A DNA stretch of 64,000 nt from Acidovorax sp. sif1233 (lineage in GTDB: Bacteria; Pseudomonadota; Gammaproteobacteria; Burkholderiales; Burkholderiaceae_C): positions 248,001-312,000 of the forward strand of contig NZ_JAHUWZ010000003.1 in the NCBI RefSeq assembly GCF_019218755.1, written 5' to 3'. A program made the translations under genes and the position numbers. This document shows positions 1 through 64,000 of this stretch, piece after piece (position 1 is the first letter of the stretch; every line of letters starts with the position of its first letter). The notes below the pieces were generated by a model. It searched no databases. It was not told the origin of the DNA and was given only the letters and a program-made list of their open reading frames with translations.

Positions 1-1
1 C

Positions 2-2254
2 GTGATCGCAGAAACAGTGAAAAAAGATGGTACCACTGTGCCTGCTATAAGTTGGGATGGGAAAAATACAGCTGATAAGCTGGACGACGCCACTTTTACG
101 GTCAGCAGTCGCGTCATTCTGAGCTGGAGCGATCAGTGGATCAGCACCAAAGACAAGGGCGGGGTGCCCTTCAAATGGGCCAGCGATCAAAGCAACCTCA
201 GTACCGCACAGAAGAACCTGCTGGGCAAAGACCCGGGTGATCCCACCGTGATCGTCGCCACCAACGGTCAGAATCGGCTCAACTTCATTCGCGGGGATCG
301 CATTCTGGAAGGTTCCGAGACCAGTGGCTACACCGCAGCAAAACCCTTCCGCGAGCGCAAGAGCCGCCAAGGCGACATTATTAATTCCGTGGTATGGTAC
401 TCCGGCCCCCCGGTGAGCAATTACCCACTCAAGGGCTATAGCGCCTTCACGCGCGCCAACAAATCCCGGACACCCATGCTCTATGTGGGTGGCAACGATG
501 GCCTGCTGCACGGCTTTTCAGCCACAGACGGCACAGAGAAAATTGCCTACGCCCCACGTGGCGTGCTTGCCAACCTTCCTCTGCTGAGCGATCCCACTTA
601 CAACAATAAGCACAGATTTTTTGTGGATGGTTCACCCATGACTGGCGACGTAGATCAAGGGCAACCAGACCCGGCCGATCCCGCCATCTATGTGCCCGAT
701 TGGCGGACTCTTCTGGTAGGCACGATGGGTGCCGGAGGCAAAGGCTACTTCGTGTTGGATGTAACTAATCCTGCCACCGCAGATACGCCGGCCGGCCTCC
801 CAGGCTTCTCGGAAGGAAATGCCCAAAAGCTGGTGGTGCTTGACCGCACCAGAGGCACCGAAACCGCCCCCAACTGTGCGGCGATGACTGGCGCTCAAAA
901 GACCGCGTGCGATAAAGCCGTGGATGAGGATAAGGACATCGGCAATATCACGGCCCGCCCTGTGCTGGATGAGAACAACCCTATGCGCACCACCCAGGTC
1001 ACGCGCATGAACAATGACCGCTGGGCCGTGGTCATGGGCAACGGTTATAACAGCACTAATCAGCGGCCCGTTTTGTTGATTCAGTACCTGGATGGCAACA
1101 AGGAACTGAAACGCATTGCCGCCGCGGCTTCCGATACCGTGGGCACTGGCGAAGCCACTGACAACGGTTTGGCGACGCCGCGCTTGGTTGATCTGAACGG
1201 CGACAGCCGCCCCGATGTTGTGTACGCTGGCGACAACCGGGGCAACCTTTGGAAATTCGACCTGACGGACATCGACGACGCCAGTTGGGGCGTTGCTTTG
1301 GGTGGACAGCCGCTCTTTACGACCACCGGCCCTGCGACACTGGGCAGTACTCGCGCCCGTGTGGACATTGCTGGCTCTATCAGACAGCCAATCACCGCCG
1401 CCCCCACGGTGCGTGCCAATGATCGCACCATGACCATCGGAACGGGCTCTAGCGCCAAGACCTTATCAGTAGGAGGCATGATGATCGCCTTTGGTACAGG
1501 CCGCAATGTCACCAAGGCAGACGAGAACGATTCAAATGTGCAATCCTTGTACTCGGTGCTGGACAACACTCGTTATCGCGTTGTCGACACAACGAAGGGC
1601 AAACGTCTTCAGGTGCACCCGGGCGCCGGTACCTGCCCCAGTGGGAGCGACTGCATTCCTGCTCCGGTGCCTTTGGGCGTAGGAGTAGTCAACGCTAAGC
1701 TGGCTGCCCAGAAAATTACCGCTGTGGATGCCAACTACGCCACTGTGGACATCACGGATGAATTGAAAAAGGACACCTGGGTCAATTTCAATGGCTGGTA
1801 CATGGATTTGCCAGCCGTCGGCGAGCGGTTGCTGAAACCCATGGAGTTCTATGACGGCAGCAATGTATTGGCTGTGTACTCTCAAGTACCAGCAAAGGGA
1901 TCGGATATAGACCCTAACGTGGAAAGCTGCGAATCCAATACGGTGGACGAAGAACGTCAGTACCTCACTCTTGTCAACATCATGGACGGCAAACGACCCA
2001 CGGTGCAGATTCTCGACTCTGACAAGAACGGCACGTTTTACACCCCTCCTGGAGGAGGTAGTCCAGTATGCACTACATGTGGCGATGACAAATCCGTGTC
2101 GCGCGCATCGGTGACCAAAGGCTCGCACACGCTGATCAAAAAAGAAACCGGAGACAAGTGCCAGAATCGGGATATCGATGCCAAGGGCAATGGTTTCAAC
2201 ATGCAGTGTATGCCCGAGCAATCACTGCGCCCAAGTTGGCGCCAACTGAAGTGA
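2..2254 (+). CDS. pilY1: PilY1/PilC-type type IV pilus adhesin, C-terminal part (5' cut by window)
   Basis: This is the C-terminal 750 residues of a PilY1-like pilus tip adhesin; the frame is open at the window edge, so the true start lies outside. In this family the C-terminal beta-propeller controls pilus extension and retraction with minor pilins, outside the cell. Visible signs are the propeller block with [13 protein letters not shown] (about residues 160-172), several WxxVxxGNGY-like strands, and a calcium-loop pattern D-x-N-x-D-x-x-x-D ([11 protein letters not shown], about residues 396-406). The final 60 residues carry cysteine pairs that may form disulfides. The pilin gene starts 10 bp after the stop, so the two are probably co-transcribed. 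Confidence 0.9.
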
Positions 2255-2264
2255 GAAATTCATC

Positions 2265-2714
2265 ATGAACCGACCTCTGCGAAAAGCGCAGCATGGCTTC
2301 ACCCTCATCGAACTTATGATCGTGGTCGCCATCGTTGGAATCCTCTCGGCCATTGCTTATCCCAGCTATACCGAGTACGTTCGGCGCGGGCATAGAGCAG
2401 AGGCCCGCGCCGGGCTGCTGCAGGCACAGCAATGGCTAGAACGAGCCTCGACTGCAACAGGTGTCTATCCCACGGTCCTGCCGAACAATCTGCAATGGCG
2501 TCTTGCAGGTGGTACAGCCGATCCGACAAAGCGCTACACCATTGGTTTTCAGGCAGGCAATACCAACGCTGTCTTCACCTTGGTGGCCACCCGCAAGGCC
2601 CCTGGTCCCCAAGCTACAGATCGCTGCGGAGATTTCACTTTGACCAATACGGGCACGCGCGATGCAATCAATCGCGATGCAAGCATTACCGCAGCAGACT
2701 GCTGGAACAAGTAA
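2265..2714 (+). CDS. pilE: Type IV major pilin-like protein PilE
   Basis: A 149-residue prepilin. The N-terminus has a short basic leader and the type III cleavage site G11/F12, followed by [20 protein letters not shown], with the conserved Glu at mature position 5 (E16). Cys121 and Cys146 would close the C-terminal disulfide loop typical of PilE pilins. PilD would cleave and methylate the protein before assembly into the pilus. It starts 10 bp after pilY1 and is the last gene of the pilus cluster; its C-terminus, 24 bp before ribD, is normal. A minor-pilin role instead of the major subunit is possible because it sits in the pilY1 cluster. Confidence 0.88.
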
Positions 2715-2738
2715 GCACTGCGCTACCATCCTGGAGCA

Positions 2739-3848
2739 ATGACCATTACAGCGCTCCACTATGCGAACCAAGCGCTTGGGCTAGCCGCCCAGGCGCTTTT
2801 TCTTTCCAGCCCCAATCCTCGCGTTGGTTGCGTCATCACCGCTCCCGACGGTGAGGTGCTGGGCCGAGGATTCACTCAGCGTGCTGGTGGCCCCCATGCA
2901 GAAATCATGGCGCTGCGCGATGCCGCAGCAGCTGGCCGCGACGTGCGCGGTGCCACCGCCTATGTCACCCTGGAGCCATGCTCTCACCATGGCCGCACCG
3001 GTCCATGCTGCGATGCATTGATCGAAGCCGGGATTGCAAAAGTGGTGGCATCCATCACCGACCCCAACCCTCTGGTCGCAGGCCACGGATTCGAGCGATT
3101 GCGGGCGGCGGGTATCGAGGTTGTCGTGGGCCCAGGGGCAGAAGAATCACGCGAACTCAACATCGGTTTTTTCAGCCGCATGGTTCGGGGCACGCCATGG
3201 GTGCGGCTCAAGACGGCAGCGTCCCTGGACGGCACCACGGCGCTTCACAACGGCGCCAGCCAGTGGATCACCTCGCGCACGGCGCGCGCGGATGGGCATG
3301 CCTGGCGGGCAAGGGCCTGTGCCATTTTGACCGGCATTGGCACCGTGCTGGACGACAACCCCCGCCTGGACGTCCGGGAAGTACCTACACCCCGCCAGCC
3401 CCATGTGGTCTTGGTGGATAGTCAATTGCAGCTGCCCCCGCATGCCAACCTGCTGATGGGCGGACGTGATTGCCTTGTCTACACAGCCAACACAAGCAAG
3501 GAAAAGAAGGCTGCCTTGGAAGCTCGCGGTGCCACGGTGATCCATCTGCCCAATGCAATCGGCAAAGTGGATCTGGCAGCGATGCTGAAAGACCTTGGCC
3601 AGCGGGGAATCAATGAGCTGCATGTGGAAGCAGGCCACAAGCTCAATGGATCCCTCGTCCGAGAAGGCCTCGTCGATGAACTGCTTGTGTACTTGGCCCC
3701 TCGCCTGCTGGGCCCCGGGCTGGGCATGGCGAACCTGGACCCGCTCCATGCGCTGGCGGACGGGCTTGCGCTGCAGTTCACATCCGCAGAGATGATCGGA
3801 CCGGACCTTCGCGTCCTGGCACGGGTCCAGGGTCGGGATAGTTTTTAA
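2739..3848 (+). CDS. ribD: Bifunctional diaminohydroxyphosphoribosylaminopyrimidine deaminase / 5-amino-6-uracil reductase
   Basis: RibD catalyses the deaminase and NADPH-dependent reductase steps of riboflavin synthesis in the cytoplasm. The N-terminal deaminase has SSPNPRVGCV, zinc ligand H53-A-E55 and PC-x8-C (C81, C90). The C-terminal half is the reductase, with RLKTAASLDG. The length of 369 residues is usual. A GGAG-like ribosome site (tggagca) precedes the ATG. No FMN riboswitch or other rib genes are present here; the gene lies 24 bp after pilE and is followed by amtB. A terminator-shaped hairpin lies within codons 11-21 (see separate entry). Confidence 0.94.
   Translation: MTITALHYANQALGLAAQALFLSSPNPRVGCVITAPDGEVLGRGFTQRAGGPHAEIMALRDAAAAGRDVRGATAYVTLEPCSHHGRTGPCCDALIEAGIAKVVASITDPNPLVAGHGFERLRAAGIEVVVGPGAEESRELNIGFFSRMVRGTPWVRLKTAASLDGTTALHNGASQWITSRTARADGHAWRARACAILTGIGTVLDDNPRLDVREVPTPRQPHVVLVDSQLQLPPHANLLMGGRDCLVYTANTSKEKKAALEARGATVIHLPNAIGKVDLAAMLKDLGQRGINELHVEAGHKLNGSLVREGLVDELLVYLAPRLLGPGLGMANLDPLHALADGLALQFTSAEMIGPDLRVLARVQGRDSF
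2771..2805 (+). terminator. Terminator-like hairpin inside ribD codons 11-21
   Basis: The arms AGCGCTTGGGC (2771-2781) and GCCCAGGCGCT (2787-2797) pair over 11 bp with one G-U, have a 5-nt loop, and are followed at once by TTTTTCTTT. This is the shape of an intrinsic terminator but it lies in coding sequence. It could end pilus-operon transcripts when ribD is not being translated. The alternative is chance: the arms encode the normal first helix of RibD. Confidence 0.5.
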
Positions 3849-3903
3849 TCCGGCCCTCGCGATCGCCTTCGGCCGCACCGCCCCAAGGCAGTGCAAAAGC
3901 CAC

Positions 3904-3972
3904 GCACCAACCTCTGGCGCGCTTCTTGCTTCAATTTGGTGCAAATCTGGTGCACCCACTCAAACCGCACCA
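3904..3972 (+). promoter_or_regulatory. Candidate sigma-54 promoter with GGTGCA/GCACCA half-sites before amtB
   Basis: TGGCGCG-N4-TTGC at 3915-3929 matches the sigma-54 consensus TGGCACG-N4-TTGC with one mismatch and the exact 10-bp GG-to-GC spacing. Half-sites of the NtrC type surround it: GCACCA 3904-3909, TGGTGCA 3937-3943 and 3948-3954 (one helical turn apart), and GCACCA 3967-3972. NtrC sites are normally further upstream, so the binding protein is uncertain. Nitrogen control of amtB by sigma-54 is well established in proteobacteria. Confidence 0.6.
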
Positions 3973-4002
3973 GAACGGATCAATTTACTGCAAGAGGACG
4001 TT

Positions 4003-5205
4003 ATGGAAGCACTCAAACAGGGCACGGATGCCCTGTTCATTCTTCTGGGGGCCATCATGGTGCTGGCCATGCACGCCGGTTTTGCCTTCCTGGAGCTGGG
4101 CACGGTCCGCAAGAAGAACCAGGTGAATGCGCTGGTGAAGATCCTGGTGGATTTTTCTGTGTCCACGGTCGTGTACTTTGCCGTGGGGTACAGCGTGGCC
4201 TACGGCACGCACTTTTTCGTGGGGGCCGAGTCGCTGGTGCAGCAAAGCGGCTATGCACTGGTGAAGTTCTTCTTCCTGCTCACCTTTGCAGCGGCCATTC
4301 CGGCCATCGTGTCGGGGGGGATCGCGGAACGCGCCAAGTTCTGGCCGCAGCTCATGGCCACGGCGGTCATCGTCGGCTTTGTGTATCCATTCTTCGAGGG
4401 CATTGCCTGGAACCAGCATTTAGGCGTGCAGGCCTGGATCAAAGGGTTCGCCGGCGAGGAGTTTCATGATTTCGCAGGCTCCATCGTGGTGCACGCGATG
4501 GGCGGCTGGATCGCCCTGCCTGCCGTGATCCTGCTGGGCTCCCGCGCCAACCGGTATCGCAAGGATGGCGCCATCTCCGCGCACCCGCCTTCCAACATTC
4601 CGTTTCTGGCGCTGGGCGCATGGGTGCTCGTCGTGGGCTGGTTCGGCTTCAATGTGATGAGCGCGCAGACCGTGGACAAGCTTTCCGGCCTGGTGGCAGT
4701 GAACTCCCTGATGGCCATGGTCGGCGGCACGCTGGCCGCCCTGGTGCTGGGCAAGAATGACCCCGGCTTCGTCCACAACGGCCCGCTGGCGGGGCTGGTG
4801 GCGGTATGCGCGGGCTCCGACCTGATGCACCCGCTGGGTGCGCTCGTGGTGGGTGCGGTGGCTGGCGCCATTTTTGTGCTGATGTTCACGCTCACGCAGA
4901 ACCGGTGGAAGATCGACGACGTGCTAGGTGTCTGGCCGCTGCACGGCCTGTGCGGCACCTGGGGCGGGCTGGCGGCTGGCATTTTTGGCAGCAAGGCGCT
5001 GGGCGGGCTCGGCGGGGTGAGCTTTTCCGCCCAGCTTGTCGGCACCGCCCTGGGCGTGGCCTGGGCACTGGCGGGCGGCTTCGTGGTGTATGGCATTCTC
5101 AAAAGCACGGTCGGCCTGCGGCTCTCGCAGGAAGAGGAGTTCGACGGTGCGGACTTGTCGATCCACAAGATCAGCGCCACACCCGATCGCGAAGTGAGCT
5201 GGTAG
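4003..5205 (+). CDS. amtB: Ammonium transporter, Amt family
   Basis: A 400-residue, strongly hydrophobic protein of about 11 membrane segments that conducts ammonium across the inner membrane. Family marks are D156-x7-H164 in DFAGSIVVHAMGG, the second pore histidine H314 in PLHGLCGTWGG, and an N-terminal segment ending in GTVRKKN. Unlike E. coli AmtB there is no clear cleavable signal peptide. GlnK normally sits next to amtB, but no PII gene is present on either side; ribD lies upstream and a phospholipase D gene downstream. The upstream 155 bp hold a good sigma-54 promoter candidate, which fits nitrogen-limited expression. Confidence 0.93.
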   Translation: MEALKQGTDALFILLGAIMVLAMHAGFAFLELGTVRKKNQVNALVKILVDFSVSTVVYFAVGYSVAYGTHFFVGAESLVQQSGYALVKFFFLLTFAAAIPAIVSGGIAERAKFWPQLMATAVIVGFVYPFFEGIAWNQHLGVQAWIKGFAGEEFHDFAGSIVVHAMGGWIALPAVILLGSRANRYRKDGAISAHPPSNIPFLALGAWVLVVGWFGFNVMSAQTVDKLSGLVAVNSLMAMVGGTLAALVLGKNDPGFVHNGPLAGLVAVCAGSDLMHPLGALVVGAVAGAIFVLMFTLTQNRWKIDDVLGVWPLHGLCGTWGGLAAGIFGSKALGGLGGVSFSAQLVGTALGVAWALAGGFVVYGILKSTVGLRLSQEEEFDGADLSIHKISATPDREVSW

Positions 5206-5323
5206 CCGCCGCGGCGCCAGGGCACCGCACCGCGATGCGCCCGCATCCACCCGGTCGCCACCGTGGCTGCGTTGGCGCCGCGTCTGACAAGCGCGAGCGG
5301 CGCCGCACGGTCACAATCGCGCC

Positions 5324-7240
5324 ATGTCTGCACTGCCCCCCGCTCCCGCCGCTCCAGCGCCGTTCCTGGGCACCACCGCCCGCTACGGCTGGCTGGCCGT
5401 CCTGGCCATGTGCATTGCAAGCGCCATCACCGGCTGCGCCGGCCTGCCCAAGGATGTGGACCGGCCGGTGTCGAGCGCATTGGCGTCGCCTGCGGACACG
5501 GCCCTGGGCCAATTGGTGGAAACGCGCCGCGCGTCGGCGGGCGGCCGCCATCCTTCCGGGTTCCTGCTGCTCAGCGGGCCCCAGGCGGCCTACAGCAGCC
5601 GCCTCGCCCTGGTCGACGCCGCACAGAAGACGCTGGACCTGCAGTACTACGCCATCCACGCTGACGCCAGTACCGAGCGCCTGCTGCTGGGCGTGATCGC
5701 GGCGGCCCAGCGCGGCGTGCGTGTGCGTGTGCTGCTGGACGACTTCCACAGCACGGGGCGCGATGCGCAGGTCATGCGGCTGGCCTTCGTGCCCAACATC
5801 GAGATGCGCATGTTCAACCCGCTCACGGGTGCGCGCGGCTCGCCCCTGGGGCGCATGCTGGGCGCGCTGGGGGACTTCTCCCGCGTGCAGCAGCGCATGC
5901 ACAACAAGCTCTTCATCGCCGACAACGCCATGGGCGTGACGGGTGGCCGCAACCTGGGCGACGCGTACTTCGGCAACGCCGATTCCGGCAACTTCGTGGA
6001 TCTGGACGTGCTGGCGGCCGGGCCCGTGGTGCAGGACCTCTCCCGCAGTTTCGACAGCTACTGGAACAACGAGCGCGCCTATCCCGTGCAGTCGCTCGTC
6101 ACGCAGCAGGAGCTTGACACCCTGCGCGAGCGCACGCGCACTTCCGACGCGGCGCGGCGGGACCGGATCGCCGGCCAGGGCGGCACCCTGGCGCCCGACA
6201 GCCAGCCGGTGCAAGACGGCAGCCAGACCACCACCGCGCAACGCGCCCGCATCTGGGACTACGAGCCCATGGACCTAGCGCAAGCGCAGTTCACCTGGGC
6301 CCCCGCGGCGGTGCTGGTGGACAAGCCCGCCAAGATCCCCCCAGACGGCACGTCCACGGGTGCGCTGCCGGAAAAAGCCCCCGCCAGGGCATCCCCCATG
6401 GCGATCACCTCGCGCGGGCCGCGTGCGGCGACGGCTGGCGCCGTGGCATCGGCGCCAGTGCCTGCACGTGCCACGGACACCGCCAGCGGCCCCCTCCCCG
6501 GCCCCAACCCACCCTCCACCGCCTCCGCCGCGCCCGGGGTGCCCGGCGCCGAAGCCCTTGATGCCCAGACCGACACCGTGGTGGACGGCCTGCTGCAGCT
6601 GATGGGCCAGGCACGGCAGGATCTGCTCATCATCTCGCCCTACTTCGTGCCCGGCCCGGACATGAAACAGGCCTTCGCGGCGGCGCGCGCGCGCGGCGTT
6701 CGGGTGCGGGTGCTCACCAACTCGCTCGCCTCCAACGATGCGCCCATTGCCCACGCAGGCTATGCGCGCCACCGCCCCGACCTGCTGGCCATGGGCGTCG
6801 AGCTGTATGAGATGCGCAGCGAACTCACGGGCGTGCTGCGGGGCGCCCTGGGCTCCACGGGCAGCACCGGCGGGGGCGGCAAGGCTGGCGCTTCTGGTGC
6901 CGTGGGCAGCTCGCGGGCCATGCTGCATTCCAAGCTTCTGATCCTGGATGGCCGCCTGCTGGCCGTGGGCTCGATGAACCTGGACATCCGGTCGCAGCGC
7001 CAGAACACGGAAATCGCGCTGCTGATCCGCAGCGGCGACCTGTCGCGCCGCGCCACCGCGCAGATCGAGGCCGCATTGCGCGAGGTCGCCTGGCATGTGC
7101 AGCTGAACGACGACCGCCTTGTATGGCGCGCGCCCGAGGGCAGCGGCCTGGCGGACGCGACGTCCGAACCCGACGCCAGCGCCCCGCTGCGGTTGATGCT
7201 GCAGCTCCTGGGCCCGCTGGCGCCCGACCACCTGCTCTAG
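5324..7240 (+). CDS. Phospholipase D-family lipoprotein, cardiolipin synthase ClsC-like
   Basis: A 638-residue protein with two HKD phospholipase D motifs: H193-x-K195 (MHNKLFIAD...TGGRNLGD) and H535-x-K537 (LHSKLLILDG...GSMNLD). These predict a phosphatidyl transferase making cardiolipin, like ClsC/YmdC. The N-terminus has a hydrophobic stretch and a lipobox ending at C38 (AITGC), so it should be a lipoprotein. About 75 residues rich in Ala, Pro and Gly (nt 6326-6560) separate the two halves, making it longer than ClsC (about 470 residues). A second Gly/Ser-rich loop lies before HKD motif two. It stands alone, 118 bp after amtB and convergent with dusC. The name cls is not certain, so no symbol is given. 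Confidence 0.82.
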   Translation: MSALPPAPAAPAPFLGTTARYGWLAVLAMCIASAITGCAGLPKDVDRPVSSALASPADTALGQLVETRRASAGGRHPSGFLLLSGPQAAYSSRLALVDAAQKTLDLQYYAIHADASTERLLLGVIAAAQRGVRVRVLLDDFHSTGRDAQVMRLAFVPNIEMRMFNPLTGARGSPLGRMLGALGDFSRVQQRMHNKLFIADNAMGVTGGRNLGDAYFGNADSGNFVDLDVLAAGPVVQDLSRSFDSYWNNERAYPVQSLVTQQELDTLRERTRTSDAARRDRIAGQGGTLAPDSQPVQDGSQTTTAQRARIWDYEPMDLAQAQFTWAPAAVLVDKPAKIPPDGTSTGALPEKAPARASPMAITSRGPRAATAGAVASAPVPARATDTASGPLPGPNPPSTASAAPGVPGAEALDAQTDTVVDGLLQLMGQARQDLLIISPYFVPGPDMKQAFAAARARGVRVRVLTNSLASNDAPIAHAGYARHRPDLLAMGVELYEMRSELTGVLRGALGSTGSTGGGGKAGASGAVGSSRAMLHSKLLILDGRLLAVGSMNLDIRSQRQNTEIALLIRSGDLSRRATAQIEAALREVAWHVQLNDDRLVWRAPEGSGLADATSEPDASAPLRLMLQLLGPLAPDHLL

Positions 7241-7286
7241 GCACCTGTCCAGGCGCCTCTTTGCGGCACCGCGCCGCGATGCGCGG

Positions 7287-8246
7287 CTAATCCCCGGCCC
7301 GCAGCGCCTCCACCCAGGCGGTGATCGCCCGCTGGTCCGTCATCGTGCGCACGTGCTGGTAGGCGGCCTCGGCTTCCGGAAAGCGCCTGCGCAGCAGATT
7401 GAGCCACTGCTTGAGGCGCCCCGCGCGCTGGCGGGGCTCCAGGTCCTCGCACACCAGTTGCCAGAAGGCCGCGACGTGCGCCAGCAGGTCGCTCCAAGCC
7501 ACCGTGTCCGAACCAGGCCGGCCCGCATCGGCCGCGCGGATGGCGCGGGCCAGCCCCGGGTCTGCCACCATGCCGCGCCCGAGCATGAGCGTGGCGCAGC
7601 CCGACACCTCGCGGCAGCGCAGCGCATCGGCCACCGTCCAGATCTCGCCATTGGCCACCACCGGTATCTGCACCGCCGCGCGGATGGCGGGAATGTGCTC
7701 CCAGTACGCCGGGGGCCGGTAGCCATCGACCTTGGTGCGCGCATGCACCACCAGCTCGGCGGCGCCGCCCGACTGCATCGCCTGGGCGCATTCGCGCATC
7801 AGCCCGGTGTCGTTGAAGCCCAGCCGCATCTTGGCGGACACCGGCAGGTGCGAAGGCACCGCGCGGCGCACGGCGGCCACGACGGCGGCGATGCGTTCGG
7901 GCTCCTGCAGCAGCGCGGCACCGCCACCATGGCGGTTGACGACCTTGGCAGGGCATCCAAAGTTCAGGTCGATCCCCTCGGGCCCCAGGTCCGCCAGGCG
8001 GGCCGCGTTCTCGGCCATGCTGACAGGATCGGAGCCTAGCAATTGCGCACGCACCGGCACACCCGCGAGCGTGCGGCTGCCGTTGCGCAGCTCGGGCACA
8101 TAGCGCAGGAACACCTTGTCGGGCAGCAGGGTGCCGGTGATGCGGATGAACTCGGAGACACAGCGGTCCACCCCGCCCACGCGGGTCAACACATCACGCA
8201 GCACAAAATCCAGAAGCCCCTCCATGGGGGCAAGCAGCAAGGTCAT
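7287..8246 (-). CDS. dusC: tRNA-dihydrouridine(16) synthase DusC
   Basis: A 319-residue flavoenzyme that reduces U16 in tRNA. It begins directly with the FMN-barrel strand LLLAPMEGLLD, and has the catalytic cysteine C98 in LNFGCPAKVVNRHGGGAAL, KMRLGF, VVHART and the FMN-phosphate region ATLMLGRGMV. The shortened N-terminus and the C-terminal helical domain (LKQWLNLLRRRFPEAE) favour DusC over DusA or DusB. It is a single gene on the minus strand, convergent with the upstream lipoprotein gene. Confidence 0.9.
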   Translation of the reverse strand: MTLLLAPMEGLLDFVLRDVLTRVGGVDRCVSEFIRITGTLLPDKVFLRYVPELRNGSRTLAGVPVRAQLLGSDPVSMAENAARLADLGPEGIDLNFGCPAKVVNRHGGGAALLQEPERIAAVVAAVRRAVPSHLPVSAKMRLGFNDTGLMRECAQAMQSGGAAELVVHARTKVDGYRPPAYWEHIPAIRAAVQIPVVANGEIWTVADALRCREVSGCATLMLGRGMVADPGLARAIRAADAGRPGSDTVAWSDLLAHVAAFWQLVCEDLEPRQRAGRLKQWLNLLRRRFPEAEAAYQHVRTMTDQRAITAWVEALRAGD

Positions 8247-8299
8247 CGCGAGAAAGGCCGCCGCGCCCTGCGCCCCGCACGGGGCGCGGCCGGCACACA

Positions 8300-8368
8300 G
8301 CCAGGATATGAATCAAAAAGGGCCACAATGCTTGATGCACAAGCGCCAGCAGCTATTAAATATATAGC
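8300..8368 (-). repeat. Dispersed repeat A, degenerate copy 1
   Basis: Read on the minus strand, this intergenic copy has GCTAT...AATAGCTGCTGGCGCTT, a short spacer, a damaged right arm and a T-rich end. It matches the layout of the copies at 19.1, 28.3, 37.25, 50.55 and 61.7 kb. It lies in the 231-bp gap between dusC and the next gene, where nothing else is recognised. Confidence 0.6.
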
Positions 8369-8477
8369 ATCCATCCCCCAGGGCCCTGCACGGCCGGGGA
8401 GCAGCCCGCCATTGTGCGGCAGCGAGGTCATCACCGCGTCACGGCGGACTGATGCAATCGCCGCCATCCACCCGTGA

Positions 8478-9008
8478 ATGGAGGCTCCCATGCTGCTACA
8501 AAAAACCGAAAAAGCCCGCCTGGAACTCTTGCCCGGCGTCCGCACCCTGAGCCTGCGCGAGCGCTCTCTGCTGCTGCTGGTCGACGGCAAATCGCTGTCG
8601 GACCTGCAGGCCATGTACAACGGCATCGGCGCGCAGATCGTCGACAACCTCATGCGCCAGGGCTATCTGGCCGGCCCCGCGGCCGGGCTGCCCTCCGCCG
8701 CGCCCTCGCCCAGCACCGCGCCACCGGGCGGGCCATCGGTCCAGCGCCCGGAGCCTGGCGAATCCCTGCGCTCGCTCGCCGGTGCGCGCATGTACCTTTT
8801 CGACACCTGTGAGCGGCTGTTCGCGCGCCGCGACCCCACGCTGGCAGAGCAGTTCCGCCAGGCGCTGCGCGCCGCCAAGGACCGCACGAGCATGCTGGAC
8901 GTGGGCGAGGCCATGTTCGAGGAAGTGGCGCTTGCCGCCGGCGCCGAACGGGCCGCGAGCCTGCGCGAAAGGTTCGAGCAGCTGCTGCCCCGGCACGCGC
9001 AGTCCTAG
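8478..9008 (+). CDS. Hypothetical protein with N-terminal SLRERSLLLLVDG segment
   Basis: A 176-residue soluble protein of unknown function. Residues about 20-60 (LRTLSLRERSLLLLVDGKSL...QIVDNLMRQGYL) look like a winged-helix fold: helices, then a recognition-like helix and a short hairpin. An Ala/Pro/Ser linker of about 30 residues follows, then a helical C-terminal domain. An alternative start is the second ATG at 8490. No signal peptide or membrane segment is visible. It is flanked by dusC and a convergent methyltransferase, with no operon partner. DNA binding is only an inference. Confidence 0.6.
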   Translation: MEAPMLLQKTEKARLELLPGVRTLSLRERSLLLLVDGKSLSDLQAMYNGIGAQIVDNLMRQGYLAGPAAGLPSAAPSPSTAPPGGPSVQRPEPGESLRSLAGARMYLFDTCERLFARRDPTLAEQFRQALRAAKDRTSMLDVGEAMFEEVALAAGAERAASLRERFEQLLPRHAQS

Positions 9009-9049
9009 AGGCCCCGGGGCAATGGAGTGGAGACGGGCCGGGCCGTCCG

Positions 9050-10243
9050 TCAGGCGGCGGCCAGGCGCCACAGCGACGTGACCTCGGCCGCGCGGGCCGC
9101 ATGCAGCGCATCGCCCGCATCTGCCGCCTTGGCATGGCCCGGCTTCACATCGTGCCGGCCCCGCACCACCAGCCCCGCATCGGCAATCCACTGCAGCAGC
9201 TGCTCACGCGGGCGCAAGCCCAGGTGCTCGGCCAGGTCCGACAGGATCAGCCAGCCTTCGCCGCCTGGCTCCAGGTGCTCCGGCAGGCCCGCCAGGAAGC
9301 CCTTGAGCATGCGGCTGCCTTCGTCGTACACCGCGTGTTCGATGGGCGAGCTGGCGCGGGCCGGCACCCAGGGCGGGTTGCACACCACCAGCGGCGCGCG
9401 CCCCGGGGGGAACAGGTCGACCTGCAGCAGTTCCACCTGGGCAAGCACACCCAGGCGCTGCAGGTTCTCGCGCGCGCAGGCCAGGGCGCGCGGGTCCTGG
9501 TCGGTGGCCACCACGCGCTGCACGCCACGGCGCGCCAGCACCGCAGACAGCACCCCGGTGCCCACGCCAATGTCAAAGGCCAGTGTCTTGGTGGGCAGCG
9601 CCGTGTCGGCCACCAGGCCCACATATTCGCCGCGCACGGGCGAGAACACGCCGTAGTGCGGGTGGATGCGGTTGAGCGGCGGCGCACCCAGGGCGGGCAC
9701 TTCCACGCCTTTCTTGCGCCACTCGTGCGCGCCCACCAGGCCCAGCAGCTCGCGCAGCGTGGCCACCGAACGCTCGCCCGTGGCCGGGCCCCAGGCCTCG
9801 GTGCACGCCTGGCGCCAGTCGGGCGCACGGCGCAGGTCGATGCCGTAGTCGCCTTCGAGCGGGATGAGCACCGACGCCAGCACCCGCGCGCGCTGCGCCT
9901 GCGCCTGGCGGTGCAGGTGAAAGGCCTCGGCCGGGGTGGCGGCAGCGGCTTTGTCGGCCGCCCTGGCGGCGGACTTGCGGGGTCTGGCCGACTTGCCCCC
10001 CTTGCCGGACCTGGAATCGGCCCGGCGCATCAGCGCCTGCAGCAGCATGCGGGCGTTCTGAAAGTCGCCCTGCCACAACAGGCCGGTGCCTTCACAGGCC
10101 ATGCGGTAGGCCGTGTCTGCGGCCAAGGTATCGTCGGCGGTGACGACCCGGCGCGGGGCCGGGGCACCGCTCTCGGAGCGCCACTGGACTTGTTGAATCT
10201 GGCCCTGGCGGCTCCATTCGATCATAGGAAGAAGTGTGGGCAT
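9050..10243 (-). CDS. Class I SAM-dependent methyltransferase with NPPW motif
   Basis: The C-terminal half has the SAM-binding motif DIGVGTGVLSAVLARRG, the acidic VVATDQDPRAL loop, and VVCNPPWVPAR. The (N/D)PP(Y/W) motif marks N-methyltransferases of the HemK/RsmC/PrmA type acting on rRNA, DNA bases or protein glutamine. The N-terminal 150 residues are family-specific and include a Lys/Arg/Ala-rich linker (about residues 85-125). I chose the ATG at 10243 (MPTLLPMIEW); a longer frame to 10303 runs into dispersed repeat B and is unlikely. The substrate is not known. Confidence 0.72.
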   Translation of the reverse strand: MPTLLPMIEWSRQGQIQQVQWRSESGAPAPRRVVTADDTLAADTAYRMACEGTGLLWQGDFQNARMLLQALMRRADSRSGKGGKSARPRKSAARAADKAAAATPAEAFHLHRQAQAQRARVLASVLIPLEGDYGIDLRRAPDWRQACTEAWGPATGERSVATLRELLGLVGAHEWRKKGVEVPALGAPPLNRIHPHYGVFSPVRGEYVGLVADTALPTKTLAFDIGVGTGVLSAVLARRGVQRVVATDQDPRALACARENLQRLGVLAQVELLQVDLFPPGRAPLVVCNPPWVPARASSPIEHAVYDEGSRMLKGFLAGLPEHLEPGGEGWLILSDLAEHLGLRPREQLLQWIADAGLVVRGRHDVKPGHAKAADAGDALHAARAAEVTSLWRLAAA

Positions 10244-10275
10244 CAGATTGCTATTGCTTCGGGCGTTAACAGCAG

Positions 10276-10410
10276 CCCGTGAAACTGGCGCGGCCCCTGC
10301 CAAGGCCGCCGCGCAAGGGCCGCCCCGCCGCGCTGGCGGCGTCCCCCTTCCCGCGCAAAGCGCGAGAGAAGGAGGAAGCGACGAAGTCGCTCAGGGGGTG
10401 GTTGTTCATC
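10276..10410 (-). repeat. Dispersed repeat B, copy 1 (about 125 bp)
   Basis: On the minus strand this begins right after the TAG of the GNAT gene with CCCCCTGAGCGACTTCGTCGC and ends near TTTCAC. It is close to the reverse complement of the block at 60.56-60.69 kb, with long identical runs such as CCCTTCCCGCGCAAAGCGCG. The first hairpin, GCGAC-TTC-GTCGC, is preserved with different bases in the other copies. Translating the block gives false reading frames with [10 protein letters not shown]. Confidence 0.8.
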
Positions 10411-10932
10411 CTACGCGTTGATGGGGCGCTTCAGGCGCACTTCTTCGATCTTGACGCCCCCCACCACGGCCGTCTTGGCGGTGGAGAGTTCGCGCTTGAA
10501 GCCTGCCAGTTCGTGGAACCGGATGGCGCGCTCGTTGCGCAGGGGCACCCACGCCGTGACGTTGGTGCAGCCTTCTTCCTGCAGGCCGTCGCGGGCGGCA
10601 TCCCACAAGGCCAGGCCCACGCCCTGGTTCCAGTGGGTGGGGGCGGCGTAGATGGCCCAGATTTCACCGGTGGTGGGGCGGGATTTTTCATCGCGCGAGC
10701 GGTCGTAGCCCACGAAGCCGACGATCTTCTCGCCGTCCACGGCCACCTGGACCTGGGGCTCGCAATATTCGATGGCCTCGCGCCAGTAGGCCTGGCGCTT
10801 TTCGACCGACATGGATTTCAACTGCTCGTCTGGCACCAGCCCTTTGTAGACCTCTTGGGCTGAGACGGTATGGATCTGGGCAATGGCTTTGGCATCGCGA
10901 AGCGTGGCGGGACGAACCTGGATACTGGACAT
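10411..10932 (-). CDS. GNAT-family N-acetyltransferase
   Basis: A 173-residue protein with the GNAT fold: VRPATLRDAKAIAQIH at the start, a central strand IWAIYAAPTHWNQGVGLALWDAA supplying the acetyl-CoA pyrophosphate loop (Q/R-x-x-G-x-G/A variant NQGVGLAL), and the ERAIRFHELAGFKRE motif near the end. The usual form is an acetyltransferase for a small molecule, antibiotic or protein N-terminus; the substrate cannot be read from sequence. The start at 10932 (MSSIQVRP) fits the domain edge better than the upstream ATG at 10980. It is followed at once by repeat B. Confidence 0.8.
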   Translation of the reverse strand: MSSIQVRPATLRDAKAIAQIHTVSAQEVYKGLVPDEQLKSMSVEKRQAYWREAIEYCEPQVQVAVDGEKIVGFVGYDRSRDEKSRPTTGEIWAIYAAPTHWNQGVGLALWDAARDGLQEEGCTNVTAWVPLRNERAIRFHELAGFKRELSTAKTAVVGGVKIEEVRLKRPINA

Positions 10933-11125
10933 GGAAAAACCGAACGAAAACGGGGAATGAAAAAACGAAAGGACCGGCATTGTCGCCGCAAACGGTTTTT
11001 ACCCTTGTACGGCCCCCTGCCCGGCCCCCCATTCACGCCCTGTCCACCCCCTGCGTCCACCGCGTCCAGCCAGGGCTGGCACACCGCTGATGCTGCATCG
11101 CAGCACGCTGGCAGCCCTGCGCGCG

Positions 11126-11725
11126 TCAGGCCAGCGCCATGGAGCCCGAGAGCGAGGCACCGGCCGCGGCGGCGGCGGCACGCTGGACCAGCGCACGCTT
11201 GTTGCGAGGGCGCGGCACATGCACCGCCGGGGGCGTGCCGTTGATGGCCGCAAGGCCCAGCACCAGCGTGACCGTGCGCGACCCGTCCTCGCGTTCGTCG
11301 CTGGCATAGGCCCGGTAGCTGCCATTGCCCTGCGCATGGCTGCGCTGCACGGTGTGAAATGCCACGCGCGCCCCGCTCACGCGGTGGCCGCCAAAGGGCA
11401 GCACGCGCAGCCGCGCATCCCGGTCCAGCGCCAGGCCCAGGTTGCCGGGGCGGTTGACGAGGTCGGTGCGGATGGCGCGCCATGTGCACCCGTCGTCCGT
11501 CGAAAACTGCCAGGTCCCGGCCTGGGCGTCCAGGTGCTCGATCACCACCCCGGCCGATGCCAGCATGCCAGGGCAGTTTTCCTCCACGATCCGCGCCACC
11601 GTATTGCCCCCCAGGCCCGAGGAGGCCGTGCCATGCCCTCCCCCTGCGGCGGCCGGTCGTCGCTCATCGCGGTGGTGGGACGCATCGGGGGAGGCTGAAC
11701 CATCGAGGAAGGCATTGGCTGTCAT
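11126..11725 (-). CDS. Hypothetical protein with an adhesin/cadherin-like repeat segment
   Basis: A 199-residue protein divergent from the response regulator. Its central part (GTWQFSTDDGCTWRAI, then LRVLPFGGHRVSGARVAFHTV) resembles the G-x-WQ-x-S-x-DGG-x-TW unit seen in large bacterial cadherin-like adhesin repeats. There is no signal peptide and only one such unit, so it may be a remnant or a small relative of those proteins. The N-terminus is His/Gly/Ala-rich and the C-terminus basic and Ala-rich. An AAAGGTG site precedes the chosen ATG at 11725. I do not recognise a function. Confidence 0.5.
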   Translation of the reverse strand: MTANAFLDGSASPDASHHRDERRPAAAGGGHGTASSGLGGNTVARIVEENCPGMLASAGVVIEHLDAQAGTWQFSTDDGCTWRAIRTDLVNRPGNLGLALDRDARLRVLPFGGHRVSGARVAFHTVQRSHAQGNGSYRAYASDEREDGSRTVTLVLGLAAINGTPPAVHVPRPRNKRALVQRAAAAAAGASLSGSMALA

Positions 11726-11847
11726 GGGAGCACCTTTGAGAAACGAAGGATGAAGACGAGGTTTGCGCATTGGTGCGCACTCCAGGTGCTTTTCAATGCT
11801 TGACGGAAAGTCTAGAAAGTGCATAACCGGGCGTCCATCGCACAAAT

Positions 11848-11857
11848 GGACTAGTCC
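11848..11857. promoter_or_regulatory. Perfect 10-bp palindrome in the divergent promoter region
   Basis: GGACTAGTCC lies 31 bp before the response-regulator start, in the 163-bp region between two divergent genes. It may be an operator for the regulator itself. It is short enough that chance cannot be excluded. Confidence 0.3.
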
Positions 11858-11888
11858 GCAACAGCGTGTTGTGCGCAATACTTGCCGT

Positions 11889-12524
11889 ATGACTGCCCGC
11901 CTTTTGCTTGTGGATGACCACAACCTGTTCCGCACAGGCCTGCGCCTGATCGTGCAGGACCATCCGAGCGTCGGCACGATTGCGGAGGCGGGCTCCATCG
12001 CCGATGCCTGCGCGCAGCAGCTGGCGGACACGGATCTGGTGCTGCTCGATATCCAGTTGCCCGGCATGAGCGGCCTGGACGGCCTGCGCCTGCTGCGCCA
12101 GGCCTGCCCCAGGGCCCGCATCGTCCTGGTCTCGGCCAGCGTGGCGCCCGATGCGATCCACGAGGCGCGCGCGCGCGGCGCCGATGGATTCCTGCCCAAA
12201 TCCGCCAGCGCCGAAGACATCCTGGAAGCCATCACCTGCGCCCTGTCGGGCCAGCCGTGTTTTCCGATCAACAGCGGCAACAGCGCCACCACGCGCGGCC
12301 CCGACACGCCCTCGCTGACCGCGCGCCAGCTCGACGTGCTGTCGCTGCTGTGCACCGGCAAGCCCAACAAGGTCATCGCGCGCGACCTGGGCCTGAGCGA
12401 GAACACGGTGCGCGTGCACGTGGCCGCCATCTTCGCGCAGCTGGGCGTCAACAGCCGCAGCGCGGCCTTGCTCGCCGCGCAGCGCCTGGGCCTGTCCACC
12501 CCCCAGCTCCATGACACACTCTGA
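11889..12524 (+). CDS. NarL/FixJ-type two-component response regulator
   Basis: A 211-residue regulator: receiver domain (residues 1-120) with acidic D9/D10, phospho-acceptor D54 in LVLLDIQLPG and K104, followed by a LuxR-type helix-turn-helix (about 147-205) with LTARQLDVLSLLCTGKPNK and LSENTVRVHVAAIF. The start is set at MTARLLLVDD because the 42 codons upstream are not domain-like. It overlaps the hybrid histidine kinase by 14 bp, so the two should be translated together and form one signalling pair. The signal is unknown. Confidence 0.92.
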   Translation: MTARLLLVDDHNLFRTGLRLIVQDHPSVGTIAEAGSIADACAQQLADTDLVLLDIQLPGMSGLDGLRLLRQACPRARIVLVSASVAPDAIHEARARGADGFLPKSASAEDILEAITCALSGQPCFPINSGNSATTRGPDTPSLTARQLDVLSLLCTGKPNKVIARDLGLSENTVRVHVAAIFAQLGVNSRSAALLAAQRLGLSTPQLHDTL

Positions 12525-14391
12525 GGCCCTGCGGGGGGCGCCTGCCGCCGATGCCGTGCTGCCCCCCACCCGCTGGGGGTGGCCGGTGTGGGAGCGCGAC
12601 GAGGTGCTGCGCGAACAGGTGGCCCTGCTGCGGCAAAACTTCCCGATGACGCTGCTGGCGTCGCTGGCCACCGCCCTGGGCACGCTGTGGGTCATGGCGC
12701 GGGTGGCCGACACGCAGGCCATCACGGTCTGGCTGGTGTCGCACACGCTGGTGGTGGCCGGGGTGTACCTCACCCTGCGCAGCATCGCGCCCTTCACCGA
12801 CCCGGCGCCGCAGGCGGCGCGCAAGCTGATCGCCTGCATGGCCGCCATGGGCCTGAGCTGGGGCAGCCTGGGGTATGTGGTGCTCTACTGGGGCACGTCC
12901 GACAGCGTGATCTACGCCATCGGCATCATCAGCACGGTGTCGTCCGGCGCGCTGGGGCTGGGCGCCCCCCTGTACCGCGCCTATGTCACCTACCTCACCT
13001 GCGCGATCGGCGGCGTGATGATGGCCGTCGCCCTGGCCGGCGGGCCCGTGATGTGGCCCGCGCTGTTCCTCACGGGCGTCTACTACGCGCTCACCGGCAT
13101 GCAGGCGCGCACCGCCGACCGGGCCACCCGGCGCAGCATCGCGCTCAAGCTGGAGAACGACCGGCTCGTCAACGAGCTGCGCGCCGAGTCGCAGCGCGCC
13201 CTGGCCGCGCAGGGGGCCGCCGAGCAGGCCGACCGCGACAAGTCCCGCTTCCTGGCCGCCGCCAGCCACGACCTGCGCCAGCCCCTGCATGCCATGGGCC
13301 TGTTCCTGGAGTCGCTGCAGCGCAGCCCGCTCAACGACCACCAGCTCACCGTGCTGGGGCACGCGCATGCGGCCTCGGGCGCCGCCGCCGAGATGCTGAC
13401 CACCCTGCTCGACTACTCGCGGCTGGAAGCCGGTGTCGTCAAGGTGCGGCCCGAAGCCTTTGCCGTGCAGCCGCTGCTCACGGCGCTGGAGCAGGAATTC
13501 GGCGTGCAGGCGGATACGGCGGGCCTCGTGTACCGCACGCGGGAGACCTCGGCCGCGGCCCATGCCGACCGCTCGCTGGTCGGGCTGGTCATGCACAACT
13601 TCATCTCCAACGCCCTGCGCTACACCGCCCGGGGCGGCGTGCTGATCGCCTGCCGCACACGCGGCAAGCGCCTGGCACTGGAGGTGTGGGACACGGGGGC
13701 CGGCATCCCGCAGCACCAGTGGGAACACATCTTCAAGGAGTTCCACCAGCTCGGGAACCCCGAGCGCGACCGGCGCAAGGGCCTGGGGCTGGGCCTGGCC
13801 ATCGTGCAGCGGCTGGCGCGGGAGATGAACACCTCCGTGGAAGTGCTCTCCCAGCCCGGACGGGGCTCGGTGTTTCGGCTGTGGCTGGACCGCTGGCAGG
13901 GCGCGCTGGAAGACGACACCGCCCCCGCTCCGGATGCCCGAAGCCTTGCGGGCCTGAAGGTGCTGGCCATCGACGACGACGAAGCCGTGCGCATCGGGAT
14001 GCAGTCGCTGCTGCAAAGCTGGGGTTGCCAGTGCATCACCGCGGAATCGAGCGCCGATGCGCTGGAGCGCCTGGAAGACATCACGCCGGACATCATCATC
14101 ACGGACTTCCGCCTGCGCCACGAAGAAACCGGCAAACAGGTGCTGCAGGCCCTGCGCGCCTACCTGGGAACGCCGGTGCCCGCGATCATCATGACGGGGG
14201 ACACATCGCCCCAGCGCCTGCGCGATGCGCAGTCCACGTCAGCGCTGCTGCTGCACAAGCCCGTGTCCACGGGCCAGCTGCGCAGCGCCATGGTCCAGCT
14301 CATCACGCACCCTCAAACCGCCAGCACGATGGAGCCCTTGCCGCCGGACGGCGGCACGGAGGCTACAGCCAGCGCCGCAGCAGCCCCATGA
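12511..14391 (+). CDS. Hybrid sensor histidine kinase with C-terminal receiver domain
   Basis: A 626-residue inner-membrane kinase. Residues 45-200 form about six hydrophobic segments, followed by a coiled linker. HisKA has H253 in SHDLRQPLHAMG; HATPase has N367 (FISNALRYT), DTGAGIP (394-400) and GLGLGLAIV (424-432). A receiver domain follows with D532 in IIITDFRL and acidic residues 488-491. The architecture resembles NahK/ErcS'-type kinases. The internal receiver may take part in a phosphorelay although no Hpt domain is present. It overlaps the response regulator gene, and its 3' end overlaps the convergent aldehyde dehydrogenase by 29 bp. Confidence 0.9.
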   Translation: MTHSEALRGAPAADAVLPPTRWGWPVWERDEVLREQVALLRQNFPMTLLASLATALGTLWVMARVADTQAITVWLVSHTLVVAGVYLTLRSIAPFTDPAPQAARKLIACMAAMGLSWGSLGYVVLYWGTSDSVIYAIGIISTVSSGALGLGAPLYRAYVTYLTCAIGGVMMAVALAGGPVMWPALFLTGVYYALTGMQARTADRATRRSIALKLENDRLVNELRAESQRALAAQGAAEQADRDKSRFLAAASHDLRQPLHAMGLFLESLQRSPLNDHQLTVLGHAHAASGAAAEMLTTLLDYSRLEAGVVKVRPEAFAVQPLLTALEQEFGVQADTAGLVYRTRETSAAAHADRSLVGLVMHNFISNALRYTARGGVLIACRTRGKRLALEVWDTGAGIPQHQWEHIFKEFHQLGNPERDRRKGLGLGLAIVQRLAREMNTSVEVLSQPGRGSVFRLWLDRWQGALEDDTAPAPDARSLAGLKVLAIDDDEAVRIGMQSLLQSWGCQCITAESSADALERLEDITPDIIITDFRLRHEETGKQVLQALRAYLGTPVPAIIMTGDTSPQRLRDAQSTSALLLHKPVSTGQLRSAMVQLITHPQTASTMEPLPPDGGTEATASAAAAP

Positions 14392-15802
14392 CCTGGTCGA
14401 ACTTCGCGCCGTACGGCGGATAGAACAGCGAACCCATCGCCCAGCGCGACTGCACCAGCACGGATTTCTGGTGGCAAAAGCGCAGAAAGCCCTGCTCGCC
14501 ATGGTAGGCGCCCCAGCCGCTGTCGCCCACGCCGCCAAACGGCAGGTTGTCGTGGGCAATGTGCATCAGCGTGTCGTTCACCGTCACGCCGCCGCTCACG
14601 GTGCGGCGCAGCACGTCGTCGCGCACCGCTTCGCTCTGGCCGAACCAGTACAGCGCCAGCGGGCGCGGCCCGGCATTGATGTGGGCAATGGCGTCGTCGA
14701 GCCGTTCATAGGAAATCACGGGCAGGATGGGGCCGAAGATCTCCTCCTGCATGAGCTGCATCTGGGACGTGGCCCCGAACACCAGCGTGGGCAGCATCTG
14801 GCGGCTGGCGCCATCGCCCAGCGTGCCCACGGTGTGGACGACAGGCTTGCCCTCGGCCGGCTCGATGGTCTGCACCTCGGCGCCCTGGGTCTGCGCCTGC
14901 TGCAGCATGGTGCGCAGGCGGGCATGGTGGCGCGCCGTGATGATGGAGGCGTAGTCCGCATTGCCCTCGATGGTGGGAAACAGTCGGCCCACGGCGGCCC
15001 GGTAGGCCTGCGCGAACTCCCCCTCGCGGCCCCGGGGGAGCAGCACATAGTCGGGGGCAATGCAGGTCTGGCCGGCGTTGAGCAGCTTGCCGTGCGCGAT
15101 CTTGAGCGCCGCGTCCTGCATGTCGCAATGGCCGTCGATGATGCACGGCGATTTGCCGCCCAGCTCCAGCGTGGTGGGCGTGAGGTGCTGCGCCGCCGCC
15201 TGGGCCACCTTGCGGCCCACGGCGGTGGAGCCGGTGAACACCAAGTGGTCGAACGGCAGCGACGCGAACAGCGCCGACAGGTTCGCATCGCCCTGCACCA
15301 CGCAGAACTCGTCGGGCGAAAAGAACTGCGCCACCAGCAGCGCCAGCTGCGCCGAGGTGTGCGGCGTGAGCTCGCTGGGCTTGAGCATCACGCGGTTGCC
15401 CGCCGCCAGCGCGGTGATGGCGGGCGCCAGGGCCAGCTGGACGGGGTAGTTCCACGGCGCGATCACACCGACCACCCCCAGGGGCTGGCGCTGGATCCAG
15501 GCACGGGCGGGCTGCAGGTACAGCGGCGTGCGCACTTTCCGGGGCTTCATCCATTTCGCCAGATGGCGCAGCGTGTGCGACAGCAGGGTGCGCAGCACGA
15601 AGAAATCGGCCACCTCGGTCAGGCGCGGGGACCGCATGCCGAAATCGGCCTGCACCGCAGCCGCCAGCACCGGGCCGTGCTCGTCGAGCATCTTGGACAG
15701 GCGCAGCAGCCGCTCGCGGCGCACCAGCAGCGGCACATCGACATGCTCGCGGCTGGCCTGGCGTTGAAGATCGAAGTGGGCGTGGATATCGGCAGGTGTC
15801 AT
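14363..15802 (-). CDS. calB: Coniferyl-aldehyde-type NAD(P)-dependent aldehyde dehydrogenase
   Basis: A 479-residue aldehyde dehydrogenase that oxidises an aldehyde to the acid. Visible motifs are N118 in APWNYP, the cofactor region VFTGSTAVGRKV, general base E213 in LELGGKSP, and the nucleophile C247 in NAGQTCIAPDY. The C-terminal end FDQVMGLLRRWL and the length resemble coniferyl aldehyde dehydrogenases and the membrane-linked fatty aldehyde dehydrogenase group. The true substrate may be another aromatic or fatty aldehyde. It is alone on the minus strand; the last codons overlap the kinase gene. Confidence 0.82.
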   Translation of the reverse strand: MTPADIHAHFDLQRQASREHVDVPLLVRRERLLRLSKMLDEHGPVLAAAVQADFGMRSPRLTEVADFFVLRTLLSHTLRHLAKWMKPRKVRTPLYLQPARAWIQRQPLGVVGVIAPWNYPVQLALAPAITALAAGNRVMLKPSELTPHTSAQLALLVAQFFSPDEFCVVQGDANLSALFASLPFDHLVFTGSTAVGRKVAQAAAQHLTPTTLELGGKSPCIIDGHCDMQDAALKIAHGKLLNAGQTCIAPDYVLLPRGREGEFAQAYRAAVGRLFPTIEGNADYASIITARHHARLRTMLQQAQTQGAEVQTIEPAEGKPVVHTVGTLGDGASRQMLPTLVFGATSQMQLMQEEIFGPILPVISYERLDDAIAHINAGPRPLALYWFGQSEAVRDDVLRRTVSGGVTVNDTLMHIAHDNLPFGGVGDSGWGAYHGEQGFLRFCHQKSVLVQSRWAMGSLFYPPYGAKFDQVMGLLRRWL

Positions 15803-15922
15803 GGTCGGATCATAGAAGACGCCCCGACAGGCGCGCCACGAAAAAACCGGGGAGGCAGGGCGCGGACGGGCCGCGCAGGCGGGGGCGCCGCGCAGTGCAA
15901 GAAGGCAGGGTGCGGCGCCGGG

Positions 15923-16282
15923 TCAGCGCACGTCCCGCGCTTCGACGTCGGTCACCTCGGCGGCGCCGGGCAGGATGCCGCCACGGCGCGACGCGGCCGC
16001 GGCCTCGCCGCCGGCATCGTCGGGCGCGGGCGCCGGGCCACGGCGGCCGGACGACCAGCGCTCGGTGGAGCGGAACACGGTGCTGAAACCCGTGCGGGGG
16101 TCCATGCGCATCACCCAGGGGGTCACCGGCTGGCCGGTGAGGCGCGCCCAGCCTGCGCGCAGCGCCCACACCAGCGCGAGCACCATCACGGCGACCAGCA
16201 GGCTGGCGAACAGCACCAAGCCCATGGCGATGACCACCACCCGCAGCAACAGGCGCACAACGCCCGCAACAAATTCATTCAA
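15923..16282 (-). CDS. Small single-pass membrane protein, hypothetical
   Basis: A 119-residue protein with one strong membrane segment (about residues 8-40, leucine/valine-rich) and a cytoplasmic tail rich in Arg, Gly and Pro (about 60-119, with VTPWVMRMDPRTGFSTVFR). No in-frame ATG fits. I chose TTG at 16282 because GGAGAGGTG lies 7 bp upstream; an ATG 4 bp away is in another frame. It lies 75 bp after clpB on the same strand and might be read from the clpB transcript. No function is recognised. Confidence 0.6.
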   Translation of the reverse strand: MNEFVAGVVRLLLRVVVIAMGLVLFASLLVAVMVLALVWALRAGWARLTGQPVTPWVMRMDPRTGFSTVFRSTERWSSGRRGPAPAPDDAGGEAAAASRRGGILPGAAEVTDVEARDVR

Positions 16283-16357
16283 ACGACACCTCTCCTTCAC
16301 AACTTGGGGTCGGGATTGCAGCCCTGGCCAGCGCCGCAATCCCTTTCCCGGCCCACA

Positions 16358-18964
<2,607 letters not shown>

Positions 18965-18991
18965 GGTGGATGTCCTCCGAATTGCAGAGCA

Positions 18992-19019
18992 CTTGAGGCG
19001 GGGTATGCCTGATTTCAAG
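18992..19019 (-). promoter_or_regulatory. Candidate sigma-32 promoter for clpB
   Basis: On the minus strand CTTGAA (19019-19014) is followed after 15 bp by CCTCAAG (18998-18992), close to the E. coli clpB layout CTTGAA-N14-CCTCAT. It ends 27 bp before the clpB ATG. The -10 element is imperfect. Confidence 0.45.
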
Positions 19020-19081
19020 ACACTGCCCCCGCCCACCGATTGACCTGCGTCAGCGAATCATCCAGCCGATGGCTTCCCCAT

Positions 19082-19140
19082 TAGCTACCATTTTTATAGC
19101 TGCCAGCGCTTTACCATCAAGCGCTAGCGGCTGATTTCTC
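19082..19140 (+). repeat. Dispersed repeat A, copy 2
   Basis: TATAGCTGCCAGCGCTT, a 7-nt spacer, then AAGCGCTAGCGGCT, with AGCTA-x9-TATAGCT at the left. It lies between the clpB promoter and the end of the FG-GAP gene and covers that gene's last codons: the TAG stop at 19124-19126 is inside the right arm. The first arm shares 17 identical bases with the trpF insert at 57.97 kb. Confidence 0.85.
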
Positions 19141-22100
19141 TCGAAACTCCGGACCAGGTACCGGCCCAGTGGGCCCGCAGGGCCGTGCGCCGGCCGCCCC
19201 GCAAGGCCAGCAACCCCAGAAGGGCAGCCAGCCCACCCAGGCCCCCGGCCGACAGCGTGGGGATCGCCACCGGGCCAGGCGCCAGCAGCACGGGGACGAC
19301 AGGGTCGTTGATGGTGCCATCCTGCGCGCCAAAGCTGTCGTCCCCCCAGCCACCGTCCGTCACATCGTAGGTCACGGTGTTGCCGCTGATCTGCAGGTTC
19401 ACGGGGTCGTAGTATCGGCTGGAGGAAGGGCTGTCGGGTGTGGGCCCGTACTTCTTCACGGTGAAGCCCGTGAGGTCTGGAAAGGTCACCGCCACACGCA
19501 CCGTCTCACCCGGCTGGCAATGGATGAGCCGCAGGCGGAACGCCCCGTGCGGCAAGGTGGCGCCGGGGTACGGCGCCGGCGCCGCCACCGGGCCGGTGCC
19601 CGCCAGGTCCAGCTGGCAGCCTGTGCTGCCATCCACCACGCCCACGTTGACGGGCCCCGACCCGGTGTTCGTGGGTGTGGGCAGGGTTTCAAAACGCGCC
19701 TGCACGGTGCAGGCGGCCGTCACCGCTGCCGTGGTGTAGGTGCTACCGGCCAGGCTGCCGCCACAGCCCGCCACGGACGCGATGCGGTAACCCGCGCCGG
19801 GCGTGACGGTGAAGGCCTGCGTCTGTCCCTGCGCCACGTCGACCGTGCCGGTCGGGCCGATGCTGCCACCCGAGCCCGCCAGGGCCGTGACCGCGTGCCG
19901 GACCGTCTGGTCGCGGACCACGGTGATGGTGTACGTCCGGCGGGCCACGCCGTTCTGCGCGAGCACCTCCACCTGGATCACATTGGTACCCGGCACCAGG
20001 GCCAGGGGCGGCGTCGCGGAGCCGCTGGCCACGGGCGTGCCGTTCACGGTGATGGAGGCCCCGGCATCGGCGGCGACGGGCGTCAGGGAAAGCGCGGTCA
20101 CCGCATGCGGCACGCCAGCCGCATACGCCGCCACCTGCGGCTGGAACGCGGGGCTGAGGACACCCTGCGACAGCGCCAGGGACGCCAATGCGGCATCGGC
20201 CGACGGGGAGGCATTCATCAGCACCGTGATGCCCGCGATACCGTTGGCAATGGCGACGTCCGGCCTGCCGTCGCCATTGAAATCGGCCACCGCCATCTGC
20301 TCGGCCGTGCCTCCGGTGAACCGCGCGACAGGCAGGCCCAGCGCGCCCACCCCGGCCTGCCCGCGCAGGATGGCGATCCCACCCGACGCGTCGGCGCCCA
20401 CCACGTCGGGCAGCCCGTCGCCATCGAAATCCGCGGCCGCGAGCGTCTTGGCCGCGAGCCCTGCGCCGTACTGTCCCACCACGCCCAGCGCCTGCCCGGG
20501 CGCCGCGGCCAGGGACGCGATCTGCGTGCCGGCGGCCGTGAACACCCCCGCCCGCCCCGCGACGCCCCACCCCGCGACCGCGCCCAGCGGGCCGGCCGAG
20601 ACTGGCAGGTAGACCGGCTCCAGCGGCTGCGAAGCGGCGGACAGCGAAGTGCCCACGGTGCCCGCCGAGGTCGCGGCCACCAGGTCGGTGCGCCCATCCT
20701 GGTTGACATCGACCGGCGCGAAGCCCCGCACGCCCTGCCACACCGTCATGTCCAGCATGTCGACGGCGCCTTGGGGCGTGACGCCCACCCATCGGATGGC
20801 TTCGAGCGAGCTGGTCGTCTCCAGCGCCCACACGGCGGCATGGGCAGGGTAGCCCGGCCCGCGAAATGTCCCGGTGACGATCGACCTGGGCGACAGCCCG
20901 GTAAAGAAACCCTGGCCCGCCAGGGAGAAGTCGCCCGCCCCCCGGCCCAGATAGACCATGACGCTCCGGTCGGTTTCGCTGACCACCGCCAGGTCCGCGT
21001 GGCCATCCCCGTCGAGGTCGCCAGCGGCCAGCGCGCGCACCTGCGCCCCGGTATCGAGCCGCGTGGACAACACGAAGCCGCCCTGGCCATTGCCCCGCAG
21101 GATCCAGACGCTGGATTCATCCGCGTAGGCGACGGCCAGGTCGATCCGCCCGTCCTCGTTGAAGTCGGCCACCGCCACCGCGCGCGCGTCCCGCTCGGGG
21201 ATGCCGTAGCTGCGTGCGGCGGCAAAGTGGCCCGCGCCGTCTCCCAGCAACCGGACCATTCGCCCGCCCCACCCGTTGGCCACGGCAATGTCCGGGTGGC
21301 CGTCGCCGTTGAAATCGGCCACCGCCAGGGTGCTTTCGTCATCACCCACCGAGTACTCCTGGCCCCCTGCGTTGAAGCCGAACCCGCCACCGGCGAGGCC
21401 GGGCCACACCACAACGGTGCCGCTGGAGCGCGCGAGCACCAGGTCCGCCCGTCCATCGCCCGTGGCATCCACGATGGCAGCGCTCGAGAACCATCCGGGG
21501 GAGCCCACGCCGCGGCGTGAAAAGTTTCCCGTGCCGTCCCCGGTCAGGAGGATCGGGCTGGCCGAGGTGTTCTGCACCAGCGCCAGGATGTCCAGGTGGC
21601 CGTCTCCGTTGGCATCGCCGACGGCCACGAAAGGCACGTACTCATCGCCCGTCAGGCGCTGGGCCGCCGCGAAGCCGCCCGCGCCGTCTCCCCGCAGCCA
21701 GAAGACGCCATCGCCCGAGCCCACCACGATGTCGGCATGCCCGTCTTCATTCCAGTCGCCCGAGACGATGCGTGTCGTCGACACACCCATGCCGATCTCC
21801 GTGCGGGGACGCCCATCCAGCCGGCCTGTCCCGTCGCCCCACAGCACCGAAACCCCCTTGGCCGCGCCCGAGAAGACCGCAACGGCCACGTCCAGCCGCC
21901 CGTCGCCATCGAAGTCCGCCACCGCCAGGCCATAAGGATTGGGGCCGGCGCCGAAGGCGGTTGCTGCAGACAGCCCGCCATGGCCGTCGCCCAGGCGGAC
22001 CGTGACGGTGCCTTCGTTGAAGCTGGCCACCGCGATGTCCAGATGCCCATCCCCATTGAAGTCGGCCGCCACCAGGCCGTAAGGGGCCGCGCCCACGCCG

Positions 22101-22372
22101 AACGAACCCGCGGCCGAAAAGCCCGCAGCGCCGCCGGTATTGAGCAGGATCCTGACGGTGTTGTCTTGCCGGTCCACCACGGCAAGGTCCGGCTGGCCGT
22201 CTTCATTGAAGTCGCCGCGCGCCGTCTCGCCGAGCAGCCCCCCCAGGGAAAGGCTGCTGGCGGCGACAAAGGCCACGTCGGCCCGGGCCGGACCCGAAAG
22301 CGCCAGCATGAGCCCCACGGCCGCCAGGCACCATCGGCACGCGCGTGAAAATGCCCGCGCTTGAAGTTCCAT
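19124..22372 (-). CDS. Secreted FG-GAP/VCBS repeat protein with IPTL-type C-terminal sorting signal
   Basis: A 1082-residue exported protein. Order: signal peptide (1-31, cut near ARA/D), twelve FG-GAP-like blades each with a D-x-(N/D)-x-D-G-x-x-D calcium loop (about 50-720, an integrin-like beta-propeller), a cadherin-like beta-sandwich domain (about 730-830), an InlB-like bacterial repeat (GSGGSIGPTG, about 850-900), a region like choice-of-anchor U domains, and finally IPTLSAGG, a hydrophobic helix and RRTALR. That tail matches the IPTL-CTERM signal handled by an exosortase-type system. The role is probably surface binding or biofilm matrix; no ligand is known. The gene is monocistronic. 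Confidence 0.83.
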   Translation of the reverse strand: MELQARAFSRACRWCLAAVGLMLALSGPARADVAFVAASSLSLGGLLGETARGDFNEDGQPDLAVVDRQDNTVRILLNTGGAAGFSAAGSFGVGAAPYGLVAADFNGDGHLDIAVASFNEGTVTVRLGDGHGGLSAATAFGAGPNPYGLAVADFDGDGRLDVAVAVFSGAAKGVSVLWGDGTGRLDGRPRTEIGMGVSTTRIVSGDWNEDGHADIVVGSGDGVFWLRGDGAGGFAAAQRLTGDEYVPFVAVGDANGDGHLDILALVQNTSASPILLTGDGTGNFSRRGVGSPGWFSSAAIVDATGDGRADLVLARSSGTVVVWPGLAGGGFGFNAGGQEYSVGDDESTLAVADFNGDGHPDIAVANGWGGRMVRLLGDGAGHFAAARSYGIPERDARAVAVADFNEDGRIDLAVAYADESSVWILRGNGQGGFVLSTRLDTGAQVRALAAGDLDGDGHADLAVVSETDRSVMVYLGRGAGDFSLAGQGFFTGLSPRSIVTGTFRGPGYPAHAAVWALETTSSLEAIRWVGVTPQGAVDMLDMTVWQGVRGFAPVDVNQDGRTDLVAATSAGTVGTSLSAASQPLEPVYLPVSAGPLGAVAGWGVAGRAGVFTAAGTQIASLAAAPGQALGVVGQYGAGLAAKTLAAADFDGDGLPDVVGADASGGIAILRGQAGVGALGLPVARFTGGTAEQMAVADFNGDGRPDVAIANGIAGITVLMNASPSADAALASLALSQGVLSPAFQPQVAAYAAGVPHAVTALSLTPVAADAGASITVNGTPVASGSATPPLALVPGTNVIQVEVLAQNGVARRTYTITVVRDQTVRHAVTALAGSGGSIGPTGTVDVAQGQTQAFTVTPGAGYRIASVAGCGGSLAGSTYTTAAVTAACTVQARFETLPTPTNTGSGPVNVGVVDGSTGCQLDLAGTGPVAAPAPYPGATLPHGAFRLRLIHCQPGETVRVAVTFPDLTGFTVKKYGPTPDSPSSSRYYDPVNLQISGNTVTYDVTDGGWGDDSFGAQDGTINDPVVPVLLAPGPVAIPTLSAGGLGGLAALLGLLALRGGRRTALRAHWAGTWSGVSREISR

Positions 22373-22555
22373 GACACATTCCTCCCTGTCAGCCCTCGCC
22401 GGGCAGAAGAAAGGTGCCAGCGGGACAGCAGGCGATTCTCAAAAGGGGACCAGCGCCGCACAAGTCCAAAGATTGCATCGATCTGCGAAACCGCCGGCCT
22501 GGCGCGCGGCTGCAGCGCCGGCAGCAGGGGCATTCCGGCCGGCCGGCGGGTGCGT

Positions 22556-23032
22556 TCAGGCGTTGGTGGCCACGATGCCCCAGCGCGCCAGCGCAGCGTC
22601 GTCGCTCACCCGCGCGTCCACCCAGCGCGCGCCCTGGGCGGTTTCTTCCTTCTTCCAGAACGGGGCCTGGGTCTTGAGGTAGTCCATGAGGAACTCGCAG
22701 GCCTGAAAGCTCTGGCCCCGGTGGGAGCTGGTCACGGCCACCAGCACGATCTGGTCCAGCGGTTGCAGCAGCCCCACGCGGTGGATCACGCGGGCGCCAA
22801 AGATGTCGAAACGCCGGAACGCCTCGTCCACCATGGCCTCGATGGATTTTTCGGTCATGCCGGGGTAGTGTTCCAGCTCCATGGAGGACACCTGGTCGCC
22901 TTCGTTGCGGTCGCGCACCGTGCCCACAAAGCTGCACACCGCGCCCACGCCCTTGTTCTCGCGGCGCAGGGCGGCGATTTCGGTGGACAGGTCAAAGTCC
23001 TCGGTCTGGATGGAAACGCGGGGCAAGGTCAT
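22556..23032 (-). CDS. moaE: Molybdopterin synthase catalytic subunit MoaE
   Basis: A 158-residue subunit that with thiocarboxylated MoaD converts cyclic pyranopterin monophosphate to molybdopterin. Motifs: VGAVCSFVGTVRDRNEG, LEHYPGMTEKSI, VTSSHRGQSFQACEFLMD and the active-site lysines in PFWKKEE. In related genomes as I know them moaE is directly after moaD; here the two are about 3.1 kb apart with five other genes between them. The MoaD partner is at 26175-26429. About 180 bp between this gene and the FG-GAP gene show nothing recognisable. Confidence 0.94.
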   Translation of the reverse strand: MTLPRVSIQTEDFDLSTEIAALRRENKGVGAVCSFVGTVRDRNEGDQVSSMELEHYPGMTEKSIEAMVDEAFRRFDIFGARVIHRVGLLQPLDQIVLVAVTSSHRGQSFQACEFLMDYLKTQAPFWKKEETAQGARWVDARVSDDAALARWGIVATNA

Positions 23033-23089
23033 GGCAGAAGCTCTCTACAGGGCGAATGGCGGCAAGGCGGAATGGCGCGGCGTGGCCGC

Positions 23090-23320
23090 TTACGGCGAAC
23101 GGTGCAGCCGTGGCGCGGCCAGCAAGGCACGCTCTTCTTCCACCACCTTGTTCAGCTGCGCCAGCGCGGGCGAAGGGGGCAGCTGGGCCAGCAGGGTCTG
23201 CAGCCGGGTGACGTCGCCGACGGTGGGTGCCACCTTGATCTGCGCGATGGCGGCGGGCAGGTTGCCGCCGCGGACCAGCGCCAGCACCTTGGAGGGCCAT
23301 TCACTTTTGTTGCGTGCCAT
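23090..23320 (-). CDS. Small conserved-looking hypothetical protein
   Basis: A 76-residue basic protein beginning MARNKSEWPSKVLALVRGG, mostly helical (AIAQIKVAPTVGDVTRLQTLLAQL) with no membrane segment. The start at 23320 is chosen over an in-frame ATG at 23404 because the sequence from here on is protein-like and lies just outside the divergent gene. It sits 57 bp downstream of moaE on the same strand and is divergent from the gene at 23397. Function unknown. Confidence 0.5.
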   Translation of the reverse strand: MARNKSEWPSKVLALVRGGNLPAAIAQIKVAPTVGDVTRLQTLLAQLPPSPALAQLNKVVEEERALLAAPRLHRSP

Positions 23321-23396
23321 AGATTGGTAAAAAGGTTTGTCTGTACGATTCGCCCGCACTGTACCCGTACTGCAGCCACCCTCGCACCTTAAGCCC

Positions 23397-23651
23397 ATGG
23401 CCACACAAACGATCGAGACCGATCTCTACAAGCTCTACCCGTCCCCGCGCAACACGGTCCGCGATGTGTTCAAGCACCAGGTCTTCGTGCCCCACCCCTA
23501 CGCCATCATCGACCTGGAGGTGATGGAGCTGGCAGGCAAAACCACCCTGTTTGGGGCCTGCCGCCTGTCGGACATGAAAATGGGCCAGGTGGTGACCTTC
23601 GAGCTGGCCGCAGACCAGGCCAAGTTCGAGCGCCTGTTCACGCCGGACTGA
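23397..23651 (+). CDS. Small hypothetical protein
   Basis: An 84-residue acidic protein (MATQTIETDLYKLYPSPRN...FERLFTPD) with alternating strands and no signal peptide or transmembrane segment. I do not recognise the family. It starts a run of four plus-strand genes, ends 29 bp before the next and is probably co-transcribed with it. It lies inside the block that separates moaE from moaD. Confidence 0.5.
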   Translation: MATQTIETDLYKLYPSPRNTVRDVFKHQVFVPHPYAIIDLEVMELAGKTTLFGACRLSDMKMGQVVTFELAADQAKFERLFTPD

Positions 23652-23680
23652 AACAGCAACCCTGCACCGCAACACGCGCC

Positions 23681-24592
23681 ATGGACCTGCAAGAATCCTT
23701 CGAAGCGCTCGACTCCCAGGCTCCGGACACCTACACCCAGGCCGTGGAGGCCTACTGCGACGGCATCCTGCGCCTGCACTGGAACGAACGGCTCATCAAC
23801 AAGATCTTCGGCCGGGCGCTGCAGTCGCACGCGGCGGGCCGGCTGGTGGTGCAGCACTACCAATGGCAGCTGCGGGGCGCGCCACGCCCCACGCTGACGC
23901 TCCTGCAGCAACGCATGCCGGGGGGCGCCCGCACGCTGGCCACGTTCTTCGCCGTGCTGCGGCTGGCGGGCATGGTGGCGGCGGACACCGATCCCGCCGA
24001 CCGCCGGCTCCGCTACCTCGCGCCCACCCCCCGGCTGCTGGACGGCCTGCGCACCTGGGTGCGGCACCACCTGCACTGCGCCGAGGCCCTGGGCGCCCTG
24101 CCCGCGGGCCATGCGCAGCGGCTGGACAGCGACGCGGACTACTTTGCCGCCTTTCTGGCCGGGGCCGACCACATCCTGGATCGCCTGGCCGAAACCCGGG
24201 GCCGCTTCGGCGGCTGGGACTGGTTTGACCAGCGCGAAGGCGGCGGGCGCATTGCCATGCTGCTGCTGCGCGAACACTGCCGGGTGCACCGCCCCGGCGA
24301 TGAAGGGCCCACGCCGTTTGCCCTGCGCGCCAGCGAGCTTGCGCAGCGCCTGGGCTTTTCGCACTCGCATGTGCGCAACCTGGTCAACGAGGCAACGGCG
24401 CAGGGCCACCTCACCCAGGATGCCCCCCGGGGCCTGGTCGCGCTCACGCCCCGCTTTCAGGCTGAACTGCGAATCTGGCTGCAACACCTGCTGGGCTGGT
24501 TTGCCGAGACAGCGGCCATGGCGCACAACCACCTGCAAACCTGCTCGCAAGCCCCCGCGCACCACCAAGCCGCGGATATGCAAAGCCCCTGA
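23681..24592 (+). CDS. Putative winged helix-turn-helix protein, function unknown
   Basis: A 303-residue soluble protein. Residues about 215-275 read as a winged helix (FALRASELAQRLGFSHSHVRNLVNEA, then GHLTQDAPRGLVALTP). Residues 80-130 could form a second similar unit (ARTLATFFAVLRLAGMVAADTDPADRRLRYLAPT). That tandem layout suggests a DNA-binding regulator of unknown target. The tail is His/Gln-rich. It is in a run of plus-strand genes between 23397 and 26188. Confidence 0.6.
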   Translation: MDLQESFEALDSQAPDTYTQAVEAYCDGILRLHWNERLINKIFGRALQSHAAGRLVVQHYQWQLRGAPRPTLTLLQQRMPGGARTLATFFAVLRLAGMVAADTDPADRRLRYLAPTPRLLDGLRTWVRHHLHCAEALGALPAGHAQRLDSDADYFAAFLAGADHILDRLAETRGRFGGWDWFDQREGGGRIAMLLLREHCRVHRPGDEGPTPFALRASELAQRLGFSHSHVRNLVNEATAQGHLTQDAPRGLVALTPRFQAELRIWLQHLLGWFAETAAMAHNHLQTCSQAPAHHQAADMQSP

Positions 24593-24652
24593 CTGAACCG
24601 CTCTGGCGGGCATTTTTTCTGCCGCCTGATCGCTCCCACCATCTACCCAGCC

Positions 24653-25012
24653 ATGTACGACGACAACCAGATCCACGTGCCGCCCTCCTTCATGGCGGTG
24701 TACACCGACACCCGAGGACGCCTGACGGAAAAGGCAGACGGCGTGCGCGCCCGCTACGAGCTGTGCGAAGACCTGGCGGGCCACCTGGTGGAGCACGCAC
24801 AGACGCTGTACCACGTGCAGGCGCCTTCCGAGGCCGAGATCCTGCGGCGCATCCATGCGGGGCTGTGCACCCTTGAATCCGGCGTGTCGGTGCCCGAGGC
24901 CACGTGGATCGTCACGCGCCTGGCCGAACTGCTGGCGTGGCCATGCCCCGGGCTGGTGCCGCCCCAGCCTGAACCTGCACACGATGCGGCCCAGCCACCG
25001 CAGGCAGGCTGA
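24653..25012 (+). CDS. Small Burkholderiales-type conserved hypothetical protein
   Basis: A 119-residue protein starting MYDDNQIHVPPSFMAVYTD, with VRARYELCEDLAGHLVEHAQ and WIVTRLAELLAWPCPGLV. I recall proteins of this pattern (short, MYDD start, RYELCEDMA motif) as common in Burkholderiales and without an assigned function; some are labelled ATPase with chaperone activity, but no ATP-binding motif is present here. It lies 60 bp after the winged-helix gene. Confidence 0.65.
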   Translation: MYDDNQIHVPPSFMAVYTDTRGRLTEKADGVRARYELCEDLAGHLVEHAQTLYHVQAPSEAEILRRIHAGLCTLESGVSVPEATWIVTRLAELLAWPCPGLVPPQPEPAHDAAQPPQAG

Positions 25013-25054
25013 CCACTCCTGGGACACGGCAGGCGCTTCGCTATACTGCGGCGC

Positions 25055-25144
25055 ATGTCCACACACACCCCCTTTGCCATGACCGCCGCACCTGCGGTGG
25101 CGTTGCGGTGCGTGGGCAAAGCCAAAAAACCAGAGCTCATCTGA
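25055..25144 (+). CDS. Possible lysine-containing leader peptide (29 aa)
   Basis: A short frame, ATG to TGA, ending GKAKKPELI, with three Lys codons (AAA) at positions 22, 24 and 25. It stops 8 bp before a perfect hairpin and 147 bp before the DapA-like gene. Position and content fit a leader peptide, but there is no clear Shine-Dalgarno, a short frame of this length can arise by chance, and the gene's own role in lysine synthesis is not proven. Confidence 0.3.
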   Translation: MSTHTPFAMTAAPAVALRCVGKAKKPELI

Positions 25145-25152
25145 CCGGAGCT

Positions 25153-25218
25153 GTGGTTCCGTCCGGATGAGCGACGGAACCACCTGGTAGAGAAATTCCC
25201 TTTTTTCTTTTCTCTTTT
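25153..25218 (+). promoter_or_regulatory. Perfect 11-bp hairpin and T-rich tract before the DapA-like gene
   Basis: GTGGTTCCGTC (25153-25163) pairs exactly with GACGGAACCAC (25173-25183) around a 9-nt loop. A competing pairing uses CTCATC (25136-25141) with GATGAG (25166-25171). A run TTTTTTCTTTTCTCTTTT starts at 25201, 17 nt after the hairpin, too far for a simple terminator. It may be an attenuator or a small RNA 3' end. Confidence 0.45.
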
Positions 25219-25291
25219 CACTCCCCGGCATTCCGCACGCACTCCCTCCGGACGGTTCTTCCCCTGGTCGAACCCTGAAAGGATGCTTCGC

Positions 25292-26188
25292 ATGTCTGCC
25301 ACCGATACCGCCACCTCCCACCAGCCGCCGTTCAGCGGGCTCTGGATCGCCCTGGTCACGCCGTTCAAGGACGGCGCCGTGGACCATCCGGCCCTTGCCG
25401 CCCTCACCGCCCGGCTGTGTGCCGACGGTGTTTCGGGCTTCGTTGCCTGCGGCTCGACCGGTGAGGCTGCGGCCCTCGACAAGGCCGAGCAGCTGCAGGT
25501 GCTGGAAACAGTGCTCAGCGCCGCACAGGGCTTGCCCGTGGTGATGGGCGTGTCGGGCTACCACCAGGGCCGGGTGCTGGAGCAGGTGCAGGCCCTTGCG
25601 CACTACCCGGTTGCAGGCCTGCTGGTGTCCGCCCCCCACTACATCCGTCCCTCGCAAGAAGGCCTGCTGCACTGGTTCCGAACCCTGGCCGACGCCAGCG
25701 CGGCGCCCGTGCTGATTTATGACATTCCTTACCGCACGGGCGCCACGCTCACCACCGAGACGCTGCTGGCGCTGGCGGGGCATCCGCGCATCCAGGCCAT
25801 CAAGGACTGCGGCGGCAACCCCGCCAAGACGCAGGCCCTGATCGCCGATGGCCGGCTGCAGGTGCTGACGGGCGAAGACGCGCAGATCTTCCATACGCTG
25901 GCCCTCGGCGGCGCGGGTGCCATCTCTGCCTGCGCGCACTGGCAGACACCGCGTTTCGTGGAGTTGATGGCCCTGCTGCGCCTGGGCGATCTGCCCGCGG
26001 CCCGCGACTTGTGGCAGGCCCTGCAACCCTGGGTGGAAGCGTGTTTTGCAGAGCCCAACCCTGCCCCGCTCAAGGCCATGCTGGCGCACGCAGGGGAGAT
26101 CTGCAATGGCCTGCGGGCACCCATGACGGCGGCCTCTGAGGCATTGGAGCAGCGCCTGCGGGCGCTGCCTGGCGTCAGCCGCCCGTAA
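25292..26188 (+). CDS. DapA-like 4-hydroxy-tetrahydrodipicolinate synthase family protein
   Basis: A 298-residue class I lyase fold protein: GSTGEA for pyruvate carboxylate, the Tyr of YDIPYRTG, Schiff-base lysine in QAIKDCGGN, and TGEDA. DapA condenses pyruvate with aspartate semialdehyde. It could also be another member of this superfamily, because DapA paralogues act on various keto-acids. The start at 25292 has AAAGGA 8 bp upstream; an ATG 9 bp earlier is possible. It ends 14 bp into the convergent moaD. The gene sits among genes of unknown function, not in a dap operon. Confidence 0.78.
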   Translation: MSATDTATSHQPPFSGLWIALVTPFKDGAVDHPALAALTARLCADGVSGFVACGSTGEAAALDKAEQLQVLETVLSAAQGLPVVMGVSGYHQGRVLEQVQALAHYPVAGLLVSAPHYIRPSQEGLLHWFRTLADASAAPVLIYDIPYRTGATLTTETLLALAGHPRIQAIKDCGGNPAKTQALIADGRLQVLTGEDAQIFHTLALGGAGAISACAHWQTPRFVELMALLRLGDLPAARDLWQALQPWVEACFAEPNPAPLKAMLAHAGEICNGLRAPMTAASEALEQRLRALPGVSRP

Positions 26189-26429
26189 CCGGAGGGAAAA
26201 ATGCCACCTCGGCCCCCTCGGCCAGGGTGGCGGATTCGTCGCTCAAGGTCTGGTTGAGCGCCATGCGCACCGCCCTGCCGCGCGCCAGGCTGCTGGCGTG
26301 GGCGCCGCCGCGTGCGATGAGTTCGTCGCGCAAGGCACCCAGCGTGGTGGCGGAGGTCTCCAGTGCCTCGCTGCCCTGCCCGATGGCCTCGCGGATCGAG
26401 GCGAAGTAGCGCACGGTGATCTTTTTCAT
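26175..26429 (-). CDS. moaD: Molybdopterin synthase sulfur-carrier subunit MoaD
   Basis: An 84-residue ubiquitin-fold protein (KKITVRYFASIREAIG...LAEGAEVAFFPPVTGG) ending in the Gly-Gly that is adenylated and thiocarboxylated for transfer to MoaE. Length and C-terminus are typical. It lies 79 bp downstream of moeA on the same strand; its last 14 bp overlap the convergent DapA-like gene. MoaE is 3.1 kb further on. Confidence 0.93.
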   Translation of the reverse strand: MKKITVRYFASIREAIGQGSEALETSATTLGALRDELIARGGAHASSLARGRAVRMALNQTLSDESATLAEGAEVAFFPPVTGG

Positions 26430-26436
26430 CGCCGGG

Positions 26437-26504
26437 CCGCCCCAAGATGAAAAGCGGCCCCCTCGGGGGGCAGCGACCACACACAGTGGGGAGCGTGGGG
26501 CTGG
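26437..26504 (-). repeat. GC-rich palindromic repeat-like element between moeA and moaD
   Basis: On the minus strand, right after the moeA stop: a CCAGCCCCACGCTCCCC stretch, then GGTCGCTG, the hairpin GCCCCC-cga-GGGGGC and CTTGGGGCGGCC. I recall very similar blocks dispersed in Comamonadaceae genomes, but only one copy is in this window. It may form an intercistronic hairpin. Confidence 0.45.
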
Positions 26505-26508
26505 TTTC

Positions 26509-27750
26509 TCATGACAACAACTCCGCAAAGGAGATAAATCGCACCGTATCGCCAGATGCAATGGTCTGGCCCGCCGGGTTGTCCACCACGCCGTCGCCCC
26601 AGGCGGCGGAGGTGAGCACGCCCGAGCTCTGGTTGTTGAACAGCTCCAGCCCCCCCGCCGCGTTGTGCCGCACGCGCAGAAATTCGCGGCGTTTGTCGGC
26701 CTTGGGCCAGGTGAAATCAGCGCGAGCAGCCAGGGATTGAGGAGCGACGTCGTGCACACCCTGCAGGCGCAGCACAAACGGCCGCACGAGGAGCGCAAAG
26801 GTCAGGAAGCTCGACACGGGATTGCCCGGCAAGCCCATGAAATGGGCCGCACCAATGCGGCCATAGGCGAAGGGTTTGCCGGGCTTCATGGCGATCTGCC
26901 ACAGGTCCAGCGTGCCCAGCGTCTCCACGGCGGGCTTGATGTGGTCTTCCTCGCCCACGCTCACGCCGCCGCTGGTCAGGATCAGGTCGTGTGCGGCACT
27001 CGCCTCGCGCAGGGCGTCGATGGTGGCGTCGCGCCGATCCGGCACGATGCCAAAGTCGGTCACCTCGCAGCCCAGGCGCAGCAGCATGGCGCGCAGGAAG
27101 AAGCGGTTGCTGTTGTAGATGGCTCCCGGCCGCATCTGCTCGGGCGGTACCTGGCCGGGCATGACGAGTTCATCGCCCGTGGAGAACAGCGCCACGCGGG
27201 GGCGGCGGGCCACCTGCAGCTGGTGCAGCCCGATGCTGGCGGCCAGCCCCAGTTCGGCCGGGGTGAGGCGTGTGCCGGCCGGCAGCACCACGGCACCCCG
27301 GGTGATGTCCTCGCCCGCACTGCGGATCCATTGGCCCCGCCGGGGCACGGCGTTGATGCGCACCTGGCCCAGGCCGTCCTCCATGGCCAGGGCTTCGCAG
27401 TCTTCCTGCATCAGGATCGCATCGGCCCCGGCAGGCACGGGCGCGCCCGTGAAGATGCGGGCGGCGCTGCCCGGCACCAGCGGATCGCCCGCGCTGCCCG
27501 CCGCAATGCGCTGCGACACGGGCAGCACCACCCCCACGGCCGCCACATCGGCGCAGCGCACCGCGTAGCCGTCCATGGAGCTGTTGTCCTGCGGGGGCAC
27601 CTGCAGGGCCGAGACGCAGTCCTGCACCAGCACACGGCCGTCCGCATCGAAGGTGGTGACCGTCTCGGTGCCCTGCAGGGGCGCGGCCTGCGGCAGCAGG
27701 TCCTCCAACGCTGCGTCGAGGGGCTTCAAGGGGTTGTTCGGGCGGTTCAT
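26509..27750 (-). CDS. moeA: Molybdopterin molybdenumtransferase MoeA
   Basis: A 413-residue enzyme inserting molybdate into adenylated molybdopterin. Motifs: DNSSMDGYAVR, IFTGAPVPAGAD, LFSTGDELV, the MPT-binding LTSGGVSVGEEDH, and MKPGKP/GLPGNPVSSF near the end. The start at 27750 overlaps the stop of mobB (ATGA); an upstream extension to 27966 is a shadow of mobB. Probably one transcript mobB-moeA-moaD. Confidence 0.95.
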   Translation of the reverse strand: MNRPNNPLKPLDAALEDLLPQAAPLQGTETVTTFDADGRVLVQDCVSALQVPPQDNSSMDGYAVRCADVAAVGVVLPVSQRIAAGSAGDPLVPGSAARIFTGAPVPAGADAILMQEDCEALAMEDGLGQVRINAVPRRGQWIRSAGEDITRGAVVLPAGTRLTPAELGLAASIGLHQLQVARRPRVALFSTGDELVMPGQVPPEQMRPGAIYNSNRFFLRAMLLRLGCEVTDFGIVPDRRDATIDALREASAAHDLILTSGGVSVGEEDHIKPAVETLGTLDLWQIAMKPGKPFAYGRIGAAHFMGLPGNPVSSFLTFALLVRPFVLRLQGVHDVAPQSLAARADFTWPKADKRREFLRVRHNAAGGLELFNNQSSGVLTSAAWGDGVVDNPAGQTIASGDTVRFISFAELLS

Positions 27751-28304
27751 GCGAGACCCGCTCCATAGAGTTCGCAGTCGTAGTCGAAGCGGAGCTGGTT
27801 CTCGATCAGCCAGTCCACCACCTGTCCCGGCGCGTTGAGGTCCAGCAAGGGCAGCTGCGTGGACACGGGCAGGCCCCGCGGTGCATCGGTGGCGATGGCG
27901 ACCACGAAGTCGTCCTCGGGGTAGCGCACGGGCTTGGCCACCTGCCCGGGCTCGGGTGCACGCCACACCTCCACCTTGAGCAGGTCGCTGTCCTTGAAGC
28001 CCTCCACCAGCACCCAGTCCACGCCCGGGTACAGCTCCGCGATCAGGTGGTGCACGCTGAGCGTGGCGGGCCGCTCGAACTCGCGCACGAGCATGAGCCG
28101 CTTGTCGGAGGCCGCCACCACCTCGAAGGCGCCTGCCTCGCGGTGGCGGTAGGTGTCCTTGCCCGGATGGTCGAGGTCAAAACTGTGGTGGGCATGCTTG
28201 ACCACCGACACGCGCAGCCCCCGCAGCCGCAGCTCGGGAATCAACTGCTCGACCAGCGTGGTCTTGCCACTGCCGGAAAAACCGGCGAAACCGACAACCT
28301 TCAT
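27747..28304 (-). CDS. mobB: Molybdopterin-guanine dinucleotide biosynthesis adaptor MobB
   Basis: A 185-residue GTP-binding protein with P-loop GFSGSGKTTLVEQ, VVKHAHHSFDLDHPGKDTYRHREAGA and WVLVEGFKDSD, all MobB marks. It assists MobA in attaching GMP to the molybdenum cofactor, which suggests the cell uses bis-MGD enzymes. It is the first gene of the mobB-moeA-moaD group and follows thrC with a 148-bp gap holding repeat A. Confidence 0.92.
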   Translation of the reverse strand: MKVVGFAGFSGSGKTTLVEQLIPELRLRGLRVSVVKHAHHSFDLDHPGKDTYRHREAGAFEVVAASDKRLMLVREFERPATLSVHHLIAELYPGVDWVLVEGFKDSDLLKVEVWRAPEPGQVAKPVRYPEDDFVVAIATDAPRGLPVSTQLPLLDLNAPGQVVDWLIENQLRFDYDCELYGAGLA

Positions 28305-28317
28305 CCACTGCTCCTTG

Positions 28318-28380
28318 GTTAGCTATTGTATTTATAGCTGATAACGCTTATCAGACAAGCGCCAGGGGCATTTTTTATAT
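28318..28380 (+). repeat. Dispersed repeat A, copy 3
   Basis: AGCTATTGTATTTATAGCT, then GATAACGCTTATCAGACAAGCGCC and a T-rich end. The left part resembles the other copies; the arms here are imperfect. It lies between thrC and mobB, both transcribed on the minus strand, downstream of thrC. Confidence 0.75.
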
Positions 28381-28452
28381 CAAATCAAGCCATCCAGAGC
28401 CGTCCACCGCCTGCGCAGCAGCACAACGTCCCTGGATTGTCTGGCCACCTGC

Positions 28453-29892
28453 CTACAGGGCTGGCGCGCAGTGGCGCTCGATGTATTGCTTCACCAACTG
28501 CACGTTGGCAGGCATGACGTGCACCCGCTTGGGCAGGTCTTCGATGCCCGCGAACTTGGCGGGCCGCTCGGGCGCATGGCCCAGGGCTTCGACGATGGTC
28601 TCGGCGAACTTGATGGGCAGCGCGGTCTCCAGCACGATCATGGGCACCGTGGCGTCCTGGTGGTGTTCGCGCGCCACCTTCACGCCATCGGCCGTGTGGG
28701 TGTCGATGGTGACGCCATGGCGCTCATAGTTGTCCTTGATGGTGGCCAGGCGGTCGGCATGGGTGCTCTTGCCGCTTTCAAAGCCGTACTTGGTGGCGGC
28801 CTCGGCAAACAGCGGGTCGGCGCTCAAATCGAACCGGCCATATGCGGGCAGTGCTTTGGCAAACAACGCGTTCGTGCGCTGGCCGTTGCGGCCGAGCAGG
28901 TCGAAGATGAACCGCTCGAAGTTGCTGGCCTTGCTGATGTCCATCGAGGGGCTCGATGTTTCGTGTGTATCGGCCGCGGCGCGCACGCGATACGCACCAG
29001 TGCGGAAGAACTCGTCGAGCACGTCGTTCTCGTTGGTGGCCACCACCAGCTTGTCGATCGGCAGGCCCATCATGCGCGCCACATGGCCGGCGCAGACGTT
29101 GCCGAAGTTGCCCGAAGGCACCGTGAAGCTGACCTTCTGGCTGTTGTTCTCCGTGGCCTGGATGTAACCCGCGAAGTAGTACACCACCTGCGCCAGCAGG
29201 CGCGCCCAGTTGATGGAATTGACGGTGCCGATCTTGTACTTGCGCTTGAAGGCCAGGTCGTTCGAGACGGCCTTGACGATGTCCTGGCAGTCGTCGAACA
29301 CGCCTTCGATGGCGATGTTGTGGATGTTCTCGTCCTGCAGGCTGAACATCTGCGCCTGCTGGAAGGCGCTCATGCGGCCGTGAGGGCTGGTCATGAAGAC
29401 GCGCACGCCCTTCTTGCCGCGCATGGCGTACTCGGCCGCGCTTCCGGTGTCGCCACTCGTGGCACCCAGGATGTTGAGCTCTTCGCCACGGCGGTTCAGT
29501 TCGTACTCGAACAGATTGCCCAGGAGCTGCATGGCCATGTCCTTGAAGGCCAGCGTGGGGCCGTTGGACAGGGCTTCGAGCCACAGGCCGTCCTCGAGGT
29601 GGCGCAGGGGCACGATCTCGCCCGTGCCGAAGACTTCGGCGGTGTACGTCTTGGCGCAGATGGCTTTCAGATCGGCGGCAGGGATGTCGTCGATGTACAG
29701 CGACAGGATCTGGAAGGCCAGCTCGGCGTAGCCCTGCTCGTGGTAGGCCTTGCGCAGGCGCGTGAGCATGGCGTCGTTGACCTGCGGGTAGTGCTCGGGC
29801 AGGTACAGGCCGCCATCGGGGGCCAGGCCTTCGAGCAGGATGTCGCAGAAATGCTTGCGGTCGGCATGGCCGCGGGTGGAGATGTACAGCAT
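28453..29892 (-). CDS. thrC: Threonine synthase
   Basis: A 479-residue PLP enzyme making threonine from phosphohomoserine. Motifs: N-terminal MLYISTRG, PLP lysine K117 in TLAFKDMAMQ, LNILGATSGDTGSAA, and phosphate region VPSGNFGNVCAG. The length matches the class 1 (long) proteobacterial form. The ATG overlaps the hom stop by one base (TGATG), so it is translated with hom. Confidence 0.96.
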   Translation of the reverse strand: MLYISTRGHADRKHFCDILLEGLAPDGGLYLPEHYPQVNDAMLTRLRKAYHEQGYAELAFQILSLYIDDIPAADLKAICAKTYTAEVFGTGEIVPLRHLEDGLWLEALSNGPTLAFKDMAMQLLGNLFEYELNRRGEELNILGATSGDTGSAAEYAMRGKKGVRVFMTSPHGRMSAFQQAQMFSLQDENIHNIAIEGVFDDCQDIVKAVSNDLAFKRKYKIGTVNSINWARLLAQVVYYFAGYIQATENNSQKVSFTVPSGNFGNVCAGHVARMMGLPIDKLVVATNENDVLDEFFRTGAYRVRAAADTHETSSPSMDISKASNFERFIFDLLGRNGQRTNALFAKALPAYGRFDLSADPLFAEAATKYGFESGKSTHADRLATIKDNYERHGVTIDTHTADGVKVAREHHQDATVPMIVLETALPIKFAETIVEALGHAPERPAKFAGIEDLPKRVHVMPANVQLVKQYIERHCAPAL

Positions 29893-31232
29893 CAGTTCAG
29901 TTCCTCTTTGCGGATGCGCGTGATGGGCGCCAGCACCGTGGGCAGGGCCTGCATCTGGGCGATGACGGCGTCCATGGTGCCTTCGCGGGTGTCGTGCGTG
30001 AGGATGATGAGGTCGGTCTGGGTGGAGCCTTCGCCGCCCACTTCATCGGCCTCGCGCTGCAGCACCGCGTCGATGCTCACGCCCGCCTCGGCCAGCAGGC
30101 CCGTGACCTTGGCGAGCACGCCGGCCTGGTCGGCCACGCGCAGGCGCAGGTAGTAGCTGGTGACCACTTCGCTCATGGGCAGCACCGGCGACGCGCCCAT
30201 GGCGTCGGTCAGCGTGTGCGGCTGGAAGGCCAGGTGCGGCACGCGGTGCTCGGGGTCGGCCGTGTGCAGGCGGGCGATGTCCACCAGGTCGGCGATCACG
30301 GCGCTGGCGGTGGGCTCGCTGCCCGCACCCTTGCCGTAGTACAGCGTGGTGCCCACGGCGTCGCCCTGCACCACCACGGCGTTCATGGCGCCCTCGACGT
30401 TGGCGATCAGGCGCTTGGAAGGCACCAGGCTCGGGTGCACGCGCAGTTCGATGCCCTTGTCCGCGCGCTTGGTGATGCCCAGGAGCTTGATGCGGTAGCC
30501 CAGTTGCTCGGCGTACCTGATGTCGGCGGCACCGAGCTTGGTGATGCCTTCGACATAAGCCTTGTCGAACTGCACCGGGATGCCGAAGGCGATGGCGCTC
30601 ATCAGCGTGACCTTGTGCGCGGCATCCACGCCTTCGATGTCGAAGGTGGGGTCGGCCTCGGCGTAGCCCAGGCGCTGGGCTTCCTTGAGCACCACGTCGA
30701 AGTCCAGGCCCTTGCTGCGCATCTCGGACAGGATGAAGTTGGTGGTGCCGTTGATGATGCCGGCGATCCACTGGATGCGGTTGGCGGTGAGGCCTTCGCG
30801 CAGCGCCTTGATGATGGGGATGCCCCCCGCCACGGCGGCCTCGAAGGCCACCATCACGCCCTTGGCCGATGCGGCCGCGAAGATCTCGGTGCCGTGCACG
30901 GCCAGCAGTGCCTTGTTGGCGGTGACCACGTGCTTGCCGGCGGCGATGGCCTCCAGCACCAGTGCGCGGGCGATGCCGTAGCCGCCGATGAGTTCGATGA
31001 CGATGTCGATCTCGGGGTTGGCGATGACGGCGCGGGCATCGTTGACGACCTGGATGCCGGCGCCCACGACCGATCTGGCACGCTCCACGTCCAGATCGGC
31101 CACCATGGTGATCTCGATGCCACGGCCAGCGCGGCGGCTGATCTCGTCCTGGTTGCGTTGCAACACGTTGAATACGCCGCTGCCGACGGTGCCGATGCCC
31201 AGAAGGCCTACTTGGATGGGTTTCATAGCCAT
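29892..31232 (-). CDS. hom: Homoserine dehydrogenase
   Basis: A 446-residue NAD(P)-dependent dehydrogenase that turns aspartate semialdehyde into homoserine. Domains: Rossmann start (IQVGLLGIGTVGSGV), homoserine dehydrogenase catalytic core with IINGTTNFILSEM, AEADPTFDIEGVDAAHK, and an ACT domain from about residue 355 that usually binds threonine for feedback control. Monofunctional, not fused to aspartokinase. It precedes thrC with a one-base overlap and follows the DUF1176-like gene. Confidence 0.96.
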   Translation of the reverse strand: MAMKPIQVGLLGIGTVGSGVFNVLQRNQDEISRRAGRGIEITMVADLDVERARSVVGAGIQVVNDARAVIANPEIDIVIELIGGYGIARALVLEAIAAGKHVVTANKALLAVHGTEIFAAASAKGVMVAFEAAVAGGIPIIKALREGLTANRIQWIAGIINGTTNFILSEMRSKGLDFDVVLKEAQRLGYAEADPTFDIEGVDAAHKVTLMSAIAFGIPVQFDKAYVEGITKLGAADIRYAEQLGYRIKLLGITKRADKGIELRVHPSLVPSKRLIANVEGAMNAVVVQGDAVGTTLYYGKGAGSEPTASAVIADLVDIARLHTADPEHRVPHLAFQPHTLTDAMGASPVLPMSEVVTSYYLRLRVADQAGVLAKVTGLLAEAGVSIDAVLQREADEVGGEGSTQTDLIILTHDTREGTMDAVIAQMQALPTVLAPITRIRKEELN

Positions 31233-31294
31233 GGTGGTGGAGTAACTAAGGATTTTTTAAAGGAACCAGGAAGCGATGGGGTGCAGCACCAGGA

Positions 31295-32317
31295 TCACCG
31301 CGTGACATAGGTGGGCAATTGCCATGCGCCACCGGCAAAGCCACGGCACATGCTGTCTCCGGATTCGCTGGCCAGCACAAAGCCCTGGCCATCGAACTGC
31401 CACTGGCGCACCCACCAGCAGTCGCCGATGCCGCGCCCTTTCATCGCCGAATGCACGCTGCCCGTGGCGGGGTCGAAGTCCCCGTCCACATCGGCCAGGA
31501 ACACTGGCTTGTGGGGAGGCCGGTCGCTGGCGATCCAGAGCAGGCTGCTGAAGTTGTAGGCTCCCATGCCGCAGGGCACGGACAGCAGCACCTTGCGCTC
31601 CGTCAGGCGGTGCACCTGCGCATTGGCCGGGTTGAACGGGTCGCCATTGCACTGGTCTTCCACGCTGGCACGGTCCAGCGCCGCGAGCAGGGGCTTGGCC
31701 AGGGCGGCATCCCCCGGGCGCGTGGGCAGCGGGCTCACGGCCTTGACCACCGGGGCCGGCACGGGTGGCAGCACGGAAGACTCGGGCCGCGTGCCACGGC
31801 GCACCAGCGCGCCCGGGGTGCCCACGCGGCCCTGGGCCTCGTCCATCTTGAGCAGCACGGCACTGGCCCCGGCGAGCGAAAGCGCCCACTGGTCCTTGCC
31901 AGCGCTCACGGTGGCCTCTTCATTCTTGAGCAGTTCCTGCAGCAGGCGGGGCACCTGGTCCGCGGGCACCTGCGGGGCGTCGCCTTTCAGCCCGGCCAGC
32001 GACAGCCTGCCCACCTTGAGGTGCAGCACGGCGGGGCTGGCTTTTTCCGTGGACACCTGCAGATCGGCCCGCACCGGCGTGCCGGGCCCGGCTTCGCGCA
32101 CCAGGAGGATGGAGACGGGCCCGGAGTCGCCGGACTCGGACTGGTAGCCCACGGCCCGGCAGGCGAGGGTGTTGTCGCATTGCAGGGCCCAGTCCTTGTG
32201 CTGGAAGCTGACGGCGCCCTTGCCATCCGCCTGCGCAGGCGGCAGGAATGCGGCGGCGAGCGCCAGCGCATACGCCAGGAACACCCCGGTGCGGCAGGCA
32301 GCTGAGCGGATGCGCAT
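31295..32317 (-). CDS. Periplasmic DUF1176-like protein
   Basis: A 340-residue exported protein. An N-terminal signal peptide (MRIRSAACRTGVFLAYALAL, cut near AQA) precedes a domain with HKDWALQCDNTLACRAVGYQ, repeated cysteine pairs and C-terminal MKGRGIGDCWWVRQWQFDG. This pattern is that of DUF1176 proteins, whose function is not known. It lies between alaA and hom on the same strand; the start at 32317 is chosen because the frame upstream is a shadow of alaA. The threonine genes on either side do not explain its role. Confidence 0.75.
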   Translation of the reverse strand: MRIRSAACRTGVFLAYALALAAAFLPPAQADGKGAVSFQHKDWALQCDNTLACRAVGYQSESGDSGPVSILLVREAGPGTPVRADLQVSTEKASPAVLHLKVGRLSLAGLKGDAPQVPADQVPRLLQELLKNEEATVSAGKDQWALSLAGASAVLLKMDEAQGRVGTPGALVRRGTRPESSVLPPVPAPVVKAVSPLPTRPGDAALAKPLLAALDRASVEDQCNGDPFNPANAQVHRLTERKVLLSVPCGMGAYNFSSLLWIASDRPPHKPVFLADVDGDFDPATGSVHSAMKGRGIGDCWWVRQWQFDGQGFVLASESGDSMCRGFAGGAWQLPTYVTR

Positions 32318-32348
32318 GGAGCAGGCCTTCACGCGGCGGCGCGCCGCC

Positions 32349-33590
32349 TCATGCGGCCACCGCAGCCGCCTGCGCGCGCTTGCGGTATTGCTCCAGGAAG
32401 CGCGCCACGCGGCCGATGGCGTCGCGCAGGTCGTCTTCGTGGGGCAGGAACACGATGCGGAAATGGTCCGGCGCTGCCCAGTTGAAGCCCTTGCCCTGCA
32501 CCAGCATGACCTTGGTCTCCTGCAGAAGCTCCAGGAAGAACTGCTGGTCGTCCGCGATGGGATAGACCGCAGGGTCCAGGCGAGGAAACATGTACAGCGC
32601 CGCACGCGGCTTCACGCAGGTGACGCCGGGGATGGCGGTGATGAGCTCATACGCCAGATCACGCTGCTTGCGCAGGCGCCCGCCTTCGTTCACCAGCTCG
32701 TTGATGCTCTGGTAGCCACCCAACGCCGTCTGCACCGCCCACTGGCCCGGCACGTTGGCACACAGGCGCATGTTCGAGAGCATGTTCAGGCCCTCGATGT
32801 AGTCCCTGGCGGGCTTCTTGTCGCCCGACACCACCATCCAGCCGGCGCGGTAGCCGCAGGAGCGGTAGCTCTTGGACAGCGAATTGAAGGTGAGCGTGAG
32901 CACGTCCTCGCTCAGCGAGCCAATGGCCGTGTGCCTGGCGCCGTCGTACAGCACCTTGTCGTACACCTCGTCGGCAAAGATCACCAGGCCATGCTCGCGC
33001 GCGATGGCCACGATGCCCTTGAGCAGATCGTCCGAATACAGCGCGCCCGTGGGATTGTTCGGGTTGATGACCACGATGCCCTTGGTGCGGGGCGTGATCC
33101 TCGCGCGGATGTCATCGAGGTCCGGCATCCAGCCATTGGCCTCGTCGCACAGGTAGTGCACGGGCGTACCGCCCGACAGGCTGGCGGCCGCCGTCCACAG
33201 CGGGTAGTCGGGTGACGGCAGCAGCAGTTCGTCGCCGTTGTCCAGCAGCGCATTGGTGGCCATCACGATGAGTTCGCTGGCGCCGTTGCCCAGGTAGATG
33301 TCATCGAGCATCACGCCCTTGATGCCCTGCTTTTGCGTCTCGTGCATCACCGCCTTGCGCGCCGCGAAGATGCCCTTGCTGTCGGAGTAACCCGCCGAAT
33401 TGGGCAGGTTGCGGATCATGTCCAGCTGGATTTCCTCGGGCGCATCGAAGCCGAACACGGCCAGGTTGCCGATATTGAGCTTGATGATCTTGTGGCCGTC
33501 TTCCTCCATCTGCTTGGCCGCGTCCATGATGGGCCCCCGGATGTCGTAGCAGACGTTGGCGAGCTTGGCGGATTTTTGGACGGTTTTCAT
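32349..33590 (-). CDS. alaA: Glutamate-pyruvate aminotransferase AlaA
   Basis: A 413-residue class I/II aminotransferase. It resembles E. coli AlaA (YfbQ) along its whole length: KSAKLANVCYDIRGP, NIGN...FGFDAP, GNGASELIV, INPNNPTGA, PLP lysine K240 in NSLSKSYRSCGYRAGW. It should make alanine from pyruvate and glutamate. The NIGNPAP motif of E. coli is NIGNLAV here, which I take as lineage variation. The order alaA then hom-thrC is common in betaproteobacteria, with the DUF1176-like gene between. Confidence 0.9.
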   Translation of the reverse strand: MKTVQKSAKLANVCYDIRGPIMDAAKQMEEDGHKIIKLNIGNLAVFGFDAPEEIQLDMIRNLPNSAGYSDSKGIFAARKAVMHETQKQGIKGVMLDDIYLGNGASELIVMATNALLDNGDELLLPSPDYPLWTAAASLSGGTPVHYLCDEANGWMPDLDDIRARITPRTKGIVVINPNNPTGALYSDDLLKGIVAIAREHGLVIFADEVYDKVLYDGARHTAIGSLSEDVLTLTFNSLSKSYRSCGYRAGWMVVSGDKKPARDYIEGLNMLSNMRLCANVPGQWAVQTALGGYQSINELVNEGGRLRKQRDLAYELITAIPGVTCVKPRAALYMFPRLDPAVYPIADDQQFFLELLQETKVMLVQGKGFNWAAPDHFRIVFLPHEDDLRDAIGRVARFLEQYRKRAQAAAVAA

Positions 33591-33740
33591 GCGCTGACGG
33601 TGGTGCAGTGGGGTCAGGTGGCGGCCAGAGCGGCTGGCACCTTGGCGAAACCTATAATTTGACCACAGATCACCACCGCTGCCGGGCCGTACGCCCTTGC
33701 GCACCCGCTGCGCCAGCGCCTGCAACCCGCACCAACGCCC

Positions 33741-34112
33741 ATGAAATTCCAGCCCGACCGCTCGAACGCACAGACCATCAGCGGCTACGGCCCCGGCTGG
33801 ATCGGCATCGACGCGGAAAAGATCACCCACAGCGTCATCGTGGGGTCTGGCGGATTGCGCCAGGCGTGGCCGTGTGCCCGCTTCGAAGACCTGACGCCGG
33901 AACACTTCGCGCAGCTGGCGCAACTGGAGACGGAACTCATCATCTTCGGCAGCGGCACGCGCAACCGCTTTCCGCCGCCGGCCTGGCTCGCCCCCCTCAT
34001 TGCGCGGAGGCTGGGCCTGGAGACCATGGACACGCCCGCGGCCTGCCGCACCTACAACATCCTGGCCAGCGAAGGCCGCAACGTGGTGGCCGCGCTGATC
34101 CTGGAAGACTGA
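33741..34112 (+). CDS. Mth938-like domain protein (DUF498 family)
   Basis: A 123-residue protein with ITGYGPGWI-like ISGYGPGWIGI, TELIIFGSGTRNRFP and TYNILASEGRNVVAALILED, the pattern of Mth938/DUF498 proteins. Family members of this kind are linked to respiratory complex I assembly in mitochondria and to unknown roles in bacteria. It is divergent from alaA; the 150-bp shared region holds a TATAAT at 33653 with a weak -35. Confidence 0.8.
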   Translation: MKFQPDRSNAQTISGYGPGWIGIDAEKITHSVIVGSGGLRQAWPCARFEDLTPEHFAQLAQLETELIIFGSGTRNRFPPPAWLAPLIARRLGLETMDTPAACRTYNILASEGRNVVAALILED

Positions 34113-34229
34113 AACGCCGCCAGAGGGCAGGCCGCCCGCCGGCGAAGACCCGGCTCCCCAGCCCCGCAGCGCCACGGCAGCCCCTCCCTCCATACCCGCA
34201 GACGCCGACGCGGACACACTGTCTTACAT

Positions 34230-34258
34230 TTGGCTGGCAATCGATTTCGGGGTAAAAT
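34230..34258 (+). promoter_or_regulatory. Sigma-70-type promoter of the peroxiredoxin gene
   Basis: TTGGCT (34230-34235), 17-bp spacer, TAAAAT (34253-34258). It lies about 90 bp before the ATG in a 236-bp gap where no gene is seen. A short leader of about 85 nt would follow. Confidence 0.6.
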
Positions 34259-34348
34259 CACCGGTTGCGGTCGGGGGCACTTCCAAGAGCAATAACACAC
34301 CCGCTCCCCCGGCTTACCAACGACTACATCCTGAGAGATTGAAGTGAT

Positions 34349-34834
34349 ATGGCGATCGTTGTCAACAAACCCCTCCCTGAATTTGAAGCCAACGCAACCG
34401 GTGGTATCAAGGTTTCCAATACCTCCCACCTTGGCCAGATTCTGGTTCTCTACTTCTATCCCAAGGACAACACGCCTGGCTGCACGACGGAGGCCATGCA
34501 GTTCCGCGACAAGTACAAGGACTTCGTGAAGGCAGGCGCCGCGGTGTTCGGCGTTTCGCGCGACAACATGAAGTCGCACGACGATTTCAAGGAAAAGCTG
34601 GAACTGCCCTTCGAACTGATCGCCGACACCGAAGAGAAGATGTGCCACATGTTCGGCGTGGTCAAGAACAAGATCATGTACGGCAAGAAGGTCAAGGGCA
34701 TCGAGCGCAGCACCTTCCTGATCGGCCCCGATGGCCTGCTGGTGCAAGAGTGGCGCGGCCTGAAAGTGCCGGGCCACGTGGACGAAGTCCTGAAGGCCGT
34801 CAAATCCATCAAGGCCCTGAAAAAAGCCGCCTGA
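34349..34834 (+). CDS. bcp: Peroxiredoxin Q / BCP-type thiol peroxidase
   Basis: A 161-residue peroxiredoxin reducing hydroperoxides with thioredoxin in the cytoplasm. Peroxidatic cysteine C45 lies in FYPKDNTPGCTTEAMQFRD. In many BCPs a resolving cysteine is five residues on (position 50); here it is methionine, and the only other cysteine is C99 (EEKMCHMFG). So resolution must use C99 or an external thiol. A promoter is visible upstream and a terminator follows downstream. Confidence 0.92.
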   Translation: MAIVVNKPLPEFEANATGGIKVSNTSHLGQILVLYFYPKDNTPGCTTEAMQFRDKYKDFVKAGAAVFGVSRDNMKSHDDFKEKLELPFELIADTEEKMCHMFGVVKNKIMYGKKVKGIERSTFLIGPDGLLVQEWRGLKVPGHVDEVLKAVKSIKALKKAA

Positions 34835-34951
34835 TCCGCACCTTGGGGCTTCAAAGCGACAACCCGCTGGTTTTGCCCAGGCAAGACATCGCGAGTAGGC
34901 ATAATGGATTTATGCCCCTGGTTACCGCAACGCCTGCCCCCTGCCACCCCA

Positions 34952-34980
34952 AAGCCGCCTTGGTCTCCAGGCGGCTTTTT
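34952..34980 (+). terminator. Rho-independent terminator after bcp
   Basis: AAGCCGCCT (34952-34960), 8-nt loop, AGGCGGCTT (34969-34977) and TTT. It ends the bcp transcript ahead of phoH. Confidence 0.85.
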
Positions 34981-35024
34981 GCTTTCTGACCGTCTTTCCC
35001 ATTACCGACCGAGGCCCCGCCACC

Positions 35025-36782
35025 ATGCCCCTGCCCCCCGCCCCCAGCCGGCGCGCCGCACTCCTCGCGCCAGAAGCCTTTGAAGTCGCAGCCCGCCCCC
35101 GGGTGTCGCAAGCCTCCGCCAATGAACCCGTTGTGGCGCCACCAGCACGTGCGGCCACACCCGCTGCCCGCTCGGGGCGCAAGGCGGACAGCGTGGCTTC
35201 GGCCACGGCCGCACCGAGCACGGCGCCCCTTGTCCAGGTGGAGACCCGCTCCCGCGCGCCGGAGCCCGCAGCCGTGCCCGCCACCCGCCCGACCAGCACG
35301 CGCAAGGCACGCACCACCGGCGGCAACTCCGTGGCGGCCGGCGCTGCTGCCGCACCCGCCAGCACGCGCGGCAGAAAGTCCGCGCCGCAAGGTCCCACCA
35401 AGCTCTTCGTGCTGGACACCAACGTGCTGCTGCACGACCCGACCAGCCTGTTCCGCTTCGAGGAACACGACATCTTCCTGCCGATGATCGTGCTGGAAGA
35501 ACTCGACGGCCACAAGAAGGGCATGACCGAAGTGGCCCGCAATGGCCGCCAGGCCAGCCGCACGCTGGATGCGCTGGCAGCCGCACAAGGCGCCGACATC
35601 GCGCGCGGCCTGAAGCTTGACTCCACGGGGCAGCGCGCAGCAGGCGGCTGCCTGTATTTCCAGACCGCGCCCCTGGACTACAGCCTGCCCACCAGCCTGC
35701 CACCGGGCAAGGCCGACAACCAGATCCTGGGCGTGGTCGAGGCCCTGCGCAAGCTGCACGCCCCGCGTGAAGTGGTGCTGGTGTCCAAGGACATCAACAT
35801 GCGCGTGAAGGCGCGCGCGCTGGGCCTGACGGCGGAGGACTACCAGAACGACAAGACGCTGGAGGACGGCGACCTGCTCTACGCCGGTGTGCTGGCCCTG
35901 CCCCCGGACTTCTGGGCCAAGAGCGGCAAGAACGTCGAAAGCTGGCAAAGCGGCGCGCACACCTACTACCGCATCGGCGGGCCCATCGTGCCGCAGCTGA
36001 TGATCAACCAGTTCGTGTACTTCGAAGCGCCCGGCGAGCCCAGCCTGTTCGCCCGCGTGAGCGAGATCCGCGAGAAGACGGCGGTGCTGCAGACGCTCAA
36101 GGACTACGGCTCGGCCAAGCACGCGGTGTGGGGCGTGACCACGCGCAACCGCGAGCAGAACTACGCCATGAACCTGCTCATGGACCCCGAGATCGACTTC
36201 GTGACCCTGACGGGCACGGCGGGCACCGGCAAGACCCTGCTGGCCCTGGCCGCGGGCCTGACCCAGGTGCTGGACGACCGCCGCTACACCGAGATCATCA
36301 TGACCCGCGCCACGGTGAGCGTGGGCGAGGACATCGGCTTCCTGCCCGGCACCGAGGAAGAAAAGATGGGCCCCTGGATGGGCGCGCTGGATGACAACCT
36401 GGAGTTCCTGGCCAAGGGCGACGGCGGCAATGCGGGCGAATGGGGCCGCGCGGCCACCAACGAACTCATCCGCAGCCGCATCAAGATCAAGAGCATGAAC
36501 TTCATGCGCGGGCGCACCTTCCTGAACAAGTACGTGATCATCGACGAGGCACAGAACCTGACGCCCAAGCAGATGAAGACGCTGATCACCCGGGCCGGCC
36601 CCGGCACCAAGATCATCTGCATGGGCAATCTGGCGCAGATCGACACGCCCTACCTCACCGAAGGCTCGTCAGGCCTGACCTACGCCGTGGACCGCTTCAA
36701 GGGCTGGCCACACAGCGGGCACATCACGCTGGCGCGCGGCGAGCGCTCGCGCCTGGCGGACTTCGCCAGCGAGGTGCTCTGA
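35025..36782 (+). CDS. PhoH-family protein with N-terminal PIN domain
   Basis: A 585-residue protein. A 125-residue Ala/Pro/Thr-rich disordered head comes first, then a PIN nuclease domain (FVLDTNVLLHDP...VLEELDGHKKG) and a C-terminal PhoH ATPase with Walker A GTAGTGKT (about residues 396-404) and Walker B FVIIDEAQNLT-like IIDEAQNLTP. Proteins with this fusion (PhoH2 type) are RNA helicase/nucleases in studied bacteria. It follows the bcp terminator. The next gene starts one base after the stop, a likely translational coupling. Confidence 0.9.
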   Translation: MPLPPAPSRRAALLAPEAFEVAARPRVSQASANEPVVAPPARAATPAARSGRKADSVASATAAPSTAPLVQVETRSRAPEPAAVPATRPTSTRKARTTGGNSVAAGAAAAPASTRGRKSAPQGPTKLFVLDTNVLLHDPTSLFRFEEHDIFLPMIVLEELDGHKKGMTEVARNGRQASRTLDALAAAQGADIARGLKLDSTGQRAAGGCLYFQTAPLDYSLPTSLPPGKADNQILGVVEALRKLHAPREVVLVSKDINMRVKARALGLTAEDYQNDKTLEDGDLLYAGVLALPPDFWAKSGKNVESWQSGAHTYYRIGGPIVPQLMINQFVYFEAPGEPSLFARVSEIREKTAVLQTLKDYGSAKHAVWGVTTRNREQNYAMNLLMDPEIDFVTLTGTAGTGKTLLALAAGLTQVLDDRRYTEIIMTRATVSVGEDIGFLPGTEEEKMGPWMGALDDNLEFLAKGDGGNAGEWGRAATNELIRSRIKIKSMNFMRGRTFLNKYVIIDEAQNLTPKQMKTLITRAGPGTKIICMGNLAQIDTPYLTEGSSGLTYAVDRFKGWPHSGHITLARGERSRLADFASEVL

Positions 36783-36783
36783 G

Positions 36784-37170
36784 TTGGCGGCGGGCTGGGT
36801 CGCGGCACTGAAACTGGTGCCCTGGGGCGACGTCATCGAGGCGACGCCCCAGATCCTGCAGGCGGCCAGGAAGCTGCTGGGCACCACGCAAAAAGGGAAT
36901 GCCGATGCTGCGGCAGGTGCACTCGAGGGTGCCGGCGGCGAGCCCGCCATTCCGGTCGCGCTGCAGTTGCAGCATCTGCGGGACCGCGTCGCGCGGCTGG
37001 AGCAGGAGCAGCAGGAATCAGCGGTGCTGATCCAGTCCCTGGCCCAACAGAACGCCCAGGTGGTGCAGGCGGTGGAAGTGCTGCGCCAGCGCCACCGGCG
37101 GCTCACGGTGGCCATGGGTGTTCTGGCGGCCGGCTGCGCTGGCTTGCTGGTGTGGGCGCTGCGACAGTAA
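36784..37170 (+). CDS. Small membrane-anchored coiled-coil protein after phoH
   Basis: A 128-residue protein starting at TTG, one base after the phoH stop. Residues 55-100 are a Gln/Glu/Leu/Val-rich coiled coil (LQHLRDRVARLEQEQQ) and residues 105-125 a membrane helix (VAMGVLAAGCAGLLVWALRQ). No family is recognised. The start codon is inferred from the tight coupling to phoH and the absence of a nearby ATG. It may be a partner of the PhoH protein. Confidence 0.6.
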   Translation: MAAGWVAALKLVPWGDVIEATPQILQAARKLLGTTQKGNADAAAGALEGAGGEPAIPVALQLQHLRDRVARLEQEQQESAVLIQSLAQQNAQVVQAVEVLRQRHRRLTVAMGVLAAGCAGLLVWALRQ

Positions 37171-37240
37171 GGGCAACCACCACACAACGTCAGCAGCCAC
37201 GCAGGCGTTGCACAGTCCCCTCACCCGGGCACTGCGAGAA

Positions 37241-37296
37241 CGCTATTAATTCAATAGCTGCCAGCGCTTATACAACAAGCGCTGGCAGCTATTTTC
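37241..37296. terminator. Dispersed repeat A, copy 4: perfect palindrome acting as bidirectional terminator
   Basis: ATAGCTGCCAGCGCTT (37254-37269) and AAGCGCTGGCAGCTAT (37277-37292) pair over 16 bp around a 7-nt loop. TTTT follows on the plus side. It lies directly after the dnaB stop on the minus strand and 84 bp after the small membrane protein on the plus strand, so it can end both. Best preserved member of the family in the window. Confidence 0.8.
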
Positions 37297-37297
37297 A

Positions 37298-38710
37298 TTA
37301 GAAATCGTCTCCCGAGCCCATCGCCAGGTTCTCGAAACGCGTCTGGTTCTTCTGGAAGAACAGTTTCACGGTGCCGGTGGGGCCGTTCCGCTGCTTGCCG
37401 ATGATGACCTCCGCGACGTTGGGCTCCTTCGAGTCCTTGTTGTAGTAGTCGTCGCGGTAGATGAACATGATGATGTCAGCATCCTGCTCGATGGCGCCGG
37501 ATTCGCGCAGGTCGGACATCATGGGGCGTTTGTCGGTGCGCTGCTCCACCGAGCGGTTGAGCTGCGACAGCGCGATCACCGGGCACTGCAGTTCCTTGGC
37601 CAGCATCTTGAGGCCCCGGGAGATTTCGCCCAGCTCAGTGGCACGGTTGTCGGAGCTGCCGGCCCCCGAGCCGCTCATGAGCTGCAGGTAATCCACCACG
37701 ATCAGTCCGAGCTTGCCGCATTGGCGCGCGAGGCGCCGGGCGTTCGCGCGCAGCTCGCCAGGTGTCAGGCCCGGCGTCTCGTCGATGTGCAGCGACACGG
37801 TGCGCAGCTTTTCGATCGCCTCGGTCAGGCGGGGCCACTCGTCGTCGGTCAGCTTGCCCGTGCGCAGGTTGCCCTGGTTCACGCGGCCGATGGAACCCAC
37901 GATACGCACCGCCAGCTGGGCGGCGCCCATTTCCATCGAGAAGATGGCGACCGGCAAGCCTTCGTTGAGCGCCACGTGCTCGGCGATGTTCACCGCGAAC
38001 GATGTCTTGCCCATGGACGGGCGCGCCGCCAGCACCACCATGTCGCCCGCCTGCAGGCCCGAGGTCATGCGGTCCAGGTCGGCAAAGCCGGTGGGAACGC
38101 CAGTCACGTCCACCGGGTTGTCCGCCATCTCCTGCACCCGGTCGAGCAGGTCGATCACCAGGGTGTCGAGCGACTGGAAGCCCTGCTTGGTGCGGGAACC
38201 CTCCTCCCCGATCGCAAAGATCTTGGCCTCGGCCTCGTCCAGGATGCGCTCGACCGTCTTGCCCTGCGGGTTGAACGCATTGGTGGAGATTTCATCGCTG
38301 GCCGTGACCAGCTTGCGCAGGATGGCGCGCTCGCGCACGATTTCCGCATAGCGGCGGATGTTGCTGGCGCTGGGTACGTACTGGGCCAGGTTGTTCAGGT
38401 AGGCCAGCCCGCCCATTTCCTGCGCCTTGCCCTGGTTCTGCAGGTGCTCGAAGACGGTGATGACGTCGGCCGGCTTGCTGGCATTGATCAGCGCACCGAT
38501 GGCCGAATACACCATCTGGTGCTCGTGCCGGTAGAAGTGGCTCTCCACCAGCAGGTCGCCCACGCGGTCCCAGGCGTTGTTGTCCAGCAGCAGGCCGCCG
38601 AGCACGCTGGATTCGGCCTCGATGGAGTGCGGCGGCACGCGCAGCTGCGCCACTTCACGGTCGGGCACGGGCGTGAAGCCATCATCAAGGGCAGGAAAGA
38701 CGGCGGACAT
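37298..38710 (-). CDS. dnaB: Replicative DNA helicase DnaB
   Basis: A 470-residue hexameric helicase of the replication fork. N-terminal DnaB domain (VPPHSIEAESSVLGGLLLDN), then RecA-like core with Walker A ARPSMGKTSFA, VAIFSMEM, and DYLQLM with SQLNRSVEQR. The start at 38710 (MSAVFPALDDG) is chosen over a longer frame to 38818. It lies downstream of the rpsF-priB-rpsR-rplI operon with a terminator and 249 bp between, which hold a perfect DnaA box. Confidence 0.96.
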   Translation of the reverse strand: MSAVFPALDDGFTPVPDREVAQLRVPPHSIEAESSVLGGLLLDNNAWDRVGDLLVESHFYRHEHQMVYSAIGALINASKPADVITVFEHLQNQGKAQEMGGLAYLNNLAQYVPSASNIRRYAEIVRERAILRKLVTASDEISTNAFNPQGKTVERILDEAEAKIFAIGEEGSRTKQGFQSLDTLVIDLLDRVQEMADNPVDVTGVPTGFADLDRMTSGLQAGDMVVLAARPSMGKTSFAVNIAEHVALNEGLPVAIFSMEMGAAQLAVRIVGSIGRVNQGNLRTGKLTDDEWPRLTEAIEKLRTVSLHIDETPGLTPGELRANARRLARQCGKLGLIVVDYLQLMSGSGAGSSDNRATELGEISRGLKMLAKELQCPVIALSQLNRSVEQRTDKRPMMSDLRESGAIEQDADIIMFIYRDDYYNKDSKEPNVAEVIIGKQRNGPTGTVKLFFQKNQTRFENLAMGSGDDF

Positions 38711-38841
38711 GGGCAACAGTTTCTTGAAAGCGGAAAGGGATGCGTCGACGGCCGGCTGGGCGCGTGGTCCGGCGGCAAACCGCAGCGCACGGCAAGCCTT
38801 GCATGCTAGCGTGCGCACGGCGCGCCGTCATGGCACAAGTC

Positions 38842-38850
38842 TGTGGATAA
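38842..38850 (-). promoter_or_regulatory. DnaA box upstream of dnaB
   Basis: On the minus strand TTATCCACA, the exact DnaA consensus, 132 bp before the dnaB ATG. A 12-bp palindrome ACGGCGCGCCGT (38817-38828) lies next to it. Such 9-mers are rare at this GC content. Confidence 0.55.
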
Positions 38851-38892
38851 CGGGTGGGCAGCCGGTGGGCAAGCCTGTATGGCGCAGTGGGG

Positions 38893-38925
38893 CCAAAAAA
38901 ACAAAGGCCGCCCGAAGGCGGCCTT
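38893..38925 (-). terminator. Rho-independent terminator after rplI
   Basis: On the minus strand AAGGCCGCC, loop TTCG, GGCGGCCTT, then TGTTTTTTT. It closes the rpsF operon 35 bp after the rplI stop. Confidence 0.92.
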
Positions 38926-38959
38926 GCGACATTCCAGCTCCAGGGCCGGAAATGGCCGA

Positions 38960-39412
38960 TCAGGCGGTCTCGCCGTAGACCGACACGGTCACTTCCACCA
39001 CCACATCGGTGTGCAGAGCAACGTTCACGGTGCTTTCGCTCACGACCTTGATAGGGCCGTTGGGCAGGCGGATCTGCGACTTCGCGACCTTGTAGCCTTG
39101 CTTGTTCAGCTCTTCGGCGATGTCGTGGTTGGTCACGGAACCAAACAGACGGCCGTCCACGCCAGCCTTTTGCGTCAGCTTGACGGTGGTGCCAGCCAGC
39201 TTCTCGCCTTGGGCCTGGGCTTCTGCCAGCTTGGCGGCAGCTGCCTTTTCGAGTTCAGCGCGCTTGGCTTCGAATTCTGCCTTGGCAGCTTCGGTGGCAC
39301 GGCGGGCGCGGCCAGCGGGGATCAGGAAGTTGCGGGCGTAGCCGTCCTTGACCTTGACGATTTCGCCGAGGTTGCCGAGGTTCACAACCTTGTCGAGCAG
39401 GATGATTTGCAT
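38960..39412 (-). CDS. rplI: 50S ribosomal protein L9
   Basis: A 150-residue protein with [17 protein letters not shown] and [18 protein letters not shown] at the N-terminal rRNA-binding domain, a long Ala/Glu/Lys linker helix and a C-terminal domain. Last gene of rpsF-priB-rpsR-rplI. Confidence 0.97.
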
Positions 39413-39424
39413 GGGTTGTGCTCC

Positions 39425-39706
39425 TTAGATCTTGTGCTGGTCGCTGTAAGGCACCAGGGCCAGGAAGCGGGCGCGCTTGATGGCGGTGTTCAGCTGACGC
39501 TGGAAGATGGCGCGCGTGCCAGTCAGGCGCGCGGGGATGATCTTGCCGTTTTCGGCGATGAAATCGCGCAGCGTGTCGACATCCTTGTAGTCGATTTCTT
39601 CAACACCCGTCACCGTGAAGCGGCAAAAGCGCTTGCGCTTGAACAGCAGGGACTGGGTGTTGCGCTTTGGGCGCTTGTCTTTGTTGAACTTCTTGAACGT
39701 GGCCAT
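39425..39706 (-). CDS. rpsR: 30S ribosomal protein S18
   Basis: A 93-residue basic protein with [23 protein letters not shown] and [12 protein letters not shown]-like [20 protein letters not shown]. Binds S6 on the ribosomal platform. Twelve bp from rplI and 17 bp from priB. Confidence 0.97.
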
Positions 39707-39723
39707 TGCGGACCCCTTGCAAA

Positions 39724-40014
39724 TTAATTTTGTTGAATATCCTGGATGTGGAGCACTGCGTTCTTGCCATTGCGCGGTGTGGCGAGGAATCCACTGAAAG
39801 TCCAGAGACTTCCGATGTTCTGCCTTGCCAGGCGCTCGGCCATCGCACCAAAGGCGACGGCTTTCATGGTGGCCTTGACCTCGCGGGGATGGCCTGCTTC
39901 GGTTTGCTGGGACTCGTGTTCGAGCCGCAGGGCGATGGCAGGCAATCCGGCGGGCGTGTAGCGCAAGGGTTCAGCCTCTGCGATACAGGCGGTCAAGACA
40001 ACGCGGTTCTCCAC
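39724..40014 (-). CDS. priB: Primosomal replication protein PriB
   Basis: A 96-residue OB-fold protein, SSB-like ([22 protein letters not shown]...[23 protein letters not shown]). PriB takes part in PriA-dependent replication restart. Its position between rpsF and rpsR is usual in betaproteobacteria. DnaB, loaded by this pathway, is encoded just downstream. Confidence 0.9.
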
Positions 40015-40029
40015 TCCAACGAGGAAGGA

Positions 40030-40419
40030 TCAGCGCTCGCCGCGCTCGCCGCCGGCCGCAGCGTATTCAGCTTGGCTGGCCTTGCGGGCTTCTTCGCGCT
40101 CGACGGTCTTCATCATGGAAGACGGACCGGTATCGGCCTTCTTCTTCTGAACCGTCAGGTGGCGCAGCACGGCGTCGTTGAACTTGAAGGCGTGCTCCAG
40201 TTCAGCCATCACGGCCTGGTCGGCTTCGATGTTCACGCACAGGTAGTGGGCCTTGGCCAGCTTGTTGATCAGGTACGCCAGTTGACGGCGGCCCCAGTCT
40301 TCCACGCGGTGCACCTTGCCACCGCCAGCGGTGATCATGCCCTTGTAGCGCTCCAGCATGGCTGGAACCTGTTCGCTTTGATCCGGATGGATCAACAAAA
40401 TGATTTCGTAATGACGCAT
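40030..40419 (-). CDS. rpsF: 30S ribosomal protein S6
   Basis: A 129-residue protein with [40 protein letters not shown] and a basic tail. The start is fixed by AAGGAG 5 bp before ATG at 40419; an upstream frame to 40683 is not real. First gene of the operon, with a good promoter at 40484-40512. Confidence 0.96.
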
Positions 40420-40483
40420 GCATACTCCTTTTGGGTAAGACCACCTGCTGCGTCGTGAGCAGTGTGGCAAGGCAAAGCCGGCA

Positions 40484-40512
40484 ATTATAGCCCGCTCCTG
40501 GCCGCTTGTACA
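40484..40512 (-). promoter_or_regulatory. Sigma-70 promoter of the rpsF operon
   Basis: On the minus strand TGTACA (40512-40507), 17-bp spacer, TATAAT (40489-40484, perfect). The leader would be about 58 nt. It is in the 309-bp divergent gap 40420-40728, which also holds the grpE heat-shock promoter and a DnaA-box-like site; no other gene is visible there. Confidence 0.75.
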
Positions 40513-40657
40513 CTCAGGAGCTTTCCAAGAGCGGCATCCCTCCCGAAAATGCGGCCTTGTCGCGCCCTGGCCCTTGCAAATCCGCCGGGCGGGACGACAT
40601 GCTTTACAGCAAAACACGCCGGGCATGGGCCCACAGCCACATGCCCCTTCGCCAGAC

Positions 40658-40683
40658 CTTGAAATGCGCGGGCATGTCCCCAC
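40658..40683 (+). promoter_or_regulatory. Sigma-32 heat-shock promoter for grpE
   Basis: CTTGAA (40658-40663), 14 bp, CCCCAC (40678-40683). Compared with CTTGAA-N13-15-CCCCAT, one base differs. It is 45 bp before the grpE ATG. Confidence 0.75.
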
Positions 40684-40706
40684 CTCCCGCGCGTACTACT
40701 GTTTGT

Positions 40707-40715
40707 TTATCCACT
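40707..40715 (+). promoter_or_regulatory. DnaA-box-like site before grpE
   Basis: TTATCCACT, eight of nine bases of the DnaA consensus, between the sigma-32 promoter and the ATG of grpE, in the transcribed leader. Confidence 0.4.
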
Positions 40716-40728
40716 TTTAGACCACGAC

Positions 40729-41280
40729 ATGTCAGACACCAGCCAACCCATCCCCCCACAGAGCGCCCCCGCCCCCGAAGAAGTTGAAGCCGCCATGGCA
40801 GCCCACGCCTCCGACGAGCTGGCGCGGCTGCAGGGCGAGCTGGCCGAACTCAAGGCCAAGAGCGCTGACCTGGCCGACCAGTTCCTGCGTGCCAAGGCCG
40901 AGGCCGAGAACGCCCGCCGCCGCGCCGAAGACGAGGTCTCCAAGGCGCGGAAATTCGGCATCGAGAGCTTTGCCGAAAGCCTGCTGCCCGTGGCCGACAG
41001 CCTGGATGCCGCGCTGGCCATCAAGGAAGCCACGCCCCAGCAGCTGCGCGAGGGCGCCGACGCCACCCTGCGCCAGCTGACCTCGGCCCTGGAGCGCAAC
41101 AAGGTGCTGGCCATCAACCCCGCCGCCGGCGCCAAGTTCGACCCCCACCAGCACCAGGCCATCAGCGTGGTGCCTGCCGAGCAGGAAGCCAATACCGTCG
41201 TGGCCGTGCTGCAAAAGGGCTATGTGATCGCCGAGCGCGTGCTGCGCCCGGCGCTTGTCACCGTTGCGGCCCCGAAGTAA
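40729..41280 (+). CDS. grpE: Nucleotide exchange factor GrpE
   Basis: A 183-residue cochaperone releasing ADP from DnaK. Long N-terminal coiled coil ([22 protein letters not shown]), then [29 protein letters not shown] and the beta domain [13 protein letters not shown]...[18 protein letters not shown]. First gene of grpE-dnaK-dnaJ. The upstream heat-shock promoter fits its role. Confidence 0.95.
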
Positions 41281-41322
41281 ATCCTCAAATAAATCAGCAC
41301 GGATGACTTGAACCCCCACGAG

Positions 41323-41331
41323 TTATCCACA
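41323..41331 (+). promoter_or_regulatory. DnaA box between grpE and dnaK
   Basis: TTATCCACA, perfect consensus, in the 94-bp gap before dnaK. Close by, CTTGAA at 41307-41312 could be half of a weak heat-shock promoter. Confidence 0.5.
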
Positions 41332-41374
41332 AGTTACTAGCCATCCAAACCATTCCAGCATTCGGAGAAAAATC

Positions 41375-43330
<1,956 letters not shown>

Positions 43331-43352
43331 ACACGCCCCGTTTGACCCGAGC

Positions 43353-43390
43353 CGCCGCGCGAGTTTCCTGACAGGGGGGCTTGCGCGGCG
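43353..43390 (+). other. Intercistronic hairpin dnaK-dnaJ
   Basis: CGCCGCGC (43353-43360) pairs with GCGCGGCG (43383-43390), with an inner CCT-gac-AGG. No T run follows, so it is more likely a transcript stability or partial-stop element that lowers dnaJ relative to dnaK. Confidence 0.4.
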
Positions 43391-43419
43391 TTCCTGTTCC
43401 AACCGGGCTCAGAAAGACC

Positions 43420-44565
43420 ATGTCCAAACGAGACTTTTACGAAATCCTGGGCGTTCCCAAGAACGCCTCGGACGAAGAAATCAAGAAGGCCTATCGCAAG
43501 CTGGCGATGAAGCACCACCCTGACCGCAACCAGGGGGATGCGGCCAAGCCTGCCGAAGAGAAATTCAAGGAGGCCAAGGAGGCCTACGAAATGCTCTCCG
43601 ACCCGCAAAAGCGGGCCGCGTATGACCAGTACGGCCATGCCGGGGTGGACCCCAACATGCGCGGCCCCGGGGGCCCGGGCGCGGAAGGCTTCGGCGGGTT
43701 CGCCGAGGCCTTCGGCGACATCTTCGGCGACATGTTCGGCCAGCAGGGCGGGCGTGGGCGCGGTGCTGGCGGACGCCAGGTGTACCGGGGCAGCGACCTC
43801 AGCTACGCCATGGAGATCACCCTGGAAGAAGCCGCGCGCGGCAAGGATGCGCAGATCCGCATCCCCTCGTGGGAAAGCTGCGACACCTGCCACGGCAGCG
43901 GCGCCAAGCCCGGCACCAGCGCCAAGACCTGCGGCACCTGCCAGGGCGCGGGCACGGTGCAGATGCGCCAGGGCTTCTTCAGTGTGCAGCAGACCTGCCC
44001 GCACTGCCGCGGCACGGGCAAGATCATTCCCGAACCCTGCACCACCTGCCACGGCCAGGGCAAGCTCAAGAAGCAAAAGACGCTGGAAGTGAAGATCCCC
44101 GCCGGCATCGACGACGGCATGCGCATCCGCAGCACGGGCAACGGAGAACCGGGCACCAACGGCGGCCCGCCGGGCGACCTGTACATCGAGATCCGCCTGA
44201 AGAAGCACGACATCTTCGAGCGCGACGGCGACGACCTGCACTGCCAGGTGCCCGTGAGCTTCATCACGGCGGCGCTGGGCGGCGAGATCGAGGTGCCCAC
44301 GCTCGCGGGCAAGGCGGCCATCGACATCCCCGAAGGCACCCAGGCCGGCAAGCAGTTCCGCCTGCGCGGCAAGGGCATCAAGGGCGTGCGCGCCAGCTAC
44401 CCCGGCGACCTGTACTGCCACATCGCGGTGGAAACGCCGGTCAAGCTCACCGAGCACCAGCGCAAGCTGTTGCGCGAGCTGGAAGACTCCCTCAAGAAGG
44501 GTGGCGCCCGCCACTCGCCCAGCGGCGAGAGCTGGACGGACCGGCTGAAGAACTTCTTCAGCTGA
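43420..44565 (+). CDS. dnaJ: Chaperone DnaJ (Hsp40)
   Basis: A 381-residue type I Hsp40. J domain (residues 1-70) with HPD at 33-35, a Gly/Phe-rich segment (about 75-125), four zinc motifs C-x-x-C-x-G-x-G ([32 protein letters not shown]), and the C-terminal substrate domain. The start at 43420 ([10 protein letters not shown]) is fixed by the J domain; the ORF upstream is not protein-like. Confidence 0.97.
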
Positions 44566-44585
44566 TCCGGGCGCCAGCGCCTGCC

Positions 44586-44627
44586 AAAAACCGCCTGCGG
44601 CCTATCTACGGCCCAGGCGGTTTTTTT
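44586..44627. terminator. Bidirectional terminator between dnaJ and the lytic transglycosylase
   Basis: AAAAACCGCCTG (44586-44597) pairs with CAGGCGG plus T7 (44614-44627), with inner GGCC pairing. The left A-run works on the minus strand, the right T-run on the plus strand. It includes the last codons and stop (44606-44608) of the transglycosylase. Confidence 0.85.
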
Positions 44628-45544
44628 GCGCGCGCCGATGCCAGCGATGCCGTGCCGGCCACAGGCCGCTCGTGCTGCGCAGAGCGGTAAAAACCCAGGA
44701 TGCGGCGCACGTACTCGCGGGTCTCCGCATAGGGAGGAACACCGCCGTGGCGCTCCACGGCCTTTTCGCCGGCGTTGTAGGCGGCCGATGTCAGGGCGAC
44801 ATCGCCGGCAAAACGGTCCAGCAGCCAGCGCAGATAGGCCAGCCCGCCCCGCACGTTCTGCTCGGGGCTCCAGGCGTCCCGGACGCCAAAACGCTCCGCC
44901 GTCTCCGGAATCAGCTGCATCAGCCCCTGCGCATTGCGGGGCGACAGCGCACGGGCCTGGAAGTTGGACTCCGACCGCACGATGGCCAGCGCCAGCCGTG
45001 GGTCCACGTCGAAGCGGGGCGCGAGCCGCTGCACCAGTTCCGCGTGGCGGCGCTTGTCGTCCGGCAGGTTGCTCACGTAGCGGTCCACCACCTCCTGCGG
45101 CACCACCTCCTGGGCGGAGTCCCTGACCTCCAGCCGAGGGGCCTCACCCGTGGTGAGGCAGTCGGGGAGGTGGTCGCCGGGCACCATGCCCTGCGCCAGG
45201 CTGCGGGCCTTCTCATGCCCACGCTGGGCGGCCATGGCGAGCAGGGTGGCCGCCGCCGCGGGATCGGGCACCACGTCACGTCCACGCAGCAACAGGTGGC
45301 CCAGGCGGTACTGCGCCTCCACGCTGCCATAGCGCGCCGCGTCGCAATACCGCGAGGCGGCGCGGTGCGGCTGGCGCCGCACCTCCGCGTCGTAGCCCTC
45401 TTCCAGCCAGCGCGACAGCACGGGGGGCTCGTCGGCCCACTCGGGCGGCTCGTCCGGCACCTGCGCGTGCACACCCGTGCCCGCGGCGATCAGGACCGCC
45501 GCCAGCACGGGACCGTGCGCTGGAGAGGAAAACCAGGGTTGCAT
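44606..45544 (-). CDS. Lytic transglycosylase (SLT domain), exported
   Basis: A 312-residue murein hydrolase. Start at 45544 gives a signal peptide (HGPVLAAVLIAAGTGVHAQ). Next come Sel1-like repeats (AARYGSVEAQYRLGHLLLRG, about 60-110), then the SLT catalytic domain: E in AIVRSESNF, ALSPRNAQGLMQLIPETAERFGV, and AAYNAGEKAVERHGGVPPYAETREYV. It cleaves peptidoglycan to 1,6-anhydromuramyl products in the periplasm. No ribosome site decides between 45544 and 45568. The C-terminal codons lie in the dnaJ terminator. Confidence 0.85.
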   Translation of the reverse strand: MQPWFSSPAHGPVLAAVLIAAGTGVHAQVPDEPPEWADEPPVLSRWLEEGYDAEVRRQPHRAASRYCDAARYGSVEAQYRLGHLLLRGRDVVPDPAAAATLLAMAAQRGHEKARSLAQGMVPGDHLPDCLTTGEAPRLEVRDSAQEVVPQEVVDRYVSNLPDDKRRHAELVQRLAPRFDVDPRLALAIVRSESNFQARALSPRNAQGLMQLIPETAERFGVRDAWSPEQNVRGGLAYLRWLLDRFAGDVALTSAAYNAGEKAVERHGGVPPYAETREYVRRILGFYRSAQHERPVAGTASLASARAKKPPGP

Positions 45545-45789
45545 GCCAGAACCCGCCTGCGGAGACATCCGCCCAAAACCGCTCACCCGAGTGGAAGCGA
45601 TGCCCCACCGTAGCACCGAAGTCCCCATGGCAACAGGAAAACATTGCCAGTCGCCATTTCTTGATCTGAGGCAAGAAGCCGCCGGCAGGCCGCCCCCACC
45701 CACCCACCCGCGAAGTAGCATGGAAATCCACGCTGCCGCCCTCCAGGGCGGCCCCACGGCCCCAGGACCATCGCGCAGGAGCATCCGGC

Positions 45790-47160
45790 ATGAACAACGA
45801 CGTCAACCTCACCTTCCTGGGCGGCTCCGGCACGGTCACTGGGTCCAAATACCTGGTCCGCCACAACGGCAGGTGCCTGCTGGTCGATTGCGGCCTGTTC
45901 CAGGGGTACAAGCAGCTGCGCCTGCGCAACTGGCAGCCCTTGCCCGTCACGCCCCGGCAGATCGATGCGGTGGTGCTGACCCATGCGCACCTGGACCACA
46001 GCGGCTACCTGCCCCTGCTGGCCCGCGACGGCTATGCCCGCGCCATCCACTGCACACCGGCCACACGCGACCTGTGCACCATCCTGCTGCCCGACAGCGG
46101 ACACCTGCAGGAGGAAGACGCCGCGTACCTCAACCGGCACCAGCTCAGCAGCCACACCCCCGCCCTGCCCCTGTACACCCGGCTCGACGCACTGCACTGC
46201 CTCAAGCAGTTCCAGGTCCATGCCTTCCACCAGGTGTTCGAGCCCCTGCCGGGCTGGCGCGTGACCTTTTCCCCCGCAGGCCACATCCTGGGGGCGGCCA
46301 GCGTGCTGCTGGAAGTGGGGGGCCGCCGCATCCTGTTCTCGGGCGACCTGGGGCGGCCCGACGACCTGCTCATGAACCCGCCCGATGCTCCGCCCCCGGC
46401 GGACACGGTCCTCATCGAGTCCACCTATGGCGACCGCGAGCACCCCGCAGAAGACTTGCAGGGCGAGCTGGGTGCCGCCCTGCAGCGCCTGGCGGCCCGT
46501 GGCGGCATTGCCGTGGTGCCGGTGTTCGCCGTGGGCCGCGCGCAGGTGGTCCTGCATGCCATCGGCCAGCTCAAGGCGCGCGGGGTGGTGCCCGCCTCGC
46601 TCAAGGTGTTTTTGGACAGCCCCATGGCGGTCAGCACCACGGGGCTGTTCCAGCATCACATGCAGGAACACCGGCTGAGCGGCCGCGAGGTGCAGGCGCT
46701 GGAGCATGGCGCCACCATGGTCCAGACGCCCGAACAATCCAAGGGGCTGGCCAGGCTGCATGGCCCCATGGTCATCCTGTCGGCCAGTGGCATGGCCACG
46801 GGGGGCCGCGTGCTGCACCACCTGGCGCTGCACGCGGGTGACCACCGCAACATGGTCATCCTGACCGGCCACCAGGCCCCCGGCACCCGGGGCGCGCGCC
46901 TGGCGGCGGGCGAGAAGAACATCCGCATCCACGGCCAGGACGTGGCCGTGCGCGCGGAGGTGGTGCATCTGTCGTCCGCCTCGGCGCATGCGGACGGCCA
47001 CCAGCTCATCGCCTGGCTGCGCAGCATGGGCCATGCGCCGGACCAGGTGTACGTGGTGCACGGAGAAATGGGCGCCGCCGACATGCTGCGCCAGCGCATC
47101 GAACACGAACTGCGCTGGCACGCCCTGGTGCCGGAGCACGGCAGCACCTGCGCCGCCTGA
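45790..47160 (+). CDS. Beta-CASP metallo-beta-lactamase-fold RNase
   Basis: A 456-residue protein of the CPSF-73/YSH1-like group. Zinc ligands H65-x-H67-x-D69-H70 (THAHLDHSG), SPAGHILGAASVLLE, FSGDLGR, ESTYGDREH (beta-CASP start) and ILSASGMATGGRVLHHL, with a final SASAHADGHQ and VVHGE. These enzymes are usually RNA endo/exonucleases. It lies alone, divergent from the transglycosylase; the 245 bp upstream show no clear gene. Confidence 0.85.
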   Translation: MNNDVNLTFLGGSGTVTGSKYLVRHNGRCLLVDCGLFQGYKQLRLRNWQPLPVTPRQIDAVVLTHAHLDHSGYLPLLARDGYARAIHCTPATRDLCTILLPDSGHLQEEDAAYLNRHQLSSHTPALPLYTRLDALHCLKQFQVHAFHQVFEPLPGWRVTFSPAGHILGAASVLLEVGGRRILFSGDLGRPDDLLMNPPDAPPPADTVLIESTYGDREHPAEDLQGELGAALQRLAARGGIAVVPVFAVGRAQVVLHAIGQLKARGVVPASLKVFLDSPMAVSTTGLFQHHMQEHRLSGREVQALEHGATMVQTPEQSKGLARLHGPMVILSASGMATGGRVLHHLALHAGDHRNMVILTGHQAPGTRGARLAAGEKNIRIHGQDVAVRAEVVHLSSASAHADGHQLIAWLRSMGHAPDQVYVVHGEMGAADMLRQRIEHELRWHALVPEHGSTCAA

Positions 47161-47219
47161 GCCCGGCGGCTTCTTGAGCACGCACCGCCCGCTGGGGTCA
47201 CAGCGGAGCGGCAGCCCAG

Positions 47220-47288
47220 CCATCGCGCACAACGATGGCAACCAATTCATAATAGAAAGAAAATACAGAACCTTCTCTTTTCGAGAAG
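47220..47288 (+). promoter_or_regulatory. Two inverted repeats in the promoter region of the LysR gene
   Basis: CCATCG-N7-CGATGG (47220-47238) and CTTCTC-N5-GAGAAG (47272-47288) lie in the 139-bp gap before the LysR start. The first has the 19-bp size common for LysR-type operators. It is a candidate autoregulatory site. Confidence 0.4.
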
Positions 47289-47299
47289 ACAATGACACG

Positions 47300-48253
47300 A
47301 TGAAAAGCTCCGAGCGCAGTTTTGCGCGCCGTATCGACCTGACCTCGCTGCAGCTGTTTGTGGCGGTGTGCGAGCTGGGCAGCATCGGCCGGGCGGCCGA
47401 GCGGGAGTTCATTGCCGCATCGGCCGTGAGCAAGCGCCTGTCCGACCTGGAAACAGCCGTGGACACCGCCCTGCTCTACCGCCACAGCCGCGGCGTCACG
47501 CTGACGCCCGCGGGCGAAAGCCTGCTGCACCACGCGCGCACCGTGCTGTTCGGGCTCGAACGCATGCAGGGTGAACTCAGCGAATACGCCGACGGCGTGC
47601 GTGGCCATGTGCGCATGCACGCCAACATCTCGGCCATCTTCCAGTTCCTGCCGGAAGACCTGGGCGCGTTCGCCCGGGAGCACAGCCAGATCAAGATCGA
47701 CCTGCAGGAACACCTGAGCAGCGACGTGCTGCATGCCGTGCAGGAGGGCGCGGCGGACCTGGGCATCTGCAATGTCAGCATGGCCAGCGGCAACGGCGCC
47801 ATGGAACTGCAAAGCCGCCCGTACCGCGCCGACAACCTGGTGCTGGTTGTGCCGCAGGCGCATGAACTGGCGGGACGTGACGCTATCAATTTTGAAGACA
47901 TCCTGGACTGGGACATCGTTGGCCTGCATGCCAACAGCAGCATCAGCCTGGCCATGCGCTCGGCGGCTGCGGCGGCCGGGCGCCCGCTGCGCCAGCGCAT
48001 CCAGGTCACCGGGCTGGACGCCATGTGCCGGATGATCGACAGCGGCCTGGGCGTGGGCTTGCTGCCCGACCGCGCCTTTGAGCTCATGCGCGGCGTGGGC
48101 CGGCTGCAGGCCATTGCACTGACGGACGCCTGGGCCCACCGCGAGCTGCGCGTGGTGGCCCGCGATTTCGACGCCCTGCCCGTCACCGCCCGTCTGCTGG
48201 TGGAGCACCTTGCTCCCCGCGCCGCGGCCGTGTCGCCCGGGCCCCAACACTAA
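47300..48253 (+). CDS. LysR-type transcriptional regulator upstream of leuC
   Basis: A 317-residue LysR-type protein: HTH at about 13-72 ([39 protein letters not shown]), then effector-binding domain with [20 protein letters not shown] and DLGICNVS. The ATG at 47300 is set at the HTH edge. It is 32 bp before leuC on the same strand. It may control leucine or branched-chain metabolism, but the effector is unknown; the position before leuC is common in this group as far as I recall. Confidence 0.9.
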
Positions 48254-48285
48254 AATCACCCCACCTGAAGGAAGAGAGCCACCCC

Positions 48286-49707
48286 ATGGGACGCACCCTG
48301 TACGACAAGATCTGGGACGAACACGTCGTCCACACCGAAGAGGACGGCACTTCCATCCTCTACATCGACCGCCACCTGGTGCACGAAGTCACCAGTCCGC
48401 AGGCCTTCGAAGGCCTGCGCGAGGCGGGCCGCAAGGTCTGGCGCATGAGCTCCATCGTGGCCACGGCCGACCACAACACGCCGACGACGGGCTGGGAGGC
48501 AGGCTATGACGGCATCACCGATCCGATCAGCAAGGAACAGATCACCACGCTGAACGACAACATGGCGCAGATCTCGCCCGCTGCGTTCTTCCCGTTCATG
48601 CACAAGCGCCAGGGCATCGTGCACGTGATCGGCCCGGAGAACGGCGCCACCCTGCCCGGCATGACCGTGGTGTGCGGCGACAGCCACACCAGCACCCACG
48701 GCGCATTTGGCGCACTGGCCCACGGCATCGGCACCAGCGAGGTCGAGCACGTGATGGCCACGCAGACGCTGCTGGCCAAGAAGGCCAAGAACATGCTGGT
48801 GCAGGTGGACGGCACGCTGGCCAAAGGCGTGACCCCCAAGGACGTGGTGCTGGCCATCATCGGCAAGATCGGCACGGCCGGCGGCACGGGCTACACCATC
48901 GAGTTTGCGGGCTCCGTCTTCCGCGCCATGAGCATGGAAGGCCGCATGACCGTGTGCAACATGGCCATCGAAGGCGGCGCGCGCGCGGGCCTGGTGGCGG
49001 TGGACGACAAGACCATTGACTACGTCAAGGGCCGCCCCCTCTCGCCCACGGGCGTGGAATGGGACCAGGCCGTGGCGTACTGGAAGACCTTGCATTCGGA
49101 TGCCGACGCGAAGTTCGACACCGTCGTCAAGCTCGACGCCGCCGACATCGTGCCGCAGGTCACCTGGGGCACCTCGCCCGAGATGGTGCTGGGCGTGGAC
49201 GCCCGCGTGCCCGACCCCGACAAGGAAAAGGACGCCAACAAGCGCGGCGCCATCGAGCGCGCGCTGACCTACATGGGCCTGCAGCCGGGCAAGCCGATCA
49301 ACGACATCACCATCGACAAGGTGTTCATCGGTTCGTGCACCAACAGCCGCATCGAAGACATGCGCGAAGCCGCCGCCGTGGTGAAGAACCTGGGCCGCAA
49401 GGTCGCCAGCAACGTGAAGCTGGCCATGGTCGTGCCCGGCTCGGGCCTGGTCAAGGAACAGGCCGAGCGCGAAGGCCTGGACAAGATCTTTGTGGCCGCG
49501 GGCTTTGAGTGGCGCGAACCCGGCTGCTCCATGTGCCTGGCCATGAATGCCGACCGCCTGGAGCCCGGCGAGCGCTGCGCCAGCACCAGCAACCGCAACT
49601 TCGAAGGGCGCCAGGGCGCTGGCGGCCGCACGCACCTGGTGAGCCCCGCCATGGCCGCCGCCGCCGCCGTGCACGGCCACTTTGTGGACATTCGTCAATT
49701 TGCCTGA
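48286..49707 (+). CDS. leuC: 3-isopropylmalate dehydratase large subunit
   Basis: A 473-residue aconitase-fold subunit of leucine synthesis. Iron-sulfur ligands in [14 protein letters not shown] and [43 protein letters not shown] and the KGV region are typical. It follows the LysR gene. Then come the entericidin-type gene, leuD and leuB. A ribosome site (GAAGGAAGAG) precedes the ATG. Confidence 0.97.
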
Positions 49708-49719
49708 AGGAGCCCTGTC

Positions 49720-49845
49720 ATGAAAAAGACCGCAACCCTCATCGTGCTCGCCATCACCTTCGTGCTGGCTGGCTGCAACACCGTCAAGGGCGTGGGCCAG
49801 GACGTACAGCGTGCCGGCGGCGCCCTCGAGCGCGCCGCCAAGTAA
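49720..49845 (+). CDS. Entericidin A/B-family small lipoprotein
   Basis: A 41-residue lipoprotein: basic start MKKT, hydrophobic stretch, lipobox LAGC (C at residue 19), then [22 protein letters not shown], the entericidin pattern. It is 12 bp after leuC and 13 bp before leuD, preceded by AAGGAG. A location within the leucine operon is familiar from betaproteobacteria; its function there is not known to me. Confidence 0.85.
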
Positions 49846-49858
49846 TCCAGAGAACGCC

Positions 49859-50509
49859 ATGCAGAAATTCACCTTGCTCAAAGGCCTCGTGGCCCCGATG
49901 GACCGCGAGAACGTCGATACCGACGCGATCATCCCCAAGCAGTTCCTCAAGTCGATCAAGAAGACCGGCTTTGGCGTGAACCTGTTCGACGAGTGGCGCT
50001 ACCTGGACCACGGCGAGCCCGGCCAGGACCCCGCCAGCCGCAAGCCCAACCCCGACTTCGTGCTGAACCAGCCGCGCTACGCGGGCGCCTCCGTGCTGCT
50101 GGCGCGCAAGAACTTCGGCTGCGGCTCCAGCCGCGAGCACGCGCCCTGGGCGCTGGACCAGTACGGCTTCCGCGCCGTGATCGCGCCCAGCTTCGCCGAC
50201 ATCTTCTTCAACAACTGCTTCAAGAACGGCCTGCTGCCCATCGTGCTGCCCGAGGCCACGGTGGCCCAGCTGTTCGACGAAGTGCTGGCCTTCCCCGGCT
50301 ACCAGCTCACCATCGACCTGGAGCGCCAGGTCATCGTGCGTCCCCAGGGCGAAGAAATCCCGTTCGAGGTGCAGGCCTTCCGCAAATACTGCCTGCTCAA
50401 CGGCTTTGACGACATCGGCCTGACCCTGCGCCAGTCCGACAAGATCAAGGCCTTTGAAGTAGAGCGCCTGGCGACCAAGCCCTGGCTGGCGCACACCATG
50501 GTGTCGTGA
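49859..50509 (+). CDS. leuD: 3-isopropylmalate dehydratase small subunit
   Basis: A 216-residue subunit with [26 protein letters not shown] and [15 protein letters not shown]. Pairs with LeuC. The start at 49859 (MQKFTLLKG) matches family length; frame upstream overlaps the entericidin-type gene. Confidence 0.97.
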
Positions 50510-50527
50510 GTCGGCGTGGGCATCCAA

Positions 50528-50585
50528 AATATCAGTCAAATTGGCATCTAGCGCTTTACCCACAAGCGCTGATAGCCATCAAAAA
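50528..50585 (+). repeat. Dispersed repeat A, copy 5, between leuD and leuB
   Basis: TCTAGCGCTT, 7-nt spacer, AAGCGCTGATAGC. It fills most of the 89-bp leuD-leuB gap and would form a hairpin just before leuB, which has no visible Shine-Dalgarno. Confidence 0.75.
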
Positions 50586-50598
50586 CAAAGCAAATTCA

Positions 50599-51672
50599 AT
50601 GAAAATCGCAGTTCTGCCGGGTGACGGCATTGGCACCGAAATCGTCTCTGAAGCCGTCAAGGTTCTGGAGGCCCTGGAACTCCCGTTCGAGATGGAGTCC
50701 GCCCTGGTGGGCGGCGTGGCGTACGACGCGCACGGCCATCCACTGCCCGAGTCCACGCTCAAGCTCGCCAAGGAAGCCGACGCCATCCTGTTCGGCGCCG
50801 TGGGCGACTGGAAATACGACAAGCTCGACCGCCCCCTGCGCCCCGAACAAGCCATCCTGGGCCTGCGCAAGAACCTGGGCCTGTTCGCCAACTTCCGCCC
50901 CGCCATCTGCTACGAGCAGCTGGTGGGTGCATCCAGCCTCAAGCCCGAGCTGATCGCGGGCCTGGACATCCTCATCATCCGCGAGCTGACGGGCGACATC
51001 TACTTCGGCCAGCCCCGCGGCCGCCGCGTGGCCACCGACGGCCACTTCCCCGGTGCCGAGGAAGCCTTCGACACCATGCGCTACAGCCGCCCCGAGATCG
51101 AGCGCATCGCCCACGTCGCCTTCCAGGCTGCGCGCAAGCGCAACAAGAAGGTCACCAGCGTGGACAAGGCCAACGTGCTCGAAACCTTCCAGTTCTGGAA
51201 GGACGTAGTCACCGACGTGCACAAGGAATACCCCGACGTCGAGCTGCAGCACATGTACGTGGACAACGCGGCCATGCAGCTCGTGAAGGCGCCCAAGGCG
51301 TTCGACGTGGTGGTCACGGGCAACATGTTCGGCGACATCCTGTCGGACGAAGCCTCCATGCTCACCGGCTCCATCGGCATGCTGCCCTCGGCCAGCCTGA
51401 ACAGCACCAACCAGGGCCTGTACGAGCCCAGCCACGGCAGTGCGCCGGACATCGCCGGCAAGGGCGTGGCCAACCCGCTGGCCACCATCCTGTCGGCCGC
51501 GATGATGCTGCGCTTCAGCCTGAACCAGGAAGCCGCCGCCCAGCGCATCGAAGCCGCGGTGCAGAAGGTGCTGGCCCAGGGCCTGCGCACCCCCGACATC
51601 TACAGCGAAGGCACTACCAAGGTGGGCACGGCGCAGATGGGCGATGCAGTGGTCAAGGCGCTGGCCGCCTGA
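50599..51672 (+). CDS. leuB: 3-isopropylmalate dehydrogenase
   Basis: A 357-residue NAD-dependent beta-decarboxylating dehydrogenase: [44 protein letters not shown] and [22 protein letters not shown]. Start at 50599 is the family N-terminus. It ends the leu group and is followed by a strong terminator. Confidence 0.97.
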
Positions 51673-51694
51673 ACCGCACCGCCCGGCGGTCACG

Positions 51695-51723
51695 AAAAAG
51701 CGCCGGTCCTCCGGCGCTTTTTT
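51695..51723. terminator. Bidirectional rho-independent terminator after leuB
   Basis: AAAAAGCGCCGG (51695-51706), loop TCCT, CCGGCGC and T6. Its A-run can also serve the convergent DapB-like gene, whose stop is 25 bp away. Confidence 0.92.
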
Positions 51724-51747
51724 ATTCTTGTGGCGCCCGCGTGCCGC

Positions 51748-52422
51748 CTACACCCACGCGTTGTCGATGAACTCCATGATGGAATAGCACCGGTTTTCCA
51801 GCGGCCGCTCGCGCACGACCGCCACGATGTGCGCGACACCCTCCGCATACGGTGCATCGCCATAGACACGGGTTTCCAGCGTCACGCTGCACGCGCCATC
51901 CTCGATCAGCACCCGGTGGTAAGCGTGGCGGGCGAGATGCTCCTGGGGAATGTGCAGCACGTCCCGTTGCACCCCGGCATCGCGCACGGACCGGATGTCC
52001 CCCGGCGCCAGGCCCAGCGCCTGCGCCATGCTGACGGCCGTGCCCGGCACCGAGGACTTCTGGGCCTGGTGGGATTCGGTCAGCCCGGTGCGGTAGCCGC
52101 GAAACAGAGGCCCGCTGCGCTCCAGCATGGCCATGAACTTGAGCATGAGGATGTTGGTGTTCGGACACAGGACGACCGGAAAACCCACCACACGCCCTTC
52201 CAGCCCGGACCCGGTGGCCAGTTCCACCAACGGGGAATGCGTGGATTCGCAAAAGGCGCAGGCAGCCTCCAGCTCCCTGCCGGAACCGGCATGCAGCACG
52301 ACAGATTTTTCTGCACGCTGCCCCTCACCGGCCCATGGCAAAACCTGCGCTTCGCCACGGGCAGGCAGCGCCCCCAGAAGCTCCTTGGCCAGCTTGCCTG
52401 ACCCTACAACGATGACTTGCAT
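51748..52422 (-). CDS. DapB-like reductase with altered active-site motif
   Basis: A 224-residue Rossmann protein (MQVIVVGSGKLAKELLG) with FPVVLCPNTNILMLKFM and ESHQAQKSSVPGTAVSMAQ. That motif aligns with the catalytic E-x-H-H-x4-K-x-D-A-P-S-G-T-A of dihydrodipicolinate reductase, keeping the first His and Lys but changing the second His to Gln and shortening the loop. It is about 40 residues shorter than usual DapB. It may be a reductase or dehydrogenase on a related compound. It is divergent from asd. Confidence 0.75.
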   Translation of the reverse strand: MQVIVVGSGKLAKELLGALPARGEAQVLPWAGEGQRAEKSVVLHAGSGRELEAACAFCESTHSPLVELATGSGLEGRVVGFPVVLCPNTNILMLKFMAMLERSGPLFRGYRTGLTESHQAQKSSVPGTAVSMAQALGLAPGDIRSVRDAGVQRDVLHIPQEHLARHAYHRVLIEDGACSVTLETRVYGDAPYAEGVAHIVAVVRERPLENRCYSIMEFIDNAWV

Positions 52423-52581
52423 TTCTACTTTCGAATTGAACAAAGGAGGCAAAGGCAGCACTGTAGACCGCCGCACCGGCGTGGCGCGCGGCCAGCCCGG
52501 CTGGGCGGGCTCTTTTCGCGCCGCCCACGGAGGGCGCGCGCCGCAGGGCCGCCGGCGCACCCGGATCCAGGCCGTATCCGG

Positions 52582-52587
52582 TACAAT
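52582..52587 (+). promoter_or_regulatory. -10 element before the asd leader
   Basis: TACAAT at 52582-52587 with no convincing -35. It would start transcription near 52594, a few bases before the leader ATG (52596), so the leader could be leaderless. The 367-bp gap 52423-52789 holds this, the leader frame and the stem-loops, and no other gene. Confidence 0.4.
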
Positions 52588-52595
52588 GTTCGCCT

Positions 52596-52697
52596 ATGTT
52601 TGCCGCCCGCCCGTTCGCTCTGAACATCGCACCCGCCGCCCCGGCCGGTGTGGCTGCGCGCGCAACCATCACCAAAACCACGACCATTAAGGGCTGA
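52596..52697 (+). CDS. Candidate leader peptide of asd (33 aa, Thr/Ile/Lys-rich end)
   Basis: A 34-codon frame with stop TGA (52695-52697). Codons 24-32 read T-I-T-K-T-T-T-I-K; all three amino acids are end products of the aspartate pathway downstream of Asd. The stop is 4 bases before the first of two overlapping stem-loops. A second frame from ATG 52586 ends with many His codons and stops at 52690; the asd context favours the Thr frame. The coding nature is an inference. Confidence 0.55.
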
Positions 52698-52701
52698 CTC
52701 A

Positions 52702-52774
52702 GCCTGGTTCGTCGTGCGCCCTCCCTGGCCAGACGAGCCAGGCGAGCAGTCCGGTCTGGCACTGTTTCTTATTT
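52702..52774 (+). promoter_or_regulatory. Candidate attenuator: two mutually exclusive stems before asd
   Basis: Stem 1: GCCTGGTTCGTC (52702-52713) pairs with GACGAGCCAGGC (52732-52743), 12 bp with one G-U. Stem 2: GCCAGAC (52728-52734) pairs with GTCTGGC (52754-52760), followed after 4 nt by TTTCTTATTT. The two share bases 52732-52734, so both cannot form. A 6-bp alternative CCTGGC/GCCAGG also exists. The asd ribosome site (AAAGGG) comes right after the T tract. This is the order antiterminator, terminator, gene. Confidence 0.55.
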
Positions 52775-52789
52775 AGAAAGGGCGTTGAA

Positions 52790-53920
52790 ATGAGCAAGTT
52801 GGTAGGGTTGGTTGGCTGGCGCGGAATGGTCGGCTCGGTCCTGATGGACCGCATGGCGCAGGAGAAGGATTTCGACCTGATCGAGCCGATGTTCTTCTCC
52901 ACCTCGAACGCAGGCGGCAAGGCTCCCGCGCAGGCACGGAACGAGACCACCCTGCAGGACGCGTTCGACATCGAGGCCCTCAAGCGCTGCGAAATCATCA
53001 TCACCGCCCAGGGCGGCGACTACACCAACGAGGTCTATCCCAAGCTGCGCGCCGCCGGCTGGAACGGCCACTGGATCGACGCCGCCTCCTCCCTGCGCAT
53101 GGAGAAGAACGCCGTCATCGTGCTGGACCCGGTCAACATGCCCGTGATCAAGAACGCCCTGGCCCAGGGCGGCAAGGACTGGATTGGCGGCAACTGCACC
53201 GTGAGCTGCATGCTGATGGGCGTAGGCGCCCTGTACAAGGCGGGTCTCGTGGAATGGATGAGCACGCAAACCTACCAGGCGGCCTCCGGCGGCGGCGCGC
53301 AGCACATGCGCGAGCTGCTCACGCAGTACGGCACGCTCAACGCCGAAGTGAAGGCCCTGCTCGATGACCCCAAGAGCGCCATCCTGGAAATCGACCGCAA
53401 GGTGATCGCCAAGCAACGCGCCCTGACGGGCGCTGAAACCGCCAACTTCGGCGTGCCGCTGGGCGGCAGCCTGATCCCCTGGATCGACAAGGACCTGGGC
53501 AACGGCATGTCCAAGGAAGAATGGAAGGGCATGGCGGAAACCAACAAGATCCTGGGCCAGGGCGAGGGCTTCAGCGCCCCCGCCGTGCCGGTGGACGGCT
53601 TCTGCGTGCGCGTGGGCGCCATGCGCTGCCACAGCCAGGCGCTAACCTTCAAGCTGAAGAAGGACGTGCCCCTGGCGGACCTGGAGGCCATGATCGCCGC
53701 CGACAACGAGTGGGTGAAGGTCGTGCCCAACACCCGGGAAGCCACCGTCAAGGACCTGACGCCCGTGGCGGTGACCGGCACCATGGACATCCCCGTGGGC
53801 CGCATCCGCAAGCTGGCCATGGGGCCTGAATATGTCGGCGCGTTCACCATTGGCGACCAGCTGCTGTGGGGCGCGGCTGAACCGCTGCGCCGCATGCTGC
53901 GCATCCTGCTCGACGCCTGA
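52790..53920 (+). CDS. asd: Aspartate-semialdehyde dehydrogenase
   Basis: A 376-residue NADPH enzyme making aspartate semialdehyde, the shared precursor of Lys, Met, Thr and Ile. [18 protein letters not shown] at the start, catalytic C136 in [12 protein letters not shown], and [14 protein letters not shown]. It is the long gamma/beta-type. The upstream leader is discussed separately. The order leuB, asd, fimV is typical for the group. Confidence 0.96.
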
Positions 53921-53934
53921 GCTCCGGCCCCCCG

Positions 53935-53970
53935 AAAAGCGCGCGCAGCCCCGGCTGCGCGCGCTTTTTT
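53935..53970 (+). terminator. Rho-independent terminator after asd
   Basis: AAAAGCGCGCGCAGCC and GGCTGCGCGCGC around CC, followed by T6. Fourteen bp after the stop of asd. Confidence 0.92.
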
Positions 53971-54005
53971 GCGCCAGGGGCCTTGACACACTCAGTTACG
54001 CCACG

Positions 54006-54047
54006 TTGGCAATTGGCAACATCTTGGCGCCCCAAGTTGGGGCGCCA
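54006..54047. promoter_or_regulatory. 23-bp palindrome and TTGGCAA tandem repeat before fimV
   Basis: TGGCGCCCCAA (54025-54035), one centre base, TTGGGGCGCCA (54037-54047): exact arms of 11 bp. Just upstream TTGGCAA occurs twice in tandem (54006-54012, 54013-54019). They lie beyond the asd terminator and 34-75 bp before the -35 of the fimV promoter, a place for an operator. Confidence 0.55.
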
Positions 54048-54080
54048 GGACCCCTCTCAAAGCTTCGGCGCCACCTCAGC

Positions 54081-54109
54081 TTGTCAGTGCAAAACATTGA
54101 TGCTATGGT
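54081..54109 (+). promoter_or_regulatory. Sigma-70 promoter of fimV
   Basis: TTGTCA (54081-54086), 17-bp spacer, TATGGT (54104-54109). Confidence 0.6.
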
Positions 54110-54149
54110 GCTTTTTACATATTTTCACGCGCCGGGGCGGGACCAGACC

Positions 54150-56870
54150 ATGAGAAAAAAAGCACCGCTCGACCGAGCCGCACAAAAACCTACTCAGTTG
54201 TTGGCAAACATGCATCGTTGGAAATTCTCTGCCCTGGCGGCGGCAGCCGTAGTGTCGGCCGGCTTGTACGCGGGCGACGCCTCGGCCCTGGCGCTGGGCC
54301 GCATCACCGTGCAGTCTGCCCTGGGCGAGCCCCTGCGCGCCGAAATCGACCTGCCCCAGATCACTCCCGCCGAAGCGGACAGCTTGCGGGCCACCACGGC
54401 CTCCCCGGACGTGTTCCGCGCCCAGGGCATGGAATACACGCCCACCATCAACAATCTGCAGATCCAGCTGCAGCGCCGCCCGGATGGCACGGCCGTGCTG
54501 CGCCTGACGAGCAGCCGGCCCGTGAACGAACCCTTCCTCGACCTGGTGCTGGACGCCAACTGGGGCTCGGGCCGCATCGTGCGCAGCTACACCATGCTTT
54601 TCGACCCGCCCGCGCTGCGCCGTCCCGCGCCAGCGGTGGCGGCCTCTCCGCAGTTGCCTGCGCCGGCCACCCAGCAGGCTCCTGCCGTGCGCGCGCCGGT
54701 CGCCCCGCGGGCCAGCGAATCCCCCGCAGCGGCGGCCCCTGCCGCACCGCCGACGCCGCGTCCGCCAGCCGTGGCCGCCCGCCCCGCCCCCGCCGATGGA
54801 GTCAGGGTGCAGGCAGGCGACACGGCGGGCCGCATTGCGAACGCCCACCGCCCCGCCGACGTGTCCCTCGACCAGATGCTGGTCGCCATGATGCGCGCGA
54901 ACCCCGATGCTTTCATCCAGGGCAATGTCAACCGCCTGAAGGCTGGCGCGGTCCTGCAGATGCCCGACCAGGCTGCGGCGCAGTCCACGTCGGCACCCGA
55001 GGCGCGTCAGATCCTTGCCGCGCAGGCCCGGGACTTCAACGAATTCCGCCGCAAGCTGGCGGGTGCCGCCCCCACCGCCGCGGTCGCCGCCGCAGAACGC
55101 TCGGCCTCCGGCGCGGTGCAGGCCCGTGTGGAGGACAAGAAACCTGCCACGGCCGCGCCCGACAAGCTCACGCTGTCCAAAGGTTCCGTCAAGGGCCAGA
55201 AGGCGGCCGAGGACCAGCTCGCCAAGGACAAGCAAGCCGGAGAGGCCGCCACGCGCATGGCAGAGCTGTCCAAGAACATCACGGACCTCAACAAGCTGGG
55301 CGCCGCGTCGGCCGCTGCGGGCAGCGCCGCACCGGCGCCCGCCGGCGCCGCCAGCGCTCCCGCCGCGGTGGCAGTGCAGGCACCCGCCGTTCCTGCCACG
55401 CCCACGGCCCCTGCCGTGCCGGAAACCCCGGCACCAGCCCCCGCTCCCGCAGCCAGCGCGCCGGCAGATGCAGCCGTGCCGGCGGAAGCCGCGTCCGAGC
55501 CTGCCTCCGCACCCGCTCCGGCCGCATCGGCGCCAGCGAAGCCAGTCCGCGTTCCCGCACCGGCTCCCGCACCAGTTGAAGAGCCGGGTTTCCTGTCCGG
55601 CCTCATGGACGACCCGCTGCTGCCGCTCGCCGGTGGCGGGCTCCTGGCCTTGCTGCTGGGCTATGGCGCCTACCGCGTGGTTCAGCGCCGCCGCCAGAAT
55701 GCGGGCGTCGACAGCTCCTTCCTGGAAAGCCGCATCCAGCCGGATTCGTTCTTCGGCGCCAGCGGCGGGCAGCGCGTCGATACCGCCAACAGCGAGATGA
55801 CCACGGGCTCGTCCATGGCCTACTCGCCCAGCCAGCTCGATGCCGGCGGCGACGTGGACCCTGTGGCCGAAGCCGACGTGTACCTGGCCTATGGCCGTGA
55901 CCTGCAGGCCGAGGAAATCCTCAAGGAGGCGATCCGCCACAACCCTGCCCGCGTGTCGGTGCATGTGAAGCTCGGTGAGATTTACGCCAAGCGCCAGGAC
56001 CGCAAGGCCCTGGAGGCGGTGGCAGGGGACGTGTTCAAGCTGACCCAGGGCGAAGGCCCGGACTGGAACCGCATTGCCGAGCTTGGCCGCGATCTGGATC
56101 CCGAAAACCGCCTTTACCAGCCTGGCGGCCGCCCAGGCATGGCCGAGGACGAGTCGCCATCGCTGCCCCCAGGCGGATTCCCGAGCACGTTCACGGGCGT
56201 GGGCGGCGCGGCGGCGACGGCTGCGTTGCCCCCCGACCTGGACCTCGACCTGGATCTGGACCTGCCCGACGACGCGCTGACCGATGCGCCAGCGGTGGCC
56301 CCGGCACCTCCCGGCGGATTTGCCGCAGCGGCAGCCGCGGCCGCGGCATCGGGCGGCGCCCGCCGCGCAGCGGACCCGGCCGATGAGCCGCAGACACTGC
56401 GCCCTGAACTGGACCTGCCGGAGTTGCCGTCGGCGACCGCTCCCGCCTGGAATGCGCCAGAAGTGGCACCAGCCTCGGGCACGATGGCACCTCCGCCCGT
56501 GGCCAATCTGGACTTTCCTTCGGCGGACGACCTGAGCATGGCACCCTCGGGCCCCATGCCGCTCACCGCGGATGCCCAGGACTCCGGCCCGATGGAGTTT
56601 GACCTCGGCGACCTGTCGCTGGACCTGAACGCCCCCTCCAAGCCCATGGCGGCCCCCGCAGCCAAGGCCCCTCTGCCGGCCCCTGAATTGAGCGACGACG
56701 GCTCGGCGGCGGCGCAGGACGACCCACTGGCCACCAAGCTCGCGCTGGCCGAAGAGTTCAATGCCATCGGTGATACGGATGGTGCACGCACGCTGATCGA
56801 AGAAGTGGTTGCCGAGTCCAGCGGCGCCCTCAAGACCCGCGCCCAGCGCATGCTGGCCGAACTGGGTTGA
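54150..56870 (+). CDS. fimV: FimV-like polar/pilus assembly protein
   Basis: A 906-residue inner-membrane protein. Signal segment (WKFSALAAAAVVSAGLYAGD), FimV N-domain (LALGRITVQSALGEPLRAEIDL), LysM-like peptidoglycan-binding stretch (VRVQAGDTAGRIA...LDQMLVAMMRANPDAF), long Ala/Pro region, coiled coil, one membrane helix (LPLAGGGLLALLLGYGAYRV), acidic D-L-D-L repeats, and a C-terminal TPR-like FimV domain (LATKLALAEEFNAIGDTDGAR). It helps type IV pilus secretin and polar organisation. An alternative start is ATG 54210. It may serve the pilus genes at the window start. Confidence 0.9.
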   Translation: MRKKAPLDRAAQKPTQLLANMHRWKFSALAAAAVVSAGLYAGDASALALGRITVQSALGEPLRAEIDLPQITPAEADSLRATTASPDVFRAQGMEYTPTINNLQIQLQRRPDGTAVLRLTSSRPVNEPFLDLVLDANWGSGRIVRSYTMLFDPPALRRPAPAVAASPQLPAPATQQAPAVRAPVAPRASESPAAAAPAAPPTPRPPAVAARPAPADGVRVQAGDTAGRIANAHRPADVSLDQMLVAMMRANPDAFIQGNVNRLKAGAVLQMPDQAAAQSTSAPEARQILAAQARDFNEFRRKLAGAAPTAAVAAAERSASGAVQARVEDKKPATAAPDKLTLSKGSVKGQKAAEDQLAKDKQAGEAATRMAELSKNITDLNKLGAASAAAGSAAPAPAGAASAPAAVAVQAPAVPATPTAPAVPETPAPAPAPAASAPADAAVPAEAASEPASAPAPAASAPAKPVRVPAPAPAPVEEPGFLSGLMDDPLLPLAGGGLLALLLGYGAYRVVQRRRQNAGVDSSFLESRIQPDSFFGASGGQRVDTANSEMTTGSSMAYSPSQLDAGGDVDPVAEADVYLAYGRDLQAEEILKEAIRHNPARVSVHVKLGEIYAKRQDRKALEAVAGDVFKLTQGEGPDWNRIAELGRDLDPENRLYQPGGRPGMAEDESPSLPPGGFPSTFTGVGGAAATAALPPDLDLDLDLDLPDDALTDAPAVAPAPPGGFAAAAAAAAASGGARRAADPADEPQTLRPELDLPELPSATAPAWNAPEVAPASGTMAPPPVANLDFPSADDLSMAPSGPMPLTADAQDSGPMEFDLGDLSLDLNAPSKPMAAPAAKAPLPAPELSDDGSAAAQDDPLATKLALAEEFNAIGDTDGARTLIEEVVAESSGALKTRAQRMLAELG

Positions 56871-56923
56871 TGCGACCCGCCCCGCAGGCCGCCCCCGCCC
56901 GCCCCCAGGCCGCCATCCCATGA
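56870..56923 (+). CDS. 17-codon mini-ORF linking fimV and truA
   Basis: An ATG overlaps the fimV TGA, and its own TGA overlaps the ATG of truA. It encodes MRPAPQAAPARPQAAIP. It would pass ribosomes from fimV to truA. No function beyond that is suggested, and it may be accidental in Pro/Ala-rich sequence. Confidence 0.3.
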   Translation: MRPAPQAAPARPQAAIP

Positions 56924-57741
56924 CCCGGGTGGCGCTGGGTGTCAGCTACAACGGCCAGGCCTACAGCGGCTGGCAAAGCCAGCTGTCCGGCGACACCATT
57001 CAAGACAAGCTCGAAGCGGCCCTGGGCCGCTTTGCCACGCACCCCGTCAGCACGCTGTGCGCCGGCAGAACGGATGCCGGCGTCCATGGACTGATGCAGG
57101 TGGCGCACTTCGACACGCCACTGAACCGCCCCTGCGCTTCGTGGGTGCGCGGCACCAATACCTTCCTCCCTGCCGACATTGCCGTGCAATGGGCGCAGCA
57201 CGTGCCGGACAGTTTTCACGCCCGGGCCAGCGCCGTCGCGCGGCGCTATGCGTATGTGCTGCTGCAATCGCCCGTGCGGCCCAGCGTGGACTCGGGGCGC
57301 GTGGGATGGGTATTCCATCCGCTCCATCACGATGCGATGCGCCAGGCCGCAGACCACCTGCTGGGCGAACATGACTTCACCTCGTTTCGTGCATCCGCGT
57401 GCCAGGCCAAGTCGCCCGTCAAGACCCTGCAGCGCATCGATATCTCGCGCCGGGGCCTCCACGCCCCGCACCCGGAACTGGGTTGGAGTTCCTGCTACTG
57501 GCGCTTCGAGTTCGAGGCCAACGCGTTCCTGCACCACATGATCCGCAACATCATGGGCTGCCTGGTGGCCGTGGGCCAAGGCAAATACCCTCCGCAGTGG
57601 GTATCGCAGGTACTTGCGGCAAGATCGCGCGACGCCGCGGCACCCACGTTCTCTCCGGATGGACTGTATTTTCAAGGCCCTGTCTACGACGCCTCGTGGG
57701 GCCTGCCCCAGCGCACGGCTGCGTATGATTGGCTGCCATGA
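56920..57741 (+). CDS. truA: tRNA pseudouridine(38-40) synthase
   Basis: A 273-residue enzyme with catalytic D52 in CAGRTDAGVHGLMQ, YNGQAYSGWQ at the start, and FEANAFLHHMIRNIMGCLVAVGQGK. Modifies uridines 38-40 of tRNA anticodon stem. Stop and trpF start overlap (ATGA). The start at 56920 matches the family N-terminus. Confidence 0.95.
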   Translation: MTRVALGVSYNGQAYSGWQSQLSGDTIQDKLEAALGRFATHPVSTLCAGRTDAGVHGLMQVAHFDTPLNRPCASWVRGTNTFLPADIAVQWAQHVPDSFHARASAVARRYAYVLLQSPVRPSVDSGRVGWVFHPLHHDAMRQAADHLLGEHDFTSFRASACQAKSPVKTLQRIDISRRGLHAPHPELGWSSCYWRFEFEANAFLHHMIRNIMGCLVAVGQGKYPPQWVSQVLAARSRDAAAPTFSPDGLYFQGPVYDASWGLPQRTAAYDWLP

Positions 57742-58493
57742 AAGCCAAAGAAGTCCCCTCCCCGGCCCGCACCCGCATCAAGATCTGTGGCCTGACCCGC
57801 GAAGAAGACGTCGACGCGGCCGTGGCGGCTGGCGCGGATGCCGTCGGATTCGTGCTCTACGCGCCCAGCCCACGTGCCGTGACACCCGAACGCGCGGCAC
57901 AGCTGGCCAGGCGCCTGCCCCCTTTTGTCACGCCGGTTTTGCTCTTCGTGAATGAAACCGCTCCCAAAGTGATAGCTGCCAGCGCTTTGATAGCGGGTGC
58001 CACCATACAATTTCATGGTGACGAGACGCCCGAGGATTGCCTGGCCGCCACCGGCCAGGGGGCACGGCCTTACCTGCGGGCCGCGCGCATTCCCCTTGGC
58101 GACGGTGCGGCACGGTTCGACCTCGTAAAATACGCGCACGATTACTCCCACGCCCAGGCCATCCTGCTCGACGCCCATGTCGAGGGGTACGGCGGCGGCG
58201 GCAAGGCATTCAATTGGTCACTCCTTCCACCAAGCGTCAGCTCTCACCTCGTTTTGTCTGGTGGACTCACGCCTGCAAACGTGACCGATGGCATTTTGCA
58301 AGTCCGCCCGCGTTGCAAGACGCTGGCGGTTGATGTCAGCTCCGGCGTCGAGGCCGTAGATCCGAACAGCCCCGATGGCAAGCCCCTGAAGGGCATCAAG
58401 GACGCCGGAAAAATCCATCGGTTCATCGCCGTCGTGCGCGCGGCAGATGCCCAACTTGCAAAGAACCCTCATGAATTCCTATCAGCAACCTGA
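57738..58493 (+). CDS. trpF: Phosphoribosylanthranilate isomerase
   Basis: A 251-residue TIM-barrel isomerase of tryptophan synthesis: KICGLT with C17, [41 protein letters not shown] and [10 protein letters not shown]...VDVSSGVE. It is about 40 residues longer than many TrpF proteins. Residues 78-84 are encoded by a piece of dispersed repeat A. It overlaps truA by 4 bp and trpB by 23 bp. Confidence 0.95.
57971..57987 (+). repeat. Dispersed repeat A half-element inside trpF
   Basis: GATAGCTGCCAGCGCTT repeats bases seen in copies 2 and 4 (16-17 bases identical with the left arm of each) and is in frame in trpF (VIAASAL). The right arm is not present. Confidence 0.7.
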
Positions 58494-59748
58494 TGCTTCA
58501 GGCCATTTCGGCTCCTACGGCGGCAGTTTCGTCAGCGAGACACTGACCCACGCCATCCAGGAACTGCGCGAGGCGTATGCCCGCTACCAGAACGACCCGG
58601 AATTCCTCGCAGAATTCCACTACGAGCTCAAGCACTTCGTGGGCCGCCCATCGCCCGTGTACCACGCCGCGCGCACCAGCCGCGAAACGGGCGGCGCGCA
58701 GATCTACCTCAAGCGCGAAGACCTCAACCACACCGGCGCCCACAAGATCAACAACGTGATCGGCCAGGCCATGCTCGCCAAGCGCATGGGCAAGCCCCGC
58801 ATCATTGCCGAGACGGGCGCCGGCCAGCACGGCGTGGCCACGGCCACGATCTGCGCGCGCTACGGCCTGGAATGCGTGGTCTACATGGGCAGCGAGGACG
58901 TGAAGCGCCAGAGCCCGAACGTCTTTCGCATGAAACTGCTGGGCGCCACCGTCGTGCCTGTCGAGTCGGGCAGCAAGACCCTGAAGGACGCGCTCAACGA
59001 GGCCATGCGCGACTGGGTGGCCAATGTGGACAACACGTTCTACATCATCGGCACGGTGGCGGGCCCGCACCCCTACCCGATGATGGTGCGCGATTTCCAG
59101 AGCGTGATCGGCAAGGAAGCCATCGAACAGATGCCCCCCATGCTCGCCGCGCAGAAGATCGCCGCCGAGCAGCCCGATGCCGTGATCGCCTGCGTGGGCG
59201 GCGGCAGCAATGCCATGGGCATCTTCCATCCGTACATCCCGTTCGAGAAGACGCGCCTGATCGGCGTGGAGGCCGCCGGCGAAGGCCTGGACAGCGGCAA
59301 GCACTCGGCATCGCTGCAGCGTGGCTCCAGTGGCGTGCTGCACGGCAACCGCACCTTCATCCTGCAGGATGCCAACGGCCAGATCACCGAGACGCACAGC
59401 ATCAGCGCGGGCCTGGACTACCCCGGCGTAGGTCCCGAGCACGCATGGCTGCAGGAGATCGGACGCGCCGAGTACGTGGGCATCACCGACCAGGAAGCGC
59501 TGTCCGCCTTCCACCACCTGTGCCGCACCGAAGGCATCATCCCGGCGCTGGAATCGAGCCACGCCTTCGCCTATGCCCTCAAGCTTGCACCCACGATGCG
59601 GCCGGACCAGTCCATCCTGGTCAACCTCTCGGGCCGGGGCGACAAGGACATCGGCACCGTGGCCGACCTGTCAGGAGAAGATTTCTACGACCGCCCCTCC
59701 ATGCGCGGCCTGACCGTCAAGGGCGCCCCAGGAGACGCCAAGCCATGA
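58471..59748 (+). CDS. trpB: Tryptophan synthase beta subunit
   Basis: A 425-residue PLP enzyme joining indole and serine. PLP lysine K92 in [32 protein letters not shown], and SGRGDKD. The start at 58471 (MNSYQQPD) lies inside the trpF end; overlapping genes are usual in trp operons. ATGA overlap with trpA. Confidence 0.97.
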
Positions 59749-60554
59749 GCCGCATAGACACCACTTTCGAACAGCTGAAAGCCCAGGGCCGCAAGGCGCT
59801 GATTCCCTATGTCACCGCCGGTTTTCCGTTTGCCGACATCACGCCCGCCCTCATGCACGGCATGGTGGAGGCCGGTGCCGACGTGATCGAACTGGGCGTG
59901 CCCTTCTCCGACCCCATGGCCGACGGCCCCGTCATCCAGAAGGCGGGCGAAAAGGCGCTGGGCCTGGGTGTGGGCATGGTGCAGGTGCTGGACCACGTGC
60001 GCGAGTTCCGCAAGCGCAACAGCACCACGCCCGTGGTGCTGATGGGCTACGCGAACCCGGTGGAGCGCTATGACCAGATCCACGGCGCAGGCGCCTTTGT
60101 GCGCGACAGCGCCGAGGCCGGTGTCGATGGCGTGCTCATCGTGGACTACCCGCCCGAGGAATGCGAGGCCTTCGCGGCCAGCCTGCGCGCGCACGGCATG
60201 GACCTGATCTTCCTGCTGGCCCCCACTAGCACGGATGAACGCATGGCCCAGGTGGCGCGCGTGGCCAGCGGCTATGTGTACTACGTATCGCTCAAGGGCG
60301 TGACCGGTTCGGGCGCGCTCGACACCTCGGCCGTGGAGCAGATGCTGCCCCGCATCCGCCAGCATGTGACCATCCCCGTGGGCGTGGGCTTCGGCATCCG
60401 CGATGCGGCCACGGCCCAGGCGATCGGCAAGGTGGCGGATGCCGTGGTCATCGGCAGCCGCATCATCCAGCTCATCGAGGACCAGGAGCACGCCAAGGTG
60501 GTGCCCCTGACCATCGACTTCCTGCGCGGCATCCGCAAGGCTTTGGACGCGTAG
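59745..60554 (+). CDS. trpA: Tryptophan synthase alpha subunit
   Basis: A 269-residue TIM-barrel lyase that frees indole from indole-3-glycerol phosphate. Catalytic E49 ([17 protein letters not shown]) and D60, PTSTDERM, and GVGFGIRD. It works in complex with TrpB, overlapping its stop by 4 bp. Right after its stop lies dispersed repeat B. Confidence 0.97.
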
Positions 60555-60690
60555 AATAAAGAGCATCCCCCTGAGCGGCTTTGCCGTTTCCCCCTTCTCT
60601 CGCGCTTTGCGCGGGAAGGGGGACGCTCCCAGCGCGGCGGGGCGGCCCTTGCGCGGGAGCCGTGGCCTTTGGGCCGCGCCAGTTTCAAGG
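60555..60690 (+). repeat. Dispersed repeat B, copy 2 (about 125 bp)
   Basis: Starts after the trpA TAG with a short AT stretch and CCCCCTGAGCGGCTTTGCCG, holds CTCGCGCTTTGCGCGGGAAGG, and ends near CCAGTTTCAA. It is nearly the reverse complement of 10276-10410 (I estimate about 85 percent identity by eye). Its first hairpin is CGGC-TTT-GCCG. It fills most of the trpA-accD gap. Confidence 0.82.
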
Positions 60691-60730
60691 CCGTGCCGCC
60701 GCTGCTGGCCCATTCATACAGAGGAAAACC

Positions 60731-61603
60731 ATGTCCTGGCTCGAAAAACTTCTGCCCTCCAAGATCCAGCAAACGGACCCCACCGAGCGCCGCCAGGTGC
60801 CTGAAGGCCTGTGGATCAAGTGCCCGAGCTGCGAGACGGTGCTTTACAAGGCCGATCTGGAGCACAACCAGAACGTCTGCCCCCACTGCAGCCACCACCA
60901 CCGCATCGGCGCCCGCGCGCGGCTCAATGCCTTCCTGGATGCCGAAGGCCGCTACGAAATCGGCCAGGAAGTGCTGCCCGTGGACGCCCTCAAGTTCAAG
61001 GACAGCCGCAAATACCCCGAGCGCCTGAAGGAAGCCCTGGAGAACACCGGCGAGACCGACGCCCTCATCGTCATGGGCGGCGCGGTCAAGAGCATCAACG
61101 TGGTGGCCGCGTGCTTCGAGTTCGACTTCATGGGCGGCTCCATGGGCTCCGTGGTGGGCGAGCGCTTCGTGCGGGGCGTGGAAACCGCCATCGAGCAGAA
61201 AGTGCCTTTCATCTGCTTCACCGCCACCGGCGGTGCGCGCATGCAGGAAGGCCTGCTGTCCCTGATGCAGATGGCCAAGACCAATGCGGCCCTCACCCGC
61301 CTGGCCAAGAAGGGCCTGCCCTACATCAGCGTGCTGACTGACCCGACCATGGGCGGCGTGAGCGCCGGCTTTGCCTTCGTGGGCGACATCGTGATCGCCG
61401 AGCCCAAGGCCCTGATCGGCTTTGCCGGCCCGCGCGTGATCGAATCCACCGTGCGCGTGACGCTGCCAGAAGGCTTCCAGCGCGCCGAATTCCTGCAGAC
61501 CAAGGGCGCCGTGGACTTCATCTGCGACCGCCGCGAGCTGCGCAACACCGTGGCCAGCAGCCTGGCCATGCTGCAGCGTTTGCCCGCTGACGCAGTGATG
61601 TAA
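60731..61603 (+). CDS. accD: Acetyl-CoA carboxylase carboxyltransferase subunit beta
   Basis: A 290-residue subunit for the first step of fatty acid synthesis. Zinc ribbon C31, C34, C50, C53 (CPSC...CPHC), then [27 protein letters not shown] and [23 protein letters not shown] ribosome site precedes it. In many betaproteobacteria folC follows; here a repeat-rich gap and unrelated genes follow. Confidence 0.97.
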
Positions 61604-61659
61604 GTCATCCGCGGGACAGCGGGTCCGCAAAGGTACCTCACGAGAGGATCGCTTCTTTT

Positions 61660-61707
61660 TTGATAGCTGTCAGCGCTTACCAGATAAGCGCCAGAGGCAT
61701 ATTTGAT
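61660..61707 (+). repeat. Dispersed repeat A, copy 6
   Basis: GATAGCTGTCAGCGCTT, ACCAGAT, AAGCGCCAGAGGC and TATTTGATC. It lies 57 bp after accD, in the 239-bp convergent gap with the YggT-like gene, and may act as a terminator. Confidence 0.8.
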
Positions 61708-61739
61708 CACCCACCGGACAGCACGCAGCCGTTGATACC

Positions 61740-61842
61740 GCGCGGTGCCTGCCAGAGAGGGCAAGGAAGGGCTGCTCCGCAGCGAGGCCCGCGTCCCCCT
61801 CATCCCCTTGAGCGGGAAGGCGCCGAAGGCGACTCAGGGGGG
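61740..61842 (-). repeat. Dispersed repeat B, diverged copy 3
   Basis: On the minus strand, right after the YggT-like TAA: CCCCCCTGAGTCGCCTTCGG, then GCGCCTTCCCGCTCAAGGGG and GGGGACGC. The same orientation to the preceding gene as copies 1 and 2, with hairpin CGCC-TTC-GGCG. The rest is strongly diverged. Confidence 0.5.
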
Positions 61843-62391
61843 TTACCTCATCACGCTGGCCTGCAGATGGCCCAGCACGATCATGGCCACCTGCAGCAGC
61901 ACCAGCACGGCCAGGGGCGACAGATCGATCCCTCCGACCAGCGGGATGATGCGGCGAAATGGCCGCAACACCGGCTCGCACAGCCGGGCGATCACGTCCG
62001 AGAGTTGCGACCGTGCCTGCACCCAGGACATCACGGCATGGACGATCAGGAGGCCGATCAGCCCCGACACCGCCACACGCGCCAGCCCGAACAGGGCAAG
62101 CCACGGCAGCCACGCCCATGCGGACGCCGCGCCCAGCAGGAGCGTGAGCAGGAAATACTGCAGCAGTTGCAACAGCGCGGCCGCGACGAGGCTTGACACA
62201 TCCCAGCGCCCCACCGGCCGAATCACCTTGCGCAGCGGCATGACCAGCCAGTCCGTCAGTGCAAAAACCAGCCCGCCGACAGGGTTGGAGAACGGGATGC
62301 GCTGCCATTGCATATACAGGCGCAGCAAGCAGGCCCCGGTGAGCAGGCCACCAACAACGTCGAGCAGGAATGAGGCGATCTGGTAGAGCAT
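61843..62391 (-). CDS. YggT-family membrane protein
   Basis: A 182-residue inner-membrane protein with two YggT repeats: each has a hydrophobic helix pair with FSNPVGGLVFALTDWLVMPLRKVI and VIARLCEPVLRPFRRIIPLVGGID. Four or more membrane helices. YggT members relate to osmotic tolerance or division-plane processes in other bacteria; function here is not known. Start at 62391 fits the first helix. Divergent from the Lon-N-like gene. Confidence 0.87.
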   Translation of the reverse strand: MLYQIASFLLDVVGGLLTGACLLRLYMQWQRIPFSNPVGGLVFALTDWLVMPLRKVIRPVGRWDVSSLVAAALLQLLQYFLLTLLLGAASAWAWLPWLALFGLARVAVSGLIGLLIVHAVMSWVQARSQLSDVIARLCEPVLRPFRRIIPLVGGIDLSPLAVLVLLQVAMIVLGHLQASVMR

Positions 62392-62470
62392 GGATGAGAC
62401 AAAAGCAAGGGGCCGCTGCGAAAGCAGGCTGCGCCATGGGATGATAGCGGGCCAAGGCATTCCCCCATTC

Positions 62471-63112
62471 ATGACACAACCCCTCACCCTGTCATCCTTG
62501 CCCCTTTTCCCCCTGGGTTCCGTGCTGTTCCCGGGCGGTGTGCTGGCCCTGCGCGTGTTCGAGGTGCGCTACCTGGACATGGTGCGCAAATGCCATCAGG
62601 CCGGTGCGCCTTTTGGCGTGGTGGCCCTCACGCAAGGCCGCGAAGTGCGCCAGGCCGGCGCGCCCGAAGAGCAATTCAACGACGTGGGCACCCTGGCGGT
62701 CATCGAGCAGATCGACACGCCGCAGCCCGGCCTGATCACCCTGCTGTGCCGGGGCGGCCAGCGCTTTCGCATCACCCAGCGCAGCCACCTGCCCCATGGC
62801 CTGTGGATCGCCGATGTGGGGCATATCGACCAGGACCTGACCGTCGCGGTGCCAGAGGATCTCAAGAAGGCCGCGACGGCGCTCGCGCAGGTGCTCCACA
62901 CCCTGCACCAGCGTGACCCGGACACCCCGACCGCGATCATCCCGACGGCTGCGCAGCTGGACGACTGCGGATGGGTGGCCAATCGCTGGTGCGAACTGCT
63001 GCCCGTGCCCCTGGAACTCAAGCAGCGCCTGATGGAACTGGACAACCCGCTGGTGCGGCTGGAGCTGGTCGGGGACGTGCTCGAGCGCACGGGGATCGCG
63101 CCAACACAATGA
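62471..63112 (+). CDS. Lon N-terminal-domain-like protein
   Basis: A 213-residue protein made up of the LAN (Lon substrate-binding) domain: LPLFPLGSVLFPGGVLALRVFEVRYLDMV, FGVVALTQGREV, GTLAVIEQID, LLCRGGQRFRI. There is no AAA or protease part. Such stand-alone proteins are common and of unknown role, perhaps peptide binding. The ATG at 62471 lies 79 bp from the divergent YggT start. Confidence 0.87.
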   Translation: MTQPLTLSSLPLFPLGSVLFPGGVLALRVFEVRYLDMVRKCHQAGAPFGVVALTQGREVRQAGAPEEQFNDVGTLAVIEQIDTPQPGLITLLCRGGQRFRITQRSHLPHGLWIADVGHIDQDLTVAVPEDLKKAATALAQVLHTLHQRDPDTPTAIIPTAAQLDDCGWVANRWCELLPVPLELKQRLMELDNPLVRLELVGDVLERTGIAPTQ

Positions 63113-63158
63113 GCCGCAAACCCGCCGCCATCCCACCCAGCCTCCCCTTTGAACGCCC

Positions 63159-64000
63159 ATGCTGAACCGCATCCTGGGCTGGTCGCGCGCAGCCAAGCGC
63201 GTTGTGGTGGTGGCGATGGACGTTTGCCTGGGCCTCGTCGCCATGTGGCTCGCCTTCACGCTGAGGCTGGAGACACCGCACTGGCCCGAAGGCATGCAGT
63301 GGCTCGCGTATGCACTGGCCCCGGCCCTGGCGTTTCCCATTTTCGCCAAACTGGGGCTGTACCGCGCGATATTCCGCTACACAGGAATCACGGCACTCAT
63401 CACCACCGGCAAGGCGGTGGCCATCTATGGAGCACTCCTGCTGGGCTGCCTCCTGGCAGCGCAATGGGAAGGCGTGCCACGCAGCGTCGGCATTCTGCAG
63501 CCTCTGCTGTTCATGCTCCTGGTGGGCTCCAGCCGCGCGCTGGGGTGGCTGGCGCTGGCCGGCCACAGCAGCCATGCCCCCTACCGCCTGCTGATCTACG
63601 GAGCCGGCAGCGCTGGCGCCCAGACCGCAGCGGGACTGGGCGCCATGCGCCAGTACGTGCTCAAGGGCTTTGTCGATGACGATCCGAGCAAGGTCGGACG
63701 CAGCATCAACGGAGTGCGGGTGCATTCCCCCACTGCACTGCCCGAGGTGGCGCGCCAGCTCGCGATCACCGATGTGCTGCTGGCACTGCCCAGCACCACG
63801 CGCCTGCGGCGCCGGCAGATCATCGAAAGCCTGCGCCAATTGCCCGTTCGGATACGCACCCTGCCCGGCCTGTCGGACCTCGCCAGCGGCCGGGTCACGG
63901 TCACCGACTTCCAGGACCTCGAGATCGAGGACCTGCTGGGCCGCGAACCGGTGGCCCCGGACCCTGGCTTGCTGGGGCGCGATCTCGAGAACGCCGTGGT
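63159..64000 (+). CDS. CapD/WbpM-type nucleotide-sugar dehydratase/epimerase, N-terminal part (cut by window)
   Basis: About 280 residues visible; no stop before the window end. Four hydrophobic segments in the first 120 residues (VVVVAMDVCLGLVAMWLAF, LAYALAPALAFPIFAKLGLY, GITALITTGKAVAIYGALLL and VGILQPLLFMLLVGSSRALG). A CoA-binding-like domain follows (YRLLIYGAGSAGAQTAAGL, LKGFVDDDPSKVGRSINGVRV). The IEDLLGREPV motif precedes the Rossmann dehydratase of WbpM/FlaA1-like enzymes. It is probably for O-antigen or capsule sugar synthesis and may open a polysaccharide locus beyond the window. Confidence 0.85.
   Translation, partial: MLNRILGWSRAAKRVVVVAMDVCLGLVAMWLAFTLRLETPHWPEGMQWLAYALAPALAFPIFAKLGLYRAIFRYTGITALITTGKAVAIYGALLLGCLLAAQWEGVPRSVGILQPLLFMLLVGSSRALGWLALAGHSSHAPYRLLIYGAGSAGAQTAAGLGAMRQYVLKGFVDDDPSKVGRSINGVRVHSPTALPEVARQLAITDVLLALPSTTRLRRRQIIESLRQLPVRIRTLPGLSDLASGRVTVTDFQDLEIEDLLGREPVAPDPGLLGRDLENAV

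Follow-up and report, generated by a model that had tools for sequence, protein, structure and literature searches.

Aspartate-semialdehyde dehydrogenase (Asd) is the branch-point enzyme for lysine, threonine, methionine, and isoleucine. In Escherichia coli, thrL is the transcription attenuator of the thr operon. Bacillus subtilis rtpLA is under translational control by uncharged tRNA-Trp, and in SecM-secA the C-terminus of an upstream protein controls the next gene. The actinobacterial LEU element upstream of leuA contains a leader ORF with end-product codons and pairs with the downstream Shine-Dalgarno (SD) site; the threonine and lysine operons of Actinobacteria are reported to lack conserved upstream RNA elements (PMC1262725). 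The transcripts of Sinorhizobium meliloti trpL (PMC7298713) and Corynebacterium glutamicum ilvL (PMC11857589) start no more than one nucleotide from the leader start codon.

The locus described here lies in a window of 64,000 nucleotides of Acidovorax sp. sif1233, the window being the whole stretch of DNA analyzed. With a modest degree of confidence, it is read as a ribosome-sensing translational attenuator of asd. As in thrL, a Thr- and Ile-rich leader peptide precedes an aspartate-pathway gene and stems compete after the stop codon. thrL differs in that it regulates thrABC, not asd, and in its strong terminator, which scores -20.0 by the hairpin and U-tract rule used below; the asd leader differs in that its tail also contains Lys and sometimes Met, and in that it matches no Rfam family (no matches at the gathering score in the window, none up to E=10 in 52550-52800, and none in six related loci). 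The proposed likeness to rtpLA lies in leader-codon stalling that exposes the downstream gene's ribosome site, with a different amino acid, gene, lineage, and RNA. SecM resembles a version of the locus in which the sensor would be the end of a real upstream protein, LeuB; SecM is a dedicated arrest protein, whereas LeuB is a working enzyme whose tail codons look like starvation codons. The LEU element shares the end-product codons in a leader ORF and the SD pairing, and it differs in that its leucine codons themselves pair with the SD and in belonging to another gene and phylum (PMC1262725). trpL and ilvL are likewise leaderless leader peptides, in their case of transcription attenuators in other pathways (PMC7298713, PMC11857589). 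Searches of open-licence papers turned up neither an asd leader nor control through a LeuB tail, and the novelty of both is provisional.

A sequence-only reading of the window had described a 33-codon frame upstream of asd, with codons 24-32 reading T-I-T-K-T-T-T-I-K and a stop at 52697, and had interpreted it as a transcription attenuator sensing Thr, Ile, and Lys. The frame and its codons are present in the sequence as described, and the interpretation is partly supported. Thr, Ile, Lys, or Met account for nine of the last 10 leader codons; the 64-kb window has 1453 stop-ended 10-codon stretches, counting both strands, and none of the other 1452 exceeds five. The features of the locus are collected in the table.

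Features of the asd leader region, in positions of the window
Feature	Position	Strand	Evidence
leuB	50599..51672	+	Pfam PF00180; C-terminus KALAA, no Thr/Lys tail
-10 box TACAAT	52582..52587	+	8 nt before leader start codon
Leader ORF, 33 codons	52596-52697	+	read from sequence and translation
Control codons Thr-Ile-Thr-Lys-Thr-Thr-Thr-Ile-Lys (codons 24-32)	52665..52691	+	sequence, family alignment, chance count
Stem 1 left arm (putative anti-sequestor)	52702..52713	+	98.3% paired, 48 loci
Anti-SD GCGCCC, predicted to be free only without fully formed stem 1	52716..52721	+	complementarity, RNAalifold consensus
Competing hairpin H5 left arm	52724..52728	+	96.7% paired; RNAalifold
Stem 1 right arm	52732..52743	+	98.3% paired, 48 loci
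Competing hairpin H5 right arm, common to stem 1	52738..52742	+	96.7% paired; RNAalifold
Hairpin H2 left arm (candidate blocked-state spacer hairpin or weak terminator stem)	52745..52750	+	88.8% paired; RNAalifold
Hairpin H2 right arm, runs into T-rich stretch	52761..52766	+	pairing and terminator scan
asd SD region AAAGGGCGT, putative anti-SD target	52777..52785	+	sequence, complementarity, RNAalifold
asd, aspartate-semialdehyde dehydrogenase (putative regulated gene)	52790..53920	+	Pfam PF02774 E 6.3e-45, PF01118 E 5.7e-26

Related leaders were identified through a search with Asd; its 80 closest loci from named genomes belong mostly to Acidovorax, Hydrogenophaga, Limnohabitans, Roseateles, and their kin. 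Together with the window, and after exclusion of L031 and L073, which are without upstream DNA, 79 loci were testable; a Thr/Ile/Lys-rich tail ends 71-205 nt upstream of asd in 78 of them, the sole exception being L078 (Aquabacterium), in which no such leader tail is present. A covariance model, R1, built from 56 of the 78 loci (alignment A1), matches 236 of the 299 genomes of the window's family at E<=1e-4. Within the window's own genome there is one strong match (E 6.3e-25), the next lying at E 0.3. Outside this first family, weak matches (E 3.7e-5 to 0.01) occur in 31 genomes, and of the 18 of these that were inspected, asd is part of the locus in L102 and L118 alone. Both belong to a second family, and their matches sit between leuB and asd. 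In this second family, sampled at 31 loci, mostly the most similar ones, of the 57 genomes with Asd, the leader is present in 22 loci, with tails such as TKTIIKR and TPKTITKR; one member is ∼96% identical to Burkholderia replicons. The leader codons first noted in the window are conserved in relatives of both families. An order-wide sample of the 29 other loci with the most window-like Asd, drawn from 131 genomes with Asd, contains four with a leader, all in these two families, and 25 without. Absence of the leader elsewhere is only partly tested since the samples comprise mostly the most similar loci. A plasmid search with the window found just one distant asd. After removal of duplicates, 86 first-family and 21 second-family distinct loci were retained.

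The last 10 codons consist of 76-83% Thr, Ile, Lys, or Met in three groups, part of which was required by the leader selection itself. The exact wording of the tail differs between groups and the Thr/Ile/Lys composition is kept. Among the distinct separate leaders of the first family, 49 of 64 are 33 codons long, and the rest have 32, 34, 35, or 38 codons. By its sequence the Thr/Ile/Lys leader looks translated: as in leader-codon attenuators, a short frame of predicted translation ends in codons for the end products of the pathway. The alternative frames hold stops in 42 and 45 of 49 aligned leaders. Strong coding constraint is absent from the first part of the leader, with pN/pS outside the tail at 0.31/0.40, mildly below 1. 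In these 49 first-family leaders K-T-T-T-I-K-G is nearly invariant, which would also suit an arrest peptide of the TnaC type, stalling on a free small molecule such as Lys or Thr and not on starvation codons. We consider such a peptide very improbable, given that the tail wording varies freely in the LeuB-fused and second-family versions with the Thr/Ile/Lys content kept. The first-family invariance, moreover, extends to the nucleotides, and so may reflect RNA constraints.

A TANNNT box lies 6-10 nt before the leader ATG in all 85 distinct separate leaders, 64 of 64 in the first family and 21 of 21 in the second. Because spacings of 3-10 nt and every in-frame ATG were admitted in looking for the box, the better evidence is the count of exact TACAAT boxes, which is 55 of 64 in the first family. 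With the leader start so close downstream of the box, the leader mRNA is probably leaderless, and transcription in the window is predicted to start at the ATG or 0-2 nt ahead of it. Between leuB and asd, a divergent gene (51748-52560, minus strand) has a weak match to the C-terminal domain of dihydrodipicolinate reductase (PF05173, 20.2 bits, cut-off 27); it is possibly a lysine-pathway relative that shares the intergenic region with the leader promoter. Farther upstream, between leuC and leuD, a 41-codon ORF with a lipoprotein-like start (49720-49845, plus strand) resembles an entericidin.

The RNA downstream of the leader stop is structured. In the window, none of 200 dinucleotide shuffles folds as well as the 76 bases that begin at the leader stop (z -4.1), and the same holds for the 194 bases between leader start and asd (z -5.0). 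The sequence-only reading had placed a first stem, stem 1, four bases after the stop by pairing 52702-52713 with 52732-52743, and this stem stands, with 12 perfect pairs in the sequence and 98.3% pairing over the 48 aligned loci. This value, for which 11 inner pairs were counted, is reached by none of 500 column shuffles (mean 97.4), and two pairs are changed on both sides. The alignment used (A4) covers 48 of the 86 distinct first-family loci, with L064 shortened, and omits the Roseateles-type loci as well as most of those in which stem 1 is bulged. A second stem of the earlier reading, in which GCCAGAC (52728-52734) pairs with GTCTGGC (52754-52760), is likewise present in letters, as is TTTCTTATTT, and the stem and the T-rich run are four bases apart. 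As a conserved terminator and main output, stem 2 was rejected, its pairing of 76.0% being at the level of the column shuffles (mean 75.8%). Its pairing is well above that of slid versions (21-34%), as expected of a structure that was read off one of the sequences. Stem 1 does have a rival that shares its bases, as had been claimed; the conserved rival is hairpin H5 together with the anti-SD pairing, and not stem 2. H5, to which RNAalifold on the leader end gave the first pointer, is 96.7% paired with 11 two-sided changes (reached in 0 of 500 column shuffles). Sharing alignment columns 61-65, stem 1 and H5 exclude each other, and each is 97-98% paired. Hairpin H2, farther downstream, is 88.8% paired, and five of its six pairs have changes on both sides (0 of 500 shuffles). 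The left arm of stem 1 could also pair with the end of the leader (52691-52695); this stem is 92.1% paired without covariation and is not claimed.

The anti-SD is complementary to the asd SD region at six of six bases in 60 of the 86 distinct first-family loci, compared with 1.6% of shuffled SD regions; in a control, the neighboring -60 to -30 region pairs fully in three of 86. Cognate anti-SD/SD pairs are better than swapped ones in all of 1000 permutations; with one locus per combination (21 combinations) the covariation is not significant, as 390 of 3000 permutations reach it. C-G pairs are exchanged for U-A at L043 and L034, and most of the SD complementarity is lost at L062, L069, and L072. 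In three Roseateles-type loci, L062, L065, and L072, the LeuB tail and asd are far apart (spacer of 132-205 nt); the complementarity is lost in L062 and L072 and kept in L065. When run unprompted on 46 of the 64 distinct separate-leader loci (alignment A2), RNAalifold returned H5, H2, and the pairing of GCCC within 52716-52721 with the asd SD, in a fold that also holds a stem across the leader stop. In 21 second-family loci it gave, again unprompted, an equivalent blocked state, in which CGUGCCC pairs with both SD and start codon and encloses a conserved hairpin; this pairing is 96.6% paired, with two-sided changes at one pair in three related loci. The covariation energy terms of the consensus folds are small, -0.72 kcal/mol in the first family and -0.10 kcal/mol in the second. 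Between leader and asd, the second-family loci (L122, L134, L151-L172) carry an invariant CUUCCCCGC...GCGGGGAAG hairpin with a loop, CGGGC, complementary to the anti-SD GCCCG, which may be the anti-sequestor of that family.

The RNA that follows the leader apparently can hide or expose the asd ribosome site. We infer control of translation rather than of termination because the conserved rival of stem 1 is H5 with the pairing of 52716-52721 to the asd SD. In the proposed mechanism, a ribosome would read the Thr/Ile/Lys-rich end of a frame, be it the separate leader ORF, apparently leaderless, or LeuB, and the stop of this frame sits 4-5 nt ahead of stem 1. When charged Thr, Ile, or Lys tRNA is scarce, the ribosome would stall upstream of stem 1, which could then form and take up the anti-SD neighborhood, leaving the asd ribosome site open. 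A ribosome that reaches the stop would instead cover the left arm of stem 1; the right arm would be left to fold into H5, and GCGCCC, now free, would bind the asd SD and reduce asd translation.

Mean SD pairing over the 86 loci is 0.082 higher, and stem 1 is lowered, when the ribosome is masked at the stop in folding rather than at the control codons; 20 shuffled sets give -0.01 +/- 0.009, with a maximum of 0.007. In the window, the shift is weak, as the anti-SD:SD probability reaches just 0.08 (starting from 0.0005) and SD pairing 0.61 (starting from 0.56). Among the 22 loci in which the tail belongs to LeuB, mean SD pairing is unchanged by mask position (0.81 and 0.81). The energy of opening the asd start rises by more than 1 kcal/mol in 45 of the 86 first-family loci and falls by more than 1 in 12; the second family displays no clean shift (six up and four down of 21). 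Opening energy was thus set aside as a clean two-state signal, being only moderate and absent in the second family. Such two-state folding is a consistency check and not proof, since equilibrium folding ignores the order of synthesis.

Classical transcription attenuation would use the same leader and stem 1, with an intrinsic terminator in the T-rich stretch before asd as its output. Terminator-like hairpins are enriched in the first family: a hairpin with a U-rich tract scores below -8 kcal/mol in 25 of 86 loci (29%; 172 shuffles, 12%) and below -5 kcal/mol in 42 of 86 (shuffles, 17%). Some groups reach strong values, -20.7 in L011, L021, and L038 and -16.2 in L006, L015, and L016. The best such hairpin of the window, however, scores -8.0, and 33 of 86 first-family and 20 of 21 second-family loci have no candidate. 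No conserved terminator competing with an anti-terminator emerges from these counts (25 of 86 below -8, and one of 21 in the second family). Stem 2 pairs at shuffle level, and the common U-tract hairpin, H2, shares no bases with stem 1, which therefore could not control it in the usual way. The transcriptional reading of the leader is weakened by these observations and is rated unlikely, retaining some weight because terminator-like hairpins exceed shuffles in the first family. Termination in part of the family is possible, as is a dual or group-specific output.

The gene that carries the tail varies across the first family. By labels assigned by hand, 64 of the 86 loci have the tail at the end of a separate ORF and 22 have it as the C-terminus of LeuB, for example MGDAVVAAITTTTKTIKS; the LeuB tail of L049 was read from the locus separately. 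Layout and LeuB end correspond cleanly: where the LeuB end is readable, it is free of a Thr/Lys tail (KAL, KALG, KALAA, and similar) in 42 of 42 separate-leader loci, in 20 of 20 leader-bearing loci of the second family, and in 30 of 30 loci lacking a leader, by a hand count from which L006, L007, L029, L095, L124, and L136 were dropped as their matches stop short of the real LeuB end. The tail-free LeuB of the window is as expected where the leader is separate. Met is found in four of the 22 LeuB tails and in one of the 64 separate leader tails. Mapped onto the Asd phylogeny, the starred branches require three or more changes of layout, and the best tree has nine; this is a quick gene tree of Asd, not a species tree, in which 16 of 89 inner branches are starred.

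The structured RNA could serve another role, as a protein binding site, in mRNA stability, or as a small-RNA source, with the Thr/Ile/Lys tail coupled otherwise. The RNA is indeed very conserved, and the stem that pairs the leader end is without covariation support. Such a role is judged improbable, as it does not account for a tail that changes place, from separate ORF to LeuB or the reverse, with the downstream RNA remaining beside its stop. Under translational attenuation, the enzyme seems to double as sensor, since in several relatives the leader stretch is the LeuB tail. We put at about even chances the view that LeuB is the leader peptide in part of the family, having acquired at its C-terminus a tail of Thr, Lys, Ile, and at times Met, amino acids derived from the Asd product. 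Ribosomes finishing LeuB would test those tRNAs and set asd translation. The sensor would then have switched between leaderless mini-gene and enzyme tail three or more times by the supported branches, and nine times by the best tree.

If true, the locus would represent an amino-acid attenuator on Asd in Burkholderiales whose codons stand for several end products, whose output is probably translational, and whose sensor is leaderless or, in another version, an enzyme tail. Nature's exchange of separate leader and LeuB tail provides a ready-made experiment in which one RNA switch is served by two sources of ribosomes. The C-termini of enzymes may conceal regulatory codons that are annotated as plain protein.
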